Source: Bifidobacterium scardovii JCM 12489 = DSM 13734 (GTDB lineage Bacteria > Actinomycetota > Actinomycetes > Actinomycetales > Bifidobacteriaceae). From it: DNA of 64,000 nt. Position 1 is the first letter of the stretch; each line of letters opens with the position of its first letter. The notes below the pieces were generated by a model. It searched no databases. It worked only from the letters and a program-made list of their open reading frames with translations, and was not told the origin of the DNA. Of the stretch, positions 1-64,000 are shown one piece after another. Position numbers and translations under genes: made by a program. The stretch is from contig NZ_AP012331.1 in the NCBI RefSeq assembly GCF_001042635.1, positions 1-64,000 of the forward strand. Reading direction: 5' to 3'.

Positions 1-1551
1 ATGGCTGTCACGCAGCTGGACCCTACCGCGCAAGCGGCCCGCATCTGGGCCGATGCGCTGGCTTTGCTCAAACATGATTCGAAGCTCACCGCTCGTGACA
101 AGGGTTGGCTCGAAGGCGTGGTCCCCGAAGCGGTGTTCGGCACAACGATCGTGCTATGCGTCGAGAATCTGGCGACGCAGCAATCACTGCAGAATGAACT
201 GAACGGACCGCTGCTCAATGCTTTGAACATCGCGTCGGGCACCCACATGTTTCCCGCGTTCAAGATCGAACCGAGGCAGACGGCGCCTCCCCCGGCGGAA
301 GCGCCGTCCGTGCGGCCGTTCCACACCGCCGACGCGGACACGCGAACCGCTCCCCCGGGCGATACCCTGAGCCGAAGCGCCTCATTCCGCCAGCCCCCGG
401 CGGATGCCGCCGTGCCGGATATCAAGCCGGTGCCGCCGGCATCGCAGCCCGACCTGTCCGACGTCGCATTCGCCGGCAGCAGGACGCAGGTGTCGCGCGA
501 CCCCGAAACCCATCTCAACAAGAACGCGACGTTCGACACCTTCGTGCCCGGCGACTCCAATCGTTTCGCCCGCACCGTCGCCCTCGCCGTGGCCGAAGGA
601 TCGGGGCGCGACTTCAATCCGTTGTGTATCTATGGCGGATCGGGCCTGGGCAAAACCCATCTGCTCAACGCCATCGGCAACTATGCGCTGGTCAAAGACC
701 CGACGCTCAAGGTCCGCTATGTCACGTCCGAGGAATTCACCAACGAATTCATCGAGGCGCTGCAGACGCCGAGCCAGAGCCAGGGGCAGATCGCCGAATT
801 CAACCGCCGGTACCGCGAGGTCGATGTGCTGCTCATCGACGACATCCAGTTCCTCGGCGGCAAGGAAGCGACCCTCGAGCAGTTCTTCCATACCTTCAAC
901 GCGCTACATCAGGCCAACAAGCGCATCGTGATCGCATCCGACGTGCCGCCGAAGAACCTCAAGGGATTCGAGGCACGTCTTATTTCCCGATTCGAATCCG
1001 GCCTGCCGGTCGACGTCAAGCCGCCGGATCTGGAGACCCGCATCGCGATCCTGCGCATGATGGCTTCGATGAACCACACGCCCATCCCCAATGACGCGCT
1101 GGATCTCATCGCCGAGCGGTTCACCGAGAACATCCGCGAACTGGAGGGGGCGCTGACGCGCGTGACGGCGGTGGCTTCGCTGAGCAACCAGCCTGTGACC
1201 CGCGCTCTGGCCGAGCAGACGCTGCAGGATTTCTTCACCGCGGACGTGGAGATCAAGCCGACCGATATCATCGGCCAGGTGGCCAAGTACTTCCATCTGA
1301 CCTTCGACGACCTGGTCGGCCGCGGGCGTACCAAGAACGTCTCGATCGCGCGTCAGATCGCCATGTACTTGTCCCGGGAAAACACCGGCATGAGTCTGGT
1401 CGACATCGGCGAGGTGTTCGGCGGACGCGACCACACGACGGTGATGCACGCGGTTGAGCAGATCAACCAGAAAATGCAGCAGAAGGAAGAGATCTACAAG
1501 TACGTGATGGAGCTGACGCTTCGGCTGAAGCAGCACACCTCCGACCAGTGA
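1..1551 (+). CDS. dnaA: Chromosomal replication initiator protein DnaA
   Basis: Cytoplasmic AAA+ ATPase that binds DnaA boxes at oriC and opens the duplex to start replication. The 516-residue product has the usual four-part layout: an N-terminal DnaB-interaction domain, a long proline- and alanine-rich linker (about residues 95-170), the ATPase core with Walker A GGSGLGKT (212-219) and Walker B VLLIDD (276-281), and a C-terminal DNA-binding domain with the DnaA signature around [10 protein letters not shown] (475-484). The length is normal for an actinobacterial DnaA. The window begins at its ATG, so the upstream promoter and ribosome site are not visible. Seven DnaA boxes lie just downstream, as expected for an autoregulated dnaA next to the origin. 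Confidence 0.98.
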
Positions 1552-2135
1552 GTCTTTCGAACCGCCGCCCTGCGGCGCGCGACCGCACTCCCCGTCCAGC
1601 AGAAGGGCGCTGACAGACCGTTTTCGGGCATTTTTGCAGCACGGTGCAGAAATGCCCGTTTTTCGTCTCTGTACGCGATCCTGACAGCCGAGATATCCCG
1701 ACACGGCCATATGACACACCGCAACACGCCCGGATTCGTCAAGACTTCTGATAAAAGTTATCCACATACTTATTCACAAATGTGGGTAAATCCTGCGGAT
1801 AACTCGTGGATAACCACCGTTTTTCGTGTGGACAAATCGTGGACTAATCCACAAAAAATGTGGACAACACGGGCGCTTCGTCGCAATTGTGGATAAGTCC
1901 CCTAGTTATGCACATTTTACCCACGGGTTATCCACAGTCTTCCTTTGTCGCTTAGCCGTTCTGCTCACTGCTCTTATTACACTTATCCACAGTTTCCACA
2001 GCCCTTATTACTACGACTACCTACCCACTTACTTTATCTCATCGCCACCATCATAACGGGCTTGACAAATCGGATTCCCCAACTTGGACCACCCCGGTTA
2101 GAATGACATGCAGGAACAACGTGAAAGTAGGAGCC
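1552..2135. other. oriC: Chromosomal replication origin region (oriC)
   Basis: A 584-bp gene-free stretch between dnaA and dnaN. It holds DnaA boxes of the TTATCCACA type in both orientations: TTATCCACA at 1758-1766, 1928-1936 and 1983-1991, TGTGGATAA at 1888-1896, and near matches TTATTCACA 1770-1778, TGCGGATAA 1794-1802, CGTGGATAA 1805-1813 and TTATGCACA 1906-1914. A pyrimidine- and AT-rich segment at about 1992-2042 follows the last box and is a candidate unwinding element. No credible ORF lies here; the short ones at 1711-2056 only cross the boxes. Confidence 0.93.
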
Positions 2136-3260
2136 ATGAAAGTCGAAATCGATTCCGCAGCACTTGCCGACGCCGTCGCGTGGACCACACGAGTGATCGA
2201 CGCACGGCCGGCCAACCCGATCCTTGCCGGCATTCGGCTCGAAGCCATTGACGGCACGCTGCAATTCTCCGCATTCAACTACGAAATCTCCGCCCGCCAC
2301 CATATCGAGGCAGGCATCGACGAAGCCGGAACCGTACTGGTCGTCGGCAAGCTGCTCGCCGACATCACCAAGGCGCTGCCGGCCGAGAAGACCTACCTGT
2401 CCACCGACGGTTCGACGATGACGATCACTTCGGGCAAGTCGACCTTCACCCTGCAGCTGATGCCGGATGCCGAATACCCCGATCTGCCCGTGGTCCCGGC
2501 GAAACTCGGCCAGGTCGACGCCCCGACTTTCGTCCAGGCGGTGTCCCAGGCGTGCGTCGCGGTGTCCCGCGAGGAGAACCGCCCGGTCCTCACCGGAGTT
2601 CGCACGCACTTCGAAGGCGATAAGGTCGTCATGACCTCCACCGATCGCTTCCGCCTGTCCCGGGCCAGCTTCTCCTGGACCCCGCAGGACATCAACATCG
2701 ACACGACCACTCTGGTCCGCGGTTCCCTGCTGCGGGACATCGCCCGTTCCCTGGACGAACACCAGAACGTCGTGATCGATTTCGATCCCGACAATGCGTC
2801 CCTGCTCGGTTTCGAAAACGCCGGCCGCGTGTCGACGTCGCAGTTGATCGATGGCGAGTTCCCGGCGGTCGACCGCCTGTTCGCCGACGAGTATCCGATT
2901 CAGGCCGTGATCGACAAGCAGCAGCTGATCGGCGCGATCAAGCGCGTCGCGCTGGTCGCCGAGCGCAACGCTCCCATCCGCATGGTGTTCACCGGGCAGG
3001 AACTGACGCTGTCCGCCGGCGCGGCCGACGAGGCCCAGGCCCAGGAGATCATCGACATCGACATGGACGGCGACGACATCACGGTCGCGTTCAACCCGTC
3101 GTACCTGATCGAGGGACTGTCCGCGATCACCGAACCGTTCGTGCGCATGAAGATGACCACCGCCGTCAAGCCCGTCGAGTTCAATGGCCAGCAGGAAGCG
3201 GATTCCGACGAATCCATGGATTACCGGTACCTGCTGGTGCCGATGCGCTTCAACAGCTGA
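2136..3260 (+). CDS. dnaN: DNA polymerase III subunit beta (sliding clamp)
   Basis: Ring-shaped processivity clamp that tethers DNA polymerase III to the template. The 374-residue product begins MKVEIDSAALADAV and ends YRYLLVPMRF, the standard C-terminal ending of the family. The start at 2136 is chosen because GTAGGAG (2127-2133) lies just before it; an ATG at 2103 in the same frame would add a short tail without a better site. It follows oriC and precedes recF, the usual actinobacterial order. Confidence 0.97.
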   Translation: MKVEIDSAALADAVAWTTRVIDARPANPILAGIRLEAIDGTLQFSAFNYEISARHHIEAGIDEAGTVLVVGKLLADITKALPAEKTYLSTDGSTMTITSGKSTFTLQLMPDAEYPDLPVVPAKLGQVDAPTFVQAVSQACVAVSREENRPVLTGVRTHFEGDKVVMTSTDRFRLSRASFSWTPQDINIDTTTLVRGSLLRDIARSLDEHQNVVIDFDPDNASLLGFENAGRVSTSQLIDGEFPAVDRLFADEYPIQAVIDKQQLIGAIKRVALVAERNAPIRMVFTGQELTLSAGAADEAQAQEIIDIDMDGDDITVAFNPSYLIEGLSAITEPFVRMKMTTAVKPVEFNGQQEADSDESMDYRYLLVPMRFNS

Positions 3261-3395
3261 GCTTCGGCATCGAGGCGGAGTCTCGGCGCTACGGTGAGAG
3301 ACCCCGCCAACCACACAGCTTTCGCAAGGTTTTCTCCGAGTTTTCGCAAAATGCGAAACGTATGAGAAAACATAAGGAAACATCGGAGGGATGCG

Positions 3396-4775
3396 GTGTA
3401 CGTTTCACGTCTCGCCCTCGACCACTACCGTTCATGGGGGCACTGCGTGGTCGACTTCACCGATGGCGTGAACATCCTGCACGGGGCTAACGGCCTGGGC
3501 AAGACCAATATCGTCGAGGCGATCGAGGTGCTGTCCACGGGAACGAGCCACCGCACCTCCAGCTCGCTGCCGCTGATCGAACGCGGATGCGCGTCCGCCA
3601 CGATCCGGGCCAACGTCAGCATCTCCGCGCCAGCCCCCGGAACTCCGGCATCGGACGCGCGTCATGACGGATCCTCCGGGGCCGGGCTGGGCGAAACGGG
3701 CGCGGCGGAGCCGGACACCACCTATGAGGTGACCGTCACCGCCCGCGGCGCGAACCGGGCCCGCATCAACGGCGGCTCGTCGCTGTACATGCGCGATGTG
3801 GTCGGGCGCATCCCCAGCATCTCGTTCACCCCCGAGGACCAGCGCCTGGTATCGGGCGATCCGGCGACCCGCCGCACGCTGCTCAATCAGGCCGGCGCGA
3901 TGCTGATCGGCGGATACGCCGACCGCCTGCAGACCATCTCGAAAATCGCCCGCCAGCGCGCCGCACTGCTCAAGCAGCTCGGCGAGCGTGACGGATACGC
4001 GAGCCGGCAGGACTCGATACTTGGCGGGCTGGAGATCTGGACCGGCCAGTTCATCGAGGCCGGGGTGGCACTGACCCGTGACCGACAGCGCATCGTCGGC
4101 CTGCTGGCCGAACCGTTCGCCGAGATCTACCGGAGCCTGGCCGGCGGTCGGCAGGAGGCGTCCTTGAGCTACGAGCCGTCGTTCGACGAGGTGCTGATGT
4201 TCGACGAGCCGATGGCTCATATCAGCGAGCATTTCCAGCGCATCTACCCGGGCGAGGTCGCGCGTGGCGCGAATCTGATCGGTCCCCACCGCGACGACCT
4301 GAGCCTGCTGCTGGACGGCGTGCCGGCGCGCGAGTTCGCGTCGAACGGCGAGATGTGGACGATGGCCCTGGCCCTGAAGATGGCGCTGTTCGACGTGGTG
4401 GCCCATGCCCGCGGCGCCAAGCCGATCGTGATCCTCGACGATGTGTTCGCACAGCTGGACGAATCGCGGCGCGGGCAGATCCTCGAGTTCGCGGGCGGGC
4501 AGGACCAGGTGATCATCACCGTCGCGGCCGCCAGCGATATCCCGGCCGCGGGTGGAACCGGCGGCGGTTCTGGCCTTGCCTCCGGGGCGAACATCATCGA
4601 CGTCGCCGCGCTCAAACGCGCGCAGGACGAGTACCTGCACCCCGATCTCGCCGCGTTCGGTCTGGCGCCGGCCTCGCCGGACGGGGATGCGTCCCATGAG
4701 GCGTCCAAGGCGTCCAAAGCGCCTGAGCCTGCCTCAGACGCCCCGGCGACCGATGGCGATCGGGCCGGCTCATGA
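3396..4775 (+). CDS. recF: DNA replication and repair protein RecF
   Basis: SMC-like ATPase that loads RecA at gaps during recombinational repair. The 459-residue protein starts MYVSRLALDHYRSW, with Walker A GANGLGKTNIVEAIE at about residues 30-44 and the ABC-type C-terminal signature and Walker B (PIVILDDVFAQLDESR) near residues 346-361. The start is GTG at 3396 behind a GGAGGG site (3385-3390). Two low-complexity stretches enlarge it relative to other RecF proteins: a Gly/Ala/Ser insertion at about residues 75-110 and an Ala/Pro/Ser-rich tail. Its stop overlaps the start of the next gene by ATGA, so the pair is translationally coupled. Confidence 0.95.
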   Translation: MYVSRLALDHYRSWGHCVVDFTDGVNILHGANGLGKTNIVEAIEVLSTGTSHRTSSSLPLIERGCASATIRANVSISAPAPGTPASDARHDGSSGAGLGETGAAEPDTTYEVTVTARGANRARINGGSSLYMRDVVGRIPSISFTPEDQRLVSGDPATRRTLLNQAGAMLIGGYADRLQTISKIARQRAALLKQLGERDGYASRQDSILGGLEIWTGQFIEAGVALTRDRQRIVGLLAEPFAEIYRSLAGGRQEASLSYEPSFDEVLMFDEPMAHISEHFQRIYPGEVARGANLIGPHRDDLSLLLDGVPAREFASNGEMWTMALALKMALFDVVAHARGAKPIVILDDVFAQLDESRRGQILEFAGGQDQVIITVAAASDIPAAGGTGGGSGLASGANIIDVAALKRAQDEYLHPDLAAFGLAPASPDGDASHEASKASKAPEPASDAPATDGDRAGS

Positions 4776-5251
4776 ACCCGCCGATTGCCCGCACGCTGCA
4801 TCTTGACGAGCGCAAGCTGCCGGCCGAGGTGTTCGACCGCCTGGCCAAACACGGCGGCTATGTGATGCGCGACCGCAGGACGCGCGAGGAGAACCGCGAG
4901 AAGGCGTGGGAGAGCTTCGGCAAGCCGGGCCGCGACCCGGCCGCATTCGGCAGCGTGCTCAACGGCATCGCCTCGGGCGGGCATTGGACCCCGCAGCTGA
5001 AGCTCGCCCAGTTGCGCAACCACTGGGATCAGGTCGTCGGCCCGGGCATCGCCATGCACTCGACGGTGGCCGGCTTCGCCGACGGCGTGCTGACGATCCG
5101 CGCCGAATCCGCGGTCTGGGCCACGCAGCTGACCTATATGCTCCCCCAGCTCACCTCCACGATCCGCGATCGGCTCAAGGGGCTCGACATCGGCGAGATC
5201 CGCGTCACAGGCCCCCAGTCCGGGTTCCGCCGCGGCCGGTACCGGCGCTGA
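4772..5251 (+). CDS. DUF721 / DciA-type helicase-loading protein
   Basis: A 159-residue DUF721 protein. DciA members of this family interact with the replicative helicase DnaB in bacteria lacking DnaC, and actinobacterial members sit between recF and gyrB, as here. The conserved core is visible near residues 75-155, including the WDQVVGPGIAMHS stretch and the WATQLTYMLPQL segment. The ATG overlaps the recF stop (ATGA), showing an operon. The N-terminal 60 residues are charged and not recognisable. The family call is solid; the DciA role is inferred from family and position. Confidence 0.85.
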   Translation: MNPPIARTLHLDERKLPAEVFDRLAKHGGYVMRDRRTREENREKAWESFGKPGRDPAAFGSVLNGIASGGHWTPQLKLAQLRNHWDQVVGPGIAMHSTVAGFADGVLTIRAESAVWATQLTYMLPQLTSTIRDRLKGLDIGEIRVTGPQSGFRRGRYRR

Positions 5252-5299
5252 TGGTTTGCTTCGATGTATTTTCGCCGCTAGGCAACGTGTCGGCGTAGA

Positions 5300-5416
5300 C
5301 GAGTAGACTTACCTGCAGTATAGGTAAATGGCTAGAAGGTCCCGTTATTCGCTTTCTAGAGCATATCGACCGAGCGGGAACCCCTTGCATGAGGGCCAAC
5401 GCAGGAAGGAAGCTTG
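5300..5416 (+). promoter_or_regulatory. gyrB upstream region with small palindrome
   Basis: The 165-bp gap before gyrB contains an inverted repeat TTACCT (5309-5314) / AGGTAA (5322-5327) and a strong ribosome site AGGAAGGA (5403-5410). The palindrome could be part of a promoter or operator. No clear -35/-10 pair was identified. Confidence 0.35.
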
Positions 5417-7495
5417 GTGGCAGACGAAGTGGATTCGCTTGAGGATTCGGAAGAGAAGGACGAGCTGGTCGATGCGCAACTCGACGACAGCATGTCCCCC
5501 GAGCACTATGACGCCAGTGATCTGAAAGTTCTCGAAGGCCTTGAGGCCGTGCGTATCCGCCCGGGTATGTATATCGGTTCGACCGGCCCGCGCGGTCTGC
5601 ATCATCTGGTCTATGAGATCGTCGACAACTCGGTCGACGAGGCGCTGGCCGGGTACGCCAGCCATATCGAAGTGACGATCCTGCCCGACAACGGCATCCG
5701 CGTCGTCGACGACGGCCGCGGCATCCCGGTCGACGAGGTGCCCGGCGAGGGCGTCTCCGGCGTCGAGACCGTCATGACCAAGCTGCACGCCGGCGGCAAG
5801 TTCGGCGGCGGCGGATACGCGGTGTCCGGCGGCCTGCACGGCGTCGGCATCTCCGTGGTCAACGCGCTGAGCACGCGCGTCGACATCGAGGTGCGCCGCC
5901 AGGGCTACCACTGGACGCAAACGTACGTCGACCAGCATCCGACCGCCCGCCTCAAGCAGGGCGATCCGATGGCCGAGGGCGAATCGACCGGCACGTCGGT
6001 CACCTTCTGGCCGGACGGGGCGATCTTCGAGACTACGGTCTACGATTTCGAGACGCTGCGCGCCCGCTTCCAGCAGATGGCGTTCCTGAACAAGGGCCTG
6101 AAGATCAGCCTGACCGACCTGCGAGAACCCGACCAGGCCGGCGACGAGGTGGCCGGCGAGGAGGGCGCCGACGCCGAGGGCGAGCCGAAGCACCAGTCGG
6201 TGACTTACCAGTACATGAACGGCATCAAGGACTACGTCGACTACATGGTGAAGAACCGCAAGGCGACGCCGGTCGAAGAGGATGTCATCGACTTCGAGGC
6301 CGAGGACCTGAAGCTCGGCATCTCCGCCGAAATCGCGATGCAGTGGACCACCGCCTATTCCGAGGCCGTGCACACCTTCGCGAACACGATCTCCACCACC
6401 GAGGGCGGCACCCACGAGGAGGGCTTCCGCGCCGCGCTGACCAGCTTGGTCAACCGCTACGCGCGCGAGAAGAACATCCTCAAGGAGAAGGACGACAACC
6501 TCTCCGGCGACGACGTGCGCGAGGGCCTGACCGCCGTCGTGTCCGTCAAGCTCACCACCCCGCAGTTCGAGGGCCAGACCAAGACCAAGCTCGGCAACTC
6601 CGAGGCGAAGACCTTCGTGCAGCGCGTGATGACCGACAAGCTCGGCGACTGGTTCGACGCCCACCCGAACGAGGCGAAGAGCATCATCCAGAAGGCCATC
6701 GAGGCGTCCCGCGCGCGTATCGCGGCCAAGAAGGCCCGCGAGAACACGCGCCGCAAGTCGATCTTCGAATCGGCCGGCATGCCCGACAAGCTCAAGGACT
6801 GCCAGTCCAACAACCCAGAAGAGTGCGAGCTGTTCATCGTCGAGGGCGATTCGGCAGGCGGCTCCGCGATCCAGGGCCGCAACCCGATCACGCAGGCGAT
6901 CCTGCCGCTGCGAGGCAAGATCCTCAACACCGAGCGCGCGTCGATCGACCGCATGATGAAGTCCGACACCATCGAGTCGCTGATCACCGCGGTCGGCGGC
7001 GGCTACGGCGAGGACTTCGACATCTCGAAGGTGCGCTACCACAAGGTCATCATCATGGCCGATGCCGATGTCGACGGCGCGCACATCGCCACGCTGAACC
7101 TGACGCTGTTCTTCCGCTATATGCGGCCGATGATCACCGCCGGGTACGTGTACGTGGCCATGCCGCCGCTGTACCGCCTCAAGTGGACCAAGGGCCCGCA
7201 CGACTTCGTATACACCGACGCCGAACGCGACCGCGTGCTCGCCGAGGGGCGCGCCAAGGGCCGTCAGCTGCCCAAGGGCGAGGGCATCCAGCGGTACAAG
7301 GGTCTGGGCGAGATGAGCTACCAGGAGCTGTGGGAGACGACCATGGACCCCGAGCAGCGCATCCTGAAGAAGATCCACATCGAGGATGCGGCCCAGGCCG
7401 ACGAGACCTTCTCGATGCTCATGGGCGATGAGGTCGAGCCCCGCCGCCTGTTCATCCAGCGCAACGCGCATGACGCCCGCTTCATCGACGCCTGA
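5417..7495 (+). CDS. gyrB: DNA gyrase subunit B
   Basis: ATPase subunit of DNA gyrase, which introduces negative supercoils together with GyrA. The 692-residue product has the GHKL ATPase domain at the N-terminus (YEIVDNSVDEALAG, DDGRGIPVD), a transducer domain, and a TOPRIM domain with EGDSAGG (476-482) and the metal-binding DADVDG (549-554). GTG at 5417 is preferred because it lies six bases from the GGAAGGA site; a TTG one codon earlier (5414) is also possible. A charged insertion (GDEVAGEEGADAEGEPK) interrupts the transducer domain near residues 240-256. gyrA follows after 209 bp. Confidence 0.97.
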   Translation: MADEVDSLEDSEEKDELVDAQLDDSMSPEHYDASDLKVLEGLEAVRIRPGMYIGSTGPRGLHHLVYEIVDNSVDEALAGYASHIEVTILPDNGIRVVDDGRGIPVDEVPGEGVSGVETVMTKLHAGGKFGGGGYAVSGGLHGVGISVVNALSTRVDIEVRRQGYHWTQTYVDQHPTARLKQGDPMAEGESTGTSVTFWPDGAIFETTVYDFETLRARFQQMAFLNKGLKISLTDLREPDQAGDEVAGEEGADAEGEPKHQSVTYQYMNGIKDYVDYMVKNRKATPVEEDVIDFEAEDLKLGISAEIAMQWTTAYSEAVHTFANTISTTEGGTHEEGFRAALTSLVNRYAREKNILKEKDDNLSGDDVREGLTAVVSVKLTTPQFEGQTKTKLGNSEAKTFVQRVMTDKLGDWFDAHPNEAKSIIQKAIEASRARIAAKKARENTRRKSIFESAGMPDKLKDCQSNNPEECELFIVEGDSAGGSAIQGRNPITQAILPLRGKILNTERASIDRMMKSDTIESLITAVGGGYGEDFDISKVRYHKVIIMADADVDGAHIATLNLTLFFRYMRPMITAGYVYVAMPPLYRLKWTKGPHDFVYTDAERDRVLAEGRAKGRQLPKGEGIQRYKGLGEMSYQELWETTMDPEQRILKKIHIEDAAQADETFSMLMGDEVEPRRLFIQRNAHDARFIDA

Positions 7496-7704
7496 GCCCC
7501 GATAACACAAGCGAGCCAACGCAAGCGATCTAACACAAGCGAGCGTGGGCGGCGGAACACGGCGGGAAGTCCGGCTGACCCGACTTCCCGCACACCGCCC
7601 GGAAGCGCCGTCGGGCGCGAGGCCGTACCGCATAACACGGGGAATCGTCCCCGGGCGGCTTCTCCGACGGCTCCCCTACCTGTACAAACCAAAGGAACGA
7701 CACC
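7496..7704. other. gyrB-gyrA intergenic region with hairpin
   Basis: A 209-bp spacer. It contains two copies of a TAACACAAGCGAGC-like direct repeat near 7503-7545 and a GC-rich hairpin with arms GCGGGAAGTC and GACTTCCCGC at about 7563-7592. The hairpin has no T-run after it, so it may be an attenuator or processing site rather than a full terminator. A GTG start with AAAGGA follows for gyrA. Confidence 0.4.
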
Positions 7705-10470
7705 GTGGCAGATGACAACAACAGCGACGAATTCAACGGCGCGAACAACGCCGATGGCACCCCCGGCGACGAGCAGCGCGTGCCCGACGGCTCGCTCGAG
7801 CCGCTGAGCCCCCAGGAGGCCGACAACACCGACTATGGCCTGATGACCGGCGAACGCATCAAGCATATGGATCTGCAGCAGGAGATGCGCGAATCCTATC
7901 TGGCGTACGCGCTGTCCGTCATCGTCGAACGAGCCCTGCCGGATGTGCGCGACGGCATGAAGCCCGTGCACCGCCGCGTGATCTACGCGATGTACGACGG
8001 CGGCTACCGCCCCGACCGCGGCTACAACAAGTGCTCCCGCGTCGTCGGCGACGTCATGGGCAAGTACCACCCGCACGGCGATTCCGCGATCTACGACACC
8101 TTGGTGCGCATGGCGCAGTCGTGGTCGATGCGCAACCTGCTGGTCGACGGTCAGGGCAACTTCGGCTCCCCCGGCGACGACCCGGCCGCGGCCATGCGTT
8201 ACACCGAATGCCGCATGGCGCCGCTCGCCATGGAAATGGTGCGCGACATCGACAAGGACACCGTCGATTTCGTACCCAACTACGACGGCAAGACGCAGGA
8301 GCCGACCGTGCTGCCCTCGCGTTTCCCGAACCTGCTGGTCAACGGCTCGTCCGGCATCGCCGTCGGCATGGCCACGAACATCCCGCCGCACAACATGCGC
8401 GAGGTGGCGGACGGCGTGCACTGGGCGCTCGACCACCCCGACGCGAGCCGCGAGGAGCTGCTCGAGGCGCTCATCGCGCGCATCAAGGGACCGGACTTCC
8501 CCACCGGCGCGACGATCCTCGGCCACAAGGGCATCGAGCAGGCGTACCGCACCGGCCGCGGCCTGATCACCATGCGTGCGGTCGTCAACACCGAGGAAAT
8601 CAAGGGCCGCATGTGCCTGGTCGTCACCGAGCTGCCGTACCAGGTCAACCCGGACCGCCTGGTCGTGTCCATCCGCGAGGGCGTGCGCGACGGCAAGATC
8701 CAGGGCATCGCCGACATGCGCGACGAGACCTCGGGCCGCACCGGTCAGCGCCTGGTGCTGGTGCTCAAGCGCGACGCCGTGCCGAAGGTCGTGCTCAACA
8801 ACCTGTACAAGCACTCCCAGCTGCAGCAGACCTTCGGCGCGAACATGCTCGCGCTGGTCGACGGCGTGCCGCGCACGTTGTCACTCGACGCGTTCATCCG
8901 CCATTGGGTGAGCCACCAGCTCGACGTCATCGAGCGCCGCACCCGCTACCTCAAGCGCGAGGCCGAGGAGCGCGACCACATTCTGCAGGGCTATCTGAAG
9001 GCCCTTGACATGATCGACGAGGTCGTGGCGCTGATCCGCCGCTCCCCCGACGCCGATGCGGCGCGCACCGGACTGATGGATCTGCTCGACGTGGACCAGG
9101 TGCAGGCCGACGCGATCCTCGCGATGCAGCTGCGCCGACTGGCCGCGTTGGAGCGCCAGAAGATCCTCGACGAGCACAACGAGCTCATGCGCAGGATCGC
9201 CGACTACAACGACATCCTCGCCAAGCCCGAGCGCCAGCGCAAGATCGTCGGCGACGAGCTGGACGAGATCGTCGCCAAGTACGGCGACGAGCGCCGCACC
9301 AAGATCCTGCCGTTCTCAGGCGAGATGAACGTCGAGGACCTGATCGCCGAGGAGAACGTGGTCGTCACGGTCACGCACTCCGGCTTCATCAAGCGCACCA
9401 AGGCCGACGAGTACCGCGCCCAGCACCGCGGCGGCAAGGGCATCAAGGGCGCCAAGCTGCGCGAGGACGACGTGGTGGACCACTTCTTCCTCACCTCCAC
9501 GCACAACTGGCTGCTGTTCTTCACGAACAAGGGCCGCGTGTACCGCATCAAGGCGTATGAGCTGCCCGAGGGCTCGCGTGACTCGAAGGGCCAGCATGTG
9601 GCGAACCTGCTGCAGCTGCAGCCCGGCGAGACGATCCAGACCGTGCTGTCGATCCCGAACTACGAGGTCACCAAGTATCTGGTGCTCGCCACCCGCTCCG
9701 GCAAGGTCAAGAAGACCGCGCTGGCCGAGTACGATTCGCCGCGCCAGGGCGGCCTGATCGCCGTGCGCCTCATGACCGACGAGAACGGCGAGGTCGCCGA
9801 CGAGCTGATCGGCGCCGCGCTGTGCAACGCCGAGGACGACATCATCCTCGTCTCCAAGCTCGGCATGAGCCTGAAGTTCGCGGCCGACGACGATCAGCTG
9901 CGCCCGATGGGCCGCCAGACCGCCGGCGTGCAGGGCATGAAGTTCCGCGACGGCGACGAGCTGCTCGCGATGGACGTGGTCTGGGGCGACACCGACAAGG
10001 ATCTGCTGGTGGTCACCAACGAAGGCTTCGCCAAGCGGACCGCGATCAGCGAGTACCGCCTGCAGGGGCGCAACGGCTTCGGCGTCAAGGCCCTGCAGCT
10101 GGCCGAAGGCCGCGGATCGCTGGTCGGCGCGGTGATCGTCGCCGAGGATGACCAGATCCTGGCCATCATGAAGTCCGGCAAGGTCATCCGCTCCGATGTG
10201 GCCGAGGTCAAGCGCACCGGCCGCACCACGCAGGGCGTCACGCTCGCCAAGCCCGACAAGGGCGACGAGATCATCTCCATCGCCCGCAACGAGGAGAAGG
10301 ACGATCCCGAGGACGAGGCCGCGGATGAGGTCTCCGGCGAGACCGCTCAGCCCGGCGGCCAGGGCGCCGAAGCGGTGACGGATGCGGCCGAGACGGCCGA
10401 GGCCGGCACCGCGCCGTCCGGCGAGGCCGATGATGAACCGGCTGAGACCGGCGAATCGGACGGCGAATAG
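7705..10470 (+). CDS. gyrA: DNA gyrase subunit A
   Basis: Breakage-reunion subunit of DNA gyrase. The 921-residue protein carries the winged-helix domain with the active-site tyrosine in AAMRYTE (Tyr166, 8200-8202), a coiled-coil, and a six-bladed C-terminal DNA-wrapping domain. The quinolone-resistance region reads [14 protein letters not shown], with Ser127 and Asp131 at the positions of E. coli Ser83 and Asp87, the sensitive state. The start is GTG at 7705 with AAAGGA upstream. The last 50 or so residues form an acidic, low-complexity Asp/Glu/Ala/Gly tail that is variable among actinobacteria. Confidence 0.97.
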
Positions 10471-10656
10471 TCCGTCGCCGGTGCCGGCGAACGGCATCGG
10501 CGACGGCACGGAACAGGCCCATCGCGGGCGGTATACGGGGAGAATGTAAACAACCCGGAACAACCCGCGGCCTGCGCCCGATACCCGTCTGCGAAAACTG
10601 CTACGCTCGCATAAGGCACTGGTAAGCAAGGCACTAGCAAGACCCAAGGAGCAACG

Positions 10657-11259
10657 ATGAACGAGAATCTTGAAGAGGATAACGAGGCCGAGGTGATCCA
10701 GCCGGCCGGCATCGAACCCGATGAGCCTCGTGAAGAGCCTCAGGGCGAGCCCGAGCCCGTCGTTCATGCCGCGCATGTCGGCCGCACCGCTCGTTCCGCG
10801 TCCGGCACGGCCTCCGCGAGCTTCGACTCCCCCGCCGCCGGCGAGGGCATGCCCGCATCGGTCAAGCCCGAGCGCCCGGCCCGCCGTGGCACGCCCCGTG
10901 CCCGCCGCATGAACCTGTCGGTGACGCATATCAGCGCGTGGTCCGCGGCGAAGGTGTCGTTCCTGCTGACGATCGCCGGGGCGATCATCCAGATCGTCGC
11001 GGTCGCGCTGATCTGGCTGCTGCTCGACGTGGTCGGCGTGTTCCAGCAGATCACGCAGATCGTCTCCTCCACCGGTCTGGACGCTGGCGGCATCAACCTG
11101 AACCAGATCTTCAGCCTGGGTACCGTGCTGAGCGCCGTCACGATCTTCTCGATCGTCGAGGTCGTCCTGATCACGCTGCTGGTCACGATCATCACCCTGC
11201 TGTACAACGTGGTGACCGCGCTGGTCGGCGGCGTGCACGTCACGCTGGGCGACGACTGA
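10657..11259 (+). CDS. DUF3566 membrane protein
   Basis: A 200-residue protein with a disordered acidic and Pro/Ala-rich N-terminus (residues 1-85) and two hydrophobic segments in the C-terminal half (about 108-130 and 157-190). This is the DUF3566 arrangement found downstream of gyrA in many actinobacteria; its function is not established. An AAGGAG-type site (10647-10652) precedes the ATG. A strong terminator follows. The basic RRGTPRARRMNLSVTHIS stretch before the first membrane segment suggests the N-terminus is cytoplasmic. Confidence 0.88.
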   Translation: MNENLEEDNEAEVIQPAGIEPDEPREEPQGEPEPVVHAAHVGRTARSASGTASASFDSPAAGEGMPASVKPERPARRGTPRARRMNLSVTHISAWSAAKVSFLLTIAGAIIQIVAVALIWLLLDVVGVFQQITQIVSSTGLDAGGINLNQIFSLGTVLSAVTIFSIVEVVLITLLVTIITLLYNVVTALVGGVHVTLGDD

Positions 11260-11281
11260 TCCCATGCCATTGAACATGCCA

Positions 11282-11323
11282 TAAAAAAAGTGGTTCCCTT
11301 CTATGAGGGGAACCACTTTTTTA
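11282..11323. terminator. Bidirectional intrinsic terminator
   Basis: A-run, then arms AAGTGGTTCCC and GGGAACCACTT around a short loop, then a T-run. It serves the DUF3566 gene on the plus strand and the convergent lacI-type gene on the minus strand. Confidence 0.9.
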
Positions 11324-11329
11324 TGCGGT

Positions 11330-12373
11330 TCACGCGGACTCGCGGTGCTCGATATGGTAGCCGGCGACGATGCGCTGGTGCGGCAGATCGGGTTCGTAGT
11401 TGATGCGCTTGATGAGCAGGTCCACGGCCTGTTTGGCGATGAAGTCGACGTCGACCGCGATGGTGGTCAGCGAGGGGACCGTCATCGCTCCCATCGCGAT
11501 GCCGTCGAATCCGATGACCGCCATATCGTCGGGGACGCTGATATCCAGATCCTTCAACCCACGCAACGTACCGAAAGCCACGGTATCGGTCATGCAGAAT
11601 AACGCGTCGCATTGCCGAATCAGGGTCTCGTGATAATGAACGGCTTGTCTGGCATCGGTGTCATTCCATGATGTGGGAATGATGCATGCGGAGTCCCAGT
11701 CCATGCCCAACCGATCGAATGCCTGGCGGCAGCCTTCGAAGCGACGGTCTCTGGTATTGCGTCCTCGGGCCTCCGGCATGCCATCGGCGATGACGCTGCC
11801 GCCCATGATGCCGATGCGCCGGCGCCCTAGCCCGTACAAGTATTCGATGGCTTTTCGGGCTCCGGCGATGCACGGCGTGAGGATCGTGTCGATATCCTGC
11901 TGGGGGCGATCATCGTCCAACAGCACGGTCGGCCGGTGATTGGACAGCTGCTCGATCTCATTGGCGGACAACCTGCTCGAACTGAAGATCAGGCCATCGC
12001 AGAACTGATTGGTGACCCGTTCGATGATGGAACGTTCGTTGTTTTCGTCGATTCTCGTCTGCTGCACCACCGTCTGGTACCCGCGGTCCTCGGCCACTTG
12101 CGAGATGAGCGACGCCAGCTGGGAGGGATAGGGGCGATCGAGCTCGAAAATCGCCAATCCGATGGTGCCGCGCTCGGTACGTGTGCGGCTGGTGGACGCG
12201 CGCAAACTGCGGGCGGACAGGCTGGTGGTGTTGAGCCGGTAATGCAGCTTGTCCGCCGCGGCTCGAACGCGCATCGCCGTTTCGGGAGCGACATTGTCGT
12301 TGCCGCGCAGCACGTTGGAAACCGTCATGGCCGATACTCCGGCTTCGCGACCGACGTCTTTCATGGTGACCAT
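11330..12373 (-). CDS. LacI-family transcriptional regulator (locus 1)
   Basis: A 347-residue LacI/GalR-type repressor: N-terminal helix-turn-helix (MKDVGREAGVSAMTVSNVLRG) followed by a periplasmic-binding-protein-like sensor domain. The start at 12373 lies behind GAAGGAG with a five-base spacer; an upstream in-frame start lacks such a site. It faces the binding-protein gene at 12686, whose promoter carries three TATCGATA palindromes, the likely targets. It therefore probably controls the operon 12686-17098 in response to the imported sugar. The inducer cannot be read from the sequence. Confidence 0.92.
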   Translation of the reverse strand: MVTMKDVGREAGVSAMTVSNVLRGNDNVAPETAMRVRAAADKLHYRLNTTSLSARSLRASTSRTRTERGTIGLAIFELDRPYPSQLASLISQVAEDRGYQTVVQQTRIDENNERSIIERVTNQFCDGLIFSSSRLSANEIEQLSNHRPTVLLDDDRPQQDIDTILTPCIAGARKAIEYLYGLGRRRIGIMGGSVIADGMPEARGRNTRDRRFEGCRQAFDRLGMDWDSACIIPTSWNDTDARQAVHYHETLIRQCDALFCMTDTVAFGTLRGLKDLDISVPDDMAVIGFDGIAMGAMTVPSLTTIAVDVDFIAKQAVDLLIKRINYEPDLPHQRIVAGYHIEHRESA

Positions 12374-12685
12374 GTTCACTCCTTCAACTGGTATCAAGCA
12401 TACAAGTCGGTCGTGCGGCGATTCTTCGCCGATCCATCGTAAGTAACAACTTACTACGCTTCGGGCATGTCAATTACGGCAAACATGTGGCACGATCAGT
12501 CGATGATCGATATGGTCATGCGCTTCTCCTGTGAGACGGTCGGTCTGCCATTTGACAAAGTAGTGTATCGATAATATCATGCAGTGTATCGATAAGATTA
12601 TCGATAAAATTTAATATCAAGCAGAATGCTGATACGCGGAGCGGGCATGGAGGTTCGTCCCGAGTGTACAGTCGAAGGAGACATT
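12374..12685. promoter_or_regulatory. Divergent control region of sugar locus 1
   Basis: A 312-bp gene-free region. A sigma70-like promoter for the plus strand has TTGACA (12552-12557), a 17-bp spacer and TATCAT (12575-12580). Three copies of the palindrome TATCGATA lie at 12566-12573 (in the spacer), 12587-12594 and 12599-12606, a typical layout for LacI-family repression. A GAAGGAG site (12674-12680) precedes the binding-protein ATG. Confidence 0.8.
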
Positions 12686-14014
12686 ATGAGGAAGTTCACG
12701 AAGGTCCTCGCCGCCGCGCTGGCTGCGGTGACGTCCGTTTCGTTGGCTGCGTGTGGTTCCGGCTCGTCCGACGCCGTGGACGAGAACGCGCCGGTCACCA
12801 TCACTTGGTGGGGCTGGGGCACTTCCGCCGAAAAGCAGGCCAAGGACTTCATGAAGAAGTACCCGAACATCACCGTAAAATTCCAGAACATCGGTAGCGC
12901 CAGCAAGCAGTATGTTTCGCTGAACAACGCCATCTCCGCCAACTCCGGCATGCCGGACGTCGCCATGCTGGAATACTTCGCCCTTCCACAGTTCGTCTCC
13001 ACCGGCAAGGTCCTCGACCTTAAGCAGTACGGCGCCGATAAGTACAAGAGTGATTATGCTCCGGGTCCGTGGGCTTCTGTGGCTCTCAATGACGGCGTGT
13101 ATGGTCTGCCGGTCGATTCCGGCCCGATGGCTTGGTTCTACAACAAGGCCGTCTTCGACAAGGCCGGCGTGGACGCCACCCAGGTCAAGACCTGGGATCA
13201 GTTCTACGAGGCCGCCAAGAAAATCCGCGCCACCGGAAGCTACATCACCTCCGACAGTGGCGACGCTACCAGCGGCGGCTTCTACGATTCCATGGTGTGG
13301 CAGGCGGGCGGCCACCCGTTCAAGACCTCCAAGGATGGCAAGACCGTATCGATCAATCTGACCGGTGACGAGGGCGCCAAGAAGTTCACCAAGTTCTGGC
13401 AGAAGCTGATCGCCGAGGACCTCATCGACACCAAGACCGTCTCCTGGTCCGACGAGTGGAACAAGGCTCTGGGCGATGGCTCCATCGCGTCCCTGCTCAC
13501 CGGTGCCTGGATGCCGGTCAACCTTGAGAACGGTTCCCCCGCAGCCTCCGGAAACTACCGTGTGACCCAAATGCCGCAGTGGAATGAAGGCGACCACGCC
13601 AACTCCGAAAACGGCGGTACCTGCCTGTCTCTGATGGATACCGGCGACAAGGCCAAGGAAGCCGCTTCCTATAAGCTGGTCGACTACCTCAACCACTCCA
13701 AGGAAGGTACGGATCGCGCCTATGAACTCGGTGTGTTCCCGTCCATCAACCGCATCCTGCAGAGCGATGAATTCCTCAACAAGACCAGCGACTACTTCGG
13801 TGGCCAGAAGATCAACGAGGAACTGATGACGGCTTCCAAGAACGTGCTCACCGGCTGGGAGTTCCTGCCGTTCGAGGTTCAGGCCCGCACCACCTTCCCG
13901 GATACCGCCGGCAAGGCGTACGCCGGTGGCACCACGCTGGAGAAGGGCGTATCCGCCTGGCAGGACAGCTTGGTCAAGTTTGCCAAGGACCAGGGCTTCA
14001 CCGTCAAGGAGTGA
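12686..14014 (+). CDS. Sugar ABC transporter solute-binding lipoprotein (CUT1, locus 1)
   Basis: A 442-residue family-1 extracellular solute-binding protein. The N-terminus MRKFTKVLAAALAAV leads to the lipobox LAAC, so the mature protein is lipid-anchored on the cell surface. It begins its domain with VTITWWGWGTSAEKQA. It captures a carbohydrate, probably an oligosaccharide, for the two permeases encoded at 15151 and 16085. It is paralogous to the protein at 22621: both share NNAISA, GLPVDSGP and SWSDEWNK blocks. The ATG at 12686 follows GAAGGAG. A hairpin after the stop suggests that it is made in excess over the downstream genes. Confidence 0.93.
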   Translation: MRKFTKVLAAALAAVTSVSLAACGSGSSDAVDENAPVTITWWGWGTSAEKQAKDFMKKYPNITVKFQNIGSASKQYVSLNNAISANSGMPDVAMLEYFALPQFVSTGKVLDLKQYGADKYKSDYAPGPWASVALNDGVYGLPVDSGPMAWFYNKAVFDKAGVDATQVKTWDQFYEAAKKIRATGSYITSDSGDATSGGFYDSMVWQAGGHPFKTSKDGKTVSINLTGDEGAKKFTKFWQKLIAEDLIDTKTVSWSDEWNKALGDGSIASLLTGAWMPVNLENGSPAASGNYRVTQMPQWNEGDHANSENGGTCLSLMDTGDKAKEAASYKLVDYLNHSKEGTDRAYELGVFPSINRILQSDEFLNKTSDYFGGQKINEELMTASKNVLTGWEFLPFEVQARTTFPDTAGKAYAGGTTLEKGVSAWQDSLVKFAKDQGFTVKE

Positions 14015-14026
14015 GCCATTCATATG

Positions 14027-14063
14027 ACGGTGGCCGGGGGTTGGCTCCCGGCCACCGTTTGTT
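14027..14063 (+). terminator. Hairpin after binding-protein gene (partial terminator)
   Basis: Arms ACGGTGGCCGG (14027-14037) and CCGGCCACCGT (14048-14058), followed by TTGTT. Its position between the binding-protein gene and the GH43 gene fits partial termination or 3' end protection within the operon. Confidence 0.7.
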
Positions 14064-14089
14064 CCGTTGCCAAGTCAGGTAGGTTGCAG

Positions 14090-15010
14090 ATGACTGCTGT
14101 TGATGTGATGCCGTCCCTTGACATCAAGCCGAAGCATACGCCGTTGCATCGGTTCCTTGCGGATCCCTCGCCGGTGGTGTTCGATGACCCGCGGTATGCG
14201 GATCGGTACTTCCTGTATGCCACCGAAGATGGCTTCGACGATTGGGGGTCGCGCTCGTTCCGCGTGTATACCTCCACCGATCTGGTCGAATGGACCGACG
14301 GCGGCCGGATTCTGAGCTTGGATGACGTGCCGTGGGGCAGCGAACATGCTTGGGCGCCATGCGCATGCGAGTATCAGGGGCGGTTCTACTTCTATTTCGT
14401 CTGTGAAGGGCAGGTCGGCGCCGCGGTATCCGATTCGCCGTACGGGCCGTTCCGTTCCACGTCGTCTCCGATTGTCGCCGCTGATGATTTTCCCGGATAT
14501 CCGATTGATCCCGCGGTGTTCCGTGATGACGATGGCACCGATTGGCTGCTGTGGGGCAATCGCATCGCGTACGCCGCTCCGCTGAACGACGATCATGTGA
14601 CCATCGATGCCTCCCGTGCCTTCCATTGGGTGCCTGGGGACTTCCGCGAAGCGATATGGATCTTCAAGCGTCAGGGCATGTATTATGCCGGCTGGTCCGA
14701 GAATGACGCCCGCGATCCGGAATACTGCGTGAAATACGCCACCGCTCCCACCCTGCACGGTCCTTGGACCGAACACGGGGTATTGGTGGAACAGAACCCG
14801 TCGTTGGGGCTGTTGGGTACCGGGCACCACGGCGTGATCCATATTCCCAGCACCGACGAGTGGATCCTCTCCTATCACCTGTTCGACAGCGAGTACGGCA
14901 CCGGGTATCGCCGCGAAGTGGCGTTCGCTCCGCTGGTGTTCAATGCCGACGGAACGATACGGCAGGTAGTGCCGAGTGATACCTGGTACCGCAGGTCTAT
15001 CGCTCGCTGA
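14090..15010 (+). CDS. Glycoside hydrolase family 43 protein (locus 1)
   Basis: A 306-residue five-bladed beta-propeller hydrolase of the GH43 type. Candidate catalytic positions are the Asp in LADPSPVVFDDP (base), the Asp in YPIDPAVFRDDDG (pKa modulator) and the Glu in FREAIWIFKRQGMYY (acid). There is no signal peptide, so it acts in the cytoplasm on imported oligosaccharides. GH43 enzymes mostly release arabinose or xylose units, but the substrate is not determined here. ATG 14090 follows AGGTAGG (14077-14083); an ORF start at 14024 lies just before the hairpin and is unlikely. It sits between the binding protein and the permeases. Confidence 0.85.
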   Translation: MTAVDVMPSLDIKPKHTPLHRFLADPSPVVFDDPRYADRYFLYATEDGFDDWGSRSFRVYTSTDLVEWTDGGRILSLDDVPWGSEHAWAPCACEYQGRFYFYFVCEGQVGAAVSDSPYGPFRSTSSPIVAADDFPGYPIDPAVFRDDDGTDWLLWGNRIAYAAPLNDDHVTIDASRAFHWVPGDFREAIWIFKRQGMYYAGWSENDARDPEYCVKYATAPTLHGPWTEHGVLVEQNPSLGLLGTGHHGVIHIPSTDEWILSYHLFDSEYGTGYRREVAFAPLVFNADGTIRQVVPSDTWYRRSIAR

Positions 15011-15150
15011 CCGTATATGCGGTACCGCGCCGTTCTGACGCGTTAGTAACCAAGTACGACGAAAAGCTGATTGGGAGCCGTGGGGCGCGTGTCGCGCCGG
15101 TGTGACCGTCCGATGCGTAGTCGTCAGTGCTTCTTGAGAAAGGAATCAAT

Positions 15151-16083
15151 ATGGCCTCAGCACATGCCGATGCCTTGACCACGCCAGCGGGGAGCTCCGT
15201 GGTCGTCGAGAACAAACACAAAGCCGATTGGCGTGGATGGAAGTTCATGTGGCCATTCACGGTGGTGTTCATCTTCGTGTTCATCATCCCGATCTTCTAT
15301 GCCATCTACATCTCGTTCTTCAAAAAGCAGATGGTCGGTGGCACCAAGTTCATCGGTCTGGAGAACTATGTACGGCTGATGCAGGACGGCCAGTTCTGGT
15401 CGTCGGTCGGTCGCGTGGCCCTGTTTACTGTGGTGCAGGTGCCGGTTATGCTGTTCCTTTCCGCGGCTATGGCTCTGGCCTTGGATTCCATGAAGCTGCA
15501 CGGCACGAAGTTCTTCCGCATCTCCACCTTCCTGCCCTACGCGGTGCCTGCCGTGGTGTCCACTTTGGTGTGGGGCTTCGTATATGGCGCGAAGTACGGC
15601 CTGGTCGGGTCGTTCAACGATTTCTTCGGCACGAATATCGACGTGTTCAAGCCTTCCGTATTGCTGGCGGCGATCGGCAACATCAGCGTGTGGGAGTTCA
15701 CCGGCTATAACATGCTGATCTTCTATTCCTCCCTGTCGACGATCCCGCATTCCCTGTACGAGGCCGCGAGCATTGACGGCGCGTCGGAGTGGCAGATCGT
15801 CAAGTCGATCAAGCTGCCGGAACTCAAGGGCAGCTTGGCGATCACGGTGATCTTCTCGATCATCGGTTCGTTCCAGTTGTTCAACGAGCCTTCGATTCTG
15901 CAGAACATGGTGCCGGGCAACGCGATCACGACGTACTACACGCCGAACATGTACGCGTACAACCTGTCGTTCTCCGGCAACCAGTCGAACTACGCCGCGG
16001 CCTTGGCGATCGTCATGGCCGTGATCACGATGGCCATCGCCTATGCCGTGCAGCTGAGGAGCTTGAAGGAGCAGATGAAGTAA
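15151..16083 (+). CDS. Sugar ABC transporter permease, MalF-like (locus 1)
   Basis: A 310-residue CUT1 inner-membrane permease with six predicted transmembrane segments, the first at about residues 29-51. The EAA loop that contacts the ATPase is seen in YEAASIDGASEWQIVKSIKLPEL (written here only as its start YEAASIDGAS). The ATG at 15151 has GAGAAAGGA upstream. It pairs with the permease at 16085. No ATPase gene is in the locus; bifidobacteria commonly share one MsmK-like ATPase among CUT1 importers. It is strongly similar to the permease at 17626. Confidence 0.93.
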   Translation: MASAHADALTTPAGSSVVVENKHKADWRGWKFMWPFTVVFIFVFIIPIFYAIYISFFKKQMVGGTKFIGLENYVRLMQDGQFWSSVGRVALFTVVQVPVMLFLSAAMALALDSMKLHGTKFFRISTFLPYAVPAVVSTLVWGFVYGAKYGLVGSFNDFFGTNIDVFKPSVLLAAIGNISVWEFTGYNMLIFYSSLSTIPHSLYEAASIDGASEWQIVKSIKLPELKGSLAITVIFSIIGSFQLFNEPSILQNMVPGNAITTYYTPNMYAYNLSFSGNQSNYAAALAIVMAVITMAIAYAVQLRSLKEQMK

Positions 16084-16084
16084 C

Positions 16085-17098
16085 ATGAGTGCCACAACAA
16101 TGACTTCGACAACCACTGCCCGTCTGGCCGAATCCGACCTGAAGGCTCAGGAGAAGGCCGCCAAGCGGGCCGAGAAAGAGCGCCAGAAGCGCATCGCCGC
16201 CGATGAGAAGGCCGAACGCAAACGCGCGGCAAAGTCCGGCTTCGCGAACGTGAACAACCCGCGCCGCTCGACCCTGATGACCGTGCTGTGCGTGGTCTTC
16301 GCGGTCTACTGCCTGTTCCCGTTCGCATACCTGCTGATCAACGCCACGAAGACGCAGGCCGACTTCACCTCGACCTTCGGCATGGGCTTCGGCAAGACCT
16401 TCGCCCTGTGGGACAACATCGTCACGGTGTTCACCTATCAGAATGGCATTTTCGGCCGTTGGTTCATCAACACGATCTTCTACGTGGTGATCGGCGCCGG
16501 CGGCGCCACACTGCTGGCGATCATGGGCGGCTACGCGCTGGCCAAGTTCCGCTTTCCCGGCCGCAAGGCCGTGTTCGCGGTGCTGATCGGATCGATCTCG
16601 GTGCCTGGCATCGCCCTGGCGGTCCCGCAGTTCCTGCTGTTCGCCAAGCTGAACCTGACGAACACCCCGGCGGCCATGATCATTCCTTCGCTGATCTCCC
16701 CCTTTGGCCTGTACCTGATGTGGATCTTCAGCGAGCAGGCCGTGCCGCAGGAGCTGCTTGAGGCGGCGCGAGTCGACGGTGCTTCGGAGTTCCGCACGTT
16801 CTGGCAGATTTCCTTGCCGCTGTTGGCACCGGGTATCGTGACGACCGCATTGTTCACGATCGTGGCGACGTGGAACAACTACTTCCTGCCCCTGATCATG
16901 CTGAAGGATTCCAATTGGTATCCGTTGACGATCGGTCTGAACCAGTGGAAGGACCAGGCGTCCACGGCCGGTGGGCAGGCGATCCAGAACCTGGTGATCA
17001 CGGGTTCGCTGATCACGATCATCCCGTTGGTGATCGCGTTCCTGTGTTTGCAGAAGTACTGGCAGTCCGGCCTCGCAGCCGGCGCCGTCAAGGAATAA
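16085..17098 (+). CDS. Sugar ABC transporter permease, MalG-like (locus 1)
   Basis: A 337-residue CUT1 permease whose ATG follows the previous stop by a single base. A charged Lys/Glu/Ala-rich N-terminal extension (about residues 20-52) precedes the first membrane segment. The EAA loop reads LLEAARVDGASEFRTFW. It works with the MalF-like partner to form the channel. Its last 267 bp are nearly identical to the end of the paralogue at 18653, while the rest differs at many synonymous sites. A strong terminator follows. Confidence 0.93.
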   Translation: MSATTMTSTTTARLAESDLKAQEKAAKRAEKERQKRIAADEKAERKRAAKSGFANVNNPRRSTLMTVLCVVFAVYCLFPFAYLLINATKTQADFTSTFGMGFGKTFALWDNIVTVFTYQNGIFGRWFINTIFYVVIGAGGATLLAIMGGYALAKFRFPGRKAVFAVLIGSISVPGIALAVPQFLLFAKLNLTNTPAAMIIPSLISPFGLYLMWIFSEQAVPQELLEAARVDGASEFRTFWQISLPLLAPGIVTTALFTIVATWNNYFLPLIMLKDSNWYPLTIGLNQWKDQASTAGGQAIQNLVITGSLITIIPLVIAFLCLQKYWQSGLAAGAVKE

Positions 17099-17127
17099 GC
17101 TGATTCCTTCTCGGGCTTTACGACTAC

Positions 17128-17165
17128 ATCCCCACAGCCATGGGTTGGCTGTGGGGATTTTCTTA
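17128..17165 (+). terminator. Intrinsic terminator of sugar operon 1
   Basis: Perfect 12-bp stem ATCCCCACAGCC / GGCTGTGGGGAT with a seven-base loop and a TTTTCTT tail. Confidence 0.92.
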
Positions 17166-17245
17166 TGCGACGATGGCGCAGGATTTGTGCGACGTATGAG
17201 TCCGGGGATGGAACGCGCTGACGACGATGAAATACGCCTTGTCTG

Positions 17246-17383
17246 CATTTCCTAGGCACATTATTCGTTTCTTAGACGGGTCTTCGGGAGATCGCTCCCT
17301 TTGCGGGGCTGGAAACACCGGGGTCGTCGGCTATGGTCTCGAAAGGGACATGTCTAGGAAATGAATAATGTGCCTAGGAAATG
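17246..17383. repeat. 32-bp near-perfect inverted repeat flanking 74 bp
   Basis: Left arm 17246-17277 and right arm 17352-17383 are reverse complements over 32 bp with two mismatches, both of which could form G-U pairs in RNA; the outer 21 bp match exactly. Each arm holds two copies of a CTAGGAAAT-like word 19-21 bp apart. The 74-bp interior has no ORF. It lies between sugar operon 1 and the promoter of the second permease pair. It could be a small MITE-like element, an invertible segment or a large RNA hairpin. Confidence 0.75.
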
Positions 17384-17503
17384 GTGCCTTGAGGGGCGGG
17401 ATCTGGGATCTGCATGCACTCTGCTGGTTGTTGGAATGGTTCGTGAGGGAATGCATGGTGTCCGTTGAAAACGACGTGTGATTCATAGTATGACACACGG
17501 TTT

Positions 17504-17552
17504 TTGTAACCGGTCACACGGTGGTGTATAGTGTGTTGTGTAACCGGTCACA
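17504..17552 (+). promoter_or_regulatory. Promoter and two LacI-type operators for second permease pair
   Basis: Promoter TTGTAA (17504-17509), 17-bp spacer, TATAGT (17527-17532). TGTAACCGGTCACA occurs at 17505-17518, over the -35, and again at 17539-17552, just downstream of the -10. The same arrangement recurs at 22526-22575 and on the minus strand at 21141-21198, so one regulator, probably the LacI protein at 21449, controls all three. Confidence 0.85.
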
Positions 17553-17625
17553 GCCTGTTGTTGAGAGGATGCCCGGTTGATGAGTCAGTGATAGTTGAAC
17601 TCTTTCGAAGGAGAGGAGTCGGGCA

Positions 17626-18552
17626 ATGACGTCAGCTCAGGTGGCGGCTTCGCCAACGCATACGTCAACGGCGCGTGTGAATCGGCGTAAGGCTGATTGG
17701 CGTGGTTGGAAGTTTATGTGGCCGTTTGCGGTGGTGTTTGTTTTTGTGTTCATCGTGCCGATTGTGTATGCGGTGTATATCTCGTTTTTTCAGAAGAAGA
17801 TGATTGGTGGGAACGTGTTCGTTGGTGTGGCGAATTACGTTCGTTTGTTTGGTGACGCGCAGTTCTGGAGCAGTGTTGGTCGTGTGGCCTTGTTCACGGT
17901 GGTGCAGGTGCCGATCATGTTGTTCCTGGCGGCGGCGATGGCCCTGTGTTTGGATTCGATGAAGTTGCACGGCACGAAGTTCTTCCGTATCAGCACGTTT
18001 TTGCCGTATGCGGTGCCCGCGGTGGTCTCGACGATGATCTGGGGTTTCGTGTATGGCGCGAAGTACGGTTTGGTGGGTTCGTTGAACGACGTGTTGGGCA
18101 CGCATATCGACGTGTTGGACCCGTCGGTGTTGTTGGCGGCGATCGGGAACATCAACACGTGGGAGTTCACGGGCTATAACATGCTGATCTTCTACAGTTC
18201 CCTGTCGACGATTCCGCATTCGTTGTATGAGGCGGCGTCGATTGATGGCGCGTCGGAGTGGGGGATCGTCAAGTCGATCAAGTTGCCGGAGTTGAAGGGC
18301 AGTTTGGCGATCACGGTGATCTTCAGCATTATTGGTTCGTTCCAGTTGTTCAATGAGCCGAGCATTTTGCAGAACATGGTGCCGGGTAATGCGATCACGA
18401 CGTATTACACGCCGAACATGTACGCGTACAACCTGTCGTTCACGGGCAACCAGAGCAATTATGCGGCGGCGTTGGCGATCGTGATGGCGGTGATCACGAT
18501 GGGCATCGCGTACGCGGTCCAGTTGCGCGGCATGAGGGAGCAGATGAAGTGA
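17626..18552 (+). CDS. Sugar ABC transporter permease, MalF-like (locus 2)
   Basis: A 308-residue CUT1 permease, a close paralogue of the protein at 15151: most of the membrane core is the same, with the same EAA loop except for one residue. GAAGGAGAGGAG lies upstream of the ATG. Its codon use differs clearly from neighbours, with many TTG, GTT, GTG and GCG codons where the paralogue uses CTG and GCC. It is the first gene of a transcript with operators at its promoter. It imports an unknown sugar with the binding protein at 22621. Confidence 0.93.
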   Translation: MTSAQVAASPTHTSTARVNRRKADWRGWKFMWPFAVVFVFVFIVPIVYAVYISFFQKKMIGGNVFVGVANYVRLFGDAQFWSSVGRVALFTVVQVPIMLFLAAAMALCLDSMKLHGTKFFRISTFLPYAVPAVVSTMIWGFVYGAKYGLVGSLNDVLGTHIDVLDPSVLLAAIGNINTWEFTGYNMLIFYSSLSTIPHSLYEAASIDGASEWGIVKSIKLPELKGSLAITVIFSIIGSFQLFNEPSILQNMVPGNAITTYYTPNMYAYNLSFTGNQSNYAAALAIVMAVITMGIAYAVQLRGMREQMK

Positions 18553-18593
18553 CGGTGCGTGTGCGTCGTGCGGGCGGGCGCGTGGTTCCCGTC

Positions 18594-18617
18594 GTGTCGG
18601 TGTCGGTGTCGGTGTCG
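18594..18617 (+). repeat. Short tandem repeat (GTGTCG)x4
   Basis: Four exact copies of the hexamer GTGTCG in the 100-bp gap between the two permease genes, upstream of the GAGGGAG ribosome site. Copy number may vary between strains. Confidence 0.8.
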
Positions 18618-18652
18618 GTGGTGTCCGGCGTGTTCGTGAGGGAGTGTGTGTG

Positions 18653-19642
18653 ATGAGTGGTGTGGATGCGCGGTCCGTGTCGTTGCGTGATCGTGAGCGT
18701 GCTGCGAAGAGGGCGGAGCGTGAGCGTCAGAGGCGCGTGGCCGTCGATGAGGCCGCGGAGCGCAGGCGGGCGGCGAAAAGCGGGTTCGCGAACGTGAACA
18801 ATCCGCGGCGTTCGACCGTGATGACGGTGGTGTGCGCCCTGTTCGCGGTGTACTGCTTGTTCCCGTTCGTGTATCTGGTGATCAACGCGACGAAGACGCA
18901 GGCGGATTTCACGTCGACGTTCGGGTTGGGGTTCGGTCGCACGTTCGCCTTGTTCGACAACATCGCGACGGTGTTCGGTTATCAGGACGGGATCTTCGCG
19001 CGTTGGCTGTTCAACACGCTGTTGTACGTGGTGGTGGGCGCGGGCGGGGCGACCCTGCTGGCGATCATGGGCGGCTACGCGTTGGCGAAGTTCCGTTTCC
19101 CGGGCCGCAAGGCGGTGTTCGCGGTGATCATCGGCGCGATTTCGGTGCCGGGCATCGCGTTGGCGATCCCGCAGTTTTTGCTGTTCGCGAAGCTGAATTT
19201 GACGAACACGCCGTGGGCCATGATCATCCCGTCGTTGATTAGTCCGTTTGGCTTGTATCTGATGTGGATCTTCTCGGAGCAGGCCGTGCCCACGGAGTTG
19301 CTGGAGGCGGCGCGCGTGGATGGGGCGAGTGAGTTCCGCACGTTCTGGACGATCAGCCTGCCCCTGTTGGCCCCCGGTATCGTGACGACCGCATTGTTCA
19401 CGATCGTGGCGACGTGGAACAACTACTTCCTGCCCCTGATCATGCTCAAGGATGCGGATTGGTATCCGTTGACGATCGGTCTGAACCAGTGGAAGGACCA
19501 GGCGTCCACGGCTGGTGGGCAGGCGATCCAGAACCTGGTGATCACGGGTTCGCTGATCACGATCATCCCGTTGGTGATCGCGTTCCTGTGTTTGCAGAAG
19601 TACTGGCAGTCCGGCCTGGCAGCCGGCGCCGTCAAGGAATAA
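18653..19642 (+). CDS. Sugar ABC transporter permease, MalG-like (locus 2)
   Basis: A 329-residue CUT1 permease, paralogous to the protein at 16085, with the same charged N-terminal extension, six membrane segments and the EAA loop LLEAARVDGASEFRTFW. ATG 18653 follows GAGGGAG; a GTG three codons earlier is less likely. Up to about 19375 the gene uses TTG/GTG-rich codons and differs from its paralogue at many silent sites. From 19376 to the stop only about six of 267 bases differ, which suggests gene conversion. A run of hairpin repeats follows its stop. Confidence 0.93.
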   Translation: MSGVDARSVSLRDRERAAKRAERERQRRVAVDEAAERRRAAKSGFANVNNPRRSTVMTVVCALFAVYCLFPFVYLVINATKTQADFTSTFGLGFGRTFALFDNIATVFGYQDGIFARWLFNTLLYVVVGAGGATLLAIMGGYALAKFRFPGRKAVFAVIIGAISVPGIALAIPQFLLFAKLNLTNTPWAMIIPSLISPFGLYLMWIFSEQAVPTELLEAARVDGASEFRTFWTISLPLLAPGIVTTALFTIVATWNNYFLPLIMLKDADWYPLTIGLNQWKDQASTAGGQAIQNLVITGSLITIIPLVIAFLCLQKYWQSGLAAGAVKE

Positions 19643-19659
19643 CCACCGGGACGTTCCCG

Positions 19660-19834
19660 GCGTAGAAAGCGTCTGGGTAACAGCCTGCTTCTCGGACGGT
19701 TTCAACGCGGGAAGGCTGTCTGGCGTAGAGAACGTTTGGGTAACAGGTTGGTTCTCGGACACTCTCTACGCGGGAAGCCCCTTCAGCGTAGAGAGTGTTT
19801 GGGTAACAACCTGCTTCTCGAACACTCTCTACGT
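19660..19834. repeat. Three tandem 49-bp hairpin repeats with exact 63-bp period
   Basis: Units at 19660-19708, 19723-19771 and 19786-19834, separated by 14-bp spacers that both begin GGGAAG. Each unit has outer arms that pair (unit 3: CGTAGAGAGTGTT / AACACTCTCTACG, 13 bp perfect) and a conserved inner sequence around GGGTAACA and TTCTCG. They lie between the convergent permease and GH43_24-like genes. They may act as mRNA 3' stabilisers, terminators or protein-binding hairpins. The 21-codon period keeps a minus-strand frame open, but no good start site is seen. Confidence 0.85.
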
Positions 19835-19914
19835 CAAACCGCTCCACCGCAGAAGAGACCCGGCCGCGGTGGAGCGCGCTTACGACAGAAAGCAGCCAGC
19901 CCTTGCCGAACGAA

Positions 19915-19945
19915 GAATCCCCGCAACTCACCGTTGCGGGGATTC
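19915..19945. terminator. Bidirectional terminator
   Basis: Perfect 13-bp stem GAATCCCCGCAAC / GTTGCGGGGATTC with a five-base loop, between the convergent genes ending at 19642 and 19983. Confidence 0.85.
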
Positions 19946-19982
19946 GTCATATATAATATATACGCGAATTCACATGACTCGG

Positions 19983-20948
19983 TCACGAGATGTAGGCGTG
20001 AGGGTCGGTGATCGGCTCGTGGTCATCGGGGATCTCGCGATGCGTGAAGCCCTCATAGGAATCGTCCCAGTGCATGGAGGCGGTGCCGTCGGCGATGGAG
20101 ATCGGCAATTGGACCAGCGGCGAGTTGCCGAGATCGTTCTTGTACCACTGGTCGCCGATGAACAGGAACCTGCTGCTGTGGTACTGGTCGTCGTCAAGCG
20201 GAATCACGATGTCCACCTGGGAATCGTAGGTCTGGATGCCGATCGGCGCGAAGGCGCGCCACTCGCTCCAAGGGCCGTGCAGGTCGGTGGCGGTGGTGTA
20301 CATATTGTCGTTGGTGAACCATCCGGTCAGGCGCGATCCGAACCAGTAGTACAGGCCGTCTTTCTTGACGATGGTGGGTGATTCCAGTCCGTATTCGTAA
20401 TCGGTGGCCCGTTCGCAGGCCACATCCTCGACGATGGTCAGGTAGTCGTTCGACAGGCGGTAGATATGCGTGCCGTGGTCGCGGTCCTCGCTCATGATGT
20501 AGCCGCTGCCGTCCTCGTCCTGGAACACGCCGATGTCGCGGCTCAGATACCCGCGCCATGTCATCGTGGTCTGGAACGTGAACGGCCCGAGCGGGTTGTC
20601 GGCCACGGCCACGCTGATGTGCGCGTACTGGTAGTCGGGCGTTTCCGCGTGGATGTACATCACGTACTTGCCGGTTTCCGGGCAGCGGAGCACCTTCGGG
20701 CGTTCGCCGATGCGGTCCGCGGCCAGTGCGGAGCCGTCCTCCTGCACGTCCAGTACGATGCCGTGATCGGTCCAGTCGACGAAGTCGTCGGTGGTGTAGC
20801 AGTACACGCCCTGGAACAGGTTGCCGTTTGTCTTGTTCTCGCCGTAGGCGTACCAGGTGCCGTCGAATCGCTGTACGCCGATGCCGTGCAGTTGGGCTAC
20901 GTTGCCCTCGGTGTCATGCGGCAGAAAAGAGCCGAATCTATCGGTCAT
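19983..20948 (-). CDS. Glycoside hydrolase family 43 protein, GH43_24-like (locus 2)
   Basis: A 321-residue propeller hydrolase without a signal peptide, so cytoplasmic. Segments SRDIGVFQDEDGSGYIMSED, YGLESPTIVKKDGLYYWFGS and RLTGWFTND match the pattern of exo-beta-1,3-galactanase-like GH43 members (subfamily 24), where the Glu of the ESP motif is the acid. It is unlike the GH43 at 14090 beyond the fold. The ATG at 20948 has GAAAGGA upstream. Its promoter carries TGTGACCGGTCACA and TGTGATCGCTCACA, linking it to the regulator at 21449. A galactan- or arabinogalactan-derived substrate is plausible but unproven. Confidence 0.82.
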   Translation of the reverse strand: MTDRFGSFLPHDTEGNVAQLHGIGVQRFDGTWYAYGENKTNGNLFQGVYCYTTDDFVDWTDHGIVLDVQEDGSALAADRIGERPKVLRCPETGKYVMYIHAETPDYQYAHISVAVADNPLGPFTFQTTMTWRGYLSRDIGVFQDEDGSGYIMSEDRDHGTHIYRLSNDYLTIVEDVACERATDYEYGLESPTIVKKDGLYYWFGSRLTGWFTNDNMYTTATDLHGPWSEWRAFAPIGIQTYDSQVDIVIPLDDDQYHSSRFLFIGDQWYKNDLGNSPLVQLPISIADGTASMHWDDSYEGFTHREIPDDHEPITDPHAYIS

Positions 20949-21140
20949 TGATGATCCTTTCCATTTGGAGATGGGCATGCCCGGCCCAAGCGCGCCCGTT
21001 TGGCGTGCGATTGGGCCGGAATGCTCGCGGTGACGCGGCGCGCGGTGCGGGATTCGGCATGCCGTGCGATGGGGGGCTTGTGCCGTGTGGTCTTTTTTCC
21101 CCTGCGGACTGTGCCGTCTCGTACGAGTCGTTTCTCGTTT

Positions 21141-21198
21141 TGTGACCGGTCACACGCTGTGATATAGCCAGTGTAATGCAATATGTGATCGCTCACAA
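21141..21198 (-). promoter_or_regulatory. Promoter and operators of the GH43_24-like gene
   Basis: Minus-strand promoter TTGTGA (21198-21193), 17-bp spacer, TACACT (21175-21170). A perfect palindrome TGTGACCGGTCACA lies at 21141-21154 downstream of the -10, and a variant TGTGATCGCTCACA (plus-strand reading) at 21184-21197 overlaps the -35. The layout copies the promoters at 17504 and 22526. Confidence 0.8.
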
Positions 21199-21337
21199 AA
21201 CTATCTGCGTGCCGTGATCCCCGTGTCCTGCGTTGTTCACTCGTTTTGCTCTGTCTGGTTTCCCTCGATGAGGGGGATGGGCAGAGCCGGACGAGGGAGA
21301 AAACCGGATTGCTTTCGAGTGTTGCTCCGGTGTTGTT

Positions 21338-21382
21338 CCCCTCAGTCCGCTTCGCGGCTAGCTCCCCTCGTAGAGGGGAGCC
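21338..21382. repeat. Dispersed palindromic intergenic repeat, copy A
   Basis: CCCCTCAGTCCGCTTCGCGG, then GCTCCCCTCGTAGAGGGGAGCC. It has the same blocks as the copies at 28516, 35941, 46213 and 55567 and can form two stem-loops. Confidence 0.8.
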
Positions 21383-21448
21383 AGATGCAGATGGTCCGCT
21401 TCGCGGCCGGCTCATCCCGCAATTGAGGGCGGCCTTGCGGTCGCGGGG

Positions 21449-22495
21449 TCATGCGGATTGGCGCTCGACGATGGTGGTCGGCAGCAGACGCACGTAATAC
21501 TGCCGTACCGGCTCCCCCCTGAGCATGGTCAGCAGCAGCTCGGCCATCGCCCTGCCGTGCAGCATCGAGTCCTGGCGCACCGTGGTGAGCTTGGGATTGG
21601 ACAGTATGGCCATGGGCGAGTCGTCGAAGCCGGTGACGGCGATGTCGTCGGGGACGCGATATCCGAAGCGATTGAGCTGGTTGATCACGCCGATGGCGAG
21701 ATTGTCGTTGGCGCAGACGAACCCGTCGATGCCGCTGAGCATCGACTGGTATTCGAATACCGCCAGTTCGCCGCTGGTGATCTCCCAATCGTCGGCGAAA
21801 TACACCTGCCGGTCGTCGAATCGGTCGCCGAGCGCCTCCTTGAAGCCGGCCAGTCGCTTGATGGACGCCGGCGAATAGCCGGGGCCGCAGACGTAGACGA
21901 TATGGGATCGGCCCTTGTCGAGCATATAGCGTGTGATGTCGCGTTGTCCGTCGGCGTTGGTGAAGTCGACCGCCGGATACGTCAGGTCGCCGCGGTCGCT
22001 GACTTCGGAGCGCACCACGGGCCGATTGGTGGACAGGAACGCGTTGGCGAGGGAGTCGTCCTCGCTTAGGGAGAACAGCAGGTAGCCGTCGGCGAAGTCG
22101 CTGTTGACCAGCTGTTCGATGCGCTTGGTGGAGTCCTCGCTGTTGGCGATGAGCGTGACCATCTGGTACCCGGCGTCGCCGAGCGTCGTGTTCGCGCCCG
22201 ACATGGCCTCGGACACGCTGTATTGCACGACCGTCTCGCTGGCTTCGACCTGGATGATCAGAGCGACGGTGGATGTGCGCTGCTGGGCGAGGGAACGGGC
22301 CGCCTTGTTCGGCGTGTACTTGGACTCCTTGATGGCTGCGGCGATGCGTTCGGAGGCGTCCTTGGAGACGTGTTCGCTGCCGTTGAGAAAGCGCGACACC
22401 GTGCCGTAGGATACGTTGGCCAGCCGGGCCACGTCCCGGATGGTCACCTTCTTATGTTCCGTCGTCATGAACACCATCGTATTCGGTTCCGTCAT
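21449..22495 (-). CDS. LacI-family transcriptional regulator (locus 2)
   Basis: A 348-residue LacI/GalR repressor with the DNA-binding segment VTIRDVARLANVSYGTVSRF near residues 17-36 and a sugar-sensing C-terminal domain. Start 22495 is chosen for the GGGGAG site seven bases upstream. It is divergent from the binding-protein gene at 22621, whose promoter has two TGTAACCGGTCACA sites. Matching sites at 17504-17552 and 21141-21197 suggest it represses the permeases, the binding protein and the GH43_24-like gene together. The intergenic operator pair probably also affects its own transcription. Confidence 0.92.
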   Translation of the reverse strand: MTEPNTMVFMTTEHKKVTIRDVARLANVSYGTVSRFLNGSEHVSKDASERIAAAIKESKYTPNKAARSLAQQRTSTVALIIQVEASETVVQYSVSEAMSGANTTLGDAGYQMVTLIANSEDSTKRIEQLVNSDFADGYLLFSLSEDDSLANAFLSTNRPVVRSEVSDRGDLTYPAVDFTNADGQRDITRYMLDKGRSHIVYVCGPGYSPASIKRLAGFKEALGDRFDDRQVYFADDWEITSGELAVFEYQSMLSGIDGFVCANDNLAIGVINQLNRFGYRVPDDIAVTGFDDSPMAILSNPKLTTVRQDSMLHGRAMAELLLTMLRGEPVRQYYVRLLPTTIVERQSA

Positions 22496-22525
22496 GTTTT
22501 GCTCCCCATTGACGCGACACACGAT

Positions 22526-22575
22526 TTGTAACCGGTCACACAACAGTGTATAGTATACGAATGTAACCGGTCACA
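22526..22575 (+). promoter_or_regulatory. Promoter and two operators of the locus 2 binding protein
   Basis: TTGTAA (22526-22531), 17-bp spacer, TATAGT (22549-22554). TGTAACCGGTCACA at 22527-22540 and 22562-22575 bracket the -10 exactly as in the permease promoter at 17504, with operator starts 35 bp apart versus 34 bp there. Confidence 0.88.
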
Positions 22576-22620
22576 CGGAGTGTTGCGTGGCCAAGAACTC
22601 AAGGAAGAGAAAGGTAAGAC

Positions 22621-23958
22621 ATGCGCTTCCCTATCAAGAAGTCGGTGGCATTGCTTGGCGCTGCAGCCATGATGGTCTCTGTCGCGGCCTGCGGGTCCGA
22701 TAACGCGTCCACCAGCGACAACTCCGGGTCCAAGGACGGCAAGTCCACCGTGACCGTGTGGAGCTGGGACACTACCATCAACGACGCCGCGGAGGCCTTC
22801 ATGAAGGCCAACCCGAACATCACCGTCAAGGTGACCAACGTCGGCACCTCCGCGCAGACCCAGGTCTCGCTGAACAACGCCATTTCCGCCGGCTCCGGCG
22901 CCCCGGACATCTCGCTGATGGAATACCACTCCATCGCGCAGTTCGCCCTGTCCGGCGCCATCGAGGACCTGACCGACAAGACCAGCGGCTTCGAGTCCGA
23001 CTACCCCGAAGGCATCTGGAAGGGCGTGCAGGTGAACGGCAAGGTCTACGGCCTGCCGGTCGATTCCGGCCCGAACGCCCTGTTCTACAACAAGGCCACC
23101 TTCGACAAGGCCGGCATCACCGAGGCGCCGAAGACCTGGGAGGAGTACTACCAGGACGCCAAGAAGATCCGCGCCCTCGGCGGCGACTACTACATCACCT
23201 CCGACGCCGGCGACAACAACCAGTCCACGGTGTTCATGTCCCTGATCGCCCAGGCCGGCGGCACCCCGTTCAAGGTGGACGGCGAGAAGGTCTCCATCGA
23301 CCTGACCGGCGACGAGGGCACCAAGAAGGCCGTCGAGTACTGGCAGCGCATGATCGACGAGGACCTGATCAACACCAAGGTCACCAGCTGGTCCGATGAA
23401 TGGAACAAGGGTCTCGGCGACGGCACCATCGCCTCGCTGGTCACCGGCGCATGGATGCCGGGCAACCTGCTCTCCGGCGCCGCCCAGGCCTCCGGCAACT
23501 TCCGCGTGGCCACCGTGCCGCAGTGGAACGAGGGCGACGACCTGAACTCCTTCAACGGCGGTTCCTCGCTGACCCTGATCAAGGGCACCAAGAACGCCGA
23601 CGCTGCCTTCAAGTTCATGGAGTACGTGACCCACGACAAGGAAGGCATCAAGAACCGCGTCGCCTCCGGCGCGTTCCCGGCGGACACCACCTCCTTCAAG
23701 TCCGACTACTACCTGAACGGCACCGACGACCTCAACAAGTACTTCGGCGGCCAGAAGTACACCGAAGTGCTCGCCCAGGCGGCCGAGCAGAATGTCGGCG
23801 ACTTCGAGTTCCTGCCCTTCTGGAGCCAGGTGCAGAACACCTTCGGCGACTACGCCGGCAAGGCCTACCGCAAGGAAGAGAAGCTCTCCAAGTCGATGGA
23901 GGACTTCCAGAAGTCCCTGATCGACTACGCCAAGGGCCAAGGCTTCACCGTCGAGTAA
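22621..23958 (+). CDS. Sugar ABC transporter solute-binding lipoprotein (CUT1, locus 2)
   Basis: A 445-residue family-1 solute-binding protein with signal peptide MRFPIKKSVALLGAAAMMV and lipobox VAAC. The mature protein starts its domain at STVTVWSWDTTIND. It is a clear paralogue of the protein at 12686, and presumably feeds the permeases at 17626 and 18653, from which it is separated by the GH43 and regulator genes. Codon use is strongly biased to C-ending codons, as in highly expressed genes, unlike the TTG-rich permeases of the same locus. Ligand unknown. Confidence 0.93.
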   Translation: MRFPIKKSVALLGAAAMMVSVAACGSDNASTSDNSGSKDGKSTVTVWSWDTTINDAAEAFMKANPNITVKVTNVGTSAQTQVSLNNAISAGSGAPDISLMEYHSIAQFALSGAIEDLTDKTSGFESDYPEGIWKGVQVNGKVYGLPVDSGPNALFYNKATFDKAGITEAPKTWEEYYQDAKKIRALGGDYYITSDAGDNNQSTVFMSLIAQAGGTPFKVDGEKVSIDLTGDEGTKKAVEYWQRMIDEDLINTKVTSWSDEWNKGLGDGTIASLVTGAWMPGNLLSGAAQASGNFRVATVPQWNEGDDLNSFNGGSSLTLIKGTKNADAAFKFMEYVTHDKEGIKNRVASGAFPADTTSFKSDYYLNGTDDLNKYFGGQKYTEVLAQAAEQNVGDFEFLPFWSQVQNTFGDYAGKAYRKEEKLSKSMEDFQKSLIDYAKGQGFTVE

Positions 23959-24079
23959 TTCCATAAACCGGTCGGTACGTGATCCCACCCGAGAGCCCGG
24001 GCATCGGGTTCCCGGATGGGACGCCGACAGCGCGGCCGACACCGCGCGTAGCTAGAACTTCATCTGAGTTCTCCTCCTC

Positions 24080-24116
24080 GGCCGGGATCTTCCGCTGCGG
24101 AAGATCCCGGCCTTTC
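24080..24116 (+). terminator. Intrinsic terminator after binding-protein gene
   Basis: Perfect 15-bp stem GGCCGGGATCTTCCG / CGGAAGATCCCGGCC with a three-base loop, followed by TTT. Confidence 0.85.
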
Positions 24117-24229
24117 GCATATCACCAGCGTCCGCGACGCGATGCGTTGTTCGGTTGTGTGCATGGCGGCGCACGGATCATAACAAAAACCATTGGATGC
24201 AGTATCCACACAAGAAAAGGATCGAATCA

Positions 24230-25909
24230 ATGAAGATACGACAAGCACTTGCCGGTCTCGCCGCCGCGGCGACGATGATTGGCGGTCTGGCGATCGGCGC
24301 CGGTTCGGCGCAGGCTGTCGAAGCCGATCCAGCGCCAGCCGCCGAGGTGACGAGCGGCGGCATCACCGTGAACAACTCGCAGGCCGGGCACACGTACACG
24401 GCCTACCGGTTCGCCACGCTGAACCCGCAGTTGGACGCGGACGGCAATCTGTCCGACGTCGAGATCAAGGTCGCTGATGGGCCCTATGGCGCGGTGCAGC
24501 TTGGAGGATATCGCCAGACCGTGCGCGACGCGGTCACGGAAGCCAATGGCGGCACCCTGCCCGAGCAGTACGCCGACACGGATAACTGGAACGCGGCCGC
24601 GGCGGTCGCCGGTTTCGACCAGGCCAAGCTGCGCGCGTTCGCCGATGCCTTCACCAAGGCGGTGCAGAACGATAAGAATATCTCATCTACCGCTTCGGTC
24701 GAAGGCAACGGATCGTCCGTGCAGATCGATGTGACACAGGGCTGGTATCTGGTGACCGATACCGTCGACGGCGCGGCCGCCGAAGCCGGCACCTCGGCCA
24801 TCGTCGCCACGCCGCTGCTGATCAACGGCACCACGTACACCACCCTGCCCGTGACCTCCAGCGACCCGACGCAGGCCGGCATCGACGCCACCGGCGTGTT
24901 CAACTCCAAGCACCAGGTCGCGCTCGAAGCGCCGACGACCACGTCGAATTCGGATACCAGGGGTACGGTCGCCGTCGGCAATACCGTGACCTACACCACG
25001 CTTGAAAAGCTGGATGGATCGGTGACGGATCTGTATGTCAAGATCGTGACCTCCAAGGGTCTCAAGGCTCCCACGTCATTCGTGGTGTTCAGCGATGTGG
25101 ATGGTAACGGACGCCCCAGCGGCAGCGATCCGCGTCCGGCGTATACCGTCGTCTCGCAAACCGGCGACGCGGCCAACGGCACGGTCACGGTCCTCAAGGT
25201 CACCGGCCTGCAGGATGTCACCTCGCTCGGCGTGCAGTACAACGCCACGGTGACTCCCGACGTGGAGAACCACGCATTCTCGGTCACCGCGTCGGTTGGA
25301 TTGGACAACGCGACCTGGGTCGAAGGCAACACGGACACGCTGCGCACGGCGGACGTCGCCTTCCAGAAGGTCGGCGTCGATGCCGATGCCAACGGCCTGA
25401 ACGGCGCGCAGTTCATGCTGCGCTATGCCAATGACTCCGACTGCACAATTGTCGGCAGCTTTGGCGCCAAGCTCTGCTACTTCCAGTACGGGTCGACCAA
25501 TGGCTCTGACGGCTGGAGCGTCGTCGCCAAGAGCAAGGGAACCACGTTCACCAGCGCCGCCATGGACGGCAAGAACGGCGTCGTGCAGCTCAACGGCCTC
25601 GGTGCCGGTACCTACACGGTTGAAGAGGTGACGCCCGCCGCCGGTTACTCCACCCAGTTCCTGCCGAAGTTCAATGTGACCATTGCCGCGGACGGCACGG
25701 TCAGTGTGGAATCCACGGCTGACAGCTTCGGCCTGGTCACCGCGAATGCGGATGCCAGCGGCGTGACGGTGAAGAACGTCAAGGCGATCACGCAGCTGCC
25801 GCTCACCGGTTCCGTCGGCGCGGCCGCGCTGAGCGTCGTCGGCGTGCTGGCGCTGACTGGTCTCGCCGTGCTGGGCATCAAGTCCCGCAAGGAAGAGAAT
25901 CTGCAGTAA
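24230..25909 (+). CDS. LPXTG-anchored fimbrial pilin subunit (SpaA/FimA type)
   Basis: A 559-residue surface protein. An Ala-rich signal peptide ends near AGSAQA (about residue 28). The middle resembles fimbrial isopeptide-forming and SpaA-type domains, with an E-box-like YTVEEVTPAAGY near residues 463-474. The C-terminus has the sortase signal LPLTG (523-527), a hydrophobic span and a basic end KSRKEEN. ATG 24230 follows AAAAGGA. The pilus sortase gene is 180 bp downstream. Such pilins polymerise through sortase into pili used for adhesion. No second (tip) pilin is encoded beside it, so this may be a one-component pilus or an incomplete cluster. Confidence 0.88.
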   Translation: MKIRQALAGLAAAATMIGGLAIGAGSAQAVEADPAPAAEVTSGGITVNNSQAGHTYTAYRFATLNPQLDADGNLSDVEIKVADGPYGAVQLGGYRQTVRDAVTEANGGTLPEQYADTDNWNAAAAVAGFDQAKLRAFADAFTKAVQNDKNISSTASVEGNGSSVQIDVTQGWYLVTDTVDGAAAEAGTSAIVATPLLINGTTYTTLPVTSSDPTQAGIDATGVFNSKHQVALEAPTTTSNSDTRGTVAVGNTVTYTTLEKLDGSVTDLYVKIVTSKGLKAPTSFVVFSDVDGNGRPSGSDPRPAYTVVSQTGDAANGTVTVLKVTGLQDVTSLGVQYNATVTPDVENHAFSVTASVGLDNATWVEGNTDTLRTADVAFQKVGVDADANGLNGAQFMLRYANDSDCTIVGSFGAKLCYFQYGSTNGSDGWSVVAKSKGTTFTSAAMDGKNGVVQLNGLGAGTYTVEEVTPAAGYSTQFLPKFNVTIAADGTVSVESTADSFGLVTANADASGVTVKNVKAITQLPLTGSVGAAALSVVGVLALTGLAVLGIKSRKEENLQ

Positions 25910-25918
25910 CGGCTGACC

Positions 25919-25958
25919 GGCATGAGTGTTCCCTGCACAGAGGGGGAACGCTCATGCC
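25919..25958 (+). terminator. Strong hairpin between pilin and sortase
   Basis: Arms GGCATGAGTGTTCCC and GGGAACGCTCATGCC around a ten-base loop, with one G-U type mismatch. No T-run follows, so it may lower rather than stop sortase expression. Confidence 0.65.
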
Positions 25959-26088
25959 GTAACACGAACGAGGGGAGCATGCGGAGCTGAATCCGCTGCT
26001 CCCCTCGGCCCGCTTCCCGCGCATCCTCTGTCGGAGATGACCGGGGCGCGGCGCGGCATAATGGGCGATCGAAGGAGGTGCGGCCATC

Positions 26089-27099
26089 GTGTCGTTCGAG
26101 GACATCCTGGATATTCCGGGCCTGCACGCGCAGTATCGTCGTCGGCGATCCCGTGCGCTGGCCAGGCGGATCGGCATGGCGATTCTGTCGCTGATCGCCG
26201 TTGCGGCCATCGGATTCCCCATCGTCGCGCAGTACCGGACCGCACAGGACCTGGAAACGGTGGCGTCGCACGCTGCCACGCCGGTGGCGGGATGGTCCGA
26301 GGAGCGCATCGACGCCGCCTTTGCCGCGGCCCGGGCATATAACCGGCGTCTTGCCGGGCAGGCGTCGGCCGAGCCCGACGTATCGGATCTGGTGGGGGCG
26401 TCGGAGACGGCGCTGCCCGGCGATTCGTCGGGAGTCATCCAGACTGACAACTCATCGACTGCCGGCTCGTCTGCTGCCGGCTCGTCTGCTGCCGGCTCGT
26501 CGTCCGGCACCTCGTCGGCAGGCACCGACAAGGACTACGATTCGCTGCTGAACACCGGCAACGGGGTGATGGGCGCGATCAGCATCCCTTCGATCTCCGC
26601 GAATCTGCCGATCTATCACGGCACTTCCGCCACGGCGCTCGAGTCGGGCATCAGGCATCTGCAGGGCAGCTCGCTGCCGATCGGCGGGGCCTCCACCCAT
26701 GCGGTGCTGACCGGCCACAGGGGGCTCGTCAAAGCCGCGATGTTTACCCGTCTCGATGAGGTCAAGCGGGGCGACACCTTCTCGATCATGGTGCTGGGCA
26801 GGACCATGGAATATCGGGTCGATCGTATCGCGGTGATCGAGCCGGACGACACCTCGCAGCTGGGCATCACGCCGGGAGAGGATCGGGTGACGTTGATGAC
26901 GTGCACGCCATACGGCGTGAACACGCACCGGCTGCTGGTATCCGGCACGCGGGTTGCCGTCGACGCCGGCAAGCCGGCTGCCGATGTGTGGCAGGCCGTG
27001 CGATGGAGCGCCGGAGGCGTGCTGATGGCCGGCCTGGCGCTGCTCTGGATCCGGCGGGGATCCGCGCCGCAGCCGCGGCTGGTCAGGCACCGTGCGTGA
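26089..27099 (+). CDS. Class C pilus-assembly sortase
   Basis: A 336-residue membrane-anchored transpeptidase that joins pilin subunits. It has an N-terminal membrane segment (about 26-46), a low-complexity Ser/Ala/Gly linker with three AGSSA-like repeats (about 123-145), the catalytic His210 in LTGHRG, Cys272 in LMTCTPYG and Arg281 in NTHRLLV, and a second membrane segment at the C-terminus (about 304-321). TCTPYGVNTHRLLV is typical of class C. The start is GTG behind a perfect AAGGAGGTG site. It lies downstream of its likely substrate, the LPLTG pilin. Confidence 0.93.
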   Translation: MSFEDILDIPGLHAQYRRRRSRALARRIGMAILSLIAVAAIGFPIVAQYRTAQDLETVASHAATPVAGWSEERIDAAFAAARAYNRRLAGQASAEPDVSDLVGASETALPGDSSGVIQTDNSSTAGSSAAGSSAAGSSSGTSSAGTDKDYDSLLNTGNGVMGAISIPSISANLPIYHGTSATALESGIRHLQGSSLPIGGASTHAVLTGHRGLVKAAMFTRLDEVKRGDTFSIMVLGRTMEYRVDRIAVIEPDDTSQLGITPGEDRVTLMTCTPYGVNTHRLLVSGTRVAVDAGKPAADVWQAVRWSAGGVLMAGLALLWIRRGSAPQPRLVRHRA

Positions 27100-27201
27100 C
27101 AATCCGCCGTTCTACTGCGATATGTAGCATTTGCCCCGCGTTCAATCATGGCGAATCCCCAGCACCCCGCTGTACATTTAAGGGTGACCTCGGGGGTGAA
27201 T

Positions 27202-28443
27202 ATGAGCGAAACGCAGCAGTCAGGGCGCCAAACGCGATCCGGAGCGCCGGATGGCCGATCAGCGGCGGTCGCACCGCAGCAGGGTGCGCCGGTGCCGCCC
27301 GCATCGCCGTCGCGGGATTCGTTGTCATCCCGTCAGGCGGGCGACCGTCAGGCGGGCGATTCGCTGCATACGGTGTACGCCGCACGCCCGCAGGTGGACG
27401 AATGGGTTCCTGACCATGTGCTGGAGGGGTACCAGCAGGCCACGGTCCATCTCGGCCACGACGACGAGGGCGAGGTCGTCGCCACCTTCGTGCGCAAGGA
27501 TCCGAAGACGCTTCCGTTCGCCGCGCGCATGCAGCGGTGGCGGTTCGGCGCCCTTGGCCACCGGCTGGCCGTCATGTACGTGCACGGCTGGAACGACTAT
27601 TTCTATCGGCGGCATGAATCGGAGTACTGGGAGTCGCTTGGCATCCCGTTCTACGCGGTCGATCTGCGCAAATTCGGCCGTTCGCTGCGCGACGGCCAGA
27701 CGCCGGGATATATCGAGAATCTGCATGAATACGCAGCAGAGTGCAACGCATTGCGCGATCTGATCGTCGACGAGCAGGGCGAGCGCGTGCGTATCCTGCT
27801 GGTCGCCCACTCGCAGGGCGGGCTGAGCTCGGCGCTCTGGGTCAACAGCGAGCAGCCGCACCATATCGAAGGGCTGGCGCTCAACTCGCCGTGGCTGGAA
27901 TTGCAGGGGAACCGCATGCTGCGGCTGCTGTCGACGCCTCTGGTGCAGGCGTTTCGGTTGGGTGGGGGCAAAACCGTGCTGCCGATACGCGATCCGGGAT
28001 TCTACGGCCGTTGCATCAGCCACGCCACCGGCGGCGAATGGGACTACCTCGATCATCCGATCTGCGATTCGGCGGCGTTCGTGCCGCGTGCCGGTTGGAT
28101 GCAGGCGATCTACAACGGGCAAGGCGAAATCGCGAGGCATCTCGACATACGCATTCCGGTGCTGGTATGCACCTCCGACAAGACCATGCTGCAGACCACA
28201 TGGGATGAGGGCATGCGGCGCGCCGATTCGGTATTGGACATCGTCGCGATACGCCAGGCGGCGATCAATCTCGGCGATATGGTGACGCTGGCCACCATCC
28301 GCGGTGGGCTGCACGACCTGAGCCTGTCGTATCCCGACGCCCGCCGCCAGTATTTCGGCATCGTCACGCGATGGGCGGCGTTGATGGCGTGGCGGCGGAT
28401 CATTCCTCCCCCGCGCGTCACTTCAGCGCTCAACGCGCTGTGA
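27202..28443 (+). CDS. Alpha/beta hydrolase (serine aminopeptidase S33-like)
   Basis: A 413-residue alpha/beta-fold hydrolase. The first 60 residues are low-complexity. The core has an oxyanion-loop region VMYVHGWNDYF, a nucleophile elbow VAHSQGG with the candidate catalytic Ser, an LVCTSDKTM strand supplying a likely Asp, and GGLHDLSLS with the likely His. No signal peptide is present, so it is cytoplasmic. Related proteins are esterases or monoacylglycerol-lipase-like enzymes; the substrate here is unknown. The ATG at 27202 is chosen over 27148 because it follows a GGGGGTGA stretch. Confidence 0.8.
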   Translation: MSETQQSGRQTRSGAPDGRSAAVAPQQGAPVPPASPSRDSLSSRQAGDRQAGDSLHTVYAARPQVDEWVPDHVLEGYQQATVHLGHDDEGEVVATFVRKDPKTLPFAARMQRWRFGALGHRLAVMYVHGWNDYFYRRHESEYWESLGIPFYAVDLRKFGRSLRDGQTPGYIENLHEYAAECNALRDLIVDEQGERVRILLVAHSQGGLSSALWVNSEQPHHIEGLALNSPWLELQGNRMLRLLSTPLVQAFRLGGGKTVLPIRDPGFYGRCISHATGGEWDYLDHPICDSAAFVPRAGWMQAIYNGQGEIARHLDIRIPVLVCTSDKTMLQTTWDEGMRRADSVLDIVAIRQAAINLGDMVTLATIRGGLHDLSLSYPDARRQYFGIVTRWAALMAWRRIIPPPRVTSALNAL

Positions 28444-28448
28444 CGGTC

Positions 28449-28560
28449 ATGCGCCCGTTGGCGGGAGCTATCGGTGAAGCCGACTGAAGGTGGTGCCAGG
28501 CGGTATCGTGTCAACCACCCTCAGTCTCGCTTCGCGAGCCAGCTCCCGCCAGCGGGCGCA
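28449..28560. repeat. Dispersed palindromic intergenic repeat, copy B (composite inverted pair)
   Basis: Left part about 28449-28495 and right part about 28514-28560 form a long imperfect inverted repeat (TGCGCCCGTTGGCGGGAGCT against AGCTCCCGCCAGCGGGCGCA). The right part has the CCTCAGTCTCGCTTCGCGAG block of the family, but with CGGGAG replacing GGGGAG. Confidence 0.75.
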
Positions 28561-28590
28561 TGACCAAACCAGGCCCTCAGCAGGGCGAAA

Positions 28591-28640
28591 CGAATACGGC
28601 CTCTTGGAATGCCCGCAGGCAATCCAAGAGGCCGTATTCG
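28591..28640 (-). terminator. Terminator of gdhA
   Basis: Perfect 18-bp stem between 28591-28608 and 28623-28640 with a 14-base loop, 18 bp beyond the gdhA stop on the minus strand. The following minus-strand bases begin TTTCG. Confidence 0.8.
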
Positions 28641-28658
28641 TTCGGTCAATCAGCCGGA

Positions 28659-30047
<1,389 letters not shown>

Positions 30048-30176
30048 TCATTTTATGCGTGACGGGTATGCCGCTACAAGAGGTTGACCAAGATTCGGGC
30101 GGGGGTCTCGCGGTGGGCGTAACGGCGGCCTTGCGTGCGCCGTTACGGCGTCGCGGCTTGCCGAGAACGGGGAAAA

Positions 30177-30899
30177 TCAGGTCAGATCGAGGGAGTCGGC
30201 GACCTCTCCGACGATGATGCGCATGGCCTCGCGCGCCTTGTCCGGATTGCCTTGCCAGATTCCTTCGGCGACGGCGTCATGCGCGTCGAGCGCGGCCGGC
30301 TTGGGCTTCTGCGGGTACATGCCCAGTTCCACGCGGCCCTTGAGCACGGTGGCGATGATGTCGGACAGCGACGAGAACAGCTCGTTGCCGCTGCTGCGCA
30401 GCAGCATGGAATGGAAGCGGATGTCGAGGTCGTGGAAGGAGTCAAGATCGCCGCTCTCGCCGGTTTTGCGCAGCTCCGCGGCCAGCACGGGGAACATGGC
30501 CTTGGTCTCCATCGAGGCGTACCGTGCCGCGGCGGCCGCGGCCGCCGGCTCGATCGCCAGGCGCAGCTCGGTCAGGGAGCGCAGCTGCTCCTTGCGGTGC
30601 GAGGACATGAGCTTCCAGCGAATCACCTGCGTATTGAGCGCGGCCCATTCGCCGATCGGCCGGGCCACCAGGCCGACCCGGCGGCGGATGGTGACGGCCT
30701 GCATCGATTCCAGGTACTTGGCGACCTCTCGCGCCACCGTGCGGGACACGGAGAAGCGGTCCTGGATGGTCTCCAGCGTGATCGCCTGGCCGGCGGGCCA
30801 GCGGCCTTCGATGATGTCGATGGCGAGTTCGTCCGAGGCGGCCGCGTGCATGGGATCGGAGGCCGTGGTGGCCGTGCCGTCGGTCATTGGATCGCTCAT
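30177..30899 (-). CDS. GntR-family (FCD) regulator of gluconate genes
   Basis: A 240-residue regulator with a winged helix-turn-helix (ITLETIQDRFSVSRTVAREV, about residues 39-58) and a C-terminal FCD ligand domain rich in helices. It is divergent from gluconate kinase, permease and 6-phosphogluconate dehydrogenase genes, and is the likely gluconate-responsive repressor. The ATG at 30899 lacks a strong ribosome site; the ATG four codons later is an alternative. The 170-bp divergent region is AT-rich and holds the promoter. Confidence 0.88.
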   Translation of the reverse strand: MSDPMTDGTATTASDPMHAAASDELAIDIIEGRWPAGQAITLETIQDRFSVSRTVAREVAKYLESMQAVTIRRRVGLVARPIGEWAALNTQVIRWKLMSSHRKEQLRSLTELRLAIEPAAAAAAARYASMETKAMFPVLAAELRKTGESGDLDSFHDLDIRFHSMLLRSSGNELFSSLSDIIATVLKGRVELGMYPQKPKPAALDAHDAVAEGIWQGNPDKAREAMRIIVGEVADSLDLT

Positions 30900-30998
30900 G
30901 GTGCCCTCGCTTCATGGTCGCTGCGCCGCTTGACGCGTCTTGAATCATCTTAATTCAGGAAATGGTCAACTATTTTTTCTAAAAGTAGTATTTTTAAC

Positions 30999-31028
30999 TT
31001 GACAGATATTATTATTATGATTTATCAT
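30999..31028 (+). promoter_or_regulatory. Promoter of the gluconate operon
   Basis: TTGACA (30999-31004), 18-bp spacer and TATCAT (31023-31028), inside an AT-rich segment with ATT-rich near-palindromic sequence that could hold the regulator's site. Confidence 0.6.
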
Positions 31029-31069
31029 CATATTAAAGATCAACATCGTGGTTGAAAGGAGAATTGCGG

Positions 31070-31582
31070 ATGAGCACGCACATTGTGGTGATGGGTGTTG
31101 CCGGATGCGGCAAGTCCACGGTATCCGAAGCGATTCGGGACAAGATGGGCTTCGTGATGGCGGAAGGCGACGATTTTCACCCTCAGGCCAATATCGACAA
31201 GATGAGCGCCGGCATTCCGCTGACCGACGAGGACCGTTGGCCGTGGCTGCGCGTGATCAACACCTGGATGGTGGCCCGTGAGGCGCTCGGCCAGGACACC
31301 GTCGTGTCCAGCTCGGCGCTCAAGCATTCCTACCGTGACCTGCTGCGCGAGAACGTGGACGTGTTCTTCGTGCATCTGGTCGGCTCCCAGGAGGAGATCC
31401 TGGAGCGGATGAAGGCGCGCACCCACTTCATGCCGCCGTCGCTGCTGGCCAGCCAGTTCGCCACGCTGGAGCCGCTCGGTCCCGATGAGAACGGCGTGGA
31501 GATTTCCGTGGACGATCCGGTCGACGTCGTCGTCGACAAGGCCATCGCTGCGGTCCGGCAGTATCAGGAATCCCGGGCCTGA
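31070..31582 (+). CDS. gntK: Gluconokinase
   Basis: A 170-residue P-loop kinase that phosphorylates D-gluconate to 6-phosphogluconate. It has Walker A GVAGCGKST (9-17), the substrate-region EGDDFHPQANIDKMSAG and the SSALKHSYRDLLR motif conserved in gluconate kinases. The ATG at 31070 has AAAGGAGA upstream. It is the first gene of a gntK-gntP-gnd run, which turns imported gluconate into ribulose 5-phosphate. Confidence 0.95.
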   Translation: MSTHIVVMGVAGCGKSTVSEAIRDKMGFVMAEGDDFHPQANIDKMSAGIPLTDEDRWPWLRVINTWMVAREALGQDTVVSSSALKHSYRDLLRENVDVFFVHLVGSQEEILERMKARTHFMPPSLLASQFATLEPLGPDENGVEISVDDPVDVVVDKAIAAVRQYQESRA

Positions 31583-31684
31583 GCCCCTTTCCGTTGTTCT
31601 TTTTTCCTTTCCCCCTGCTCTTTCATTTTCGTTCTGTGCGGATCATACGGGTCCCATCGCGTCCATTAAGGAATTTCGAATACC

Positions 31685-33013
31685 ATGAACCTCATCATCG
31701 CGGCAATCATCGGCATCGCGGCCATTGTGCTGCTGATCGCCGTCGTCAAGATCCATCCCTTCCTCTCCCTGATGATCGGCTCGTTCGTCATGGCCGTCTG
31801 CGCGGGCGTCCCGTTCGACGAATCGTGGGATAGCTTCACCTCCGGCGTCGGATCGACCGTGTCCAATGTCGGTCTGCTCATCGCGCTCGGTTCGATCGTC
31901 GGCACGCTGCTGTTCGCCTCGGGCGGCGCCGACGTGATCGTCGATACGATCATGTCGAAGACGCCGCTGCAGATGCTGCCGTGGGCGATGGCGCTCATCG
32001 CCTTTGTCGTCGGCATCCCCATGTTCTTCGAGGTCGGCGTCGTCATCCTGATCCCCGTGGTGCTCTTCGCCGCCCGCCGCGCCAAGATGCCGGTCGTGCT
32101 GCTCGGCATCCCCGCCCTTGCCGGCCTGTCCACGCTGCACGCCTTCGTGCCGCCGCACCCCGGGCCGCTCGTCGCGATTTCGGCGCTCAACGCGAACCTC
32201 GGCGTCACGCTTGGCCTTGGCCTGCTGGTCGCCATCCCGACCGTCATCATCTCCGGCCCGCTGATGGGGCGCCTCATGGCCAAGTGGGTCCCGATCCAGG
32301 CTCCCGAGCAGGAAGCCGAAAAGGACGCCAAGAAGGACGCCTCGCAGCGCCCCTCCTTCGCGCAGGCCCTGACCGTGATCCTGCTGCCGGTCGTGCTCAT
32401 GCTCGCCGCCTCCGTGGTCGATCTGACCGGTCAGGCGAAAACCCTGTGGGGCCGCGTGATCGTGTTCATCGGCACCCCGCTGACCGCGTTGTTCATCACC
32501 GCCGTCGTCGCGATGATCCTGCTCGGCTTCATGCAGCACCGCACCCGTGAATTCATCAACGGCGAGGTCGGCAAGTCCTTCGGCTCGGTGGCCGGCATCC
32601 TGCTGATCGTGGGCGCCGGCGGCGGCTTCAAGCAGACGCTGGTCGACTCCGGCATCGGCGATGTGATCGCCAACGGCATCACCGAATCCGCGATGAACCC
32701 GCTGTTCGCCGGCTGGCTCGTGGCCGTGCTCATCCGACTGGCCACCGGTTCCGCCACCGTCGCCACCGTGACCGCGTCCGGCATCATGGTGCCGCTGGCC
32801 GCCGGCATGAGCCCCACCCATCTGGCGCTGCTCGTGCTCGCCATCGGCGCGGGATCGGTGTTCTTCTCCCACCTCAACGACGCCGGCTTCTGGCTGGTCA
32901 AGGAATACTTCGGCATGAGCGTCTCCCAGACCATCAAGACGTGGTCGCTGATGGAAACCATGGTCTCCGTGGTCGGACTCGGCTGCGTGATGCTGCTCTC
33001 CTTGGTGTTGTGA
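31685..33013 (+). CDS. gntP: Gluconate permease (GntP family)
   Basis: A 442-residue GntP-family gluconate:H+ symporter with about twelve to fourteen hydrophobic segments. Family-typical blocks are FVPPHPGPLVAI and GSVFFSHLNDAGFWLVKEYF. A charged cytoplasmic loop (EQEAEKDAKKDASQRP) lies near residues 206-221. The gene lies 100 bp after gntK and 60 bp before gnd, in the same direction. The ribosome site before its ATG is weak (TTAAGGAATTTC). Confidence 0.95.
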   Translation: MNLIIAAIIGIAAIVLLIAVVKIHPFLSLMIGSFVMAVCAGVPFDESWDSFTSGVGSTVSNVGLLIALGSIVGTLLFASGGADVIVDTIMSKTPLQMLPWAMALIAFVVGIPMFFEVGVVILIPVVLFAARRAKMPVVLLGIPALAGLSTLHAFVPPHPGPLVAISALNANLGVTLGLGLLVAIPTVIISGPLMGRLMAKWVPIQAPEQEAEKDAKKDASQRPSFAQALTVILLPVVLMLAASVVDLTGQAKTLWGRVIVFIGTPLTALFITAVVAMILLGFMQHRTREFINGEVGKSFGSVAGILLIVGAGGGFKQTLVDSGIGDVIANGITESAMNPLFAGWLVAVLIRLATGSATVATVTASGIMVPLAAGMSPTHLALLVLAIGAGSVFFSHLNDAGFWLVKEYFGMSVSQTIKTWSLMETMVSVVGLGCVMLLSLVL

Positions 33014-33072
33014 CCCAGCACGGTGCCATTCGTCTAGCCAAATGCCATAGATGCCATAGGAAAGGAACGACA

Positions 33073-33948
33073 ATGCATATCGGAATGATCGGATTGGGCC
33101 GCATGGGCGGCAACATGGCCAAGCGGCTCATTGCCGGAGGCCATCAGGTGGTCGGCTACGACATGTCCCCGGAATCCGGGCGCGACGTCGACTCGCTGGA
33201 GGCCCTGGTCGCCGCGCTCGACGCGCCTCGCATCGTGTGGGTCATGGTTCCCGCCGGGAAACCGACCGACGATACGATTGACCGCCTCGGCGAACTGCTC
33301 GGGCCCGGCGACATGGTCGTGGACGGCGGCAATACCAAGTACGCGGATGATGCCCGCCATGCGGCGCAGCTCGCCGAGCTCGGCATCCATTTCATGGATT
33401 GCGGCGTCTCCGGAGGCGTATGGGGCATCGAGCGCGGCTACGCGCTGATGGTCGGCGGCTCGGCCGAGGATTTCGAACGCATGCGTCCGATCTACGAGAC
33501 GCTCAAGCCTGAAGGCGAGAACGGCCTGGTGCTGGCCGGCCCGATTGGTGGAGGGCACTTCGCCAAGATGGTGCACAATGGCATCGAATACGGCATGATG
33601 CAGGCCTTCGGCGAGGGATTCGCCACCATGGTGCGCTCCGATCTGGTGGCCGATCCGGCTGCGGTGATGACCTCGTGGAAGTCCGGCTCGGTCGTGGGGT
33701 CCTGGCTCCTCGATCTGCTGGCCGACGCCTTCACAACCGATCCGACGCTGCACAACATGCCGCCGGTCGCCAACGAATCCGGTGAGGCCAAGTGGATGGT
33801 GGAGGCCGCGCTCGAGCTCGGCGTGCCGACGCCGGCCACCGCCGCTGCCCTCTACGCGCGCCAGACCTCGCGCGGCGGCGGAGACGACACCCTGCGTGTC
33901 GTGTCCACGATGCGCGCGCAGTTCGGCGGGCATGTGACCAAGGCGTGA
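33073..33948 (+). CDS. gnd: 6-phosphogluconate dehydrogenase, decarboxylating (short, GndA-like)
   Basis: A 291-residue enzyme that oxidises and decarboxylates 6-phosphogluconate to ribulose 5-phosphate. The N-terminus MHIGMIGLGRMGGNMA carries the dinucleotide fold; the active-site blocks DCGVSGGVWG and GGGHFAKMVHNGIEYGMMQ are present. It belongs to the short class of about 300 residues rather than the 470-residue Gnd. ATG 33073 follows AAAGGAA. As the last gluconate gene it links uptake to the pentose phosphates of the bifid shunt. Confidence 0.94.
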   Translation: MHIGMIGLGRMGGNMAKRLIAGGHQVVGYDMSPESGRDVDSLEALVAALDAPRIVWVMVPAGKPTDDTIDRLGELLGPGDMVVDGGNTKYADDARHAAQLAELGIHFMDCGVSGGVWGIERGYALMVGGSAEDFERMRPIYETLKPEGENGLVLAGPIGGGHFAKMVHNGIEYGMMQAFGEGFATMVRSDLVADPAAVMTSWKSGSVVGSWLLDLLADAFTTDPTLHNMPPVANESGEAKWMVEAALELGVPTPATAAALYARQTSRGGGDDTLRVVSTMRAQFGGHVTKA

Positions 33949-33985
33949 TTGTCGGCCCGGTTATCGGCCTGATCGGTACGGTACA

Positions 33986-34097
33986 TGCGAGTTGTCGGTG
34001 CGCGAGTGTGAAGCAACGCTGTTTTAGAACGTTCAATATGGCCATTAAGGCTATGGACAACCGGTTTCACTACTTGGCGTCGCACCGACAACTCGCA
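33986..34097. repeat. Inverted-repeat element (17-bp perfect arms)
   Basis: Arms 33986-34002 and 34081-34097 are exact reverse complements over 17 bp, enclosing 78 bp with no ORF. The inside holds a small GGCCATTAAGGCT near-palindrome. It lies between gnd and mscL and may be a terminator-like RNA structure or a tiny mobile element remnant. Confidence 0.7.
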
Positions 34098-34200
34098 GTT
34101 ATGCAGCACGGCACCCCATCGTAGGGGGTCGAAGTATCGTGCGGTGCGCTGATACGCTTGATACGTCGGCCATAATCGCAAACCCGATAAAGGAGACGGC

Positions 34201-34647
34201 ATGATCGACGGTTTCAAGAAGTTCATTTCCCGCGGCAATGTGATCGATATGGCGGTAGGCGTCGTCATGGGCGCGGCGGTCACCGCCGTGGTCAATTCGA
34301 TCGTGGACAACCTCATCAACCCGCTGATCGCGATGATCTTCGGCAAGCCCAATATGGACGGGCTGCTCGCATTCACCTTCAACGGGGCCACGGTGTCGTT
34401 CGGCGCGATTCTCGGGGCTCTGCTCAACTTCCTGATCATTGCGGTGGCCGTGTACTTCGTGATCCTCGTGCCGATCAACAAGTTCCGGGACATGTCCGAG
34501 GCGCTGCTCGTCAAGACCAAGCTCAAGGAATCAGACGACGCCGGGGCGGAAGAGGCGCAAAAACCCGAGTTGTCCCCCGAACAGCAGACGGTGCTGCTGC
34601 TCCAGGAGATCCGCGATCAGCTGGCTGAGGCGAATCCGCACCAGTGA
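34201..34647 (+). CDS. mscL: Large-conductance mechanosensitive channel MscL
   Basis: A 148-residue membrane channel that opens on osmotic downshock. It has the conserved start MIDGFKKFISRGNVIDMAVG, two transmembrane helices (about 16-43 and 67-95) and a charged C-terminal helix, ending ELSPEQQTVLLLQEIRDQL. AAAGGAG precedes the ATG. It is a single gene; the tRNA genes downstream are on the other strand. Confidence 0.96.
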   Translation: MIDGFKKFISRGNVIDMAVGVVMGAAVTAVVNSIVDNLINPLIAMIFGKPNMDGLLAFTFNGATVSFGAILGALLNFLIIAVAVYFVILVPINKFRDMSEALLVKTKLKESDDAGAEEAQKPELSPEQQTVLLLQEIRDQLAEANPHQ

Positions 34648-34724
34648 CCGGCGTACGCAGTGAGGGTCCGCGGTTCAGGCACATCCGGTGTAACGTGCAA
34701 CAGAGCGCCACAGGCATCCGAATA

Positions 34725-34758
34725 AGCAAAAACCCTTGAAAACGCTGTTTTCAAGGGT
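34725..34758 (-). terminator. Terminator of the tRNA pair
   Basis: On the minus strand, stem ACCCTTGAAAAC / GTTTTCAAGGGT with a three-base loop is followed by TTTTTGC. It lies just downstream of tRNA-Ala. Confidence 0.85.
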
Positions 34759-34764
34759 GATCCG

Positions 34765-34837
34765 TGGAGCATGCCGGGTTCGAACCGGCGACCCTCTGCT
34801 TGCAAAGCAGATGCGCTACCAGCTGCGCCAATGCCCC
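34765..34837 (-). tRNA. tRNA-Ala (TGC)
   Basis: 73-nt cloverleaf on the minus strand: acceptor GGGGCAT / ATGCTCC, D-arm GGCGCAGCTGGTAGCGC, anticodon TGC in the CTTTGCAAA loop, T-arm GGTTCGAACC. The terminal CCA is not encoded. It follows tRNA-Ile by 55 bp. Confidence 0.96.
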
Positions 34838-34892
34838 GAATTCATTTATCTGAGAAAAAAAGAGCGGCCCAAGTAGCCGCTGAATTTTCCTG

Positions 34893-34966
34893 TGGGCCCG
34901 GGAGGACTTGAACCTCCGACCTCATCCTTATCAGGGATGCGCTCTAACCACCTGAGCTACGGGCCC
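34893..34966 (-). tRNA. tRNA-Ile (GAT)
   Basis: 74-nt cloverleaf on the minus strand: acceptor GGGCCCG / CGGGCCC, D-arm GCTCAGGTGGTTAGAGC, anticodon GAT in CTGATAA, T-arm with GGTTCAAGTCC. CCA is not encoded. It is the upstream member of an Ile-Ala tRNA pair outside any rRNA operon. Confidence 0.96.
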
Positions 34967-35178
34967 GATCCATACGCTTCAAAAGCGCACAAGTAGCTAT
35001 AGTACCCGTATCCTCGCATATGTCAACTTGAATGTGCATATTCGTGCTTCGGCGTGTCGCGAGAAGTGCCACATAGGGGGGCGTGCATGCGAATATGGCG
35101 CGACGGGCCTTGCGATAAGACGGGCTTGCTCGGCTGGAAATGCGCCCGTCAGGGGCCACGGGCTGCCGTGATGAGACA

Positions 35179-35898
35179 ATGGCCCCTATGACCCATCGTC
35201 CCCTGCCCCGTCCCTATGATCTGTCCATCGACGGCCTGACGGTCACGATCGCGCACAAGCCCATCAAAAACCTGTACCTGCGCGTCAAGCCCCCGTATGG
35301 CAATGTTGAGATTTCCGCGCCCCTGCGCATGAGCGAAGAACGCATCCTCGGGTTTGTCAGGGAACGCCGGTCATGGATACTGCGGCAACGCCAGCGCATG
35401 GAAGATGCCCTCCACCGCAGCGTCGATTCCCTTCAGCAGGCCGGTGGCGCCCCTGCTACGGAGGAAAACTCGCGGGGGCACGGGCAGTCCGGATCCGGCG
35501 ATCGGCGCCCGCTGGAGGGTCCGGCGAACCCGGCTCCGGTCTTCGACCGTTCGGCGGTCTGGACCGAGGAGCGCAAGCGGCAGGCCGGAGAGGCGATCGA
35601 TGCGGCGCTGCCGTCGCTGCTGGCCGCCTGGGGGCCGGTTATCGGACGCACGCCAACGCATGTCACGCTTCGGCTGATGACGTCGCGTTGGGGGTCATGC
35701 ACGCCCAGAACCGGCCGTATCCGGCTCAATCTGCAATTGGGATTGATGGAACCGAGGTTTCTGGAATATGTGCTGGTCCACGAGATGACCCATCTGTGGG
35801 TCGGCGGCCACGGTGCCGAGTTTCAGCGCCGTATGAGCGCGTACCTGCCGAACTGGCGGCAACTGCGGCGGGAGCTCAACCGGCGCGTGGTGCTGTGA
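35179..35898 (+). CDS. YgjP/DUF45-family putative zinc metallopeptidase
   Basis: A 239-residue protein of the YgjP-like (M48-related, DUF45) family. The N-terminal part has the family segment KNLYLRVKPPYGNVEISAPL, and the C-terminal part the metal site HEMTHLWVGGHGAEF (HExxH with a third His). SRWGSCTPRTGRIRLN is another hallmark. A variable Gly/Pro-rich insertion lies at about residues 85-125. No signal peptide is present. The exact role of the family is unknown. The start is uncertain: ATG 35179 or 35188, both with weak ribosome sites. Confidence 0.85.
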   Translation: MAPMTHRPLPRPYDLSIDGLTVTIAHKPIKNLYLRVKPPYGNVEISAPLRMSEERILGFVRERRSWILRQRQRMEDALHRSVDSLQQAGGAPATEENSRGHGQSGSGDRRPLEGPANPAPVFDRSAVWTEERKRQAGEAIDAALPSLLAAWGPVIGRTPTHVTLRLMTSRWGSCTPRTGRIRLNLQLGLMEPRFLEYVLVHEMTHLWVGGHGAEFQRRMSAYLPNWRQLRRELNRRVVL

Positions 35899-35940
35899 GG
35901 CTTTGCCGCGGGATGACAGTATCTCGCGCTTCTGCTTGAC

Positions 35941-35986
35941 TCCCCTCAGACCGCTTCGCGGCCAGCTCCCCTCAGGGAGGGGAGCC
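35941..35986. repeat. Dispersed palindromic intergenic repeat, copy C
   Basis: TCCCCTCAGACCGCTTCGCG followed by GCTCCCCTCAGGGAGGGGAGCC, in the gap after the YgjP-like gene. Confidence 0.8.
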
Positions 35987-36178
35987 AGACACGGTAATCA
36001 GGGCACTGGCGGCAGGTATAACCAGCGTCGATGACGGGCCCCGCGCGCCGGATACGCCCTACGCGTAGGCTGCATGGTAACCGTGCGCAACCCGTATGAT
36101 GGTCGCATCCGATCAGCGGATCGGCGCGGCGGTCAGCTGTCGCATACGACGAATTACGACGAATACGGAAGGGGTGAC

Positions 36179-37840
36179 ATGTTCACTCGTGGACTCATGA
36201 AGAAGACGATCGCCGGCGTGGCCGCGATCCTCGCCGCAGGATTGGTGTTGGCGGGCTGTGGCGCCGGCGGCGCCAATGGCACGGCCGATACGGCGGGTGA
36301 ATCGGGCTCATCCTCGAAGTCGGTGGTCACGGTCAACAACGTCGAGCCGGCGGCAGGGCTGATTCCCTCCAACACGAACGATATGGCCGGATGGAAGGTC
36401 GTCACGCAGCTGTTCGAAGGCCTGGTGACGTTCAGCGACACCGGCGAACTGGTCTACGCGGATGCGAAGTCGATCACGCCGAACGACGATGCATCGCAGT
36501 ACACGATCACGCTGCGCAGCGGGTTGAAGTTCTCCAACGGCGAGAAGATCACCGCGCAGACCTATGCGAAGTCCTGGTCCTTCGCGGCCAACGCGGCTAA
36601 CGGCCAGATGGGCGCCGCGATCTTCGCGACGATCAAGGGATACGACGGCCTGCAGGACGAGCACGGCGACAAGGACGCCCAGCTCTCCGGTCTGGAAGCG
36701 GTGAACGACACGACGCTCAAGGTCACGCTTGCCGCTCCGGACTCGTCCTTCGCCTACAAGGTCGGCGACGTGGCGTTCCTGCCGCTGCCGGACGAGGCCT
36801 ACAAGGACATCGACCAGTTCGGCGAGCAGCCGATCGGCAACGGCCCGTACAAGCTCGATAGCTGGCAGCACGATCATTCGATCAAGCTGGTGCCGAATCC
36901 CGAATACGACGGGCCGAGGAAAGCCAAGAACGCCGGCGTGACGTACACGCTGTACACGAACCTCGATTCGGCGTACGCGGATCTGGTGGCCGGCAACCTC
37001 GACGTGCTGGATTCGATCCCGAGTTCGGCGTTGGTCACCTATCGCGGCGAGAAGGCCATCCAGCCGTTCAGCAAGGCCGGTCCGGGATTCAAGTCGTTCA
37101 CCATACCGCAGAATCTCAAGCACTTTACGGGCGAGGAGGGGCGTCTGCGCCGCGCGGCCATCTCCATGGCCATCAACAGAAACAACATCGTGGAGAAGGT
37201 GCTGCGCGGCACGGCCACCGCCGCCACCGATTTCACCGCGCCGGTCATCGCCGGGTACGCGAAGGATCTGGACAAGGACGGCGTGCTCGGGTACAGCGCC
37301 GATCAGGCCAAGCAGCTGTGGGCGCAGGCCGATGCGATCAATCCGTGGGACGGCACGTTCCGTCTGGCGTACAGCACGGACAGCGGCAGCAAGCAGTGGG
37401 TGGACGCGATCGTCAACTCGATCAAGAACGTGCTCGGGATCGATGCGCAGTCGTATCCGTTCCCCACGCAGAAGGACTTCAGCGGGGCCGTGCATGACCG
37501 CACGATCGATGCCGCGTTCGTACAGGGGCTGCAGTCCGATTATCCGCATCCCGAAGGTTATCTGGTGCAGGCGTACGACTCGTCGGCGGCTGACGGCAAG
37601 GGCCTGAACAACGGCGATTACAAGAGCGGCGAGTTCGACGCCCTGATCGACCAGGCCGCTAGGCAGACCACGTTGGACGGTGCCGTGGAATACTACCATC
37701 AGGCCGAACAGGTGCTGCTGAAGGATCTGCCGGTGATCCCGCTGTGGTACGGCAACGTGACGGCCGCCGCCGGCAAGCAGGTCAAGAACGTGAGCTTCAA
37801 CTACATGGGTCTGCCCGAGTACCAGAACCTGACGAAATAG
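36179..37840 (+). CDS. Peptide ABC transporter substrate-binding lipoprotein (OppA-like)
   Basis: A 553-residue family-5 solute-binding protein with signal peptide and lipobox LAGC. The domain begins VVTVNNVEPAAGLIPSNTND and has the family's GLKFSNGEKITAQTYAKSW and FGEQPIGNGPYKLDSW blocks. It probably binds oligopeptides at the cell surface. No permease or ATPase genes lie nearby, so it is an orphan receptor using a transporter encoded elsewhere. ATG 36179 is preceded by GGAAGGGG; ATG 36197 is possible. Confidence 0.92.
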   Translation: MFTRGLMKKTIAGVAAILAAGLVLAGCGAGGANGTADTAGESGSSSKSVVTVNNVEPAAGLIPSNTNDMAGWKVVTQLFEGLVTFSDTGELVYADAKSITPNDDASQYTITLRSGLKFSNGEKITAQTYAKSWSFAANAANGQMGAAIFATIKGYDGLQDEHGDKDAQLSGLEAVNDTTLKVTLAAPDSSFAYKVGDVAFLPLPDEAYKDIDQFGEQPIGNGPYKLDSWQHDHSIKLVPNPEYDGPRKAKNAGVTYTLYTNLDSAYADLVAGNLDVLDSIPSSALVTYRGEKAIQPFSKAGPGFKSFTIPQNLKHFTGEEGRLRRAAISMAINRNNIVEKVLRGTATAATDFTAPVIAGYAKDLDKDGVLGYSADQAKQLWAQADAINPWDGTFRLAYSTDSGSKQWVDAIVNSIKNVLGIDAQSYPFPTQKDFSGAVHDRTIDAAFVQGLQSDYPHPEGYLVQAYDSSAADGKGLNNGDYKSGEFDALIDQAARQTTLDGAVEYYHQAEQVLLKDLPVIPLWYGNVTAAAGKQVKNVSFNYMGLPEYQNLTK

Positions 37841-37983
37841 TGGCGATCCGCGCCGGCGCTCTCGCTGCCCGGCGCGGGCGTGCTGTCGGCATGTGCCGGC
37901 CCCGAGCCGTTTGGGGCCGACACATACGAAATGGTTCCACCGAGTTATCGGAATTATGCCGGTATCTCGGTCTGATCTATTAC

Positions 37984-39297
37984 CTATTCATTGCTGAATA
38001 TGCCGGCCATGTATATGGGCAGGTAAGTTATGCGGTCTTCAACTGAAACGTTGCACGGGCCAAATACGAATCCATTGCTGAGGTGATATTCGGTGTGCGC
38101 AAGCACGTTGTTCATTGCGCGATGACGTTTATAGGATTTCCCGGATTTGACCTCGATGGGCAGCACGGTATCGTTACGGTCCTGAATCAGAAAATCAAGC
38201 TCACCGAGTTTTTTGCTGTTGTAGTAATACAGGTTGAACCCATGGGCGTGCAATTCCTGGGCCACTGCGTTCTCATAGATTGATCCGTAATTGATATCCG
38301 GGTTGCCATCGAGCACGTCCAGTGCGGTTTTTTTGAGGAACGATCCGGTCAACAAGCCGACGTCGTTATAGAAAAGCTTGAAGAGATTGCGCTCCTTGCT
38401 CATTTCCAATGGAGTGCACGGCTCGTCTACGTTATATGCGGCGATGGCAACATCCGCGCTGACCAGCCAGTCGAAATCGGCGGCGACTGATTGGAATCGC
38501 ATGTTCTTCTCGATCTTGGCAAAAGTAAATCTCTTGTTCGGATTGTTGAGCTCACTGGGCACCAAATTGTAAATACCGCGGATATGCAGTCGGTCTTCCC
38601 TGCGGGCGTACTGGCTGATATCGCGGCGATATTCGCGCTTGATGTTCTCTTGAATGACGCGTACGTCCGCCACGCTATTGTTTGCCGCGAAAGAGTCGAC
38701 TGCGGCGGGCATGCCGCCGATGACCAGATACTTGGCATACAGCTCCATGAGCTGCTGGTGAATGAAGCCGTCCACTGCCTGTTGCTCGGTGAGACACGCG
38801 GAAAGCATGTCGAACACATCGTCGCCGATATGCTGCGACCAGCAAAACTCTTGAAAATCCAACGGATGCATGTTCAGTTCGGTCAGATAGCCGACGGGCA
38901 CGGAACGTATGTCCTCCAGTTCGACGCCAAGCAGCGACCCGGAAAGCGCATAATCGAAGCGGCCATCGTCCACAAGAAATTTGATGGCGGTGACCAGCTC
39001 CTTGCACCGCTGGACTTCATCGAAGAAGATCAGCGTCTTGCCTGGTACCAGCGGGGTATTTACCGCCAGCTCCAGGCGCATTAATAAGTTCTTCACGTCG
39101 CGCGGATGATCGAACAGTGTGACCAGATCTGGATTCTCGATGAAGTTCAGTTCAGCGACATGATCGTAATGCCGCTGGGCGAAATGTCTGATGATATAGG
39201 TCTTGCCGGTCTGTCTGGCGCCGGTGACCAGCACGGCGGTGCGTTTCGGTGCGGACGCCCAAGATTCGAGCTTTGCTTCGATTTTTCTCCGCAGCAT
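37984..39297 (-). CDS. AAA-family ATPase with DUF4143 domain
   Basis: A 437-residue P-loop ATPase: Walker A TGARQTGKTYIIRHF (about residues 26-40), Walker B LIFFDEVQRC (about 91-100), an ATPase lid region, and a C-terminal DUF4143 domain with a nuclease-like fold (LGELDFLIQDRNDTVLPIEVKSGKSYKRH, of which DFLI and PIEVKSGK resemble a PD-(D/E)xK core). Members of this family are common in gut bacteria, often in several copies, and have no firm function. ATG 39297 follows TTGGAG. Its GC is lower than its neighbours, suggesting transfer. Four regularly spaced direct repeats lie upstream. Confidence 0.9.
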   Translation of the reverse strand: MLRRKIEAKLESWASAPKRTAVLVTGARQTGKTYIIRHFAQRHYDHVAELNFIENPDLVTLFDHPRDVKNLLMRLELAVNTPLVPGKTLIFFDEVQRCKELVTAIKFLVDDGRFDYALSGSLLGVELEDIRSVPVGYLTELNMHPLDFQEFCWSQHIGDDVFDMLSACLTEQQAVDGFIHQQLMELYAKYLVIGGMPAAVDSFAANNSVADVRVIQENIKREYRRDISQYARREDRLHIRGIYNLVPSELNNPNKRFTFAKIEKNMRFQSVAADFDWLVSADVAIAAYNVDEPCTPLEMSKERNLFKLFYNDVGLLTGSFLKKTALDVLDGNPDINYGSIYENAVAQELHAHGFNLYYYNSKKLGELDFLIQDRNDTVLPIEVKSGKSYKRHRAMNNVLAHTEYHLSNGFVFGPCNVSVEDRITYLPIYMAGIFSNE

Positions 39298-39338
39298 GGC
39301 AAACTCCAATCACGAGAAGGCCTCATCTCTTATATGAC

Positions 39339-39452
39339 TACATTTTCCAACCACTGGTAGACTGATATTTTACACTTTTCTAACCATAAAATCATGTTTT
39401 TCTTACGTTTTCCAACCTGAATAGAAGTTGTTTCATACACTTTTCCAACTTG
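39339..39452 (-). repeat. Four direct repeats (iteron-like) upstream of the DUF4143 ATPase
   Basis: Plus-strand copies TACATTTTCCAACC (39339), TACACTTTTCTAACC (39371), TACGTTTTCCAACC (39404) and TACACTTTTCCAAC (39436). Start-to-start spacing is 32, 33 and 32 bp, about three helical turns, so all copies face the same side of the DNA. In the orientation of the ATPase gene the core is GTTGGAAAA. The nearest copy is about 42 bp before the ATG. Confidence 0.85.
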
Positions 39453-39724
39453 TAGGACGGAAGGGCGGTGTTTCGGTCTTATGGCATCGGCATCGACCTC
39501 GGGGACGTGCCTCGATTACGGCGGTGTTTTGTAATAGGCGGTCCCCGCATGGCTTGGCGTGCCGCGTGTCACACGGGATTCGACGCTTGCGGATGACAGG
39601 TGACTCTCGATTGAGCAAGCGGCTCGCCGAACCGTTTTTTCCTGAGCGGGAAGGAATACTGCCACTGCCGTATAAGTCTTACTGCTCCTAAATAATAAAC
39701 GTATAGGGTATTTTGGGGAATAAG

Positions 39725-39775
39725 TTGACAAATAGAATAAGCATGTGTTATGGTTTTCGTATACTAAACGATTAG
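39725..39775 (+). promoter_or_regulatory. Promoter and operator of the LacI-type gene at 39790
   Basis: TTGACA (39725-39730), 17-bp spacer, TTATGG (39748-39753), followed by the operator-like CTAAACGATTAG (39764-39775). A related TAAACGTATAG lies at 39696-39706 and a perfect TAAACGTTTA at 40899-40908, so the regulator probably controls itself and the kinase operon. Confidence 0.75.
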
Positions 39776-39789
39776 CAAAGGAGCATATC

Positions 39790-40845
39790 GTGGTTTCGAG
39801 ACCGACATTGAAGGACGTGGGTGCAGCCGCCGGCGTATCCGTGTATGTCGCGTCCCGCGCCCTCCGGGGGGAGAGCGGGGTGGCGCAATCCACCCGGGCC
39901 CGCGTGCTCGAGGCGGCATCGCAACTGGGCTACGTGCGTAATGAGATGGCTGCCAGTCTGAAGATGAAGTCCAGTCACACGGTGGGCATTCTCACTGCCT
40001 CCGGCCGCAACCAGTATTACTCAATGCTTGCTCAGGCAATCGATAACACATTGCACGAGTACGGCTATTTCGCCGTCACCACGGACATGATCAAGGACCG
40101 CACCAATACGCAGGAATCCGAAGGTGAGTCCGTGCGCCTGCTGCTTGAACAGCGCCCGGCGGCCATCATCGCCACCTATGCGCTGCGTCCCGAATCGCTG
40201 GAGATCATCGAATCCATGCGCATCCCGGTGGTGTTCGTGGATTCCCCGCCCGCCAAAGCCGGCGTCTATCCTTTCGTCGGCAGCGATAACTATCAGGCGG
40301 GCCGCTTGGCCGGTGATTACTTGGGGCGGCTTGGGCACAAGCATGCCATGATTCTTGCTTTCCCGAAAACCTGGCAGACCTTTGAAGCCCGCGTACGCGG
40401 ATTCAAGGATGCGGCCAAAGAATGGGACATGGATGTTCAGGTGCGTGAAACTCAGGGTAATGATCCCGAGTCGGCATATATCGAGCTTGGCGATCTGCTT
40501 GGTAACCATGCCAAAGCGCAATGGCCGGACGCCGTGTTTGCGCTCAATACGATGATGGTGCTCGGCGCTTTCCGGGCCATGAAGGAACGGAATGTAGCGA
40601 TCGGGCAGGATGTCTCCCTGATCGCCATTGACGACTTTGATTGGGCTCCGATGCTGGATCCACCGCTGACCGTGATTGCGCAGAATATGGAGGAAATCGG
40701 CCGCCAGGCCGGGCGCTTCGTGGTCGACGCGATCAAGGGAAATTCTTTGAATGGACAGCAGCTGACGATTGCCGTGAAGCTGATTGAACGGGAATCGTGC
40801 CGCGACCGCAATCTCCCTTTGGCTGAGAGGGGGAGAAACCAGTAG
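39790..40845 (+). CDS. LacI-family transcriptional regulator of the anhydro-sugar kinase locus
   Basis: A 351-residue LacI/GalR regulator. The helix-turn-helix reads PTLKDVGAAAGVSVYVASRALR, and the C-terminal sensor domain follows. It starts at GTG 39790 with AAAGGAG six bases upstream; the ORF extends upstream but only through its promoter. It lies directly before an AnmK-like kinase and a ribose-type ABC importer, each downstream of a TAAACG palindrome, and is the obvious candidate for their local regulator. Confidence 0.91.
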   Translation: MVSRPTLKDVGAAAGVSVYVASRALRGESGVAQSTRARVLEAASQLGYVRNEMAASLKMKSSHTVGILTASGRNQYYSMLAQAIDNTLHEYGYFAVTTDMIKDRTNTQESEGESVRLLLEQRPAAIIATYALRPESLEIIESMRIPVVFVDSPPAKAGVYPFVGSDNYQAGRLAGDYLGRLGHKHAMILAFPKTWQTFEARVRGFKDAAKEWDMDVQVRETQGNDPESAYIELGDLLGNHAKAQWPDAVFALNTMMVLGAFRAMKERNVAIGQDVSLIAIDDFDWAPMLDPPLTVIAQNMEEIGRQAGRFVVDAIKGNSLNGQQLTIAVKLIERESCRDRNLPLAERGRNQ

Positions 40846-40898
40846 CAATAATGGGTTTTCGGGCCCCTGCTTCGGGTCCATTTTTAATAACTTAAAAA

Positions 40899-40909
40899 TA
40901 AACGTTTAG
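40899..40909 (+). promoter_or_regulatory. Operator-like palindrome before the anmK-like gene
   Basis: TAAACGTTTAG with the perfect ten-base palindrome TAAACGTTTA, 110 bp upstream of the kinase ATG. It matches the sites at 39696 and 39764. Confidence 0.7.
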
Positions 40910-41019
40910 CATACAGGATGCCAAACGAGTCAATGGATTGTCGTCGAGATGATCCAGTCAGTACACATCAACCAAATTTCATCCCAATAAAAATTCACAT
41001 CAGAGCAAAGGAGCTTCCC

Positions 41020-42234
41020 ATGCCATACGCAATCGGTCTCAACAGCGGTTCTTCCTTCGATGGCGTTGACGCCGTCCTCATCGAAATCAACCAGGCCGAA
41101 GACGGCAGCGTGCTGCCGCCCAAGTACATTGACGCCCTGTCCATCGATTGGCCCGAGGACATCCAGAAGGAAGTGCTTGCCGCCTTTGACGACACCCTTG
41201 GCATATTCAAGCTGACCCGCCTCAACTACGTGTGCGGCGCTGTGTTCGCGCAAGCGGCCACCGAACTCATGAAGAAGCACAACCTGACCGGTACGGACAT
41301 CGACGTCATCGGTTATGACGGCCAGACCATCTATCAGGAGCCGCCGGAGCACGCGCAGATGCAGAAGTACACCGCCGACAAGCCGTTCTATGAGATGTGG
41401 ACCAAGTACGGCTATCCGTGCGGTCTGCAGATCGGTGAACCCGGCGTGGTTTCCGTACTTACCGATGCTCCGGTCGTCACCCAGTTCCGCAGCGTCGACC
41501 ACACTCTGCAAGGTACGGGTGCCCCGTTGATGCAGTACTTCGACTATGTGCTGTTCCGCAATGTCGGCCCCACCGCCACGCTGAACATCGGCGGCATCTC
41601 CAACCTGCACCTTGCGTGCGCTGACCGTTCAAAGATGCGCGCTTTCGACTGCGGCCCCGGCAACGTGATGATCGACCAGGCCATGCGCGTGCTGTACGGC
41701 AAGGAATACGATGCCAACGGTGAAACCGCGGCTCGCGGTACCATCTATCAGCCGATGCTCGATGAAATGCTGGAACATCCGTTCTTCAAGCGTGAAATCC
41801 CGCGTTGCGCCTGGCGTCTGGACTTCGGCGCCGAATACACGCAGCAGATGCTCGACAAGTACGCCGAACTGAGCAACGAGGACAAGCTTGCCACCATCAC
41901 CGCGTTCACCGCCGAAGCCATCGTCCGCGCCTTCAACGAGTTCGTGGTGCCGGCGGGGCTGGGCGTGAACCGACTGATTGCCAGCGGCGGCGGCGTGCGC
42001 AATGACACCCTGATGAAGATGATCGCCGAGCGTTTGCCGGAAGGCGTCGCTCTGGAGACCTCGGATGCCATCGGTGTGCCTCCGCAGTACAAGGAAGCCA
42101 TCAAGTTCGCCACCATCGCGTTCTCCACCAAGCGCAGCATCGCCGACAATATTCCGGCCGCCTGCGGCGCCGTCAAGTTCGGTATTCTCGGCAAGCTTGT
42201 GCTGCCGCCGAGCCAGGCCAAGCTGACTGACTGA
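41020..42234 (+). CDS. AnmK-family anhydro-sugar kinase
   Basis: A 404-residue kinase of the AnmK family. Known members cleave the 1,6-anhydro bond of anhydro-N-acetylmuramic acid while phosphorylating it, or phosphorylate levoglucosan in fungi. The ATP-site NSGSSFDGVD (8-17), NIGGISNL, the catalytic-Asp motif FDCGPGN (Asp210) and SGGGVRNDTL are present. Typical bacterial AnmK reads MSGTSLDG at the first motif; this one reads NSGSSFDG, closer to levoglucosan-kinase-like members as I recall them. ATG 41020 has AAAGGAG upstream. No murQ or nagA homologue is nearby, so the natural substrate is open. Confidence 0.88.
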   Translation: MPYAIGLNSGSSFDGVDAVLIEINQAEDGSVLPPKYIDALSIDWPEDIQKEVLAAFDDTLGIFKLTRLNYVCGAVFAQAATELMKKHNLTGTDIDVIGYDGQTIYQEPPEHAQMQKYTADKPFYEMWTKYGYPCGLQIGEPGVVSVLTDAPVVTQFRSVDHTLQGTGAPLMQYFDYVLFRNVGPTATLNIGGISNLHLACADRSKMRAFDCGPGNVMIDQAMRVLYGKEYDANGETAARGTIYQPMLDEMLEHPFFKREIPRCAWRLDFGAEYTQQMLDKYAELSNEDKLATITAFTAEAIVRAFNEFVVPAGLGVNRLIASGGGVRNDTLMKMIAERLPEGVALETSDAIGVPPQYKEAIKFATIAFSTKRSIADNIPAACGAVKFGILGKLVLPPSQAKLTD

Positions 42235-42357
42235 TTTCCTGATCCTCTTACTGAGAATCCTCGTGTGAGTGAGGCGCGTGGAGCTGGTCTTGCATTCGAT
42301 CGCTCTGCGCGCCCATACCCACGCCATACCCTACAGGTACAACGTTTTGGAGTAACC

Positions 42358-43878
42358 ATGACAGAATCGGCATCGCAGGAGCGACTGCTGTTGGAAGCGA
42401 AGGGCATCACCAAGCGCTTCCCCGGCGTCCTCGCCCTCAGTGGCGTCTCGCTGGGCATCCGGCCTGGCGAGGTTCACGCCTTGATGGGAGAGAACGGCGC
42501 CGGCAAATCCACTCTGATGAAGATCATCGGAGGCATTTATCAGCCCGACGGCGGCGAACTGCTGCTCAACGGCGAACCCTACACGCCCAAAGGTCCCGCC
42601 GATGCACAAAGCAAAGGCGTCAGCCTTATTCATCAGGAGCTTAACCTTGTTCCCGATCTGACCGTGGCACAGAACATCTTCCTCGGCCGTGAGCCCATGG
42701 GTGCAGGCAAGGCGCTGCTGAGTGAAGACAAGGCCGTGAAGAAGGCCACGGAACTGTTGCATCGTATCGGTGTCACATTCGACGCCCGCACCCTTGTGCG
42801 CGATCTGCCTGTGGCCAGCCAGCAGATGGTGGAAATCGCCAAAGCCATTTCCTTTGACTCTCAGCTGCTGGTGATGGACGAGCCGACGGCGGCTCTGACC
42901 GACCGAGAAGTCGATGCCCTGTTCGCGTTGATTCGCGACTTCGTCTCCCCAACCACGGCGGTGATCTACATCTCGCATCGTATGGAAGAGCTTATGCAGA
43001 TTTCCGACCGTATCACGGTGTTCCGCGATGGTCGTTTTGTGCAGGAGCTTGCCACTGAGCAGACCAGCCGTGACGAAATAGTTCGCCTTATGGTCGGCCG
43101 CAAAATCACCGCCTATGACAGGCCCGAAAAAACGCGTGATGCCCAGGCGGCGCCCACCTTGGAGGTGCGGCACGTCACCAACGCCATGGTCAAGGATGCG
43201 TCATTCAGCGTGTACCCCGGCGAGATCCTCGGATTCGGTGGACTGGCCGGTGCCGGACGGACCGAGCTGGCCCGCGCCATTATCGGCGCCGATCCGAAGT
43301 CCTCCGGTGAAATCATCGTGGAAGGCAAGTCGGTGACGATTCGCCGTCCGTCCGACGCCGTGGACGCCGGCATCGCCTACCTGTCCGAGGATCGTAAGCA
43401 GTATGGCCTGGTCCTTGACAAAACCATCAACGACAATGTCGCTCTTGCCTCGCTGAAAAACTTCACCGACAGAATCGGACTGATCAAGGATGGCAGCATC
43501 GCCAAAACCGCGAAAAACTACATCGACGCGTTAAGTATCAAGACTCCCAGCGCCATGCAGCAGGTCAAGAACCTTTCCGGCGGCAACCAGCAAAAGGTCG
43601 TCATTGCGAAATGGCTGGCTCGAGACAGCAAGGTGCTGATCTTTGACGAGCCTACTCGAGGCATCGATGTGGGCGCCAAGCAGGAGATCTACACACTGCT
43701 CGATCAGCTCGTGCAGGAGGGCCATTGCGTGGTGGTCATCTCTTCTGAGCTGGAAGAGCTGATTCGCGTATCCGACCGAATTCTCGTGATGTGCAACGGC
43801 ACTATCACCGGCGAACTGAGCCACAAGGAAGCGACTCAGGAACGCATTATGGAGCTTGCCACTACATTCCGCAAATAG
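42358..43878 (+). CDS. Ribose-type sugar ABC transporter ATP-binding protein (CUT2, RbsA/MglA-like)
   Basis: A 506-residue protein with two fused nucleotide-binding domains, as in all CUT2 ATPases. The first has Walker A GENGAGKST (44-52) and a Walker B ending MDEPTAAL; the second has a degenerate Walker A (FGGLAGAGRTELARA), the signature LSGGNQQKV and Walker B FDEPTRGID. It powers the permease encoded next. ATG 42358 follows TTGGAG. It is in the same direction as the kinase, 123 bp downstream. The combination with an AnmK-like kinase suggests import of an anhydro or other monosaccharide. Confidence 0.95.
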   Translation: MTESASQERLLLEAKGITKRFPGVLALSGVSLGIRPGEVHALMGENGAGKSTLMKIIGGIYQPDGGELLLNGEPYTPKGPADAQSKGVSLIHQELNLVPDLTVAQNIFLGREPMGAGKALLSEDKAVKKATELLHRIGVTFDARTLVRDLPVASQQMVEIAKAISFDSQLLVMDEPTAALTDREVDALFALIRDFVSPTTAVIYISHRMEELMQISDRITVFRDGRFVQELATEQTSRDEIVRLMVGRKITAYDRPEKTRDAQAAPTLEVRHVTNAMVKDASFSVYPGEILGFGGLAGAGRTELARAIIGADPKSSGEIIVEGKSVTIRRPSDAVDAGIAYLSEDRKQYGLVLDKTINDNVALASLKNFTDRIGLIKDGSIAKTAKNYIDALSIKTPSAMQQVKNLSGGNQQKVVIAKWLARDSKVLIFDEPTRGIDVGAKQEIYTLLDQLVQEGHCVVVISSELEELIRVSDRILVMCNGTITGELSHKEATQERIMELATTFRK

Positions 43879-43974
43879 CTTACGCGGCGCAGGGTGCGCC
43901 CATCCCGCCTTCCTTCCTCTTCCTCCTTTCTTTTCCATTATCCTCTCCCGTCCCCTTACACCAAAGGATTCATT

Positions 43975-44985
43975 ATGTCCAACGACGCACAGGCCGTGAA
44001 CTCGCCGGTGAAGAAGCCGACGTTGCTCCGCCACTTCTCATCCTCCTCGCTGCAGCAGCTGCTCATTTTCGGTACATGGATCGTGCTGCTGATCGGTTTC
44101 TCCATCGCTGATCCGCACTTCATGCGTATGGGCAATATCGTGGCGTTGCTGCTTGCCTCCGCGGTCACCGGTATTCAGGCACTTGGCGTCACCTTCGCCA
44201 TTGCTACCGGCGGCATTGATATCACGCCTGGTCTGGGTATGGCCATGACCGGTGTCATCACTGCGCTATGCATGGTCACATTCCACCTGCCGATCTGGCT
44301 GGCGGTTACTGTCGGCATCCTATCCGGTGCGGTGCTTGGCTGGATCAACGGTCTGCTCATCGCAGGCTTCAATATGCAGCCGATGATTGCCACTCTGGCC
44401 ATGATGCTGGTGGCCCAGGGCGCGGCTCTGGTGCTGTCCGGATCCAAGCCGGTGTACACCACCGACGAAGTCGGGTTCGACCAGATTGCCCGTGGCACCC
44501 AGCTGTTCGGCATTCCGAACGCCGTGTGGATTTTCCTGGTGCTTGCCATCATCTCGTGGGTCATCCTCAACAAGACCCGCCTTGGCCGTTACGCGCTGTC
44601 CATGGGTTCCAACGAGGAAGCCACGCGCATGTCCGGCGTGAACGTCCGCCGTTGGAAGTGGGCCATCTATGTGCTCGCCGGTTCGTATACGGGCTTGTCC
44701 GGTGTGGTGATGACCTCTCGACTGAGCGCCGCGCAGCCGGCTACCGGTTCCGGCTATGAGATGTATGCCATCGCTGCGGCCGTGATCGGTGGCGCATCCC
44801 TGGCTGGTGGCCGTGCGTCCATTGTCGGCACCGTGATTGGCGCACTGATCATCACCACTATCAACAATGGCCTGCAGATCCTGTCCGTGCCCGATCCGTG
44901 GCAGAAGATCTTCCTCGGCATCGTGGTGATCGCCGCTGTGCTGGTTGATCTGTATCGCCAGCACAACCAGAAGAAAGTGAAGTAA
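43975..44985 (+). CDS. Ribose-type sugar ABC transporter permease (CUT2, RbsC-like)
   Basis: A 336-residue inner-membrane permease with about eight to ten hydrophobic segments. The CUT2 hallmark AAAVIGGASLAGGRASIVGT is visible near residues 270-288, and GNIVALLLASAVTGIQALGVT near the first segments. ATG 43975 follows AAAGGA. It lies between the ATPase and binding-protein genes in one transcription unit. Confidence 0.95.
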   Translation: MSNDAQAVNSPVKKPTLLRHFSSSSLQQLLIFGTWIVLLIGFSIADPHFMRMGNIVALLLASAVTGIQALGVTFAIATGGIDITPGLGMAMTGVITALCMVTFHLPIWLAVTVGILSGAVLGWINGLLIAGFNMQPMIATLAMMLVAQGAALVLSGSKPVYTTDEVGFDQIARGTQLFGIPNAVWIFLVLAIISWVILNKTRLGRYALSMGSNEEATRMSGVNVRRWKWAIYVLAGSYTGLSGVVMTSRLSAAQPATGSGYEMYAIAAAVIGGASLAGGRASIVGTVIGALIITTINNGLQILSVPDPWQKIFLGIVVIAAVLVDLYRQHNQKKVK

Positions 44986-45187
44986 CTGGCCGTTGATCGG
45001 CGGAGGCTCGGCAAGCCGTCTCTCTTTCCTGGCGGCTTGCCGGCCCGACCCGGCTTCTTTCCGCACAGCTGTTTCACGGGCTGTTTCATGACTTGAGTTC
45101 ATAACTGCATATCCATAACTACATATGGTTCAGTGGCATTGCGCTGCTGATACCAACCATTACATCCCTTCTTGAAAGGAAACTTCA

Positions 45188-46162
45188 ATGATGAAGAAGA
45201 ATAAGGCATTCGCTGCCATCGCTGTTGCCGCACTGTCGCTTATGCCGCTCGCCGCATGCGGATCTGGTTCCGGTGCCGGCGGATATGAGATCGCCATGGT
45301 GGCCAAGGGCTTTAGCCAGAGCTTCTGGGTGTCTGTCCACAAGGGGGCCGATGACGCCGCCTCGAAGTATGGCGCCACGGTCACGTTCAACGGCCCCGAC
45401 AACGATAGCCAGGTCGATAAGCAGGCCGAAATGGTGCAGAACGCGATTAACAAGTCCCCTGATGCGGTGGCGGTCGCTCCACTGGACGAGGCTGCGCTCA
45501 CTCCGGCTCTGCAGAGCGCCAAGAGCGCGAACATTCCGTTGTTCGCCTTCGACACCGCTTTCGATAAGAACGCGGATCTCATCACCGCCTCGGTGAAGAC
45601 CAGCAACACGGAGGTCGGCAAGGTTGCTGCCGAGAACTTCATCAAACTGCTCGGAGGCAAGGGCAAGTATGCGGTTATCGCACACAGCCAGACCGATGCC
45701 ACTTCCACTGAGCGTCGTGATGGATTCCTCGACTATATGAAGGAAAATGCGCCCGACATGGAAATGGTTGGCGATGTGCAGTACAGCAACGCCGATCAGG
45801 CCAAGGCTCAGGATATTGCCAGCGCCATTCTGCAGGCGAACCCTGATCTGGACGGTATTTTCACCACCAATGAGGCGACTGTTGTGGGTGCCGCGACGCC
45901 GGTGGAATCCGCGAAGAAGTCCGGTCATGACGTGGTGCTTGTCGGCGTTGACTCGGGTAAGGCGCAGCAGCAGTACATTCGTGATGGAGTGATCGCCGGT
46001 TCGGTTTCTCAGAATCCATACCAAATTGGCTATAAGACCATCGAGGTCGCCGTGAAGAGTCTCAAGGGTGAGAAGGTCGATAAGTCCATCGACTCTGGCT
46101 GCTTCTGGTACGATGCGAGCAACATTGATGACGCCGATGTGCAGCAAGCCATGTATGACTGA
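45188..46162 (+). CDS. Ribose-type sugar-binding lipoprotein (RbsB-like)
   Basis: A 324-residue periplasmic-binding-protein type 1 receptor, lipid-anchored through the lipobox LAAC after MMKKNKAFAAIAVAALSLM. The mature part opens YEIAMVAKGFSQSFWVSVHKG, and later has IFTTNEATVVGAATPVESAKK and LVGVDSGKAQQQYIRDG. It is the surface receptor for the importer at 42358-44985. GAAAGGA precedes the ATG. Ligand unknown; the kinase in the operon suggests a 1,6-anhydro-sugar. Confidence 0.94.
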   Translation: MMKKNKAFAAIAVAALSLMPLAACGSGSGAGGYEIAMVAKGFSQSFWVSVHKGADDAASKYGATVTFNGPDNDSQVDKQAEMVQNAINKSPDAVAVAPLDEAALTPALQSAKSANIPLFAFDTAFDKNADLITASVKTSNTEVGKVAAENFIKLLGGKGKYAVIAHSQTDATSTERRDGFLDYMKENAPDMEMVGDVQYSNADQAKAQDIASAILQANPDLDGIFTTNEATVVGAATPVESAKKSGHDVVLVGVDSGKAQQQYIRDGVIAGSVSQNPYQIGYKTIEVAVKSLKGEKVDKSIDSGCFWYDASNIDDADVQQAMYD

Positions 46163-46212
46163 TAATCGGTAACTGCGATTCCTTTCTATGAAGGAAGATG
46201 TCGTCGCAGACG

Positions 46213-46293
46213 ACTGAGGGGAGCCACCGGCGGAAAACGCTGGGGGCTCCCCTCAGTCAGCTTCGCGTATGGCTCCCCTCACAGAGGGGAGCC
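46213..46293. repeat. Dispersed palindromic intergenic repeat, copy D (double)
   Basis: ACTGAGGGGAGCC, then GGGCTCCCCTCAGTCAGCTTCGCG and GGCTCCCCTCACAGAGGGGAGCC. Two inverted half-elements lie between the RbsB-like gene and dps. Confidence 0.8.
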
Positions 46294-46318
46294 ATACGCA
46301 TATGTGGCTTATGCCACG

Positions 46319-46798
46319 CTACGCAAGGTGGCTACGCATGAACCACTGGAACTTTTCGAGCTCCTGAACGTGGTCCTGGATGATGTTGGAGCTGACGACG
46401 TCCAGCTCGTCCAGCTCGGCGATGGCCTTGCGGTCGTCGGCGATGAACGCGTCGTAGTACTCGATCAGCGCCTCGAGATACTTCTCGGTGGACTGGCGGC
46501 CCTCGACGTCGAACTGCTTCCAGGTGCGGTTGCGGGTGATCGCGTCGGCGCGGCCGTCCGGGGTGCCGCCCAGCGTGGCGATGCGTTCGGCGGTCTCATC
46601 GGCCTGAGCCAGCACGGCTTCGACCTCGGGATCGAGCATCTCGTGCACGGCGATGAAATTCGTGCCGGTCACGTTCCAGTGGGCGTGCTTGAGCACCAGA
46701 GCGGCTTCCTGCTCCTGGCTCAGGCGGTTCTGCAGAATGGCGATGGCCTTCTCGGAGGCGGCTTCATCCAGACCCGGGACAATAAAGGCAAGTGACAT
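46319..46798 (-). CDS. dps: DNA-protection during starvation protein (Dps, ferritin-like)
   Basis: A 159-residue ferritin-like protein that stores iron and protects DNA from oxidative damage. The ferroxidase-site pattern includes LKHAHWNVTGTNFIAVHEMLD, with HW and the HxxxD elements of Dps. ATG 46798 is chosen because GGAAGGATGT lies upstream; an in-frame start 18 bp earlier is inside that site. Its iron-storing role fits the peroxide-defence genes at 54976-57624. Confidence 0.93.
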   Translation of the reverse strand: MSLAFIVPGLDEAASEKAIAILQNRLSQEQEAALVLKHAHWNVTGTNFIAVHEMLDPEVEAVLAQADETAERIATLGGTPDGRADAITRNRTWKQFDVEGRQSTEKYLEALIEYYDAFIADDRKAIAELDELDVVSSNIIQDHVQELEKFQWFMRSHLA

Positions 46799-46950
46799 GG
46801 TGACATCCTTCCTCATTGGATTGGTATGACCAATATTACGGCTCGGCAGGGCTTCCGCATTCCACCGTAGGCTTAGAATTCAGCTCGATGTTCCCCCGTT
46901 CTTTCCCCGTCGTTGCCGCCGCCGGCCGGCGAACGCCGGCACCGCAACGG

Positions 46951-48246
46951 TCAGGCTTCGGCCTTGCGCACCTCGAGGGTCTCTATGCGCCGGCCGTCGA
47001 CCTTGGTCACCACCATGTCATAGCCGTCGTCGGAGTGCAGCACGTCGCCGACCTCGCCCATTTTGCCGGTCTTCGCGAGGAAATACCCGGCGACCGTCTC
47101 GTACGGGCCGTCCTCCAGCTCGATGCCGGTCAGATCGTCGAAGTCCTCGATGGTCATGCCGCCGTCGATGGTGGCCACGCCGTTGACGAACGCGGTGCGC
47201 TGCTGGCGCGCCCCGCCGGGCTCGTCGGGCAGGTCGTACTCGTCGCGGATGTCGCCGACCAGCTCCTCGGTCATGTCCTCGAGCGTGACGATGCCGTCGG
47301 TGCCGCCGTACTCGTCGATCACCACGGCCAGGTGGATGCCGCGCTTGCGCAGCAGCTCCAGGCTCGGCAGCAGCTTCGAGGTGCCGGGGAGCGAAATGCC
47401 TTCGCGGGTCACGTCGGCCACGGTCTCCGCCTTGGGGTCGCGCACGTCGAGCAGGTCGCGCACGTGCACGAAGCCGAGCACGTCGTCGAAATCCTTGCCG
47501 GTCACCGGGTAACGGGAGTACGGCATCTCGCGCACGTAGGCGGCGGCCTCGGCGATGGTCTGCGAGCCGTCTAGGAACACCACGTCGGCGCGCGGGCGCA
47601 TCACTTCGGCGACGATCGTCTCCGAAGCGTCGAACACGTCGTCCAGAATCGTGCGTTCGTCCTTGCTCAACGACGGGTTCGTGGTGACCAGCATGCGCAG
47701 CTCATCATCGGACACTTCGCTTTCGGTCTCATTCGGGTCAAAGCCGAGCAGACGCACGATGCCGTTCGTGTTCTTGCCGATCAGCCAGATGATCGGACGG
47801 CAGATCTTCGCGAAGATGTCGATCGCCGGCACCACGGCCCGGGCGATCTGTTCGGTGCGCTGCATGGCGATGCGCTTGGGCACCATTTCGGAGATCACGA
47901 TCGAGCAGTAGGAGATGATCAGCGTCAGGGAGATGGTGGTCAGCGGCGCGGCGATATGCGCCGGGACACCCCAGCTCTTCACCACCGGCACGAGATACGG
48001 CGCAATCGACGATTCGCCGAACGACGCGGACAGGAAGCCGGACAGGGTCACGCCGATCTGTACGGTGGACAGGAAGGTGTTCGGATCGCGCGCGATCTTC
48101 GCTACGCGCGCGCCGCGCGCATCCTCCTGCTCCATTTGGTCGATCTGCGATCCGCGCAGGGAGACCAAGGCCAATTCGGTGCCGGAGAATATGGATCCGA
48201 GTACAAGGAACACGAAAATCAGGAGGATGTTCAAACCAAGTGACAT
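46951..48246 (-). CDS. Hemolysin-like CNNM/CorC-domain membrane protein
   Basis: A 431-residue protein of the HlyC/CorC (CNNM, UPF0053) family. The N-terminal DUF21 domain has three to four membrane segments (the first at residues 4-25), followed by two CBS domains (about 215-330) and a CorC-type domain (about 340-425) with DGGMTIEDFDDLTG. Family members are linked to magnesium or cobalt efflux; the substrate here is not shown. ATG 48246 lies close to a GTGGGGG stretch; an upstream TTG lacks a ribosome site. Confidence 0.9.
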   Translation of the reverse strand: MSLGLNILLIFVFLVLGSIFSGTELALVSLRGSQIDQMEQEDARGARVAKIARDPNTFLSTVQIGVTLSGFLSASFGESSIAPYLVPVVKSWGVPAHIAAPLTTISLTLIISYCSIVISEMVPKRIAMQRTEQIARAVVPAIDIFAKICRPIIWLIGKNTNGIVRLLGFDPNETESEVSDDELRMLVTTNPSLSKDERTILDDVFDASETIVAEVMRPRADVVFLDGSQTIAEAAAYVREMPYSRYPVTGKDFDDVLGFVHVRDLLDVRDPKAETVADVTREGISLPGTSKLLPSLELLRKRGIHLAVVIDEYGGTDGIVTLEDMTEELVGDIRDEYDLPDEPGGARQQRTAFVNGVATIDGGMTIEDFDDLTGIELEDGPYETVAGYFLAKTGKMGEVGDVLHSDDGYDMVVTKVDGRRIETLEVRKAEA

Positions 48247-48366
48247 AACCCCCACTTTAGGGGAGTGGCACGTCAATCCGCGTTAGGGGTACGTAACGGT
48301 ACACATTGGTACGCATTCGTGTCATAGTGCGCATTGACGCCGATGAAGCGGCTGCGACTACCGTGA

Positions 48367-49392
48367 TCAGGCGTAGACGGTGCTGGTGAGGCACCCGCAC
48401 GATTCCCTCGGTATCAGCGAGGCCCGGACGAGTTGAAGATCAGGGGTGTTTTCGGAGTCTATCGCCGCGTGGAACAGGCATGTGCCGATGGTCTGGGCGT
48501 TTTGCTGCACGACGGTGAGCGATGGCCAGGTGTACTGGGAATCGATAGTGCCATCGAACGAGACGATCGCTATGTCTTCCGGCACCCGCACTTGGCGTTC
48601 GTGCAGCGCCCGCAGCGCTCCGATGGCTTCCAGGTCGGAATCGACGAAGATGGCGTCCAGCTGCTTGCCGCTGTTGAGGAGCGCCATCATGGCCTCGTAG
48701 CCTCCGGCCCGGGTGAAATGGGCCTGCTTGATCGGGCCGATGGGAAGCGTGCTGTTGTCGAACGCCTGATACCATCCCTGGATGCGCTTGTCGCCGAGCC
48801 CCTCGTCGGCCTTGCCGGACAGCATGGCGATGTTCGTGCGTCCATGGTCGATAAGGTGCTGCACGGCGGTCTGCACGGCTGCTCGGAAATCCGTCGATAC
48901 GCATTTTGCCCCGGGGATAGCCTGGGTCTGATCGAGAAAGACGAACGGGCATTCCTTTCTCGGCACGCTGGCCAGCGCCGATGTCGGTTGCGCCGATGCG
49001 ATGAGGATGGCGTCGACGTCACGCGCGATGAGCTTGCTGACGCCGTCCATCTCCCTTTCCGGATTTTGGTGGGAGGCTACGAACATGGCGGAGTATCCGC
49101 GGCTGGTCGCGATATTCTCCAAAGCGTTGTACACGTCGGAAAAGAACGGGTTGGACAGGTCCGGCACGATGATGCCGATGGTTTTCGACGATCCGGTGCG
49201 CAGCGCCTTGGCCATTGAATTCGGGCGGTAATTGAGTTTCTGCGCCGCGTCCCGCACCCGTTCGGCGGTCTCGGGCGCCACGTTCCGAGGGCCGTTGTTG
49301 AACACGTAACTTACGACCGCGGTGGAGACGTTCGCCAGCCGGGCGACGTCGGCGCGGGTGGCGCGCTCCCGCTTGTTCCTGAAAGTATCCAT
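48367..49392 (-). CDS. LacI-family transcriptional regulator (decaying locus)
   Basis: A 341-residue LacI/GalR regulator, with helix-turn-helix ATRADVARLANVSTAVVSYV and a sugar-sensing domain. ATG 49392 follows GGGAGA; an ATG 15 codons upstream lacks one. It faces a partly degraded carbohydrate locus (49776-53987). Two ATCTACTCG words (49469-49477 and 49628-49636) and the palindrome GTAGcatagatCTAC (49460-49474) in the divergent gap are candidate sites. The gene itself is intact. Confidence 0.9.
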   Translation of the reverse strand: MDTFRNKRERATRADVARLANVSTAVVSYVFNNGPRNVAPETAERVRDAAQKLNYRPNSMAKALRTGSSKTIGIIVPDLSNPFFSDVYNALENIATSRGYSAMFVASHQNPEREMDGVSKLIARDVDAILIASAQPTSALASVPRKECPFVFLDQTQAIPGAKCVSTDFRAAVQTAVQHLIDHGRTNIAMLSGKADEGLGDKRIQGWYQAFDNSTLPIGPIKQAHFTRAGGYEAMMALLNSGKQLDAIFVDSDLEAIGALRALHERQVRVPEDIAIVSFDGTIDSQYTWPSLTVVQQNAQTIGTCLFHAAIDSENTPDLQLVRASLIPRESCGCLTSTVYA

Positions 49393-49775
49393 GTCAGCAT
49401 TCTCCCGGTATGTGTGGAAGATGACTTCCTTGTCCATGTCTATGAATCGTACACCAACTGTAGCATAGATCTACTCGAATGAATCAACGGGGTTGATTAC
49501 AAGATGCTTCATTCTGGTTTCACTAGTTGCGGTGAAGGTGTTGTGGGTATAAAAACGTTGGAATAGTAGTATTTCATGAAGATATTGCATAGTGTACGCT
49601 CGGGCGACACGCCGTTTTTCAAAATGTATCTACTCGTGCTGAATCTCAATCAGCGCACAGAGAGAAGGCCCACTAGGGCGCAGCGGTTCGCGCCTCATGC
49701 CTCTCCGTCGAATGCGAGGCTCCCGGCGCACGCCGGGAATCGGACGATGAAGTTCTATCGTGAGGAGGAAGTGCA
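49393..49775. promoter_or_regulatory. Divergent control region of the decaying locus
   Basis: 383 bp without a gene. It has the candidate operator GTAGcatagatCTAC (49460-49474), the repeated word ATCTACTCG (49469-49477 and 49628-49636) and, at the end, GAGGAGG before the ATG at 49776. No certain promoter was identified. Confidence 0.5.
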
Positions 49776-50483
49776 ATGAGCGGCACATTGGAGTCGTTGC
49801 TTCCGTTGTTTACCGCGGATGATGTTCCCTGCACCGGTCCCGAGGAGATCCCGTCACCGCGCTTCGAGCCGGTCCTTGACGAGCGGGCGCTTCGGGCGAC
49901 CAGACCCGGCGGCGGCCTGTCCAGATATCCCATGCTGTATATCGGCGAGGGATGCAACACCATGTTCCTGCTGAACCAGGGGAAGGTCATCTGGTCGTAC
50001 TCCACCGGCGAAGGCTGGGAATACGACGACATCTGGGTGCTCTCCGACGGCAATATCGTCTTCTCCCGCCAGAGCTGGGCCGGCATGGTCACCCCGACCA
50101 AACGGCTGATATGGCGGTATGAGATCGGCGGCCCATGGGCTGCGATCCGTCTGCGCAACGGCAATACGCTCATCACCGCCGAAGCGGAACGACGCACCGT
50201 CGAAGTCGACCGCAAGGGAAACATCGTATGGCAATGCACGCTCGACGAGATCCCCGAGCCGTACCGGCTGGCCGACAGCCAAAGCTGCGTGCGCCTGCGC
50301 AACGGGAACACGGTCCTGTGCTCCCGCGGCGATGGAGGCCGCGCCCCGCAGCTGTTGGAGGTCACCCCCGACAAAGAGGTGGTCTGGAGCGTATACGACT
50401 GGGACGTCCTCGGACCGGCATCGGCCGTGCAGATCCTCAGCGATCCGGGAGTCCCGGAGGTTCCCGGGGACTGCGAACGATAG
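49776..50483 (+). CDS. Beta-propeller-like protein of unknown function
   Basis: A 235-residue protein with no signal peptide. It contains at least four repeats of a motif pairing a tryptophan strand with a glycine-asparagine turn: VIWSYSTGEGWEYDDI / LSDGNIVFSR, LIWRYEIGGPWAAIR / LRNGNTLIT, IVWQCTLDEIPEP / LRNGNTVLCSR and VVWSVYDWDVLGP / QILSDPG. This resembles PQQ- or arylsulfotransferase-like propeller blades. A four-to-five blade protein would be small, so it could be partial. GAGGAGG precedes the ATG. It lies between a LacI gene and a lipoprotein gene, suggesting a carbohydrate-related role. Function unknown. Confidence 0.75.
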   Translation: MSGTLESLLPLFTADDVPCTGPEEIPSPRFEPVLDERALRATRPGGGLSRYPMLYIGEGCNTMFLLNQGKVIWSYSTGEGWEYDDIWVLSDGNIVFSRQSWAGMVTPTKRLIWRYEIGGPWAAIRLRNGNTLITAEAERRTVEVDRKGNIVWQCTLDEIPEPYRLADSQSCVRLRNGNTVLCSRGDGGRAPQLLEVTPDKEVVWSVYDWDVLGPASAVQILSDPGVPEVPGDCER

Positions 50484-50619
50484 CGCATCGTGATCTGGCA
50501 TCCATGCAGAAGGGAGAATCGTCAGGCATCATTCATCAACCCACCCGGCGCGTTCCGCGATGATCGGTTCGCGCCGGCATTCCACCACCATTTGCCTATA
50601 CCTTTCGTGAGGAATAACA

Positions 50620-52154
50620 ATGAGGTTATCGATTAAGAAGTTGCTGGTCGCGGTCGCCGCGTGCTCCATGGTGCTGCCGCTGGTGGCATGCGGGCAGAAC
50701 GGCGATTCCGGTGCCAAGGACGCCAACGGAAAGCCGATCGTCAAAATCGCCGTGTCCAAGCACTCCCTGACCAAGAAGATGTCCGAGATGAAGTGGCCCA
50801 AGGAGTTGGAGGCCGCCTGCGACTGCACCATCGAGTGGCAGGAGGTCAGCTCGGACTGGGATCAGAAGAAGCAGGCCATGTTCACCGCCGGCGAGATCCC
50901 CGACATGATCCTCAAGGGCGTGTACCTGAACGATATGGCCACCTATGGCTCCCTGTTCGAGGACCTCACCGACGATATCGACAAGATCCAAGTGCTGCCC
51001 TCCGACAAGAAGGGATATTGGCCCAAGACCGTCTCCCGCATGTACATCAACAAACAGTGGCTGGACAAGCTGGGCCTGAGCGTCCCCACGAACTGGGACG
51101 AGCTGTACAACGTGCTCAAGGCCTTCAAGACGCAGGACCCGAACGGCAACGGTCAGGCCGATGAGATCCCGATGGACTTCATTTCCCCCGGGACCGGCGG
51201 TTTCGGCGACTTCCAGCCGGTGATCCTGCTCGGCAGCCTGGGTCTGTCCTACACCACCTCGGACGGCTACGGCGGGTCCGGATACTACGTGCAGGACGGC
51301 AAGGTCGGCACCTTCCTGACCGACGACCGGTACAAGACCCTGGTCGAGTTCCTGAATAAGCTGTGGTCCGACGGTCTGATCAACAAGGAAGCGTTCACCC
51401 ACGACTACTCGCAGTCCCAGGCCACGACCCGCGGCGACGGCGACACCGCCAAGGTCGGGTTCACCTGGGGATATTCCGCATCGGACCGCTTCGGCGTCAA
51501 GCTGGCGGACCAGTACGTGTCGATGGGGCAGATCAAGCACGACGCCAACCAGACGGAGAAGCTGTACTACGATTACGCGAACGACCGTACCGTCTACTCG
51601 CAGAGCGCATTGGCCATTCCGCGAACACCAAGTATCTGGATCAGTGCCTGAAGATCGCCAACCAGTTCTACGACCAGGACACCTCCATCGAGGTGCTGTG
51701 GGGCGATCTGGGCATCGACACCAAGAAGACCGGCGACAAGTCCTATGAGGTGCTGCCTCCGGCCGACTCCTCCAAGGACCCGGGCACCTGGAAGTGGACC
51801 GAGACGCTGGCCGACGACTCCCCGTACTGGATTCGCCCTGATCTGGACATCAAGCTGCCGTCCGACCTCATCGAGGTGCAGGAGCAGGAGAAGGTGCTGG
51901 AGCCGGTGCTCAGCCAGATGGACGTGAAGAAGGACATCATCCCGCGTTCGCTGAAATTCACCCCGGAGGATCAGGACACGCTCTCGATGAACAACACCAA
52001 CATCCTGAACACGGCGATGACCAAGTTCTCGTCGTGGATCACCAAGGGCGGCGTGGATGCCGAGTGGAAGTCCTACGTGGACACGCTTGACAAGGCCGGC
52101 ATCAACGACAACGTCAAGATCTACCAGAAGTCGTACGACGACTTCTACAAGTGA
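50620..52154 (+). pseudogene. Solute-binding lipoprotein (LplA-like) broken by a one-base deletion
   Basis: An extracellular binding protein with signal peptide and lipobox LVAC. The first frame runs from ATG 50620 to a stop at 51649-51651 (343 residues), the last residues being unlike the family. The remaining 170 or so residues (NTKYLDQCLK to YDDFYK) continue in another frame to 52154. Restoring one base at about 51619-51623 (CCGCG to CCGGCG) joins the frames as ALAIPANTKYLDQ, giving about 511 residues, the usual size of LplA-type proteins. It is probably inactive unless the deletion is a sequencing error. Confidence 0.87.
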
Positions 52155-52253
52155 CGGGCATGATGCCGCCGCAAGGGGCACTGCACCCCTGCGGCGGCAT
52201 CACGTCCCCTCCGCATGAATTATCGAATGTACGCCAGGCAGAGGCTGGATGTT

Positions 52254-52533
52254 ATGAGTGAAGCAATATCAGACAAATCCGCTGTGGCGCCCTCCGGCGT
52301 CACGCATGACGCGAGTCGGGGCGCGGCGAAACCGTCAAAGACCGCCGGTGCCAAACGGTCCGCGGCGCACAGGAGCACGCTGCCGTTCGGGGCGTATCTC
52401 AAGCGCACATGGCAGCTGTACGCGATGATCATACCCGCGATGGTCATCGTGGCGATCTTCTCATACGGCCCGATGTGGGGCATCCAGCTGGCGTTCCGGG
52501 ACTACAGCTTCAGCAAGGGGATCGCCGGCGGGC
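52254..52533 (+). pseudogene. Truncated LplB-like ABC permease (N-terminal fragment)
   Basis: The first 90 or so residues of a PTS-independent, LplB-type sugar permease: a charged start, then the first membrane segment LYAMIIPAMVIVAIFSYGPM and the family segment GIQLAFRDYSFSKGIAGG. At about 52520-52540 the similarity stops and the sequence continues as another protein in a different frame. The rest of lplB and any lplC are missing, so the locus suffered a deletion. Start at 52254 is tentative; no ribosome site is obvious. Confidence 0.8.
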
Positions 52534-52534
52534 G

Positions 52535-53430
52535 CATCGACGCCGGGCGGCAAGCCGGTCCAGTCGCTGGACGTCGACTGCGGCATCGTGACCGGCGACG
52601 TGTATGGCGGGGCGAACGACGATACGCGCATTGGAGCGGGCATTCCGGTTGCGGTACGCATACACGGCATCGACCGGGGCCTGTTCGGCGACATGCTGGA
52701 CATCGCCGTATGGGAGACCGTGTATACGGGTCCGGATGGCGTGGCGGCCTCGCCGCGTGTGGTGGCTGCGAGGCATGCCGTGACAGTGACGGACGGAACG
52801 GTCGAGATCACCGTCCCCAGCGCGGACCGTTATGCGGGGTACCGTCTGGTGTCCACGCCGTGCACCGACAACCCCATCGGAGCCGACGGGGTGACGACCG
52901 GCCGTGCGCTGCTCGCCGTCGAGGCCGAGGACACGGTGATCGGCGGCGGGGCGAACATCCAGCTGCACGGCGACGACACCGGATCGTGGGGAGACTTCAT
53001 GTTCTCCGGCAATGCCGATGTCGTCGATTTCAGGACCGGCGCGTTCCTCACCTGGCGTGTGGCCGTTCCGTCCAGCGGTTCGTATCGACTGCAGCTCATT
53101 ACGGCGGCCCCCGGCCAACCCGGCACCAACCGGGTGATCCTTGACGGCGAGTGCGTCGGCACGCTCCGCGTGCCTGCCGAGCTGGCGCTGAAGGACACCG
53201 CAAAATGGAAATACCGTGGCAGCGCGGAACTGGTGATCGATGGAATGACCGCCGGAGAGCACGACATCACCATTGAGGCGTCCGGTGCGGATAATGCGTG
53301 CGACAAAATACTGCTGTATCAGGTTTCCGGTGACGCCGGCGCGGCGGACCGTGTGACGTATCCGGCAGTGGATTTCCGCCTCCATGGTCACGCGGCGCTG
53401 CGGTATGACGGTAAGAGGACCCTTCGGTGA
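52535..53430 (+). pseudogene. Truncated carbohydrate-active protein with CBM-like domain
   Basis: An open frame starting inside the deletion joint. Readable residues begin GGKPVQSLDVDCGIVTGDVYGG before the first GTG at 52588, and run on without a start of their own. The C-terminal half holds a carbohydrate-binding-like jelly roll: VEAEDTVIGGGANIQ, SGSYRLQLITAAPG and GEHDITIEASG. It is probably the end of a large glycoside hydrolase whose catalytic part was deleted together with the permease genes. Its stop overlaps the next frame by GTGA. Confidence 0.7.
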
Positions 53431-53987
53431 TTCGTCTCGAAGCCGAGAGCCTGGTGCTGGGCGGCGAAGCGGCGGTACAGGCCGCCGGCCCCTCGTCGAA
53501 TGCCGGGAACGGCCATTTCGTCACCGGGCTGGGCTGTCGGTTCGAAACCGCGGAGCACGGCGCCGAGGGCTATGGCGACAGGACTCGCGCCGTGGCCGAT
53601 GAGCATCATGTGCCGGTCGTGCGCTCGCAGAACCGCGGCACGATGACGATTCCCAAGGGAACCGTGCCGGCCGGTACGTACGTCATGTCCGTGAGCTTTT
53701 CCAACAACGCGTTCATCGGGCAGCATTCCTACAACCCGCAGGTCGCGGATCTGGGGCTGCAGGTGCGTACGGGGTCCGGCCATGGCGCGGAGATCGCCCG
53801 CGGATCATTCCGATACGCCTATACCGACCAGTATTTCATGAATCGTTCCATGGTCCTGACCACGGACGGCTCGGCGCTGGTACTGGACAATTGGGATCCG
53901 GTCGGCACCGGCCGGGGTGCGGTCTCCTGGGGCGTGGCGCCGAATGCGGATGCGATCGTGTTCTACCCGGTGCTGGCGGCACGGTGA
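53427..53987 (+). CDS. CBM-like domain protein (possible C-terminal part of the same hydrolase)
   Basis: A 186-residue frame starting with GTG at 53427, overlapping the previous stop. It opens IRLEAESLVLGGEAAVQ and continues with SNAGNGHFVTGLG, the look of a CBM6/35-type carbohydrate-binding module, and GTMTIPKGTVPAGTYVMSVSF. It has no signal peptide of its own and is unlikely to act alone. Either it was part of the upstream hydrolase and separated by a frameshift, or it is a coupled second gene. A matching VEAEDTVIGGG in the preceding frame shows tandem modules. Confidence 0.6.
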   Translation: MIRLEAESLVLGGEAAVQAAGPSSNAGNGHFVTGLGCRFETAEHGAEGYGDRTRAVADEHHVPVVRSQNRGTMTIPKGTVPAGTYVMSVSFSNNAFIGQHSYNPQVADLGLQVRTGSGHGAEIARGSFRYAYTDQYFMNRSMVLTTDGSALVLDNWDPVGTGRGAVSWGVAPNADAIVFYPVLAAR

Positions 53988-54029
53988 GCGGCCGCCGGTC
54001 TGCAGGCCGAGGCGCCGGCCGCCGGTCGC

Positions 54030-54713
54030 TCAGAAGCTCAGCACCTCGACCTTGCCGTTGCTGAGCTGGTAGCGTGCGCCGACGATCATCAGGCGGTCGT
54101 GGGCCAGGGCGTTCTGGATCACTTCCGAACGGGAGACCAGATCCTCGATGGTGTGTGCGACATGCACCCGCTCGATGTCCGCCGGGTCGTCGACCTCGGC
54201 CTCGCGCGCCTGCCAGATCGACATGCCGACCGAGCGCAGGATGATCGACTCGGATTCGGCGATGCGTTCGTCGAGATCGTCCATCGCGTCGGCCGCCTCC
54301 AGCGAGCTGGCGGGATCGGTGGTGGCCGCGTCGATCATCGAGTCGAGTTCGTGCGTCGCCAGATCGATCGCGCCGCATCCCTCATGGCCCATCACGATCA
54401 ACAGGCTGACGTGAAGTGAGTCGACGGCATATTCCAGCGAGGCGAGCACCGCGTCGTCGATGACCTGCCCGGCCGTGCGAATCGTGAACAGGTCGCCCAG
54501 ACCGGCGTCGAAGACGATTTCGGGAGGGACGCGCGAATCGGAGCACGACAGCACCGCGGCGTCCGGATTCTGCCGGTCGATCAGCGATTCGCGGGTCTGC
54601 GGGTCCTGCCACGGATGCTCGTTCTTGCCTTCGGCGAAACGGCGATTGCCCGCCAGCAGACGGCTCCATGTCGCGTTCGCCGTCGATTCCTTCTCGAAGT
54701 CCGCCTGTGCCAT
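54030..54713 (-). CDS. Beta-carbonic anhydrase
   Basis: A 227-residue zinc enzyme that interconverts CO2 and bicarbonate. The metal ligands and active-site dyad lie in VLSCSDSRVPPE and VMGHEGCGAI, as in beta-class enzymes. ATG 54713 has CGGAGG upstream. It is cytoplasmic; bicarbonate it makes would serve PEP carboxylase (ppc is in this window) and other carboxylases. It is divergent from ahpC. Confidence 0.93.
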   Translation of the reverse strand: MAQADFEKESTANATWSRLLAGNRRFAEGKNEHPWQDPQTRESLIDRQNPDAAVLSCSDSRVPPEIVFDAGLGDLFTIRTAGQVIDDAVLASLEYAVDSLHVSLLIVMGHEGCGAIDLATHELDSMIDAATTDPASSLEAADAMDDLDERIAESESIILRSVGMSIWQAREAEVDDPADIERVHVAHTIEDLVSRSEVIQNALAHDRLMIVGARYQLSNGKVEVLSF

Positions 54714-54975
54714 GAAAACCTCCGTTGTCAGCTGACTGCTGACTTCCATACTAGCGGGGTGAATCGGCGTAGCAGTCACGGGGATGGATCGCTTACTCAG
54801 CTCTAAGCGTAATGAGAGCGTTCACTGCGGTGCGACGTGCGCTTGTGGATGGACGCCGCGCCTACGCGCGCAAGGGTTTGGCATCGGTGTGACGAGTCTC
54901 ATACGCGGGCCGGCCCGCGGCGCGGCCGATGTCGTTACGATGAGAAAGTAACCCAGAGGAATCCCGAAAGGAACG

Positions 54976-55542
54976 ATGATGACTCTTCTGCAGCACGAAT
55001 TGACCGATTTCAAGGTGCAGGCCTTCCAGAACAACGCCTTCCGCGAGGTGACCAAGAGCGATGTGCTCGGCCACTGGTCCGTGTTCTTCTTCTACCCCGC
55101 CGATTTCACCTTCGTGTGCCCGACTGAGCTCGAGGACCTTGCCGACAAGTACGAGGACTTCAAGAAGATCGGCTGCGAGATCTACTCCGTCTCCTGCGAC
55201 ACCCACTTCGTGCACAAGGCCTGGCACGACGCCAACGAGAAGATCGCTAAGATCCAGTACCCGATGCTGGCCGATCCGACCGCACTGCTCGCCAAGGATC
55301 TTGACACCTACAACGAGGCCGATGGCGTGGCCGAGCGCGGCGACTTCATCGTGAACCCCGAAGGCAAGGTCGTGGCCTACGAGGTCATCTCCTCCAACGT
55401 CGGCCGCAACGCCGACGAGCTGCTGCGCCGCGTGCAGGCCTCCCAGTTCGTCTACGAGCACGGCGATCAGGTGTGCCCGGCCAAGTGGACCCCGGGCGAG
55501 GAGACCATCGAGCCGAGCCTCGATCTGGTCGGCCAGCTGTGA
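54976..55542 (+). CDS. ahpC: Alkyl hydroperoxide reductase subunit C (peroxiredoxin)
   Basis: A 188-residue typical 2-Cys peroxiredoxin. The peroxidatic cysteine is Cys48 in FTFVCPTE, the resolving cysteine Cys167 in QVCPAKW, and the GGLG/YF-type C-terminus is replaced by DLVGQL. It reduces H2O2 and organic peroxides. It is followed at 55711 by a flavoprotein with thioredoxin-reductase and AhpF-like domains that should recycle it. AAAGGA precedes ATG 54976; ATG 54979 is also possible. Confidence 0.95.
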   Translation: MMTLLQHELTDFKVQAFQNNAFREVTKSDVLGHWSVFFFYPADFTFVCPTELEDLADKYEDFKKIGCEIYSVSCDTHFVHKAWHDANEKIAKIQYPMLADPTALLAKDLDTYNEADGVAERGDFIVNPEGKVVAYEVISSNVGRNADELLRRVQASQFVYEHGDQVCPAKWTPGEETIEPSLDLVGQL

Positions 55543-55566
55543 TTGGCGTTTGACGGACGGTACCTT

Positions 55567-55688
55567 GGCTCCCCTCTATGAGGGGAGCTGTCGAACGGAG
55601 TGAGACTGAGGGGAGCCCAGCGAATTGATTGACTCGCGATACTCCCCTCAGTCGCTTTCGGCGACAGCTCCCCTCAGGGAGGGGAGCC
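55567..55688. repeat. Dispersed palindromic intergenic repeat, copy E (double)
   Basis: Two inverted halves: GGCTCCCCTCTATGAGGGGAGC with ACTGAGGGGAGCC, and CTCCCCTCAGTCGCTTTCGGCG with GCTCCCCTCAGGGAGGGGAGCC. It lies between ahpC and the reductase gene and could form a large hairpin in their common transcript. Confidence 0.82.
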
Positions 55689-55710
55689 TCTGTATATGCA
55701 AGGAGTTTCT

Positions 55711-57624
55711 ATGACCCAGACCAACAATGACCTGTATGACGTCGTCGTCATCGGCGGCGGTCCGGCGGGGCTCACCGCGGGCCTGTACCTGGCCCGTGCG
55801 CGCTACCGCGTGCTGATTCTCGAGAAGGATGATTTCGGCGGGCAGATCACCATCACCAACGAGGTCGTCAACTACCCCGGCGTGGGTCGCACCTCGGGGC
55901 GCGCGCTCACGCAGACCATGCGCCAGCAGGCCAAGGACTTCGGCGCCGAATTCCTGTCCGCCGAAGCGACCGGTCTCGATGTCGAAGGCGACATCAAAAC
56001 CGTGCACACCTCGCGAGGCGACCTCAAGACCTTCGGCATTCTCATCGCTACCGGCGCCAGCCCGCGCAAACTGGGCTTCGAGGGCGAGGCCGAGTACGCC
56101 GGCCGCGGCGTGGCCTATTGCGCCACCTGCGACGGCGAATTCTTCACCGGCAAGGAGGTGCTGGTGATCGGCGGCGGATTCGCCGCGGCCGAGGAATCGG
56201 TGTTCCTGACCAAGTACGCCTCCAAGGTCACGCTGCTCGTGCGCGAGGAGGACTTCACCTGCGACGCCGCCGTGGCGGCCGAAGCCAAGAACAATCCCAA
56301 GATCGACGTGCGCTATCGGGTCGAGCTCAAGGGCGTCACCGCCGGGCAAGGCGGCCTGCGCGAGGCCTCGATCCTGAACCTGGCCACGGGTCAAACCGAA
56401 ACGTGGAAGCCGGCCGACGCCGGTACCTTCGGCGTCTTCGTATTCGCCGGCTACGTGCCCGCCACCGATCTGGTGCGTGGGGTGGTGGAGCTGGATGACC
56501 ACGGCTACGTGGTTACGCACGGCTATCTCGAAACCTCGGTGCCGGGTGTGTACGCGGCCGGCGATCTGCGCGTGAAGAACCTGCGCCAGGTGGTCACCGC
56601 CACGGCCGACGGCGCGATCGCCGCCGTGGAACTGGAGCGCTACGCCAAGCAGCTGAGCGAGAAAACCGGATTGGTGCCGCCGCGCCCGACCGCCTCCGCC
56701 TACGAGGAGTCCGAGGCCGCCGCTGCCGCGAACTCAGCCGCCTCGGCCGCCGGTACTACTCCCGCCCCGGCTCCCGTCAAGCGCAGCGCCGATGCCGCGG
56801 CCGCGGCCGGCGCCGCCAAGAAGCCCGGCGAGCTGTTCTCCGCCGCCATCAAGCAGCAGCTTGGCGTGGTGTTCGGCCGCATGACCCAGCCTGTCACACT
56901 GGCCCTCGAGTTGGACGATACGCCGCTTTCGGCGGAATTGCAGGGATTCATCGGCGAAATGGTCGCCCTGTCCAATGGCAAGCTGAACTCGGTCGCGGTC
57001 GATGCCGCGGGGCTGATCACGGCCGTGGACGGCTCCGATGCGCCGACTTCGCTGGTGGTCGGCGAGCCGCTGGCGGTCGTTTTGTCGGATGGCACCGAGC
57101 TACCCACTTATGGTTCGCTGGATGATTCCGGCCGTGCCGAATTCGATGTCGCCGGCGTCCTGCCGGTCGCGCGCCCGGCCGTGCGCATCTGCGTGCCCGG
57201 TGAGGATGGGTCGGCCGGTGCCGGCAAGCTGGTCTTCACCGGACTCGCCTTCCACGGCGTGCCCTCCGGCCATGAGTTCAACTCCTTCGTGCTCGGCCTG
57301 TATAACGCGGCCGGCCCCGGTCAGCCGCTGGACGACGATCTGTCGGCTCGGGCGAAGGCCATCACGGACCCGCTGAACATCATGATCCTCGTCTCGCTCA
57401 CCTGCACGATGTGCCCGGAGACCGTGCTCGCCTCCCAGCGCATCGCCTCCCTGAGCCCGGCCGTGCGCGCCGAAGCCTACGACGTCTCGCATTTCCCCGA
57501 ACTCAAGGACCAGTACGGCGCGATGAGCGTGCCGTGCATCGTCGTCACGCACGCCGACGGCACCCAGCAGGTCGAATTCGGCAAGAAGAGCATCCCTCAG
57601 ATGCTCACGCTGATCGGCGCGTAA
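55711..57624 (+). CDS. Thioredoxin reductase fused to a C-terminal AhpF-like redox domain
   Basis: A 637-residue flavoprotein. Residues 1-320 form a thioredoxin-reductase unit with the FAD motif VIGGGPAGLTAGLYLARA, the redox pair CATC (Cys137, Cys140) and a NADPH-binding VIGGGFAAAEE. An Ala-rich linker follows (about 335-375). The C-terminal 250 residues resemble the AhpF N-terminal domain (two thioredoxin folds), with CTMC at Cys565/Cys568. AhpF has these parts in the opposite order. ATG 55711 follows AAGGAG. With ahpC upstream it is the probable NAD(P)H-dependent peroxide-reducing system. Confidence 0.92.
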   Translation: MTQTNNDLYDVVVIGGGPAGLTAGLYLARARYRVLILEKDDFGGQITITNEVVNYPGVGRTSGRALTQTMRQQAKDFGAEFLSAEATGLDVEGDIKTVHTSRGDLKTFGILIATGASPRKLGFEGEAEYAGRGVAYCATCDGEFFTGKEVLVIGGGFAAAEESVFLTKYASKVTLLVREEDFTCDAAVAAEAKNNPKIDVRYRVELKGVTAGQGGLREASILNLATGQTETWKPADAGTFGVFVFAGYVPATDLVRGVVELDDHGYVVTHGYLETSVPGVYAAGDLRVKNLRQVVTATADGAIAAVELERYAKQLSEKTGLVPPRPTASAYEESEAAAAANSAASAAGTTPAPAPVKRSADAAAAAGAAKKPGELFSAAIKQQLGVVFGRMTQPVTLALELDDTPLSAELQGFIGEMVALSNGKLNSVAVDAAGLITAVDGSDAPTSLVVGEPLAVVLSDGTELPTYGSLDDSGRAEFDVAGVLPVARPAVRICVPGEDGSAGAGKLVFTGLAFHGVPSGHEFNSFVLGLYNAAGPGQPLDDDLSARAKAITDPLNIMILVSLTCTMCPETVLASQRIASLSPAVRAEAYDVSHFPELKDQYGAMSVPCIVVTHADGTQQVEFGKKSIPQMLTLIGA

Positions 57625-57656
57625 GCGTCTGATCGCCAGCAGTACTCAATAGCAAA

Positions 57657-57719
57657 ACAACGATTCTGCCGCGATCTCCCATATTTTCCAATATGTTCTA
57701 GTCGCTGCAGAATCGTTGT
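57657..57719. terminator. Inverted repeat between convergent genes (terminator candidate)
   Basis: Arms ACAACGATTCTGC (57657-57669) and GCAGAATCGTTGT (57707-57719), 13 bp perfect, with a 37-base loop. It lies between the reductase gene and the rhuM remnant, which converge. Confidence 0.6.
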
Positions 57720-57722
57720 CTG

Positions 57723-58753
57723 CTAGCGTTTATGCTGAACCTCCTGTACAAAGAGGTCGAAATCCGAAAGCTGAGCGTCATTAAACTTGCGGAATTCCGC
57801 CACTGCTTTGGCATCTGCCTGTTTCTTGCTTATGTTGCCTCGTCCTTGTAGTGACTGACCACCGGTGAACAGTATGTATTGATTGCAGAGTTCGGCACAC
57901 TGTGCCATCGTAGTGGTCTGATGATTACGTACGCGTAGCTCCACGGCATCCAAGAACCCGGAGACTAACTGGTTCAGATGGCTGAGCTCGTCTTCATTGA
58001 GATAGTTTTTAGCTATGGTCACATCCGAGGAGTGGATTCTGCTTTCTGGCGCCCCTTTCCATGTCATCAAGCCCATATGCGGTTTTCGGCATCGACTCGT
58101 TCGTCAATAATTTCCGCTGCGGTGCGACCGCTGACAGCGTAGTGGAACCGATTCTGTACATTGGCGAAGAAGTCTCGTGCTTCTTGGCTTTTTGAGTCAT
58201 AGTCCACACTGATGTCCTGAAACAGATCTGTGTTTTTTTGATAAAAACGGCGTTCGCTCGCGCGGATGTCACGGATGCGGCTTAACAGCTCATCAAAATA
58301 ATCTTTGCCGAACGGGCGACCGTTCTTGAGCATATCGTCATTAAGCACAAATCCTTTAATGATGTATTCACGTAGGGTTTGTGTGGCCCACTGGCGAAAA
58401 CGGGTCGCCTTTATGCTATTGACGCGATATCCTACGGCGATAATGACATCGAGATTGTAGAACGTGACTGTGCGAGAAACCTGTCGAGTGCCCTCTCGCC
58501 GAACTATTAAAGAATCTTGAATAGTTCGTTCTCGCTCCAATTCGCCTGATTCGTAAATGCCTTGTAAGTGGTATGAAATATTGGGCACGGTAACGTCGAA
58601 TAGTTCCGCCATTGCCTTCTGCGTCAGCCAGAATGTCTCATCTTTGTACCGCACTTGAACTGGCACATTGTGTCCATCAGCTTGGAACAGGATGACAGGC
58701 GTCCCAGTCGAGTCTTCGGCTGGTATGTTGTTTTCGTCATTGATGGTGCCCAT
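57723..58753 (-). pseudogene. RhuM-family protein broken by a one-base frameshift
   Basis: A virulence-associated RhuM-family gene of unknown function. From ATG 58753 (GGAAGGAG nine bases upstream) the first frame reads up to a stop at 58067. The last 118 residues (MGLMTWKGAPESRIHSSDVT onwards) continue in another frame from 58076 to the stop at 57723. Adding one A in the four-A run (T-run 58083-58086 on the plus strand) restores ...DAEKPHMGLMTWKGAP, the family's usual reading, and a protein of about 343 residues. The N-terminal half has the family's FWLTQKAMAELFDV segment. It overlaps the upstream helix-turn-helix gene. Confidence 0.85.
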
Positions 58754-59033
58754 TCCGATCATCTCCTTCCGAGAAAAAAGTTGTCTCGTGTTCCAGTTCG
58801 CGGAGCACATCGGCAGGGTCTTTGTTGAAGAATCGGCATAGCAGCATGAATTCCAACAGCGTTGGCGTACCATTTTTCTGCCGGAATATGTCCATAATGC
58901 GGCTGTGCGTCATGCCGGTATCGGCGCCGATGCGCCGATATGACGGCGTCTTGTCAGACGTATTCCGCAACTGTGTGAAATACTCCGCCATTGCCTGTTC
59001 GAGATCGCTCCACTGCCTACCTTTGATCGCCAT
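58737..59033 (-). CDS. Small helix-turn-helix (XRE-like) protein paired with rhuM
   Basis: A 98-residue protein with a likely XRE-type helix-turn-helix: SYRRIGADTGMTHSRIMDIF (about residues 31-50), then LLEFMLLCRFFNKDPADVL. Its stop overlaps the rhuM start by 17 bp, so the two genes are translationally coupled. No ribosome site precedes ATG 59031-59033, so the start is uncertain or the mRNA leaderless; ATG at residue 15 is an alternative. It may regulate the pair, like the antitoxin of a toxin-antitoxin module, but that is inference. Confidence 0.72.
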   Translation of the reverse strand: MAIKGRQWSDLEQAMAEYFTQLRNTSDKTPSYRRIGADTGMTHSRIMDIFRQKNGTPTLLEFMLLCRFFNKDPADVLRELEHETTFFSEGDDRNGHHQ

Positions 59034-59168
59034 AACAATACGATATCAAAATGTATGAATATTCATCCAATGCTAGGTGTCGGGGCGTGATTACAAATAG
59101 TCGATAATACGGCAAATGCGGGTGAGGATTCTCACCCGCTTTGTGCTGGTATTACGACAGGCTTGGCC

Positions 59169-60449
59169 TCAGGCCCTGACGGCCTTCGTACCGTTCTTAT
59201 CGCCTAGGTACTTGACCAGGCTGATGCTGATCAGAGCCACGGCGAACAGGCTGGTGAACACCGGGATGAGCGCGGCGTAGCGGTGGGCCTGATCGGGCGC
59301 GTGGGTGACCACGAACGAGGCCAGCTGGTTGCCGGACAGACCGGCGAACGCCCAGGCGCTCAGCGTCAGGCCGTGCGTGGTGGAGACGGTCTTGGTGCCG
59401 AAGTGTTGGTCAAGCAGCACGGGCAGCGTCGAGAAGCCGCCGCCGTAACCCGCGTTGACGAGGAACAGCAGGGTCAGCACAGCCCACAGCAGGGCGTTGT
59501 TGAGACTGTTGGTGAAGATCTGCAGCAGACACACGGCGATCGACATGATGAAGATCACCTGATAGACGGTCTCGCGGCGCTTCAAGTGGTCGGAGAGCGT
59601 GGAGAAGCCCACGCGGCCGGCCGTGTTGAACACGGAGTCCACGGCGAGCACCAGCCCGATGATGCCGGCGATGGCTGCGGCGAACTTGGCGGGGCTCAGG
59701 CCGGCATACTGCGGGAAGGCCTCGAGCACATCGTGAAGGATGTCCTTCTCCTGGCTGATAAGGGCCAGGCCGCAGGTGATGTTGATGTAGAAGGCGATCC
59801 AGATGCCCCAGAACACGGGTTTCCTGAGGATCGTATTGCGGCTGACGTGCGAGGTCGCGGGATCGTAGACCCAACCGGCCGGGCGCCTGATGAGCAGGAA
59901 TCCGACGAACATCATCACCGCGTAGACCGCGGCGAGGATGAAGAACATGCTGACCAGACCAACCGTGCCGATGAGATATTCCATCAGCGGGCTGGCGATG
60001 GCCTTGGCCAGGCCGAAACCGGCGACGGCGATGCCGGTGGCGAGGCCTTTGTTATCGGCGAACCAGAGCATCAGGTTCTTGACGGGGGTCAAGTAGCCGA
60101 CGCCCAGGCCGACACCCATGATCGCGCCGTAGCAGATGAACACACCCGGCAGGAAGGTCAGGGCGATGCTCGCGCCCGTGCCGGCGAAGCCGACCACGAA
60201 GCAGACCATGGAGACGAGTGCGGATTTCTTGATGTTCTTTTCCACCATCGGCCCGGCGAACGCGGCGGACATGCCGAGGAAGAAGATGGCGAGCGAAAAG
60301 CCCCATTCCACGGAAGTGGGGCTGGCGTGGAGGCGATCGGCGATAAGCTGCTTGAACACGCTCCAGCAATAGACGGTACCGATCGGGATATGAATTAGCA
60401 GTGCGGGGATGATTGCGCTGGTCCAACGATTCTCGGTAAACCTTGCCAT
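59169..60449 (-). CDS. MFS transporter, OFA (oxalate/formate antiporter) family
   Basis: A 426-residue major facilitator protein with about twelve membrane segments. The N-terminus ENRWTSAIIPALLIHIPIGTVYCWSVF is typical of the OFA family. The substrate is probably an anion such as formate, oxalate or a similar monocarboxylate, but this is not proven for actinobacterial members. ATG 60449 is chosen at MARFTENRW; AAAGGA lies 11 bases upstream. The gene stands alone, downstream of the ppc terminators. Confidence 0.88.
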   Translation of the reverse strand: MARFTENRWTSAIIPALLIHIPIGTVYCWSVFKQLIADRLHASPTSVEWGFSLAIFFLGMSAAFAGPMVEKNIKKSALVSMVCFVVGFAGTGASIALTFLPGVFICYGAIMGVGLGVGYLTPVKNLMLWFADNKGLATGIAVAGFGLAKAIASPLMEYLIGTVGLVSMFFILAAVYAVMMFVGFLLIRRPAGWVYDPATSHVSRNTILRKPVFWGIWIAFYINITCGLALISQEKDILHDVLEAFPQYAGLSPAKFAAAIAGIIGLVLAVDSVFNTAGRVGFSTLSDHLKRRETVYQVIFIMSIAVCLLQIFTNSLNNALLWAVLTLLFLVNAGYGGGFSTLPVLLDQHFGTKTVSTTHGLTLSAWAFAGLSGNQLASFVVTHAPDQAHRYAALIPVFTSLFAVALISISLVKYLGDKNGTKAVRA

Positions 60450-60978
60450 GCAGGCGGATCCTTTCGTAACTGGCGTACGATGACCTGCCGGCTTGCTCAA
60501 GAGATGCCGCGCCCGCATAAACGCACATCATGCGGCGTGCCCTGCGGGTTGTTCGGGACGCACGAATCGAATCAGATCGTGCGAACTGCGAACAATTCGC
60601 TGAACATCCTTGGTGTGCTTTTCATCGGCGCTGCTGGCTCTTGTCAACGCCGACAAGCAGTACTATAACGCCGATACGGCAGTGAATCGGCCGGTTTCTG
60701 CGGTTGAATGCTGTGAGATTATTCACATCGAAAACGGTTATAGGACGGTATCGATGTGAGTGATGGAGTGTGGAGGCAGGCACTGATAGTACGGGGCCTA
60801 ATGACATGGTCTGCGCCTTAGCGCAGACCCTAAGCCAGCAGTATTGATTCAGCATTGATTCGCCCGGTAATGAGAAAGCCTCCGCGGCGAAGCGGAGGCT
60901 TTCTCATTACCGGTGTTGTGGTGTCGGCGCGCAGGACTTTATGCACGCCGACACCACAACACCTTGATGCGGGGAAAA
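60450..60978. other. Intergenic region between ppc and the MFS gene
   Basis: 529 bp without a gene. It contains the two ppc hairpins (60864-60963). The rest (60450-60860) shows only short words such as CGAACTGCGAACAATTCG and is likely the MFS promoter region; no clear promoter was seen. Confidence 0.6.
60864..60963 (-). terminator. Two long adjacent hairpins, terminators of ppc
   Basis: Hairpin 1: 22-bp perfect stem 60864-60885 / 60892-60913 with a six-base loop. Hairpin 2: 18-bp perfect stem 60912-60929 / 60946-60963 with a 16-base loop. They share two bases. On the minus strand both lie just beyond the ppc stop; ACAACACC-rich arms replace the usual T-run. Confidence 0.75.
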
Positions 60979-63738
60979 TCAGCCCGTGTTCTGCAGGCCG
61001 GCGGCGACTCCCGAAACGGTGCAGAGAATCAGATAGATGAACTCGGCCTGTTGGCTCTGGCTGAGTTCTTCCTTGTCCACCTTCTTGCGCAGCGACTTGA
61101 GCGCGAGCACCTGGGTGACGGACAGCGCGTCGACATACGGCGAGCGGATGCGGATGGCCTGGCCGAGCACGTGGCGGTGCTGCAGCGGCCACTCGTCGCC
61201 GACGATCTTGAGCACCCACTCGGTGGTGAGCTCCATCTCGTCGAGCACCTTCTTGGCCAGTTCGTCGTCGTCGCCCAGCGCCAGGTACATCTTGGCGATA
61301 CGCTCGTCGGTCTTGGCCAGCGACATCTCGATGTTGTCGATGAACGTGGAGAACAGCGGCCATTCCTCGTACGCCTCACGCAGCGTATCCAGATCGCCGA
61401 ACTTCTCGCACGCGGTGCCCAGGCCGTACCATGCGGCCAGGTTGATGCGCGCCTGCGCCCACGAGAACACCCACGGGATCGTGCGCAGATCGTCGAGCGA
61501 CTTCGCGCCGAGGCCGCGCTTGGCCGGGCGGGATCCGATCGGCAGCAGGCCGACTTCGGTCAGCGGGGTCACGGTGGAGAACCACGGTGCGAAATCAGGC
61601 GTGTTGAGCAGATCGAGGAAGCGTTCGTGCGAGGCGTCGTCGAGCTCCTTGGTCATCTCCGCGTACTTCTCGGTCATCTCCGTGTTGGTCTTCTCGACGC
61701 TCGGAGCGGACTGCAGCAGCGTGGCCGCCGCCACCGACTCGACGTGGCGGATGGCCAGCACCGGGTTGCCGTAGCGGGCGAAGATCACCTCGCCCTGTTC
61801 GGTGAGCTTGAAGCGGCAGTTGACGGAGCCCTTCGGCTGGGCCAGCACCGCACGGTTCGCCGGGCCGCCGCCGCGGCCGACGGCGCCGCCGCGGCCATGG
61901 AACAGGGTCAGGTCGATGTTGTGCGACTCGGCCCAAGCGACGATGCGCGATTCGGCGGAATGCAGCGCCAGCGTGGCGGTGGTCGGGCCGGCGTCCTTCG
62001 ACGAATCGGAGTAGCCGAGCATGACCTCCATCCTGCCGCCGGTGTCCTTGAGGCGCGCCTGCACCTCGGGGATCTTGATGATCTCCTCGAGCACGTCCAC
62101 CGAGTTCTGCAGATCCTCGAGCTGCTCGAACAGCGGGATCACGTCGATGACCGGCACATCATGCGGATGGGCGAAGGCCAGGCGGTTCAGCTCGTACACG
62201 TCGCGCACGTTCTGCGCCGACTTGGTAAACGAGATGATGTAGCGGCGGGCGGCCTTGATGCCGTTGCGCTTCTGGATCGCGCCGAGCGCGCGGAACGTGT
62301 CGAGCACCTCGTGCGTCATCGGCTGCAGCGGGCCGCGTTCGCCGTGCAGGCCGTGCTCGCGGATGTCCTCCAGCGCGCGCGAATGCACGACGGAGTGCTG
62401 GCGGAACTCCATCTCGACCATGTGGAACCCGAAGGTCTCGGCCTGCCAGATGAGGTCCTGCAGCGGGCCGTATGCGGATCGGTGGGCGCCGGCGGCGGCC
62501 AGCGAACGCTGCACCACCTTGAGGTCGTCGATGAATTCCTGGCAGGAGTGGTACATCAGATCGGCGTCGCGCGTCACGGTGTAGTGCAGGCGATCGGCCA
62601 TCACCAGCATGACCGCGCGGTGCGTCTCCTTCGTGGAGATCAGCGCGGCCTTGTCGGTCAGACGCTCGCTCATCTCCTTCTGGTGGTTCCACAGGCTCTT
62701 GAGCTCGTCGCTGGCCGGCGTGGTGCCGGTCTCCATCGTCAGGTTCTTGCCGACGGTGCGGGTGGCCTCCTCCAGCGCCTCGATCACGTGATCGGAGAAC
62801 TTGCGGGCCACCTGGCGGCTCACCTTGGCGGTGACGTTCGGGTTGCCGTCGCGGTCGGAGCCGATCCAGCTGCCCGGGTGGAAGAACGCGGGGCACACCG
62901 GCTCGACGAGGCCTGCCTTGCTGCCCAGCATCCAGTCGTCGAAGCGGCGGTAGACGGTGGGGATCGTGTGGAACAGGGTGTTGTCGAAGATGTCGAGAAT
63001 CGTGTCCGCCTCTTCGACCGGGGTCGGCTTCTTCAGCGCGATCGGCGAGGTGCGGAACAGCGCGTCGATCTCGTTGTACAGGCGGCGCAGGTTCTCCTTC
63101 TTGTCGGAGCCGCCCAGGATCTTGTGGGCCTCCAGCAGTTCCGCGATGCGGCGGATCTTGCCTTCGACCGCCTTGCGGCGGGCCTCGGTGGGGTGCGCGG
63201 TGAACACGGGGTGGAACTCGAGCTTGTCGAGGAGCTCCTTGGCCTTGGCCGGGCCCATCTCGTTGATGAGCTGGTGGTAGGCGCCGGTCATTTCGTTGAC
63301 CGGATCCACGGCCTGGCTGTCGTCCACGTCGTTCTCGCGCTGGTGCAGCACGGCCACGCGGTAGTTCTCCTCGCTCAGGTTGGCGAGGTGGAAGTAGGTG
63401 GCGAACGCGCGCGCCAGCAGCTGGGCGTCGTGCAGCTTCATGTTGTCGATGGTCTCGACGGCCTTCGCAAGCCCGTTCTGATCCGGGTTCGGATCGTCCA
63501 TCACGTCTTCGAAGTGTTCGGCGCTGGCCTCGACCGCGTAGCCAAGCACGGTGTCGAAGGTGGACAGCAGCTTGGGATCGAACTCGCCCAGCACGTCGCG
63601 CAGAATATGCAGGCACAGATCCATGTCCTGCTTAAGGGAATCGGGAAGATCGCGCTCCTCGGGACCCTTGGTCCCCAAGCCCGACGCCACTATCGTGGCA
63701 TCGGCGGGCGTGATCTGCTGATCATCGGTATTTGTCAT
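60979..63738 (-). CDS. ppc: Phosphoenolpyruvate carboxylase
   Basis: A 919-residue enzyme that carboxylates PEP with bicarbonate to oxaloacetate, the anaplerotic step of bifidobacterial metabolism. Diagnostic blocks are the catalytic His in VFTAHPTEARR, SDSSKDAGP, the GRGGAVGRGGGP loop and the C-terminal NTG. ATG 63738 follows a perfect AAAGGAGG. Size fits bacterial ppc (about 880-950). The beta-carbonic anhydrase at 54030 could supply its bicarbonate. Confidence 0.97.
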   Translation of the reverse strand: MTNTDDQQITPADATIVASGLGTKGPEERDLPDSLKQDMDLCLHILRDVLGEFDPKLLSTFDTVLGYAVEASAEHFEDVMDDPNPDQNGLAKAVETIDNMKLHDAQLLARAFATYFHLANLSEENYRVAVLHQRENDVDDSQAVDPVNEMTGAYHQLINEMGPAKAKELLDKLEFHPVFTAHPTEARRKAVEGKIRRIAELLEAHKILGGSDKKENLRRLYNEIDALFRTSPIALKKPTPVEEADTILDIFDNTLFHTIPTVYRRFDDWMLGSKAGLVEPVCPAFFHPGSWIGSDRDGNPNVTAKVSRQVARKFSDHVIEALEEATRTVGKNLTMETGTTPASDELKSLWNHQKEMSERLTDKAALISTKETHRAVMLVMADRLHYTVTRDADLMYHSCQEFIDDLKVVQRSLAAAGAHRSAYGPLQDLIWQAETFGFHMVEMEFRQHSVVHSRALEDIREHGLHGERGPLQPMTHEVLDTFRALGAIQKRNGIKAARRYIISFTKSAQNVRDVYELNRLAFAHPHDVPVIDVIPLFEQLEDLQNSVDVLEEIIKIPEVQARLKDTGGRMEVMLGYSDSSKDAGPTTATLALHSAESRIVAWAESHNIDLTLFHGRGGAVGRGGGPANRAVLAQPKGSVNCRFKLTEQGEVIFARYGNPVLAIRHVESVAAATLLQSAPSVEKTNTEMTEKYAEMTKELDDASHERFLDLLNTPDFAPWFSTVTPLTEVGLLPIGSRPAKRGLGAKSLDDLRTIPWVFSWAQARINLAAWYGLGTACEKFGDLDTLREAYEEWPLFSTFIDNIEMSLAKTDERIAKMYLALGDDDELAKKVLDEMELTTEWVLKIVGDEWPLQHRHVLGQAIRIRSPYVDALSVTQVLALKSLRKKVDKEELSQSQQAEFIYLILCTVSGVAAGLQNTG

Positions 63739-64000
63739 CAGACCTCCTTTGCCAAACCGCCGGTTGTTCGGTCTGCCTGCCCTCCGCGGCTCCTCCGCAG
63801 TTGTGTTGACAGGCCGTTGCGAACCCAAAGCCCTTGGTTTAACGGTTGTGCCGACCATTGTAGGACCCCGTAATCGACACTTACGTTACATAGTCCATTA
63901 TGTGCGCTGTCGGCGATCGGCGGGGATACGTGCATTGACGGTCTGCGTCGGGCTGCTTGGAGGGGCGCCGCCGCGTGGCATTACGGGAACGCCGGGCGTC
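63739..64000. other. ppc upstream region to window end
   Basis: 262 bp without a supported gene. It contains the AAAGGAGG site for ppc (63741-63750). A short ORF at 63738-63935 is not credible. No promoter was assigned. Confidence 0.5.

Follow-up and report, generated by a model that had tools for sequence, protein, structure and literature searches.

Periodic direct repeats with clade-specific spacing upstream of DUF4143 (PDC-S01) ATPase/nuclease genes: proposed operators in Bifidobacterium and other lineages

Plasmid iterons are evenly spaced direct repeats located beside the gene of the Rep initiator that reads them. The Orc1/Cdc6 and DnaA initiators also use head-to-tail boxes. The archaeal ATPases 2qen and 2fna, NLR/CED-4 and Avs5 are taken here to belong to the STAND class, and we know of no protein of these types with a clade-coded array. 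The DUF4143 family falls within COG1373. The nearest regulatory parallel found in print is RptR, a separate small repressor reported to bind three direct repeats within the promoter of a defence island (PMC12255303). According to a 2026 paper, the defence candidate PDC-S01 ranks fourth among the commonest prokaryotic defences, with 29,494 counted in bacteria and 9,986 in archaea, and validation is pending for most phage-defence candidates of the PDC type (PMC12988326). In the excerpted text of two papers naming PDC-S01, its antiviral activity has the status of a candidate and no repeat array is mentioned. Arrays are likewise not reported in the excerpted open-access PubMed Central literature on DUF4143, PDC-S01, COG1373 and repeats or iterons.

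The stretch analysed here (the window) comprises positions 1 to 64,000 of the Bifidobacterium scardovii JCM 12489 = DSM 13734 contig NZ_AP012331.1. It includes, on the minus strand, an AAA_14 + DUF4143 ATPase/nuclease gene (37984..39297) coding for 437 aa from the ATG. Residues are numbered from this ATG at 39297; the list of open reading frames starts the frame at an in-frame TTG, 39309. The AAA_14 domain (profile match, 38842..39243, minus strand) and the DUF4143 domain score 93.8 and 117.5 bits, above their curated cut-offs. Among 38 aligned sequences, window protein included, the Walker A (G26, G31, K32) and Walker B (D93, E94) residues are invariant, as are the PD-(D/E)XK-type residues E342, E366, D368, E382 and K384 of the nuclease-like region (residues ~338-427; 38017..38286, minus strand). 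The excerpted text of PMC12988326 also assigns this nuclease class to PDC-S01. The DUF4143 family had been described in the sequence-only reading as having no firm role. This was incomplete: PADLOC names the family as the single-gene phage-defence candidate PDC-S01 (PDLC04792), and the window protein matches it over nearly its full length (residues 5-440 of 441, E 4e-199). PDC-S01 is also matched by seven further array-bearing relatives, hand-chosen from both period classes described below.

The closest named relatives of the window protein are from Bifidobacterium, with 77-80% identity, and a PDB sequence search with it gave no match. Its predicted model consists of an AAA/STAND part, a winged helix and a nuclease, and has the STAND-type ATPase fold with winged helix by which STAND NTPases are recognized. 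The winged-helix region (residues ~233-310; 38368..38601, minus strand), delimited by the secondary structure of the model, is the proposed DNA reader. The nearest structures are the archaeal ATPases 2qen and 2fna, although their alignments omit the nuclease of the window protein, and NLR/CED-4 and a helical Avs5 structure are among the fold neighbours. With Foldseek, Orc1/Cdc6-DNA structures come first. Orc1/Cdc6 and DnaA (2v1u, 2qby, 2hcb) are among the top matches and resemble the window protein in combining an AAA part with a DNA-binding domain; however, the query TM-scores are low (0.25-0.31), the window protein has a nuclease domain instead, and nothing ties DUF4143 genes to replication.

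The gene is preceded by four direct repeats. The sequence-only reading had placed them at 39339, 39371, 39404 and 39436 with steps of 32, 33 and 32 bp, about 42 bp before the start of the AAA/DUF4143 gene on the minus strand, and both statements were confirmed. On the minus strand, from the distal to the proximal end, the repeats are GTTGGAAAAGTGTA (39436..39449; plus-strand reading TACACTTTTCCAAC), GTTGGAAAACGTA (39404..39416; TACGTTTTCCAAC), GTTAGAAAAGTGTA (39371..39384; TACACTTTTCTAAC), which has one change in two other genomes, and GTTGGAAAATGTA (39339..39351; TACATTTTCCAAC), which lies 42 bp upstream of the ATG (39297). The likely ribosome-binding site, as read from the sequence, is a GGAG at 39304..39307 (minus strand). 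The iteron-like array as a whole (39339..39449, minus strand), the proposed operator of the downstream DUF4143 gene, has a mean period of 32.5 bp, because the start steps are 32, 33 and 32 from the TAC end and 33, 32 and 33 from the GTT end. Its word on the gene strand is GTTRGAAAA(N)BGTA. The word first proposed, TACnTTTTCYAAC, was right in its four copies but not in its fixed spacer; the gap between TAC and TTTTC is 1 base in two copies and 2 bases in two, so that the corrected word is TACN{1,2}TTTTCYAAC.

Within this genome the word is unique to the locus. In the 3,158,347-base genome GTTRGAAAAN{0,1}BGTA has four matches, all in the window array, with none for the reversed control; the spaced word pair occurs three times genome-wide, again all in the array, and the gapped form of the word has two matches in the window against 0.00 expected. 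By eye, the corresponding upstream regions of two other genomes retain the words with few changes, and their spacers have diverged. A consensus sigma-70 promoter was not found on the gene strand in 39270-39800. Rfam gave no match up to E 1 in 39250-39800, and a structured RNA or riboswitch was rejected on this ground. A CRISPR array was rejected as well, given variable words of 13-14 bp about 19 bp apart and no cas-like gene seen by eye among the open reading frames of 34000-46000.

At least three evenly spaced direct repeats lie beside a gene with a predicted DNA-binding domain, which is the layout of an iteron array. The likeness to plasmid iterons drawn earlier is accordingly sound for the layout, with even direct repeats beside the gene of the presumed binder, but it does not extend to function: there is no sign of an origin and there are no Rep family matches. 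The locus further differs from plasmid iterons in being chromosomal, in the several unlike paralogues per genome, in the PD-(D/E)XK-type nuclease and in two periods fixed by clade. A plasmid replication origin was rejected, the genome being a single 3.16 Mb contig with nine DUF4143 genes and no Rep family matches, and BLAST of the window upstream region against plasmids gave no match. Under the strict score, four of these nine genes have an array of at least three copies (one of 23 bp, three of 32-34 bp), and a fifth has a weaker 33-bp array; by eye, two of the remaining four show apparent two-copy versions and two are without an array. One paralogue in the same genome carries a 34-bp GTTTTCGTG array.

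The spaced word pair was found in 14 of 112 Bifidobacterium genomes, and the reversed-pattern control matched two. Nine of the 14 have it before an intact DUF4143 gene, in the orientation of the gene. The other five have it beside a DUF4143 remnant (one genome), before a zincin-like metallopeptidase gene (two) or, as two copies, at neither (two). Repeats at loci lacking the gene had been named beforehand as an observation against the association, and this applies in part, nine of the 14 genomes having an intact gene at the repeats. The expectation that GTTGGAAAA words at 32-33 bp spacing would recur upstream of DUF4143 genes was borne out in Bifidobacterium, Bacteroidales and a Victivallales MAG. 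Among 32 named relatives scanned, 23 scored at least 18 with steps of 32-33 bp, and the other nine had two copies or none. The positives include Bacteroidales, the Victivallales MAG, an Eggerthellaceae MAG and Bacilli MAGs, and two Collinsella are among the negatives. In a second, shorter DUF4143 branch, arrays with a 22-23 bp step were found. The distribution of DUF4143 itself is patchy: it was found in 94 of the 112 genus genomes, in at least 1 to 29 copies each. The highest number in the genus sample, at least 29 matches with 29 of 49 candidates scored, was seen in a 1.9 Mb, 74% complete genome (G056).

A survey was performed on 247 DUF4143 proteins in an HMM-defined set, with an array called at a fixed score of at least 16. 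The set was derived from 281 open reading frames by removal of 13 without the N-terminus, 1 without the C-terminus, 5 at contig edges and 15 identical ones; it retains a few near-duplicates, such as the L003 gene, which is read a second time in truncated form within L009. The family samples are non-archaeal, and the Bifidobacterium loci are not random, being the strongest family matches among those listed and a further hand-picked part. A periodic upstream array of at least three copies in one of two period bands was found for 148 of the 247 proteins, at 31-34.5 bp (~32.5 bp) in 79 and 21-24 bp (~23 bp) in 69. A further 9 had a different period, near twice 23 (45-46 bp) in four of them, and 90 proteins had no array by this score. 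Single steps are sharply distributed, with 23 bp in 215 of 239 steps of the short class, and 33 bp in 103 and 32 bp in 92 of 204 steps of the long class. The median distance from the last repeat to the ATG is 50-57 bp.

The same score was reached in none of 186 coding parts of the same genes (273 loci minus 73 without a matching frame, 1 at an edge and 13 identical) and in 7 of 409 flanks. Among the upstream regions of 470 other open reading frames, 26 reached it, 13 of them in the two bands, and the printed words identify 11 of these 13 as DUF4143 arrays read from a neighbour. The difference between DUF4143 genes and other frames has a Fisher's test value of 2.6e-69, which is descriptive because the genes are related by descent. 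Chance was rejected with shuffles, reversed-pattern controls and the coding, flank and other-gene controls.

The period, about 23 or about 33 bp, is a clade trait, while the word varies. On the tree of the 148 proteins a minimum of three period changes is required. The one at L259 was judged by eye to be spurious (a GC-rich 24-bp repeat), and L274 and L285, from genomes of other phyla, are apparently real exceptions in which 33-bp arrays are nested in the 23-bp branch. The period was then predicted from the nearest classed protein for a further set of 66 genes. They came from plasmids, from viral contigs and from one draw each around the Victivallales MAG and the Bacilli MAG, and 10 duplicates, 7 edge and 3 partial genes had been dropped. 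Arrays were found in 17 of the 66, in every case with the period that had been predicted (long in 12, short in 5), and none in 49. For the 39 previously unscanned genes there were 8 arrays, all as predicted; the other 27, from viral and plasmid loci, had been scanned earlier in the analysis and gave 9. No array was found in 19 of 20 short-type genes of the Victivallales MAG draw, in 9 of 10 long-type genes of the Bacilli MAG draw, or in any of 8 short-type plasmid genes. The array is thus frequent in the sampled Bifidobacterium genes and several gut lineages and scarce in other draws. It is neither universal in the DUF4143 family nor essential to it, as indicated by the 90 of 247 and 49 of 66 genes without one.

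Several individual loci may be recorded here. On putative phage contigs from a viral collection, 8 of 17 DUF4143 genes have a 33-34 bp array (L301, L302, L307, L311, L315, L317, L319 and L320). A viral scan for the GTTGGAAAA pair returned 39 stretches. By a loose test three of them contain at least three copies, and a match to the window protein was found in none. Upstream of L071 there are 14 copies of a 23-bp unit, their printed 14-base words identical as if recently expanded, and upstream of L160 there are nine copies of a 23-bp unit. The long-type genes L109 (G031) and L110 (G042) have no array; ACGTCCTTATT is present once, together with an inverted copy, around a TATAAT hexamer. In a relative, L183, CGTCCTTATT is repeated directly with a 32-bp step.

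Like the period, the word tracks the protein. In the orientation of the gene, word similarity correlates with protein identity, r being 0.69 for the 69 genes of the 23 class and 0.67 for the 79 genes of the 33 class, against 0.12 and -0.02 in the reverse complement; part of this correlation among close orthologues is shared ancestry. In a count restricted to genes whose genome handle is known, a word is shared by 85% of the 227 between-genome pairs with identity above 60%, and by 1% of 1121 pairs at or below 45%. Paralogues within a genome share it in 7% of 29 pairs with a mean identity of 42%, and so differ about as their identity predicts. Two Bacteroidales genes at ~50% protein identity carry GTTGGAAAAGTGTA, as in the window. 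Words are more conserved than spacers (0.80 vs 0.53 in the 23 class and 0.82 vs 0.37 in the 33 class, 150 pairs each), the word figure being inflated by an offset fitted on the word. The winged helix did not stand out in co-variation, whether regional or by single column (partial correlations at most 0.22). Weak peaks were observed in the winged helix at residues ~278-297 for class 33 and ~201-237 for class 23. Class 23 has a further peak, also weak, in its AAA part (residues ~99-131), and the top single columns are scattered, some of them in the nuclease.

Two other genomes (G015 and G044), whose proteins are 88-89% identical to the window protein, resemble the window at the DNA level over 37996-39451. 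Within the compared stretch this similarity takes in the gene and its array and goes no further, ending at the distal end of the array. The neighbours of the window gene, of LacI type and oligopeptide-binding type, were not found in the fetched stretches of these genomes. This restricted similarity links array and gene, and it would allow for the two having been transferred together. Together with the upstream test it upholds the assignment of the window array to the DUF4143 gene made in the earlier reading. The gene and array at 37996-39451 look as if moving or inserted as a unit, with different neighbours.

Arrays were also seen apart from an intact gene. In L016 (G031, ~1468-1542) and L019 (G054, ~1500-1608) GTTGGAAAATGTGCA/GTGGCA words form an array with a 32-33 bp step in front of a gene for a zincin-like metallopeptidase (PF06262), with 72 bp from the start of the last word to the ATG. 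A long-type DUF4143 gene was found in neither fetched stretch; L016 has a DUF4143 gene of the 23 class further along. These arrays are possible orphan operators or sites of regulation in trans. In L023 (G097, ~1436-1851) an array with mismatched words is followed by a remnant that matches residues 359-437 of the window protein at 71%. L015 (G024) has two GTTGGAAAACGTAA words 32 bp apart at 1500-1541 between apparent cysteine-synthase and ABC-transporter frames, and its fetched stretch gave no DUF4143 match. The flanks of L079 (G031) and L082 (G042) likewise contain a flagged array with a 32-33 bp step.

It is fairly probable that the array is a cognate operator, to which the ATPase would bind head-to-tail through its winged helix and so regulate its own gene. 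The spacing follows the family branch while the word changes, which suggests that the protein grips and controls its own gene. The operator reading draws on the association of array and gene, the clade-bound period, the tracking of the word with the protein, the orientation, the conservation of words over spacers and the genome-wide uniqueness, and also on the span of gene-plus-array similarity, the place before the ATG and the winged-helix fold. Against it stand the array-less members, the scattered co-variation, the missing consensus promoter and the arrays without a neighbouring gene. On balance the comparisons favour binding by the product of the DUF4143 gene itself, for which control of expression would be the most economical role of the array. 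The encoded ATPase would read the repeated word through its winged-helix domain, and protomers or dimers would load head-to-tail, one per repeat, at a spacing set by the protein subfamily (~23 or ~32.5 bp). The assembly would cover the region upstream of the start codon and repress or tune expression of its own gene, until phage infection or another trigger relieves the repression and the nuclease acts. From these sequence patterns we infer self-binding, cooperativity, transcriptional regulation and infection-linked relief.

The geometry of such an assembly was reconsidered. The even spacing had been read as placing one protein on one face of the helix, and strict phasing of this kind was not borne out: at 10.5 bp per turn, 32.5 bp corresponds to 3.10 turns, about +34 degrees per step, and the 23-bp sister group to 2.19 turns, +69 degrees per step. 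Neither period is a whole number of helical turns, so that protomers arranged head-to-tail along a helix are a better fit than a single flat face. The RptR system is similar in its direct repeats before defence genes, which a repressor reads (PMC12255303). It differs in that RptR is a small stand-alone regulator whose minimal site is a palindrome of 6 bp, whereas the reader proposed here is the ATPase-nuclease itself.

Other explanations account for part of the same evidence. The array may be a working part of a defence machine and not, or not only, an operator; it would then be a polymerisation platform on which an inactive or primed ATPase-nuclease is held, to be counted or released on invasion. 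The spacing fixed per clade, the many copies in some arrays (14 in L071, 9 in L160) and the presence of NLR/CED-4 and helical Avs5 among the fold neighbours are in line with this, but it appears unlikely, as the arrays lie near the start codon (median 50-57 bp), where an operator is expected, and many family members have none. That another host DNA-binding protein reads the arrays is distinctly improbable, considering that word and protein go together both inside the genus and, at ~50% identity, across phyla. The gene's own binding is a prediction and co-variation does not pinpoint the winged helix, and helix-turn-helix or other regulator genes lie in several of 12 plasmid neighbourhoods; no one kind of regulator recurs beside the DUF4143 gene in these 12, however, not all of which are array-bearing. 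A dedicated small repressor on three direct repeats has a reported precedent in RptR (PMC12255303).

The array may instead be a recombination or target site; gene and array would then be selfish or mobile as a unit, and the repeats would be where its nuclease acts. Such a unit is compatible with the patchy distribution (94 of 112 genus genomes), with the array beside the remnant gene in L023 and the orphan arrays, and with the similarity to two genomes that stops at the gene and array ends, where the window neighbours were not found. It is nevertheless highly doubtful: an intact nuclease beside its own uncut site would be self-destructive, and the place and orientation of the array before the start codon are set. 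Chance or neutral tandem repeats (VNTR) would be conceivable for the few near-perfect tandem arrays such as L071, but two sharp clade-bound periods and conserved words between diverged spacers leave this explanation next to no probability.

An extension of the operator reading, speculative and rather unlikely, is that PDC-S01 is a self-addressing ATPase-nuclease, each array-bearing paralogue forming a helical filament on a private DNA ladder, which besides controlling expression would store the nuclease in a silent, counted state and trigger the response when disturbed. If this were true, a ladder with clade-fixed spacing and a co-evolving word would be a structural part of a candidate defence that ranks among the commonest. 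Through a DNA element that accompanies it and whose spacing can be read from the protein clade, PDC-S01 gains a concrete handle: a ligand is predicted for each array-bearing protein, the geometry of the oligomer is predicted as well, and self-regulation can be tested simply. Array-bearing loci become annotatable, the specificity of paralogues becomes testable, and the orphan arrays may be used to study regulation in trans.
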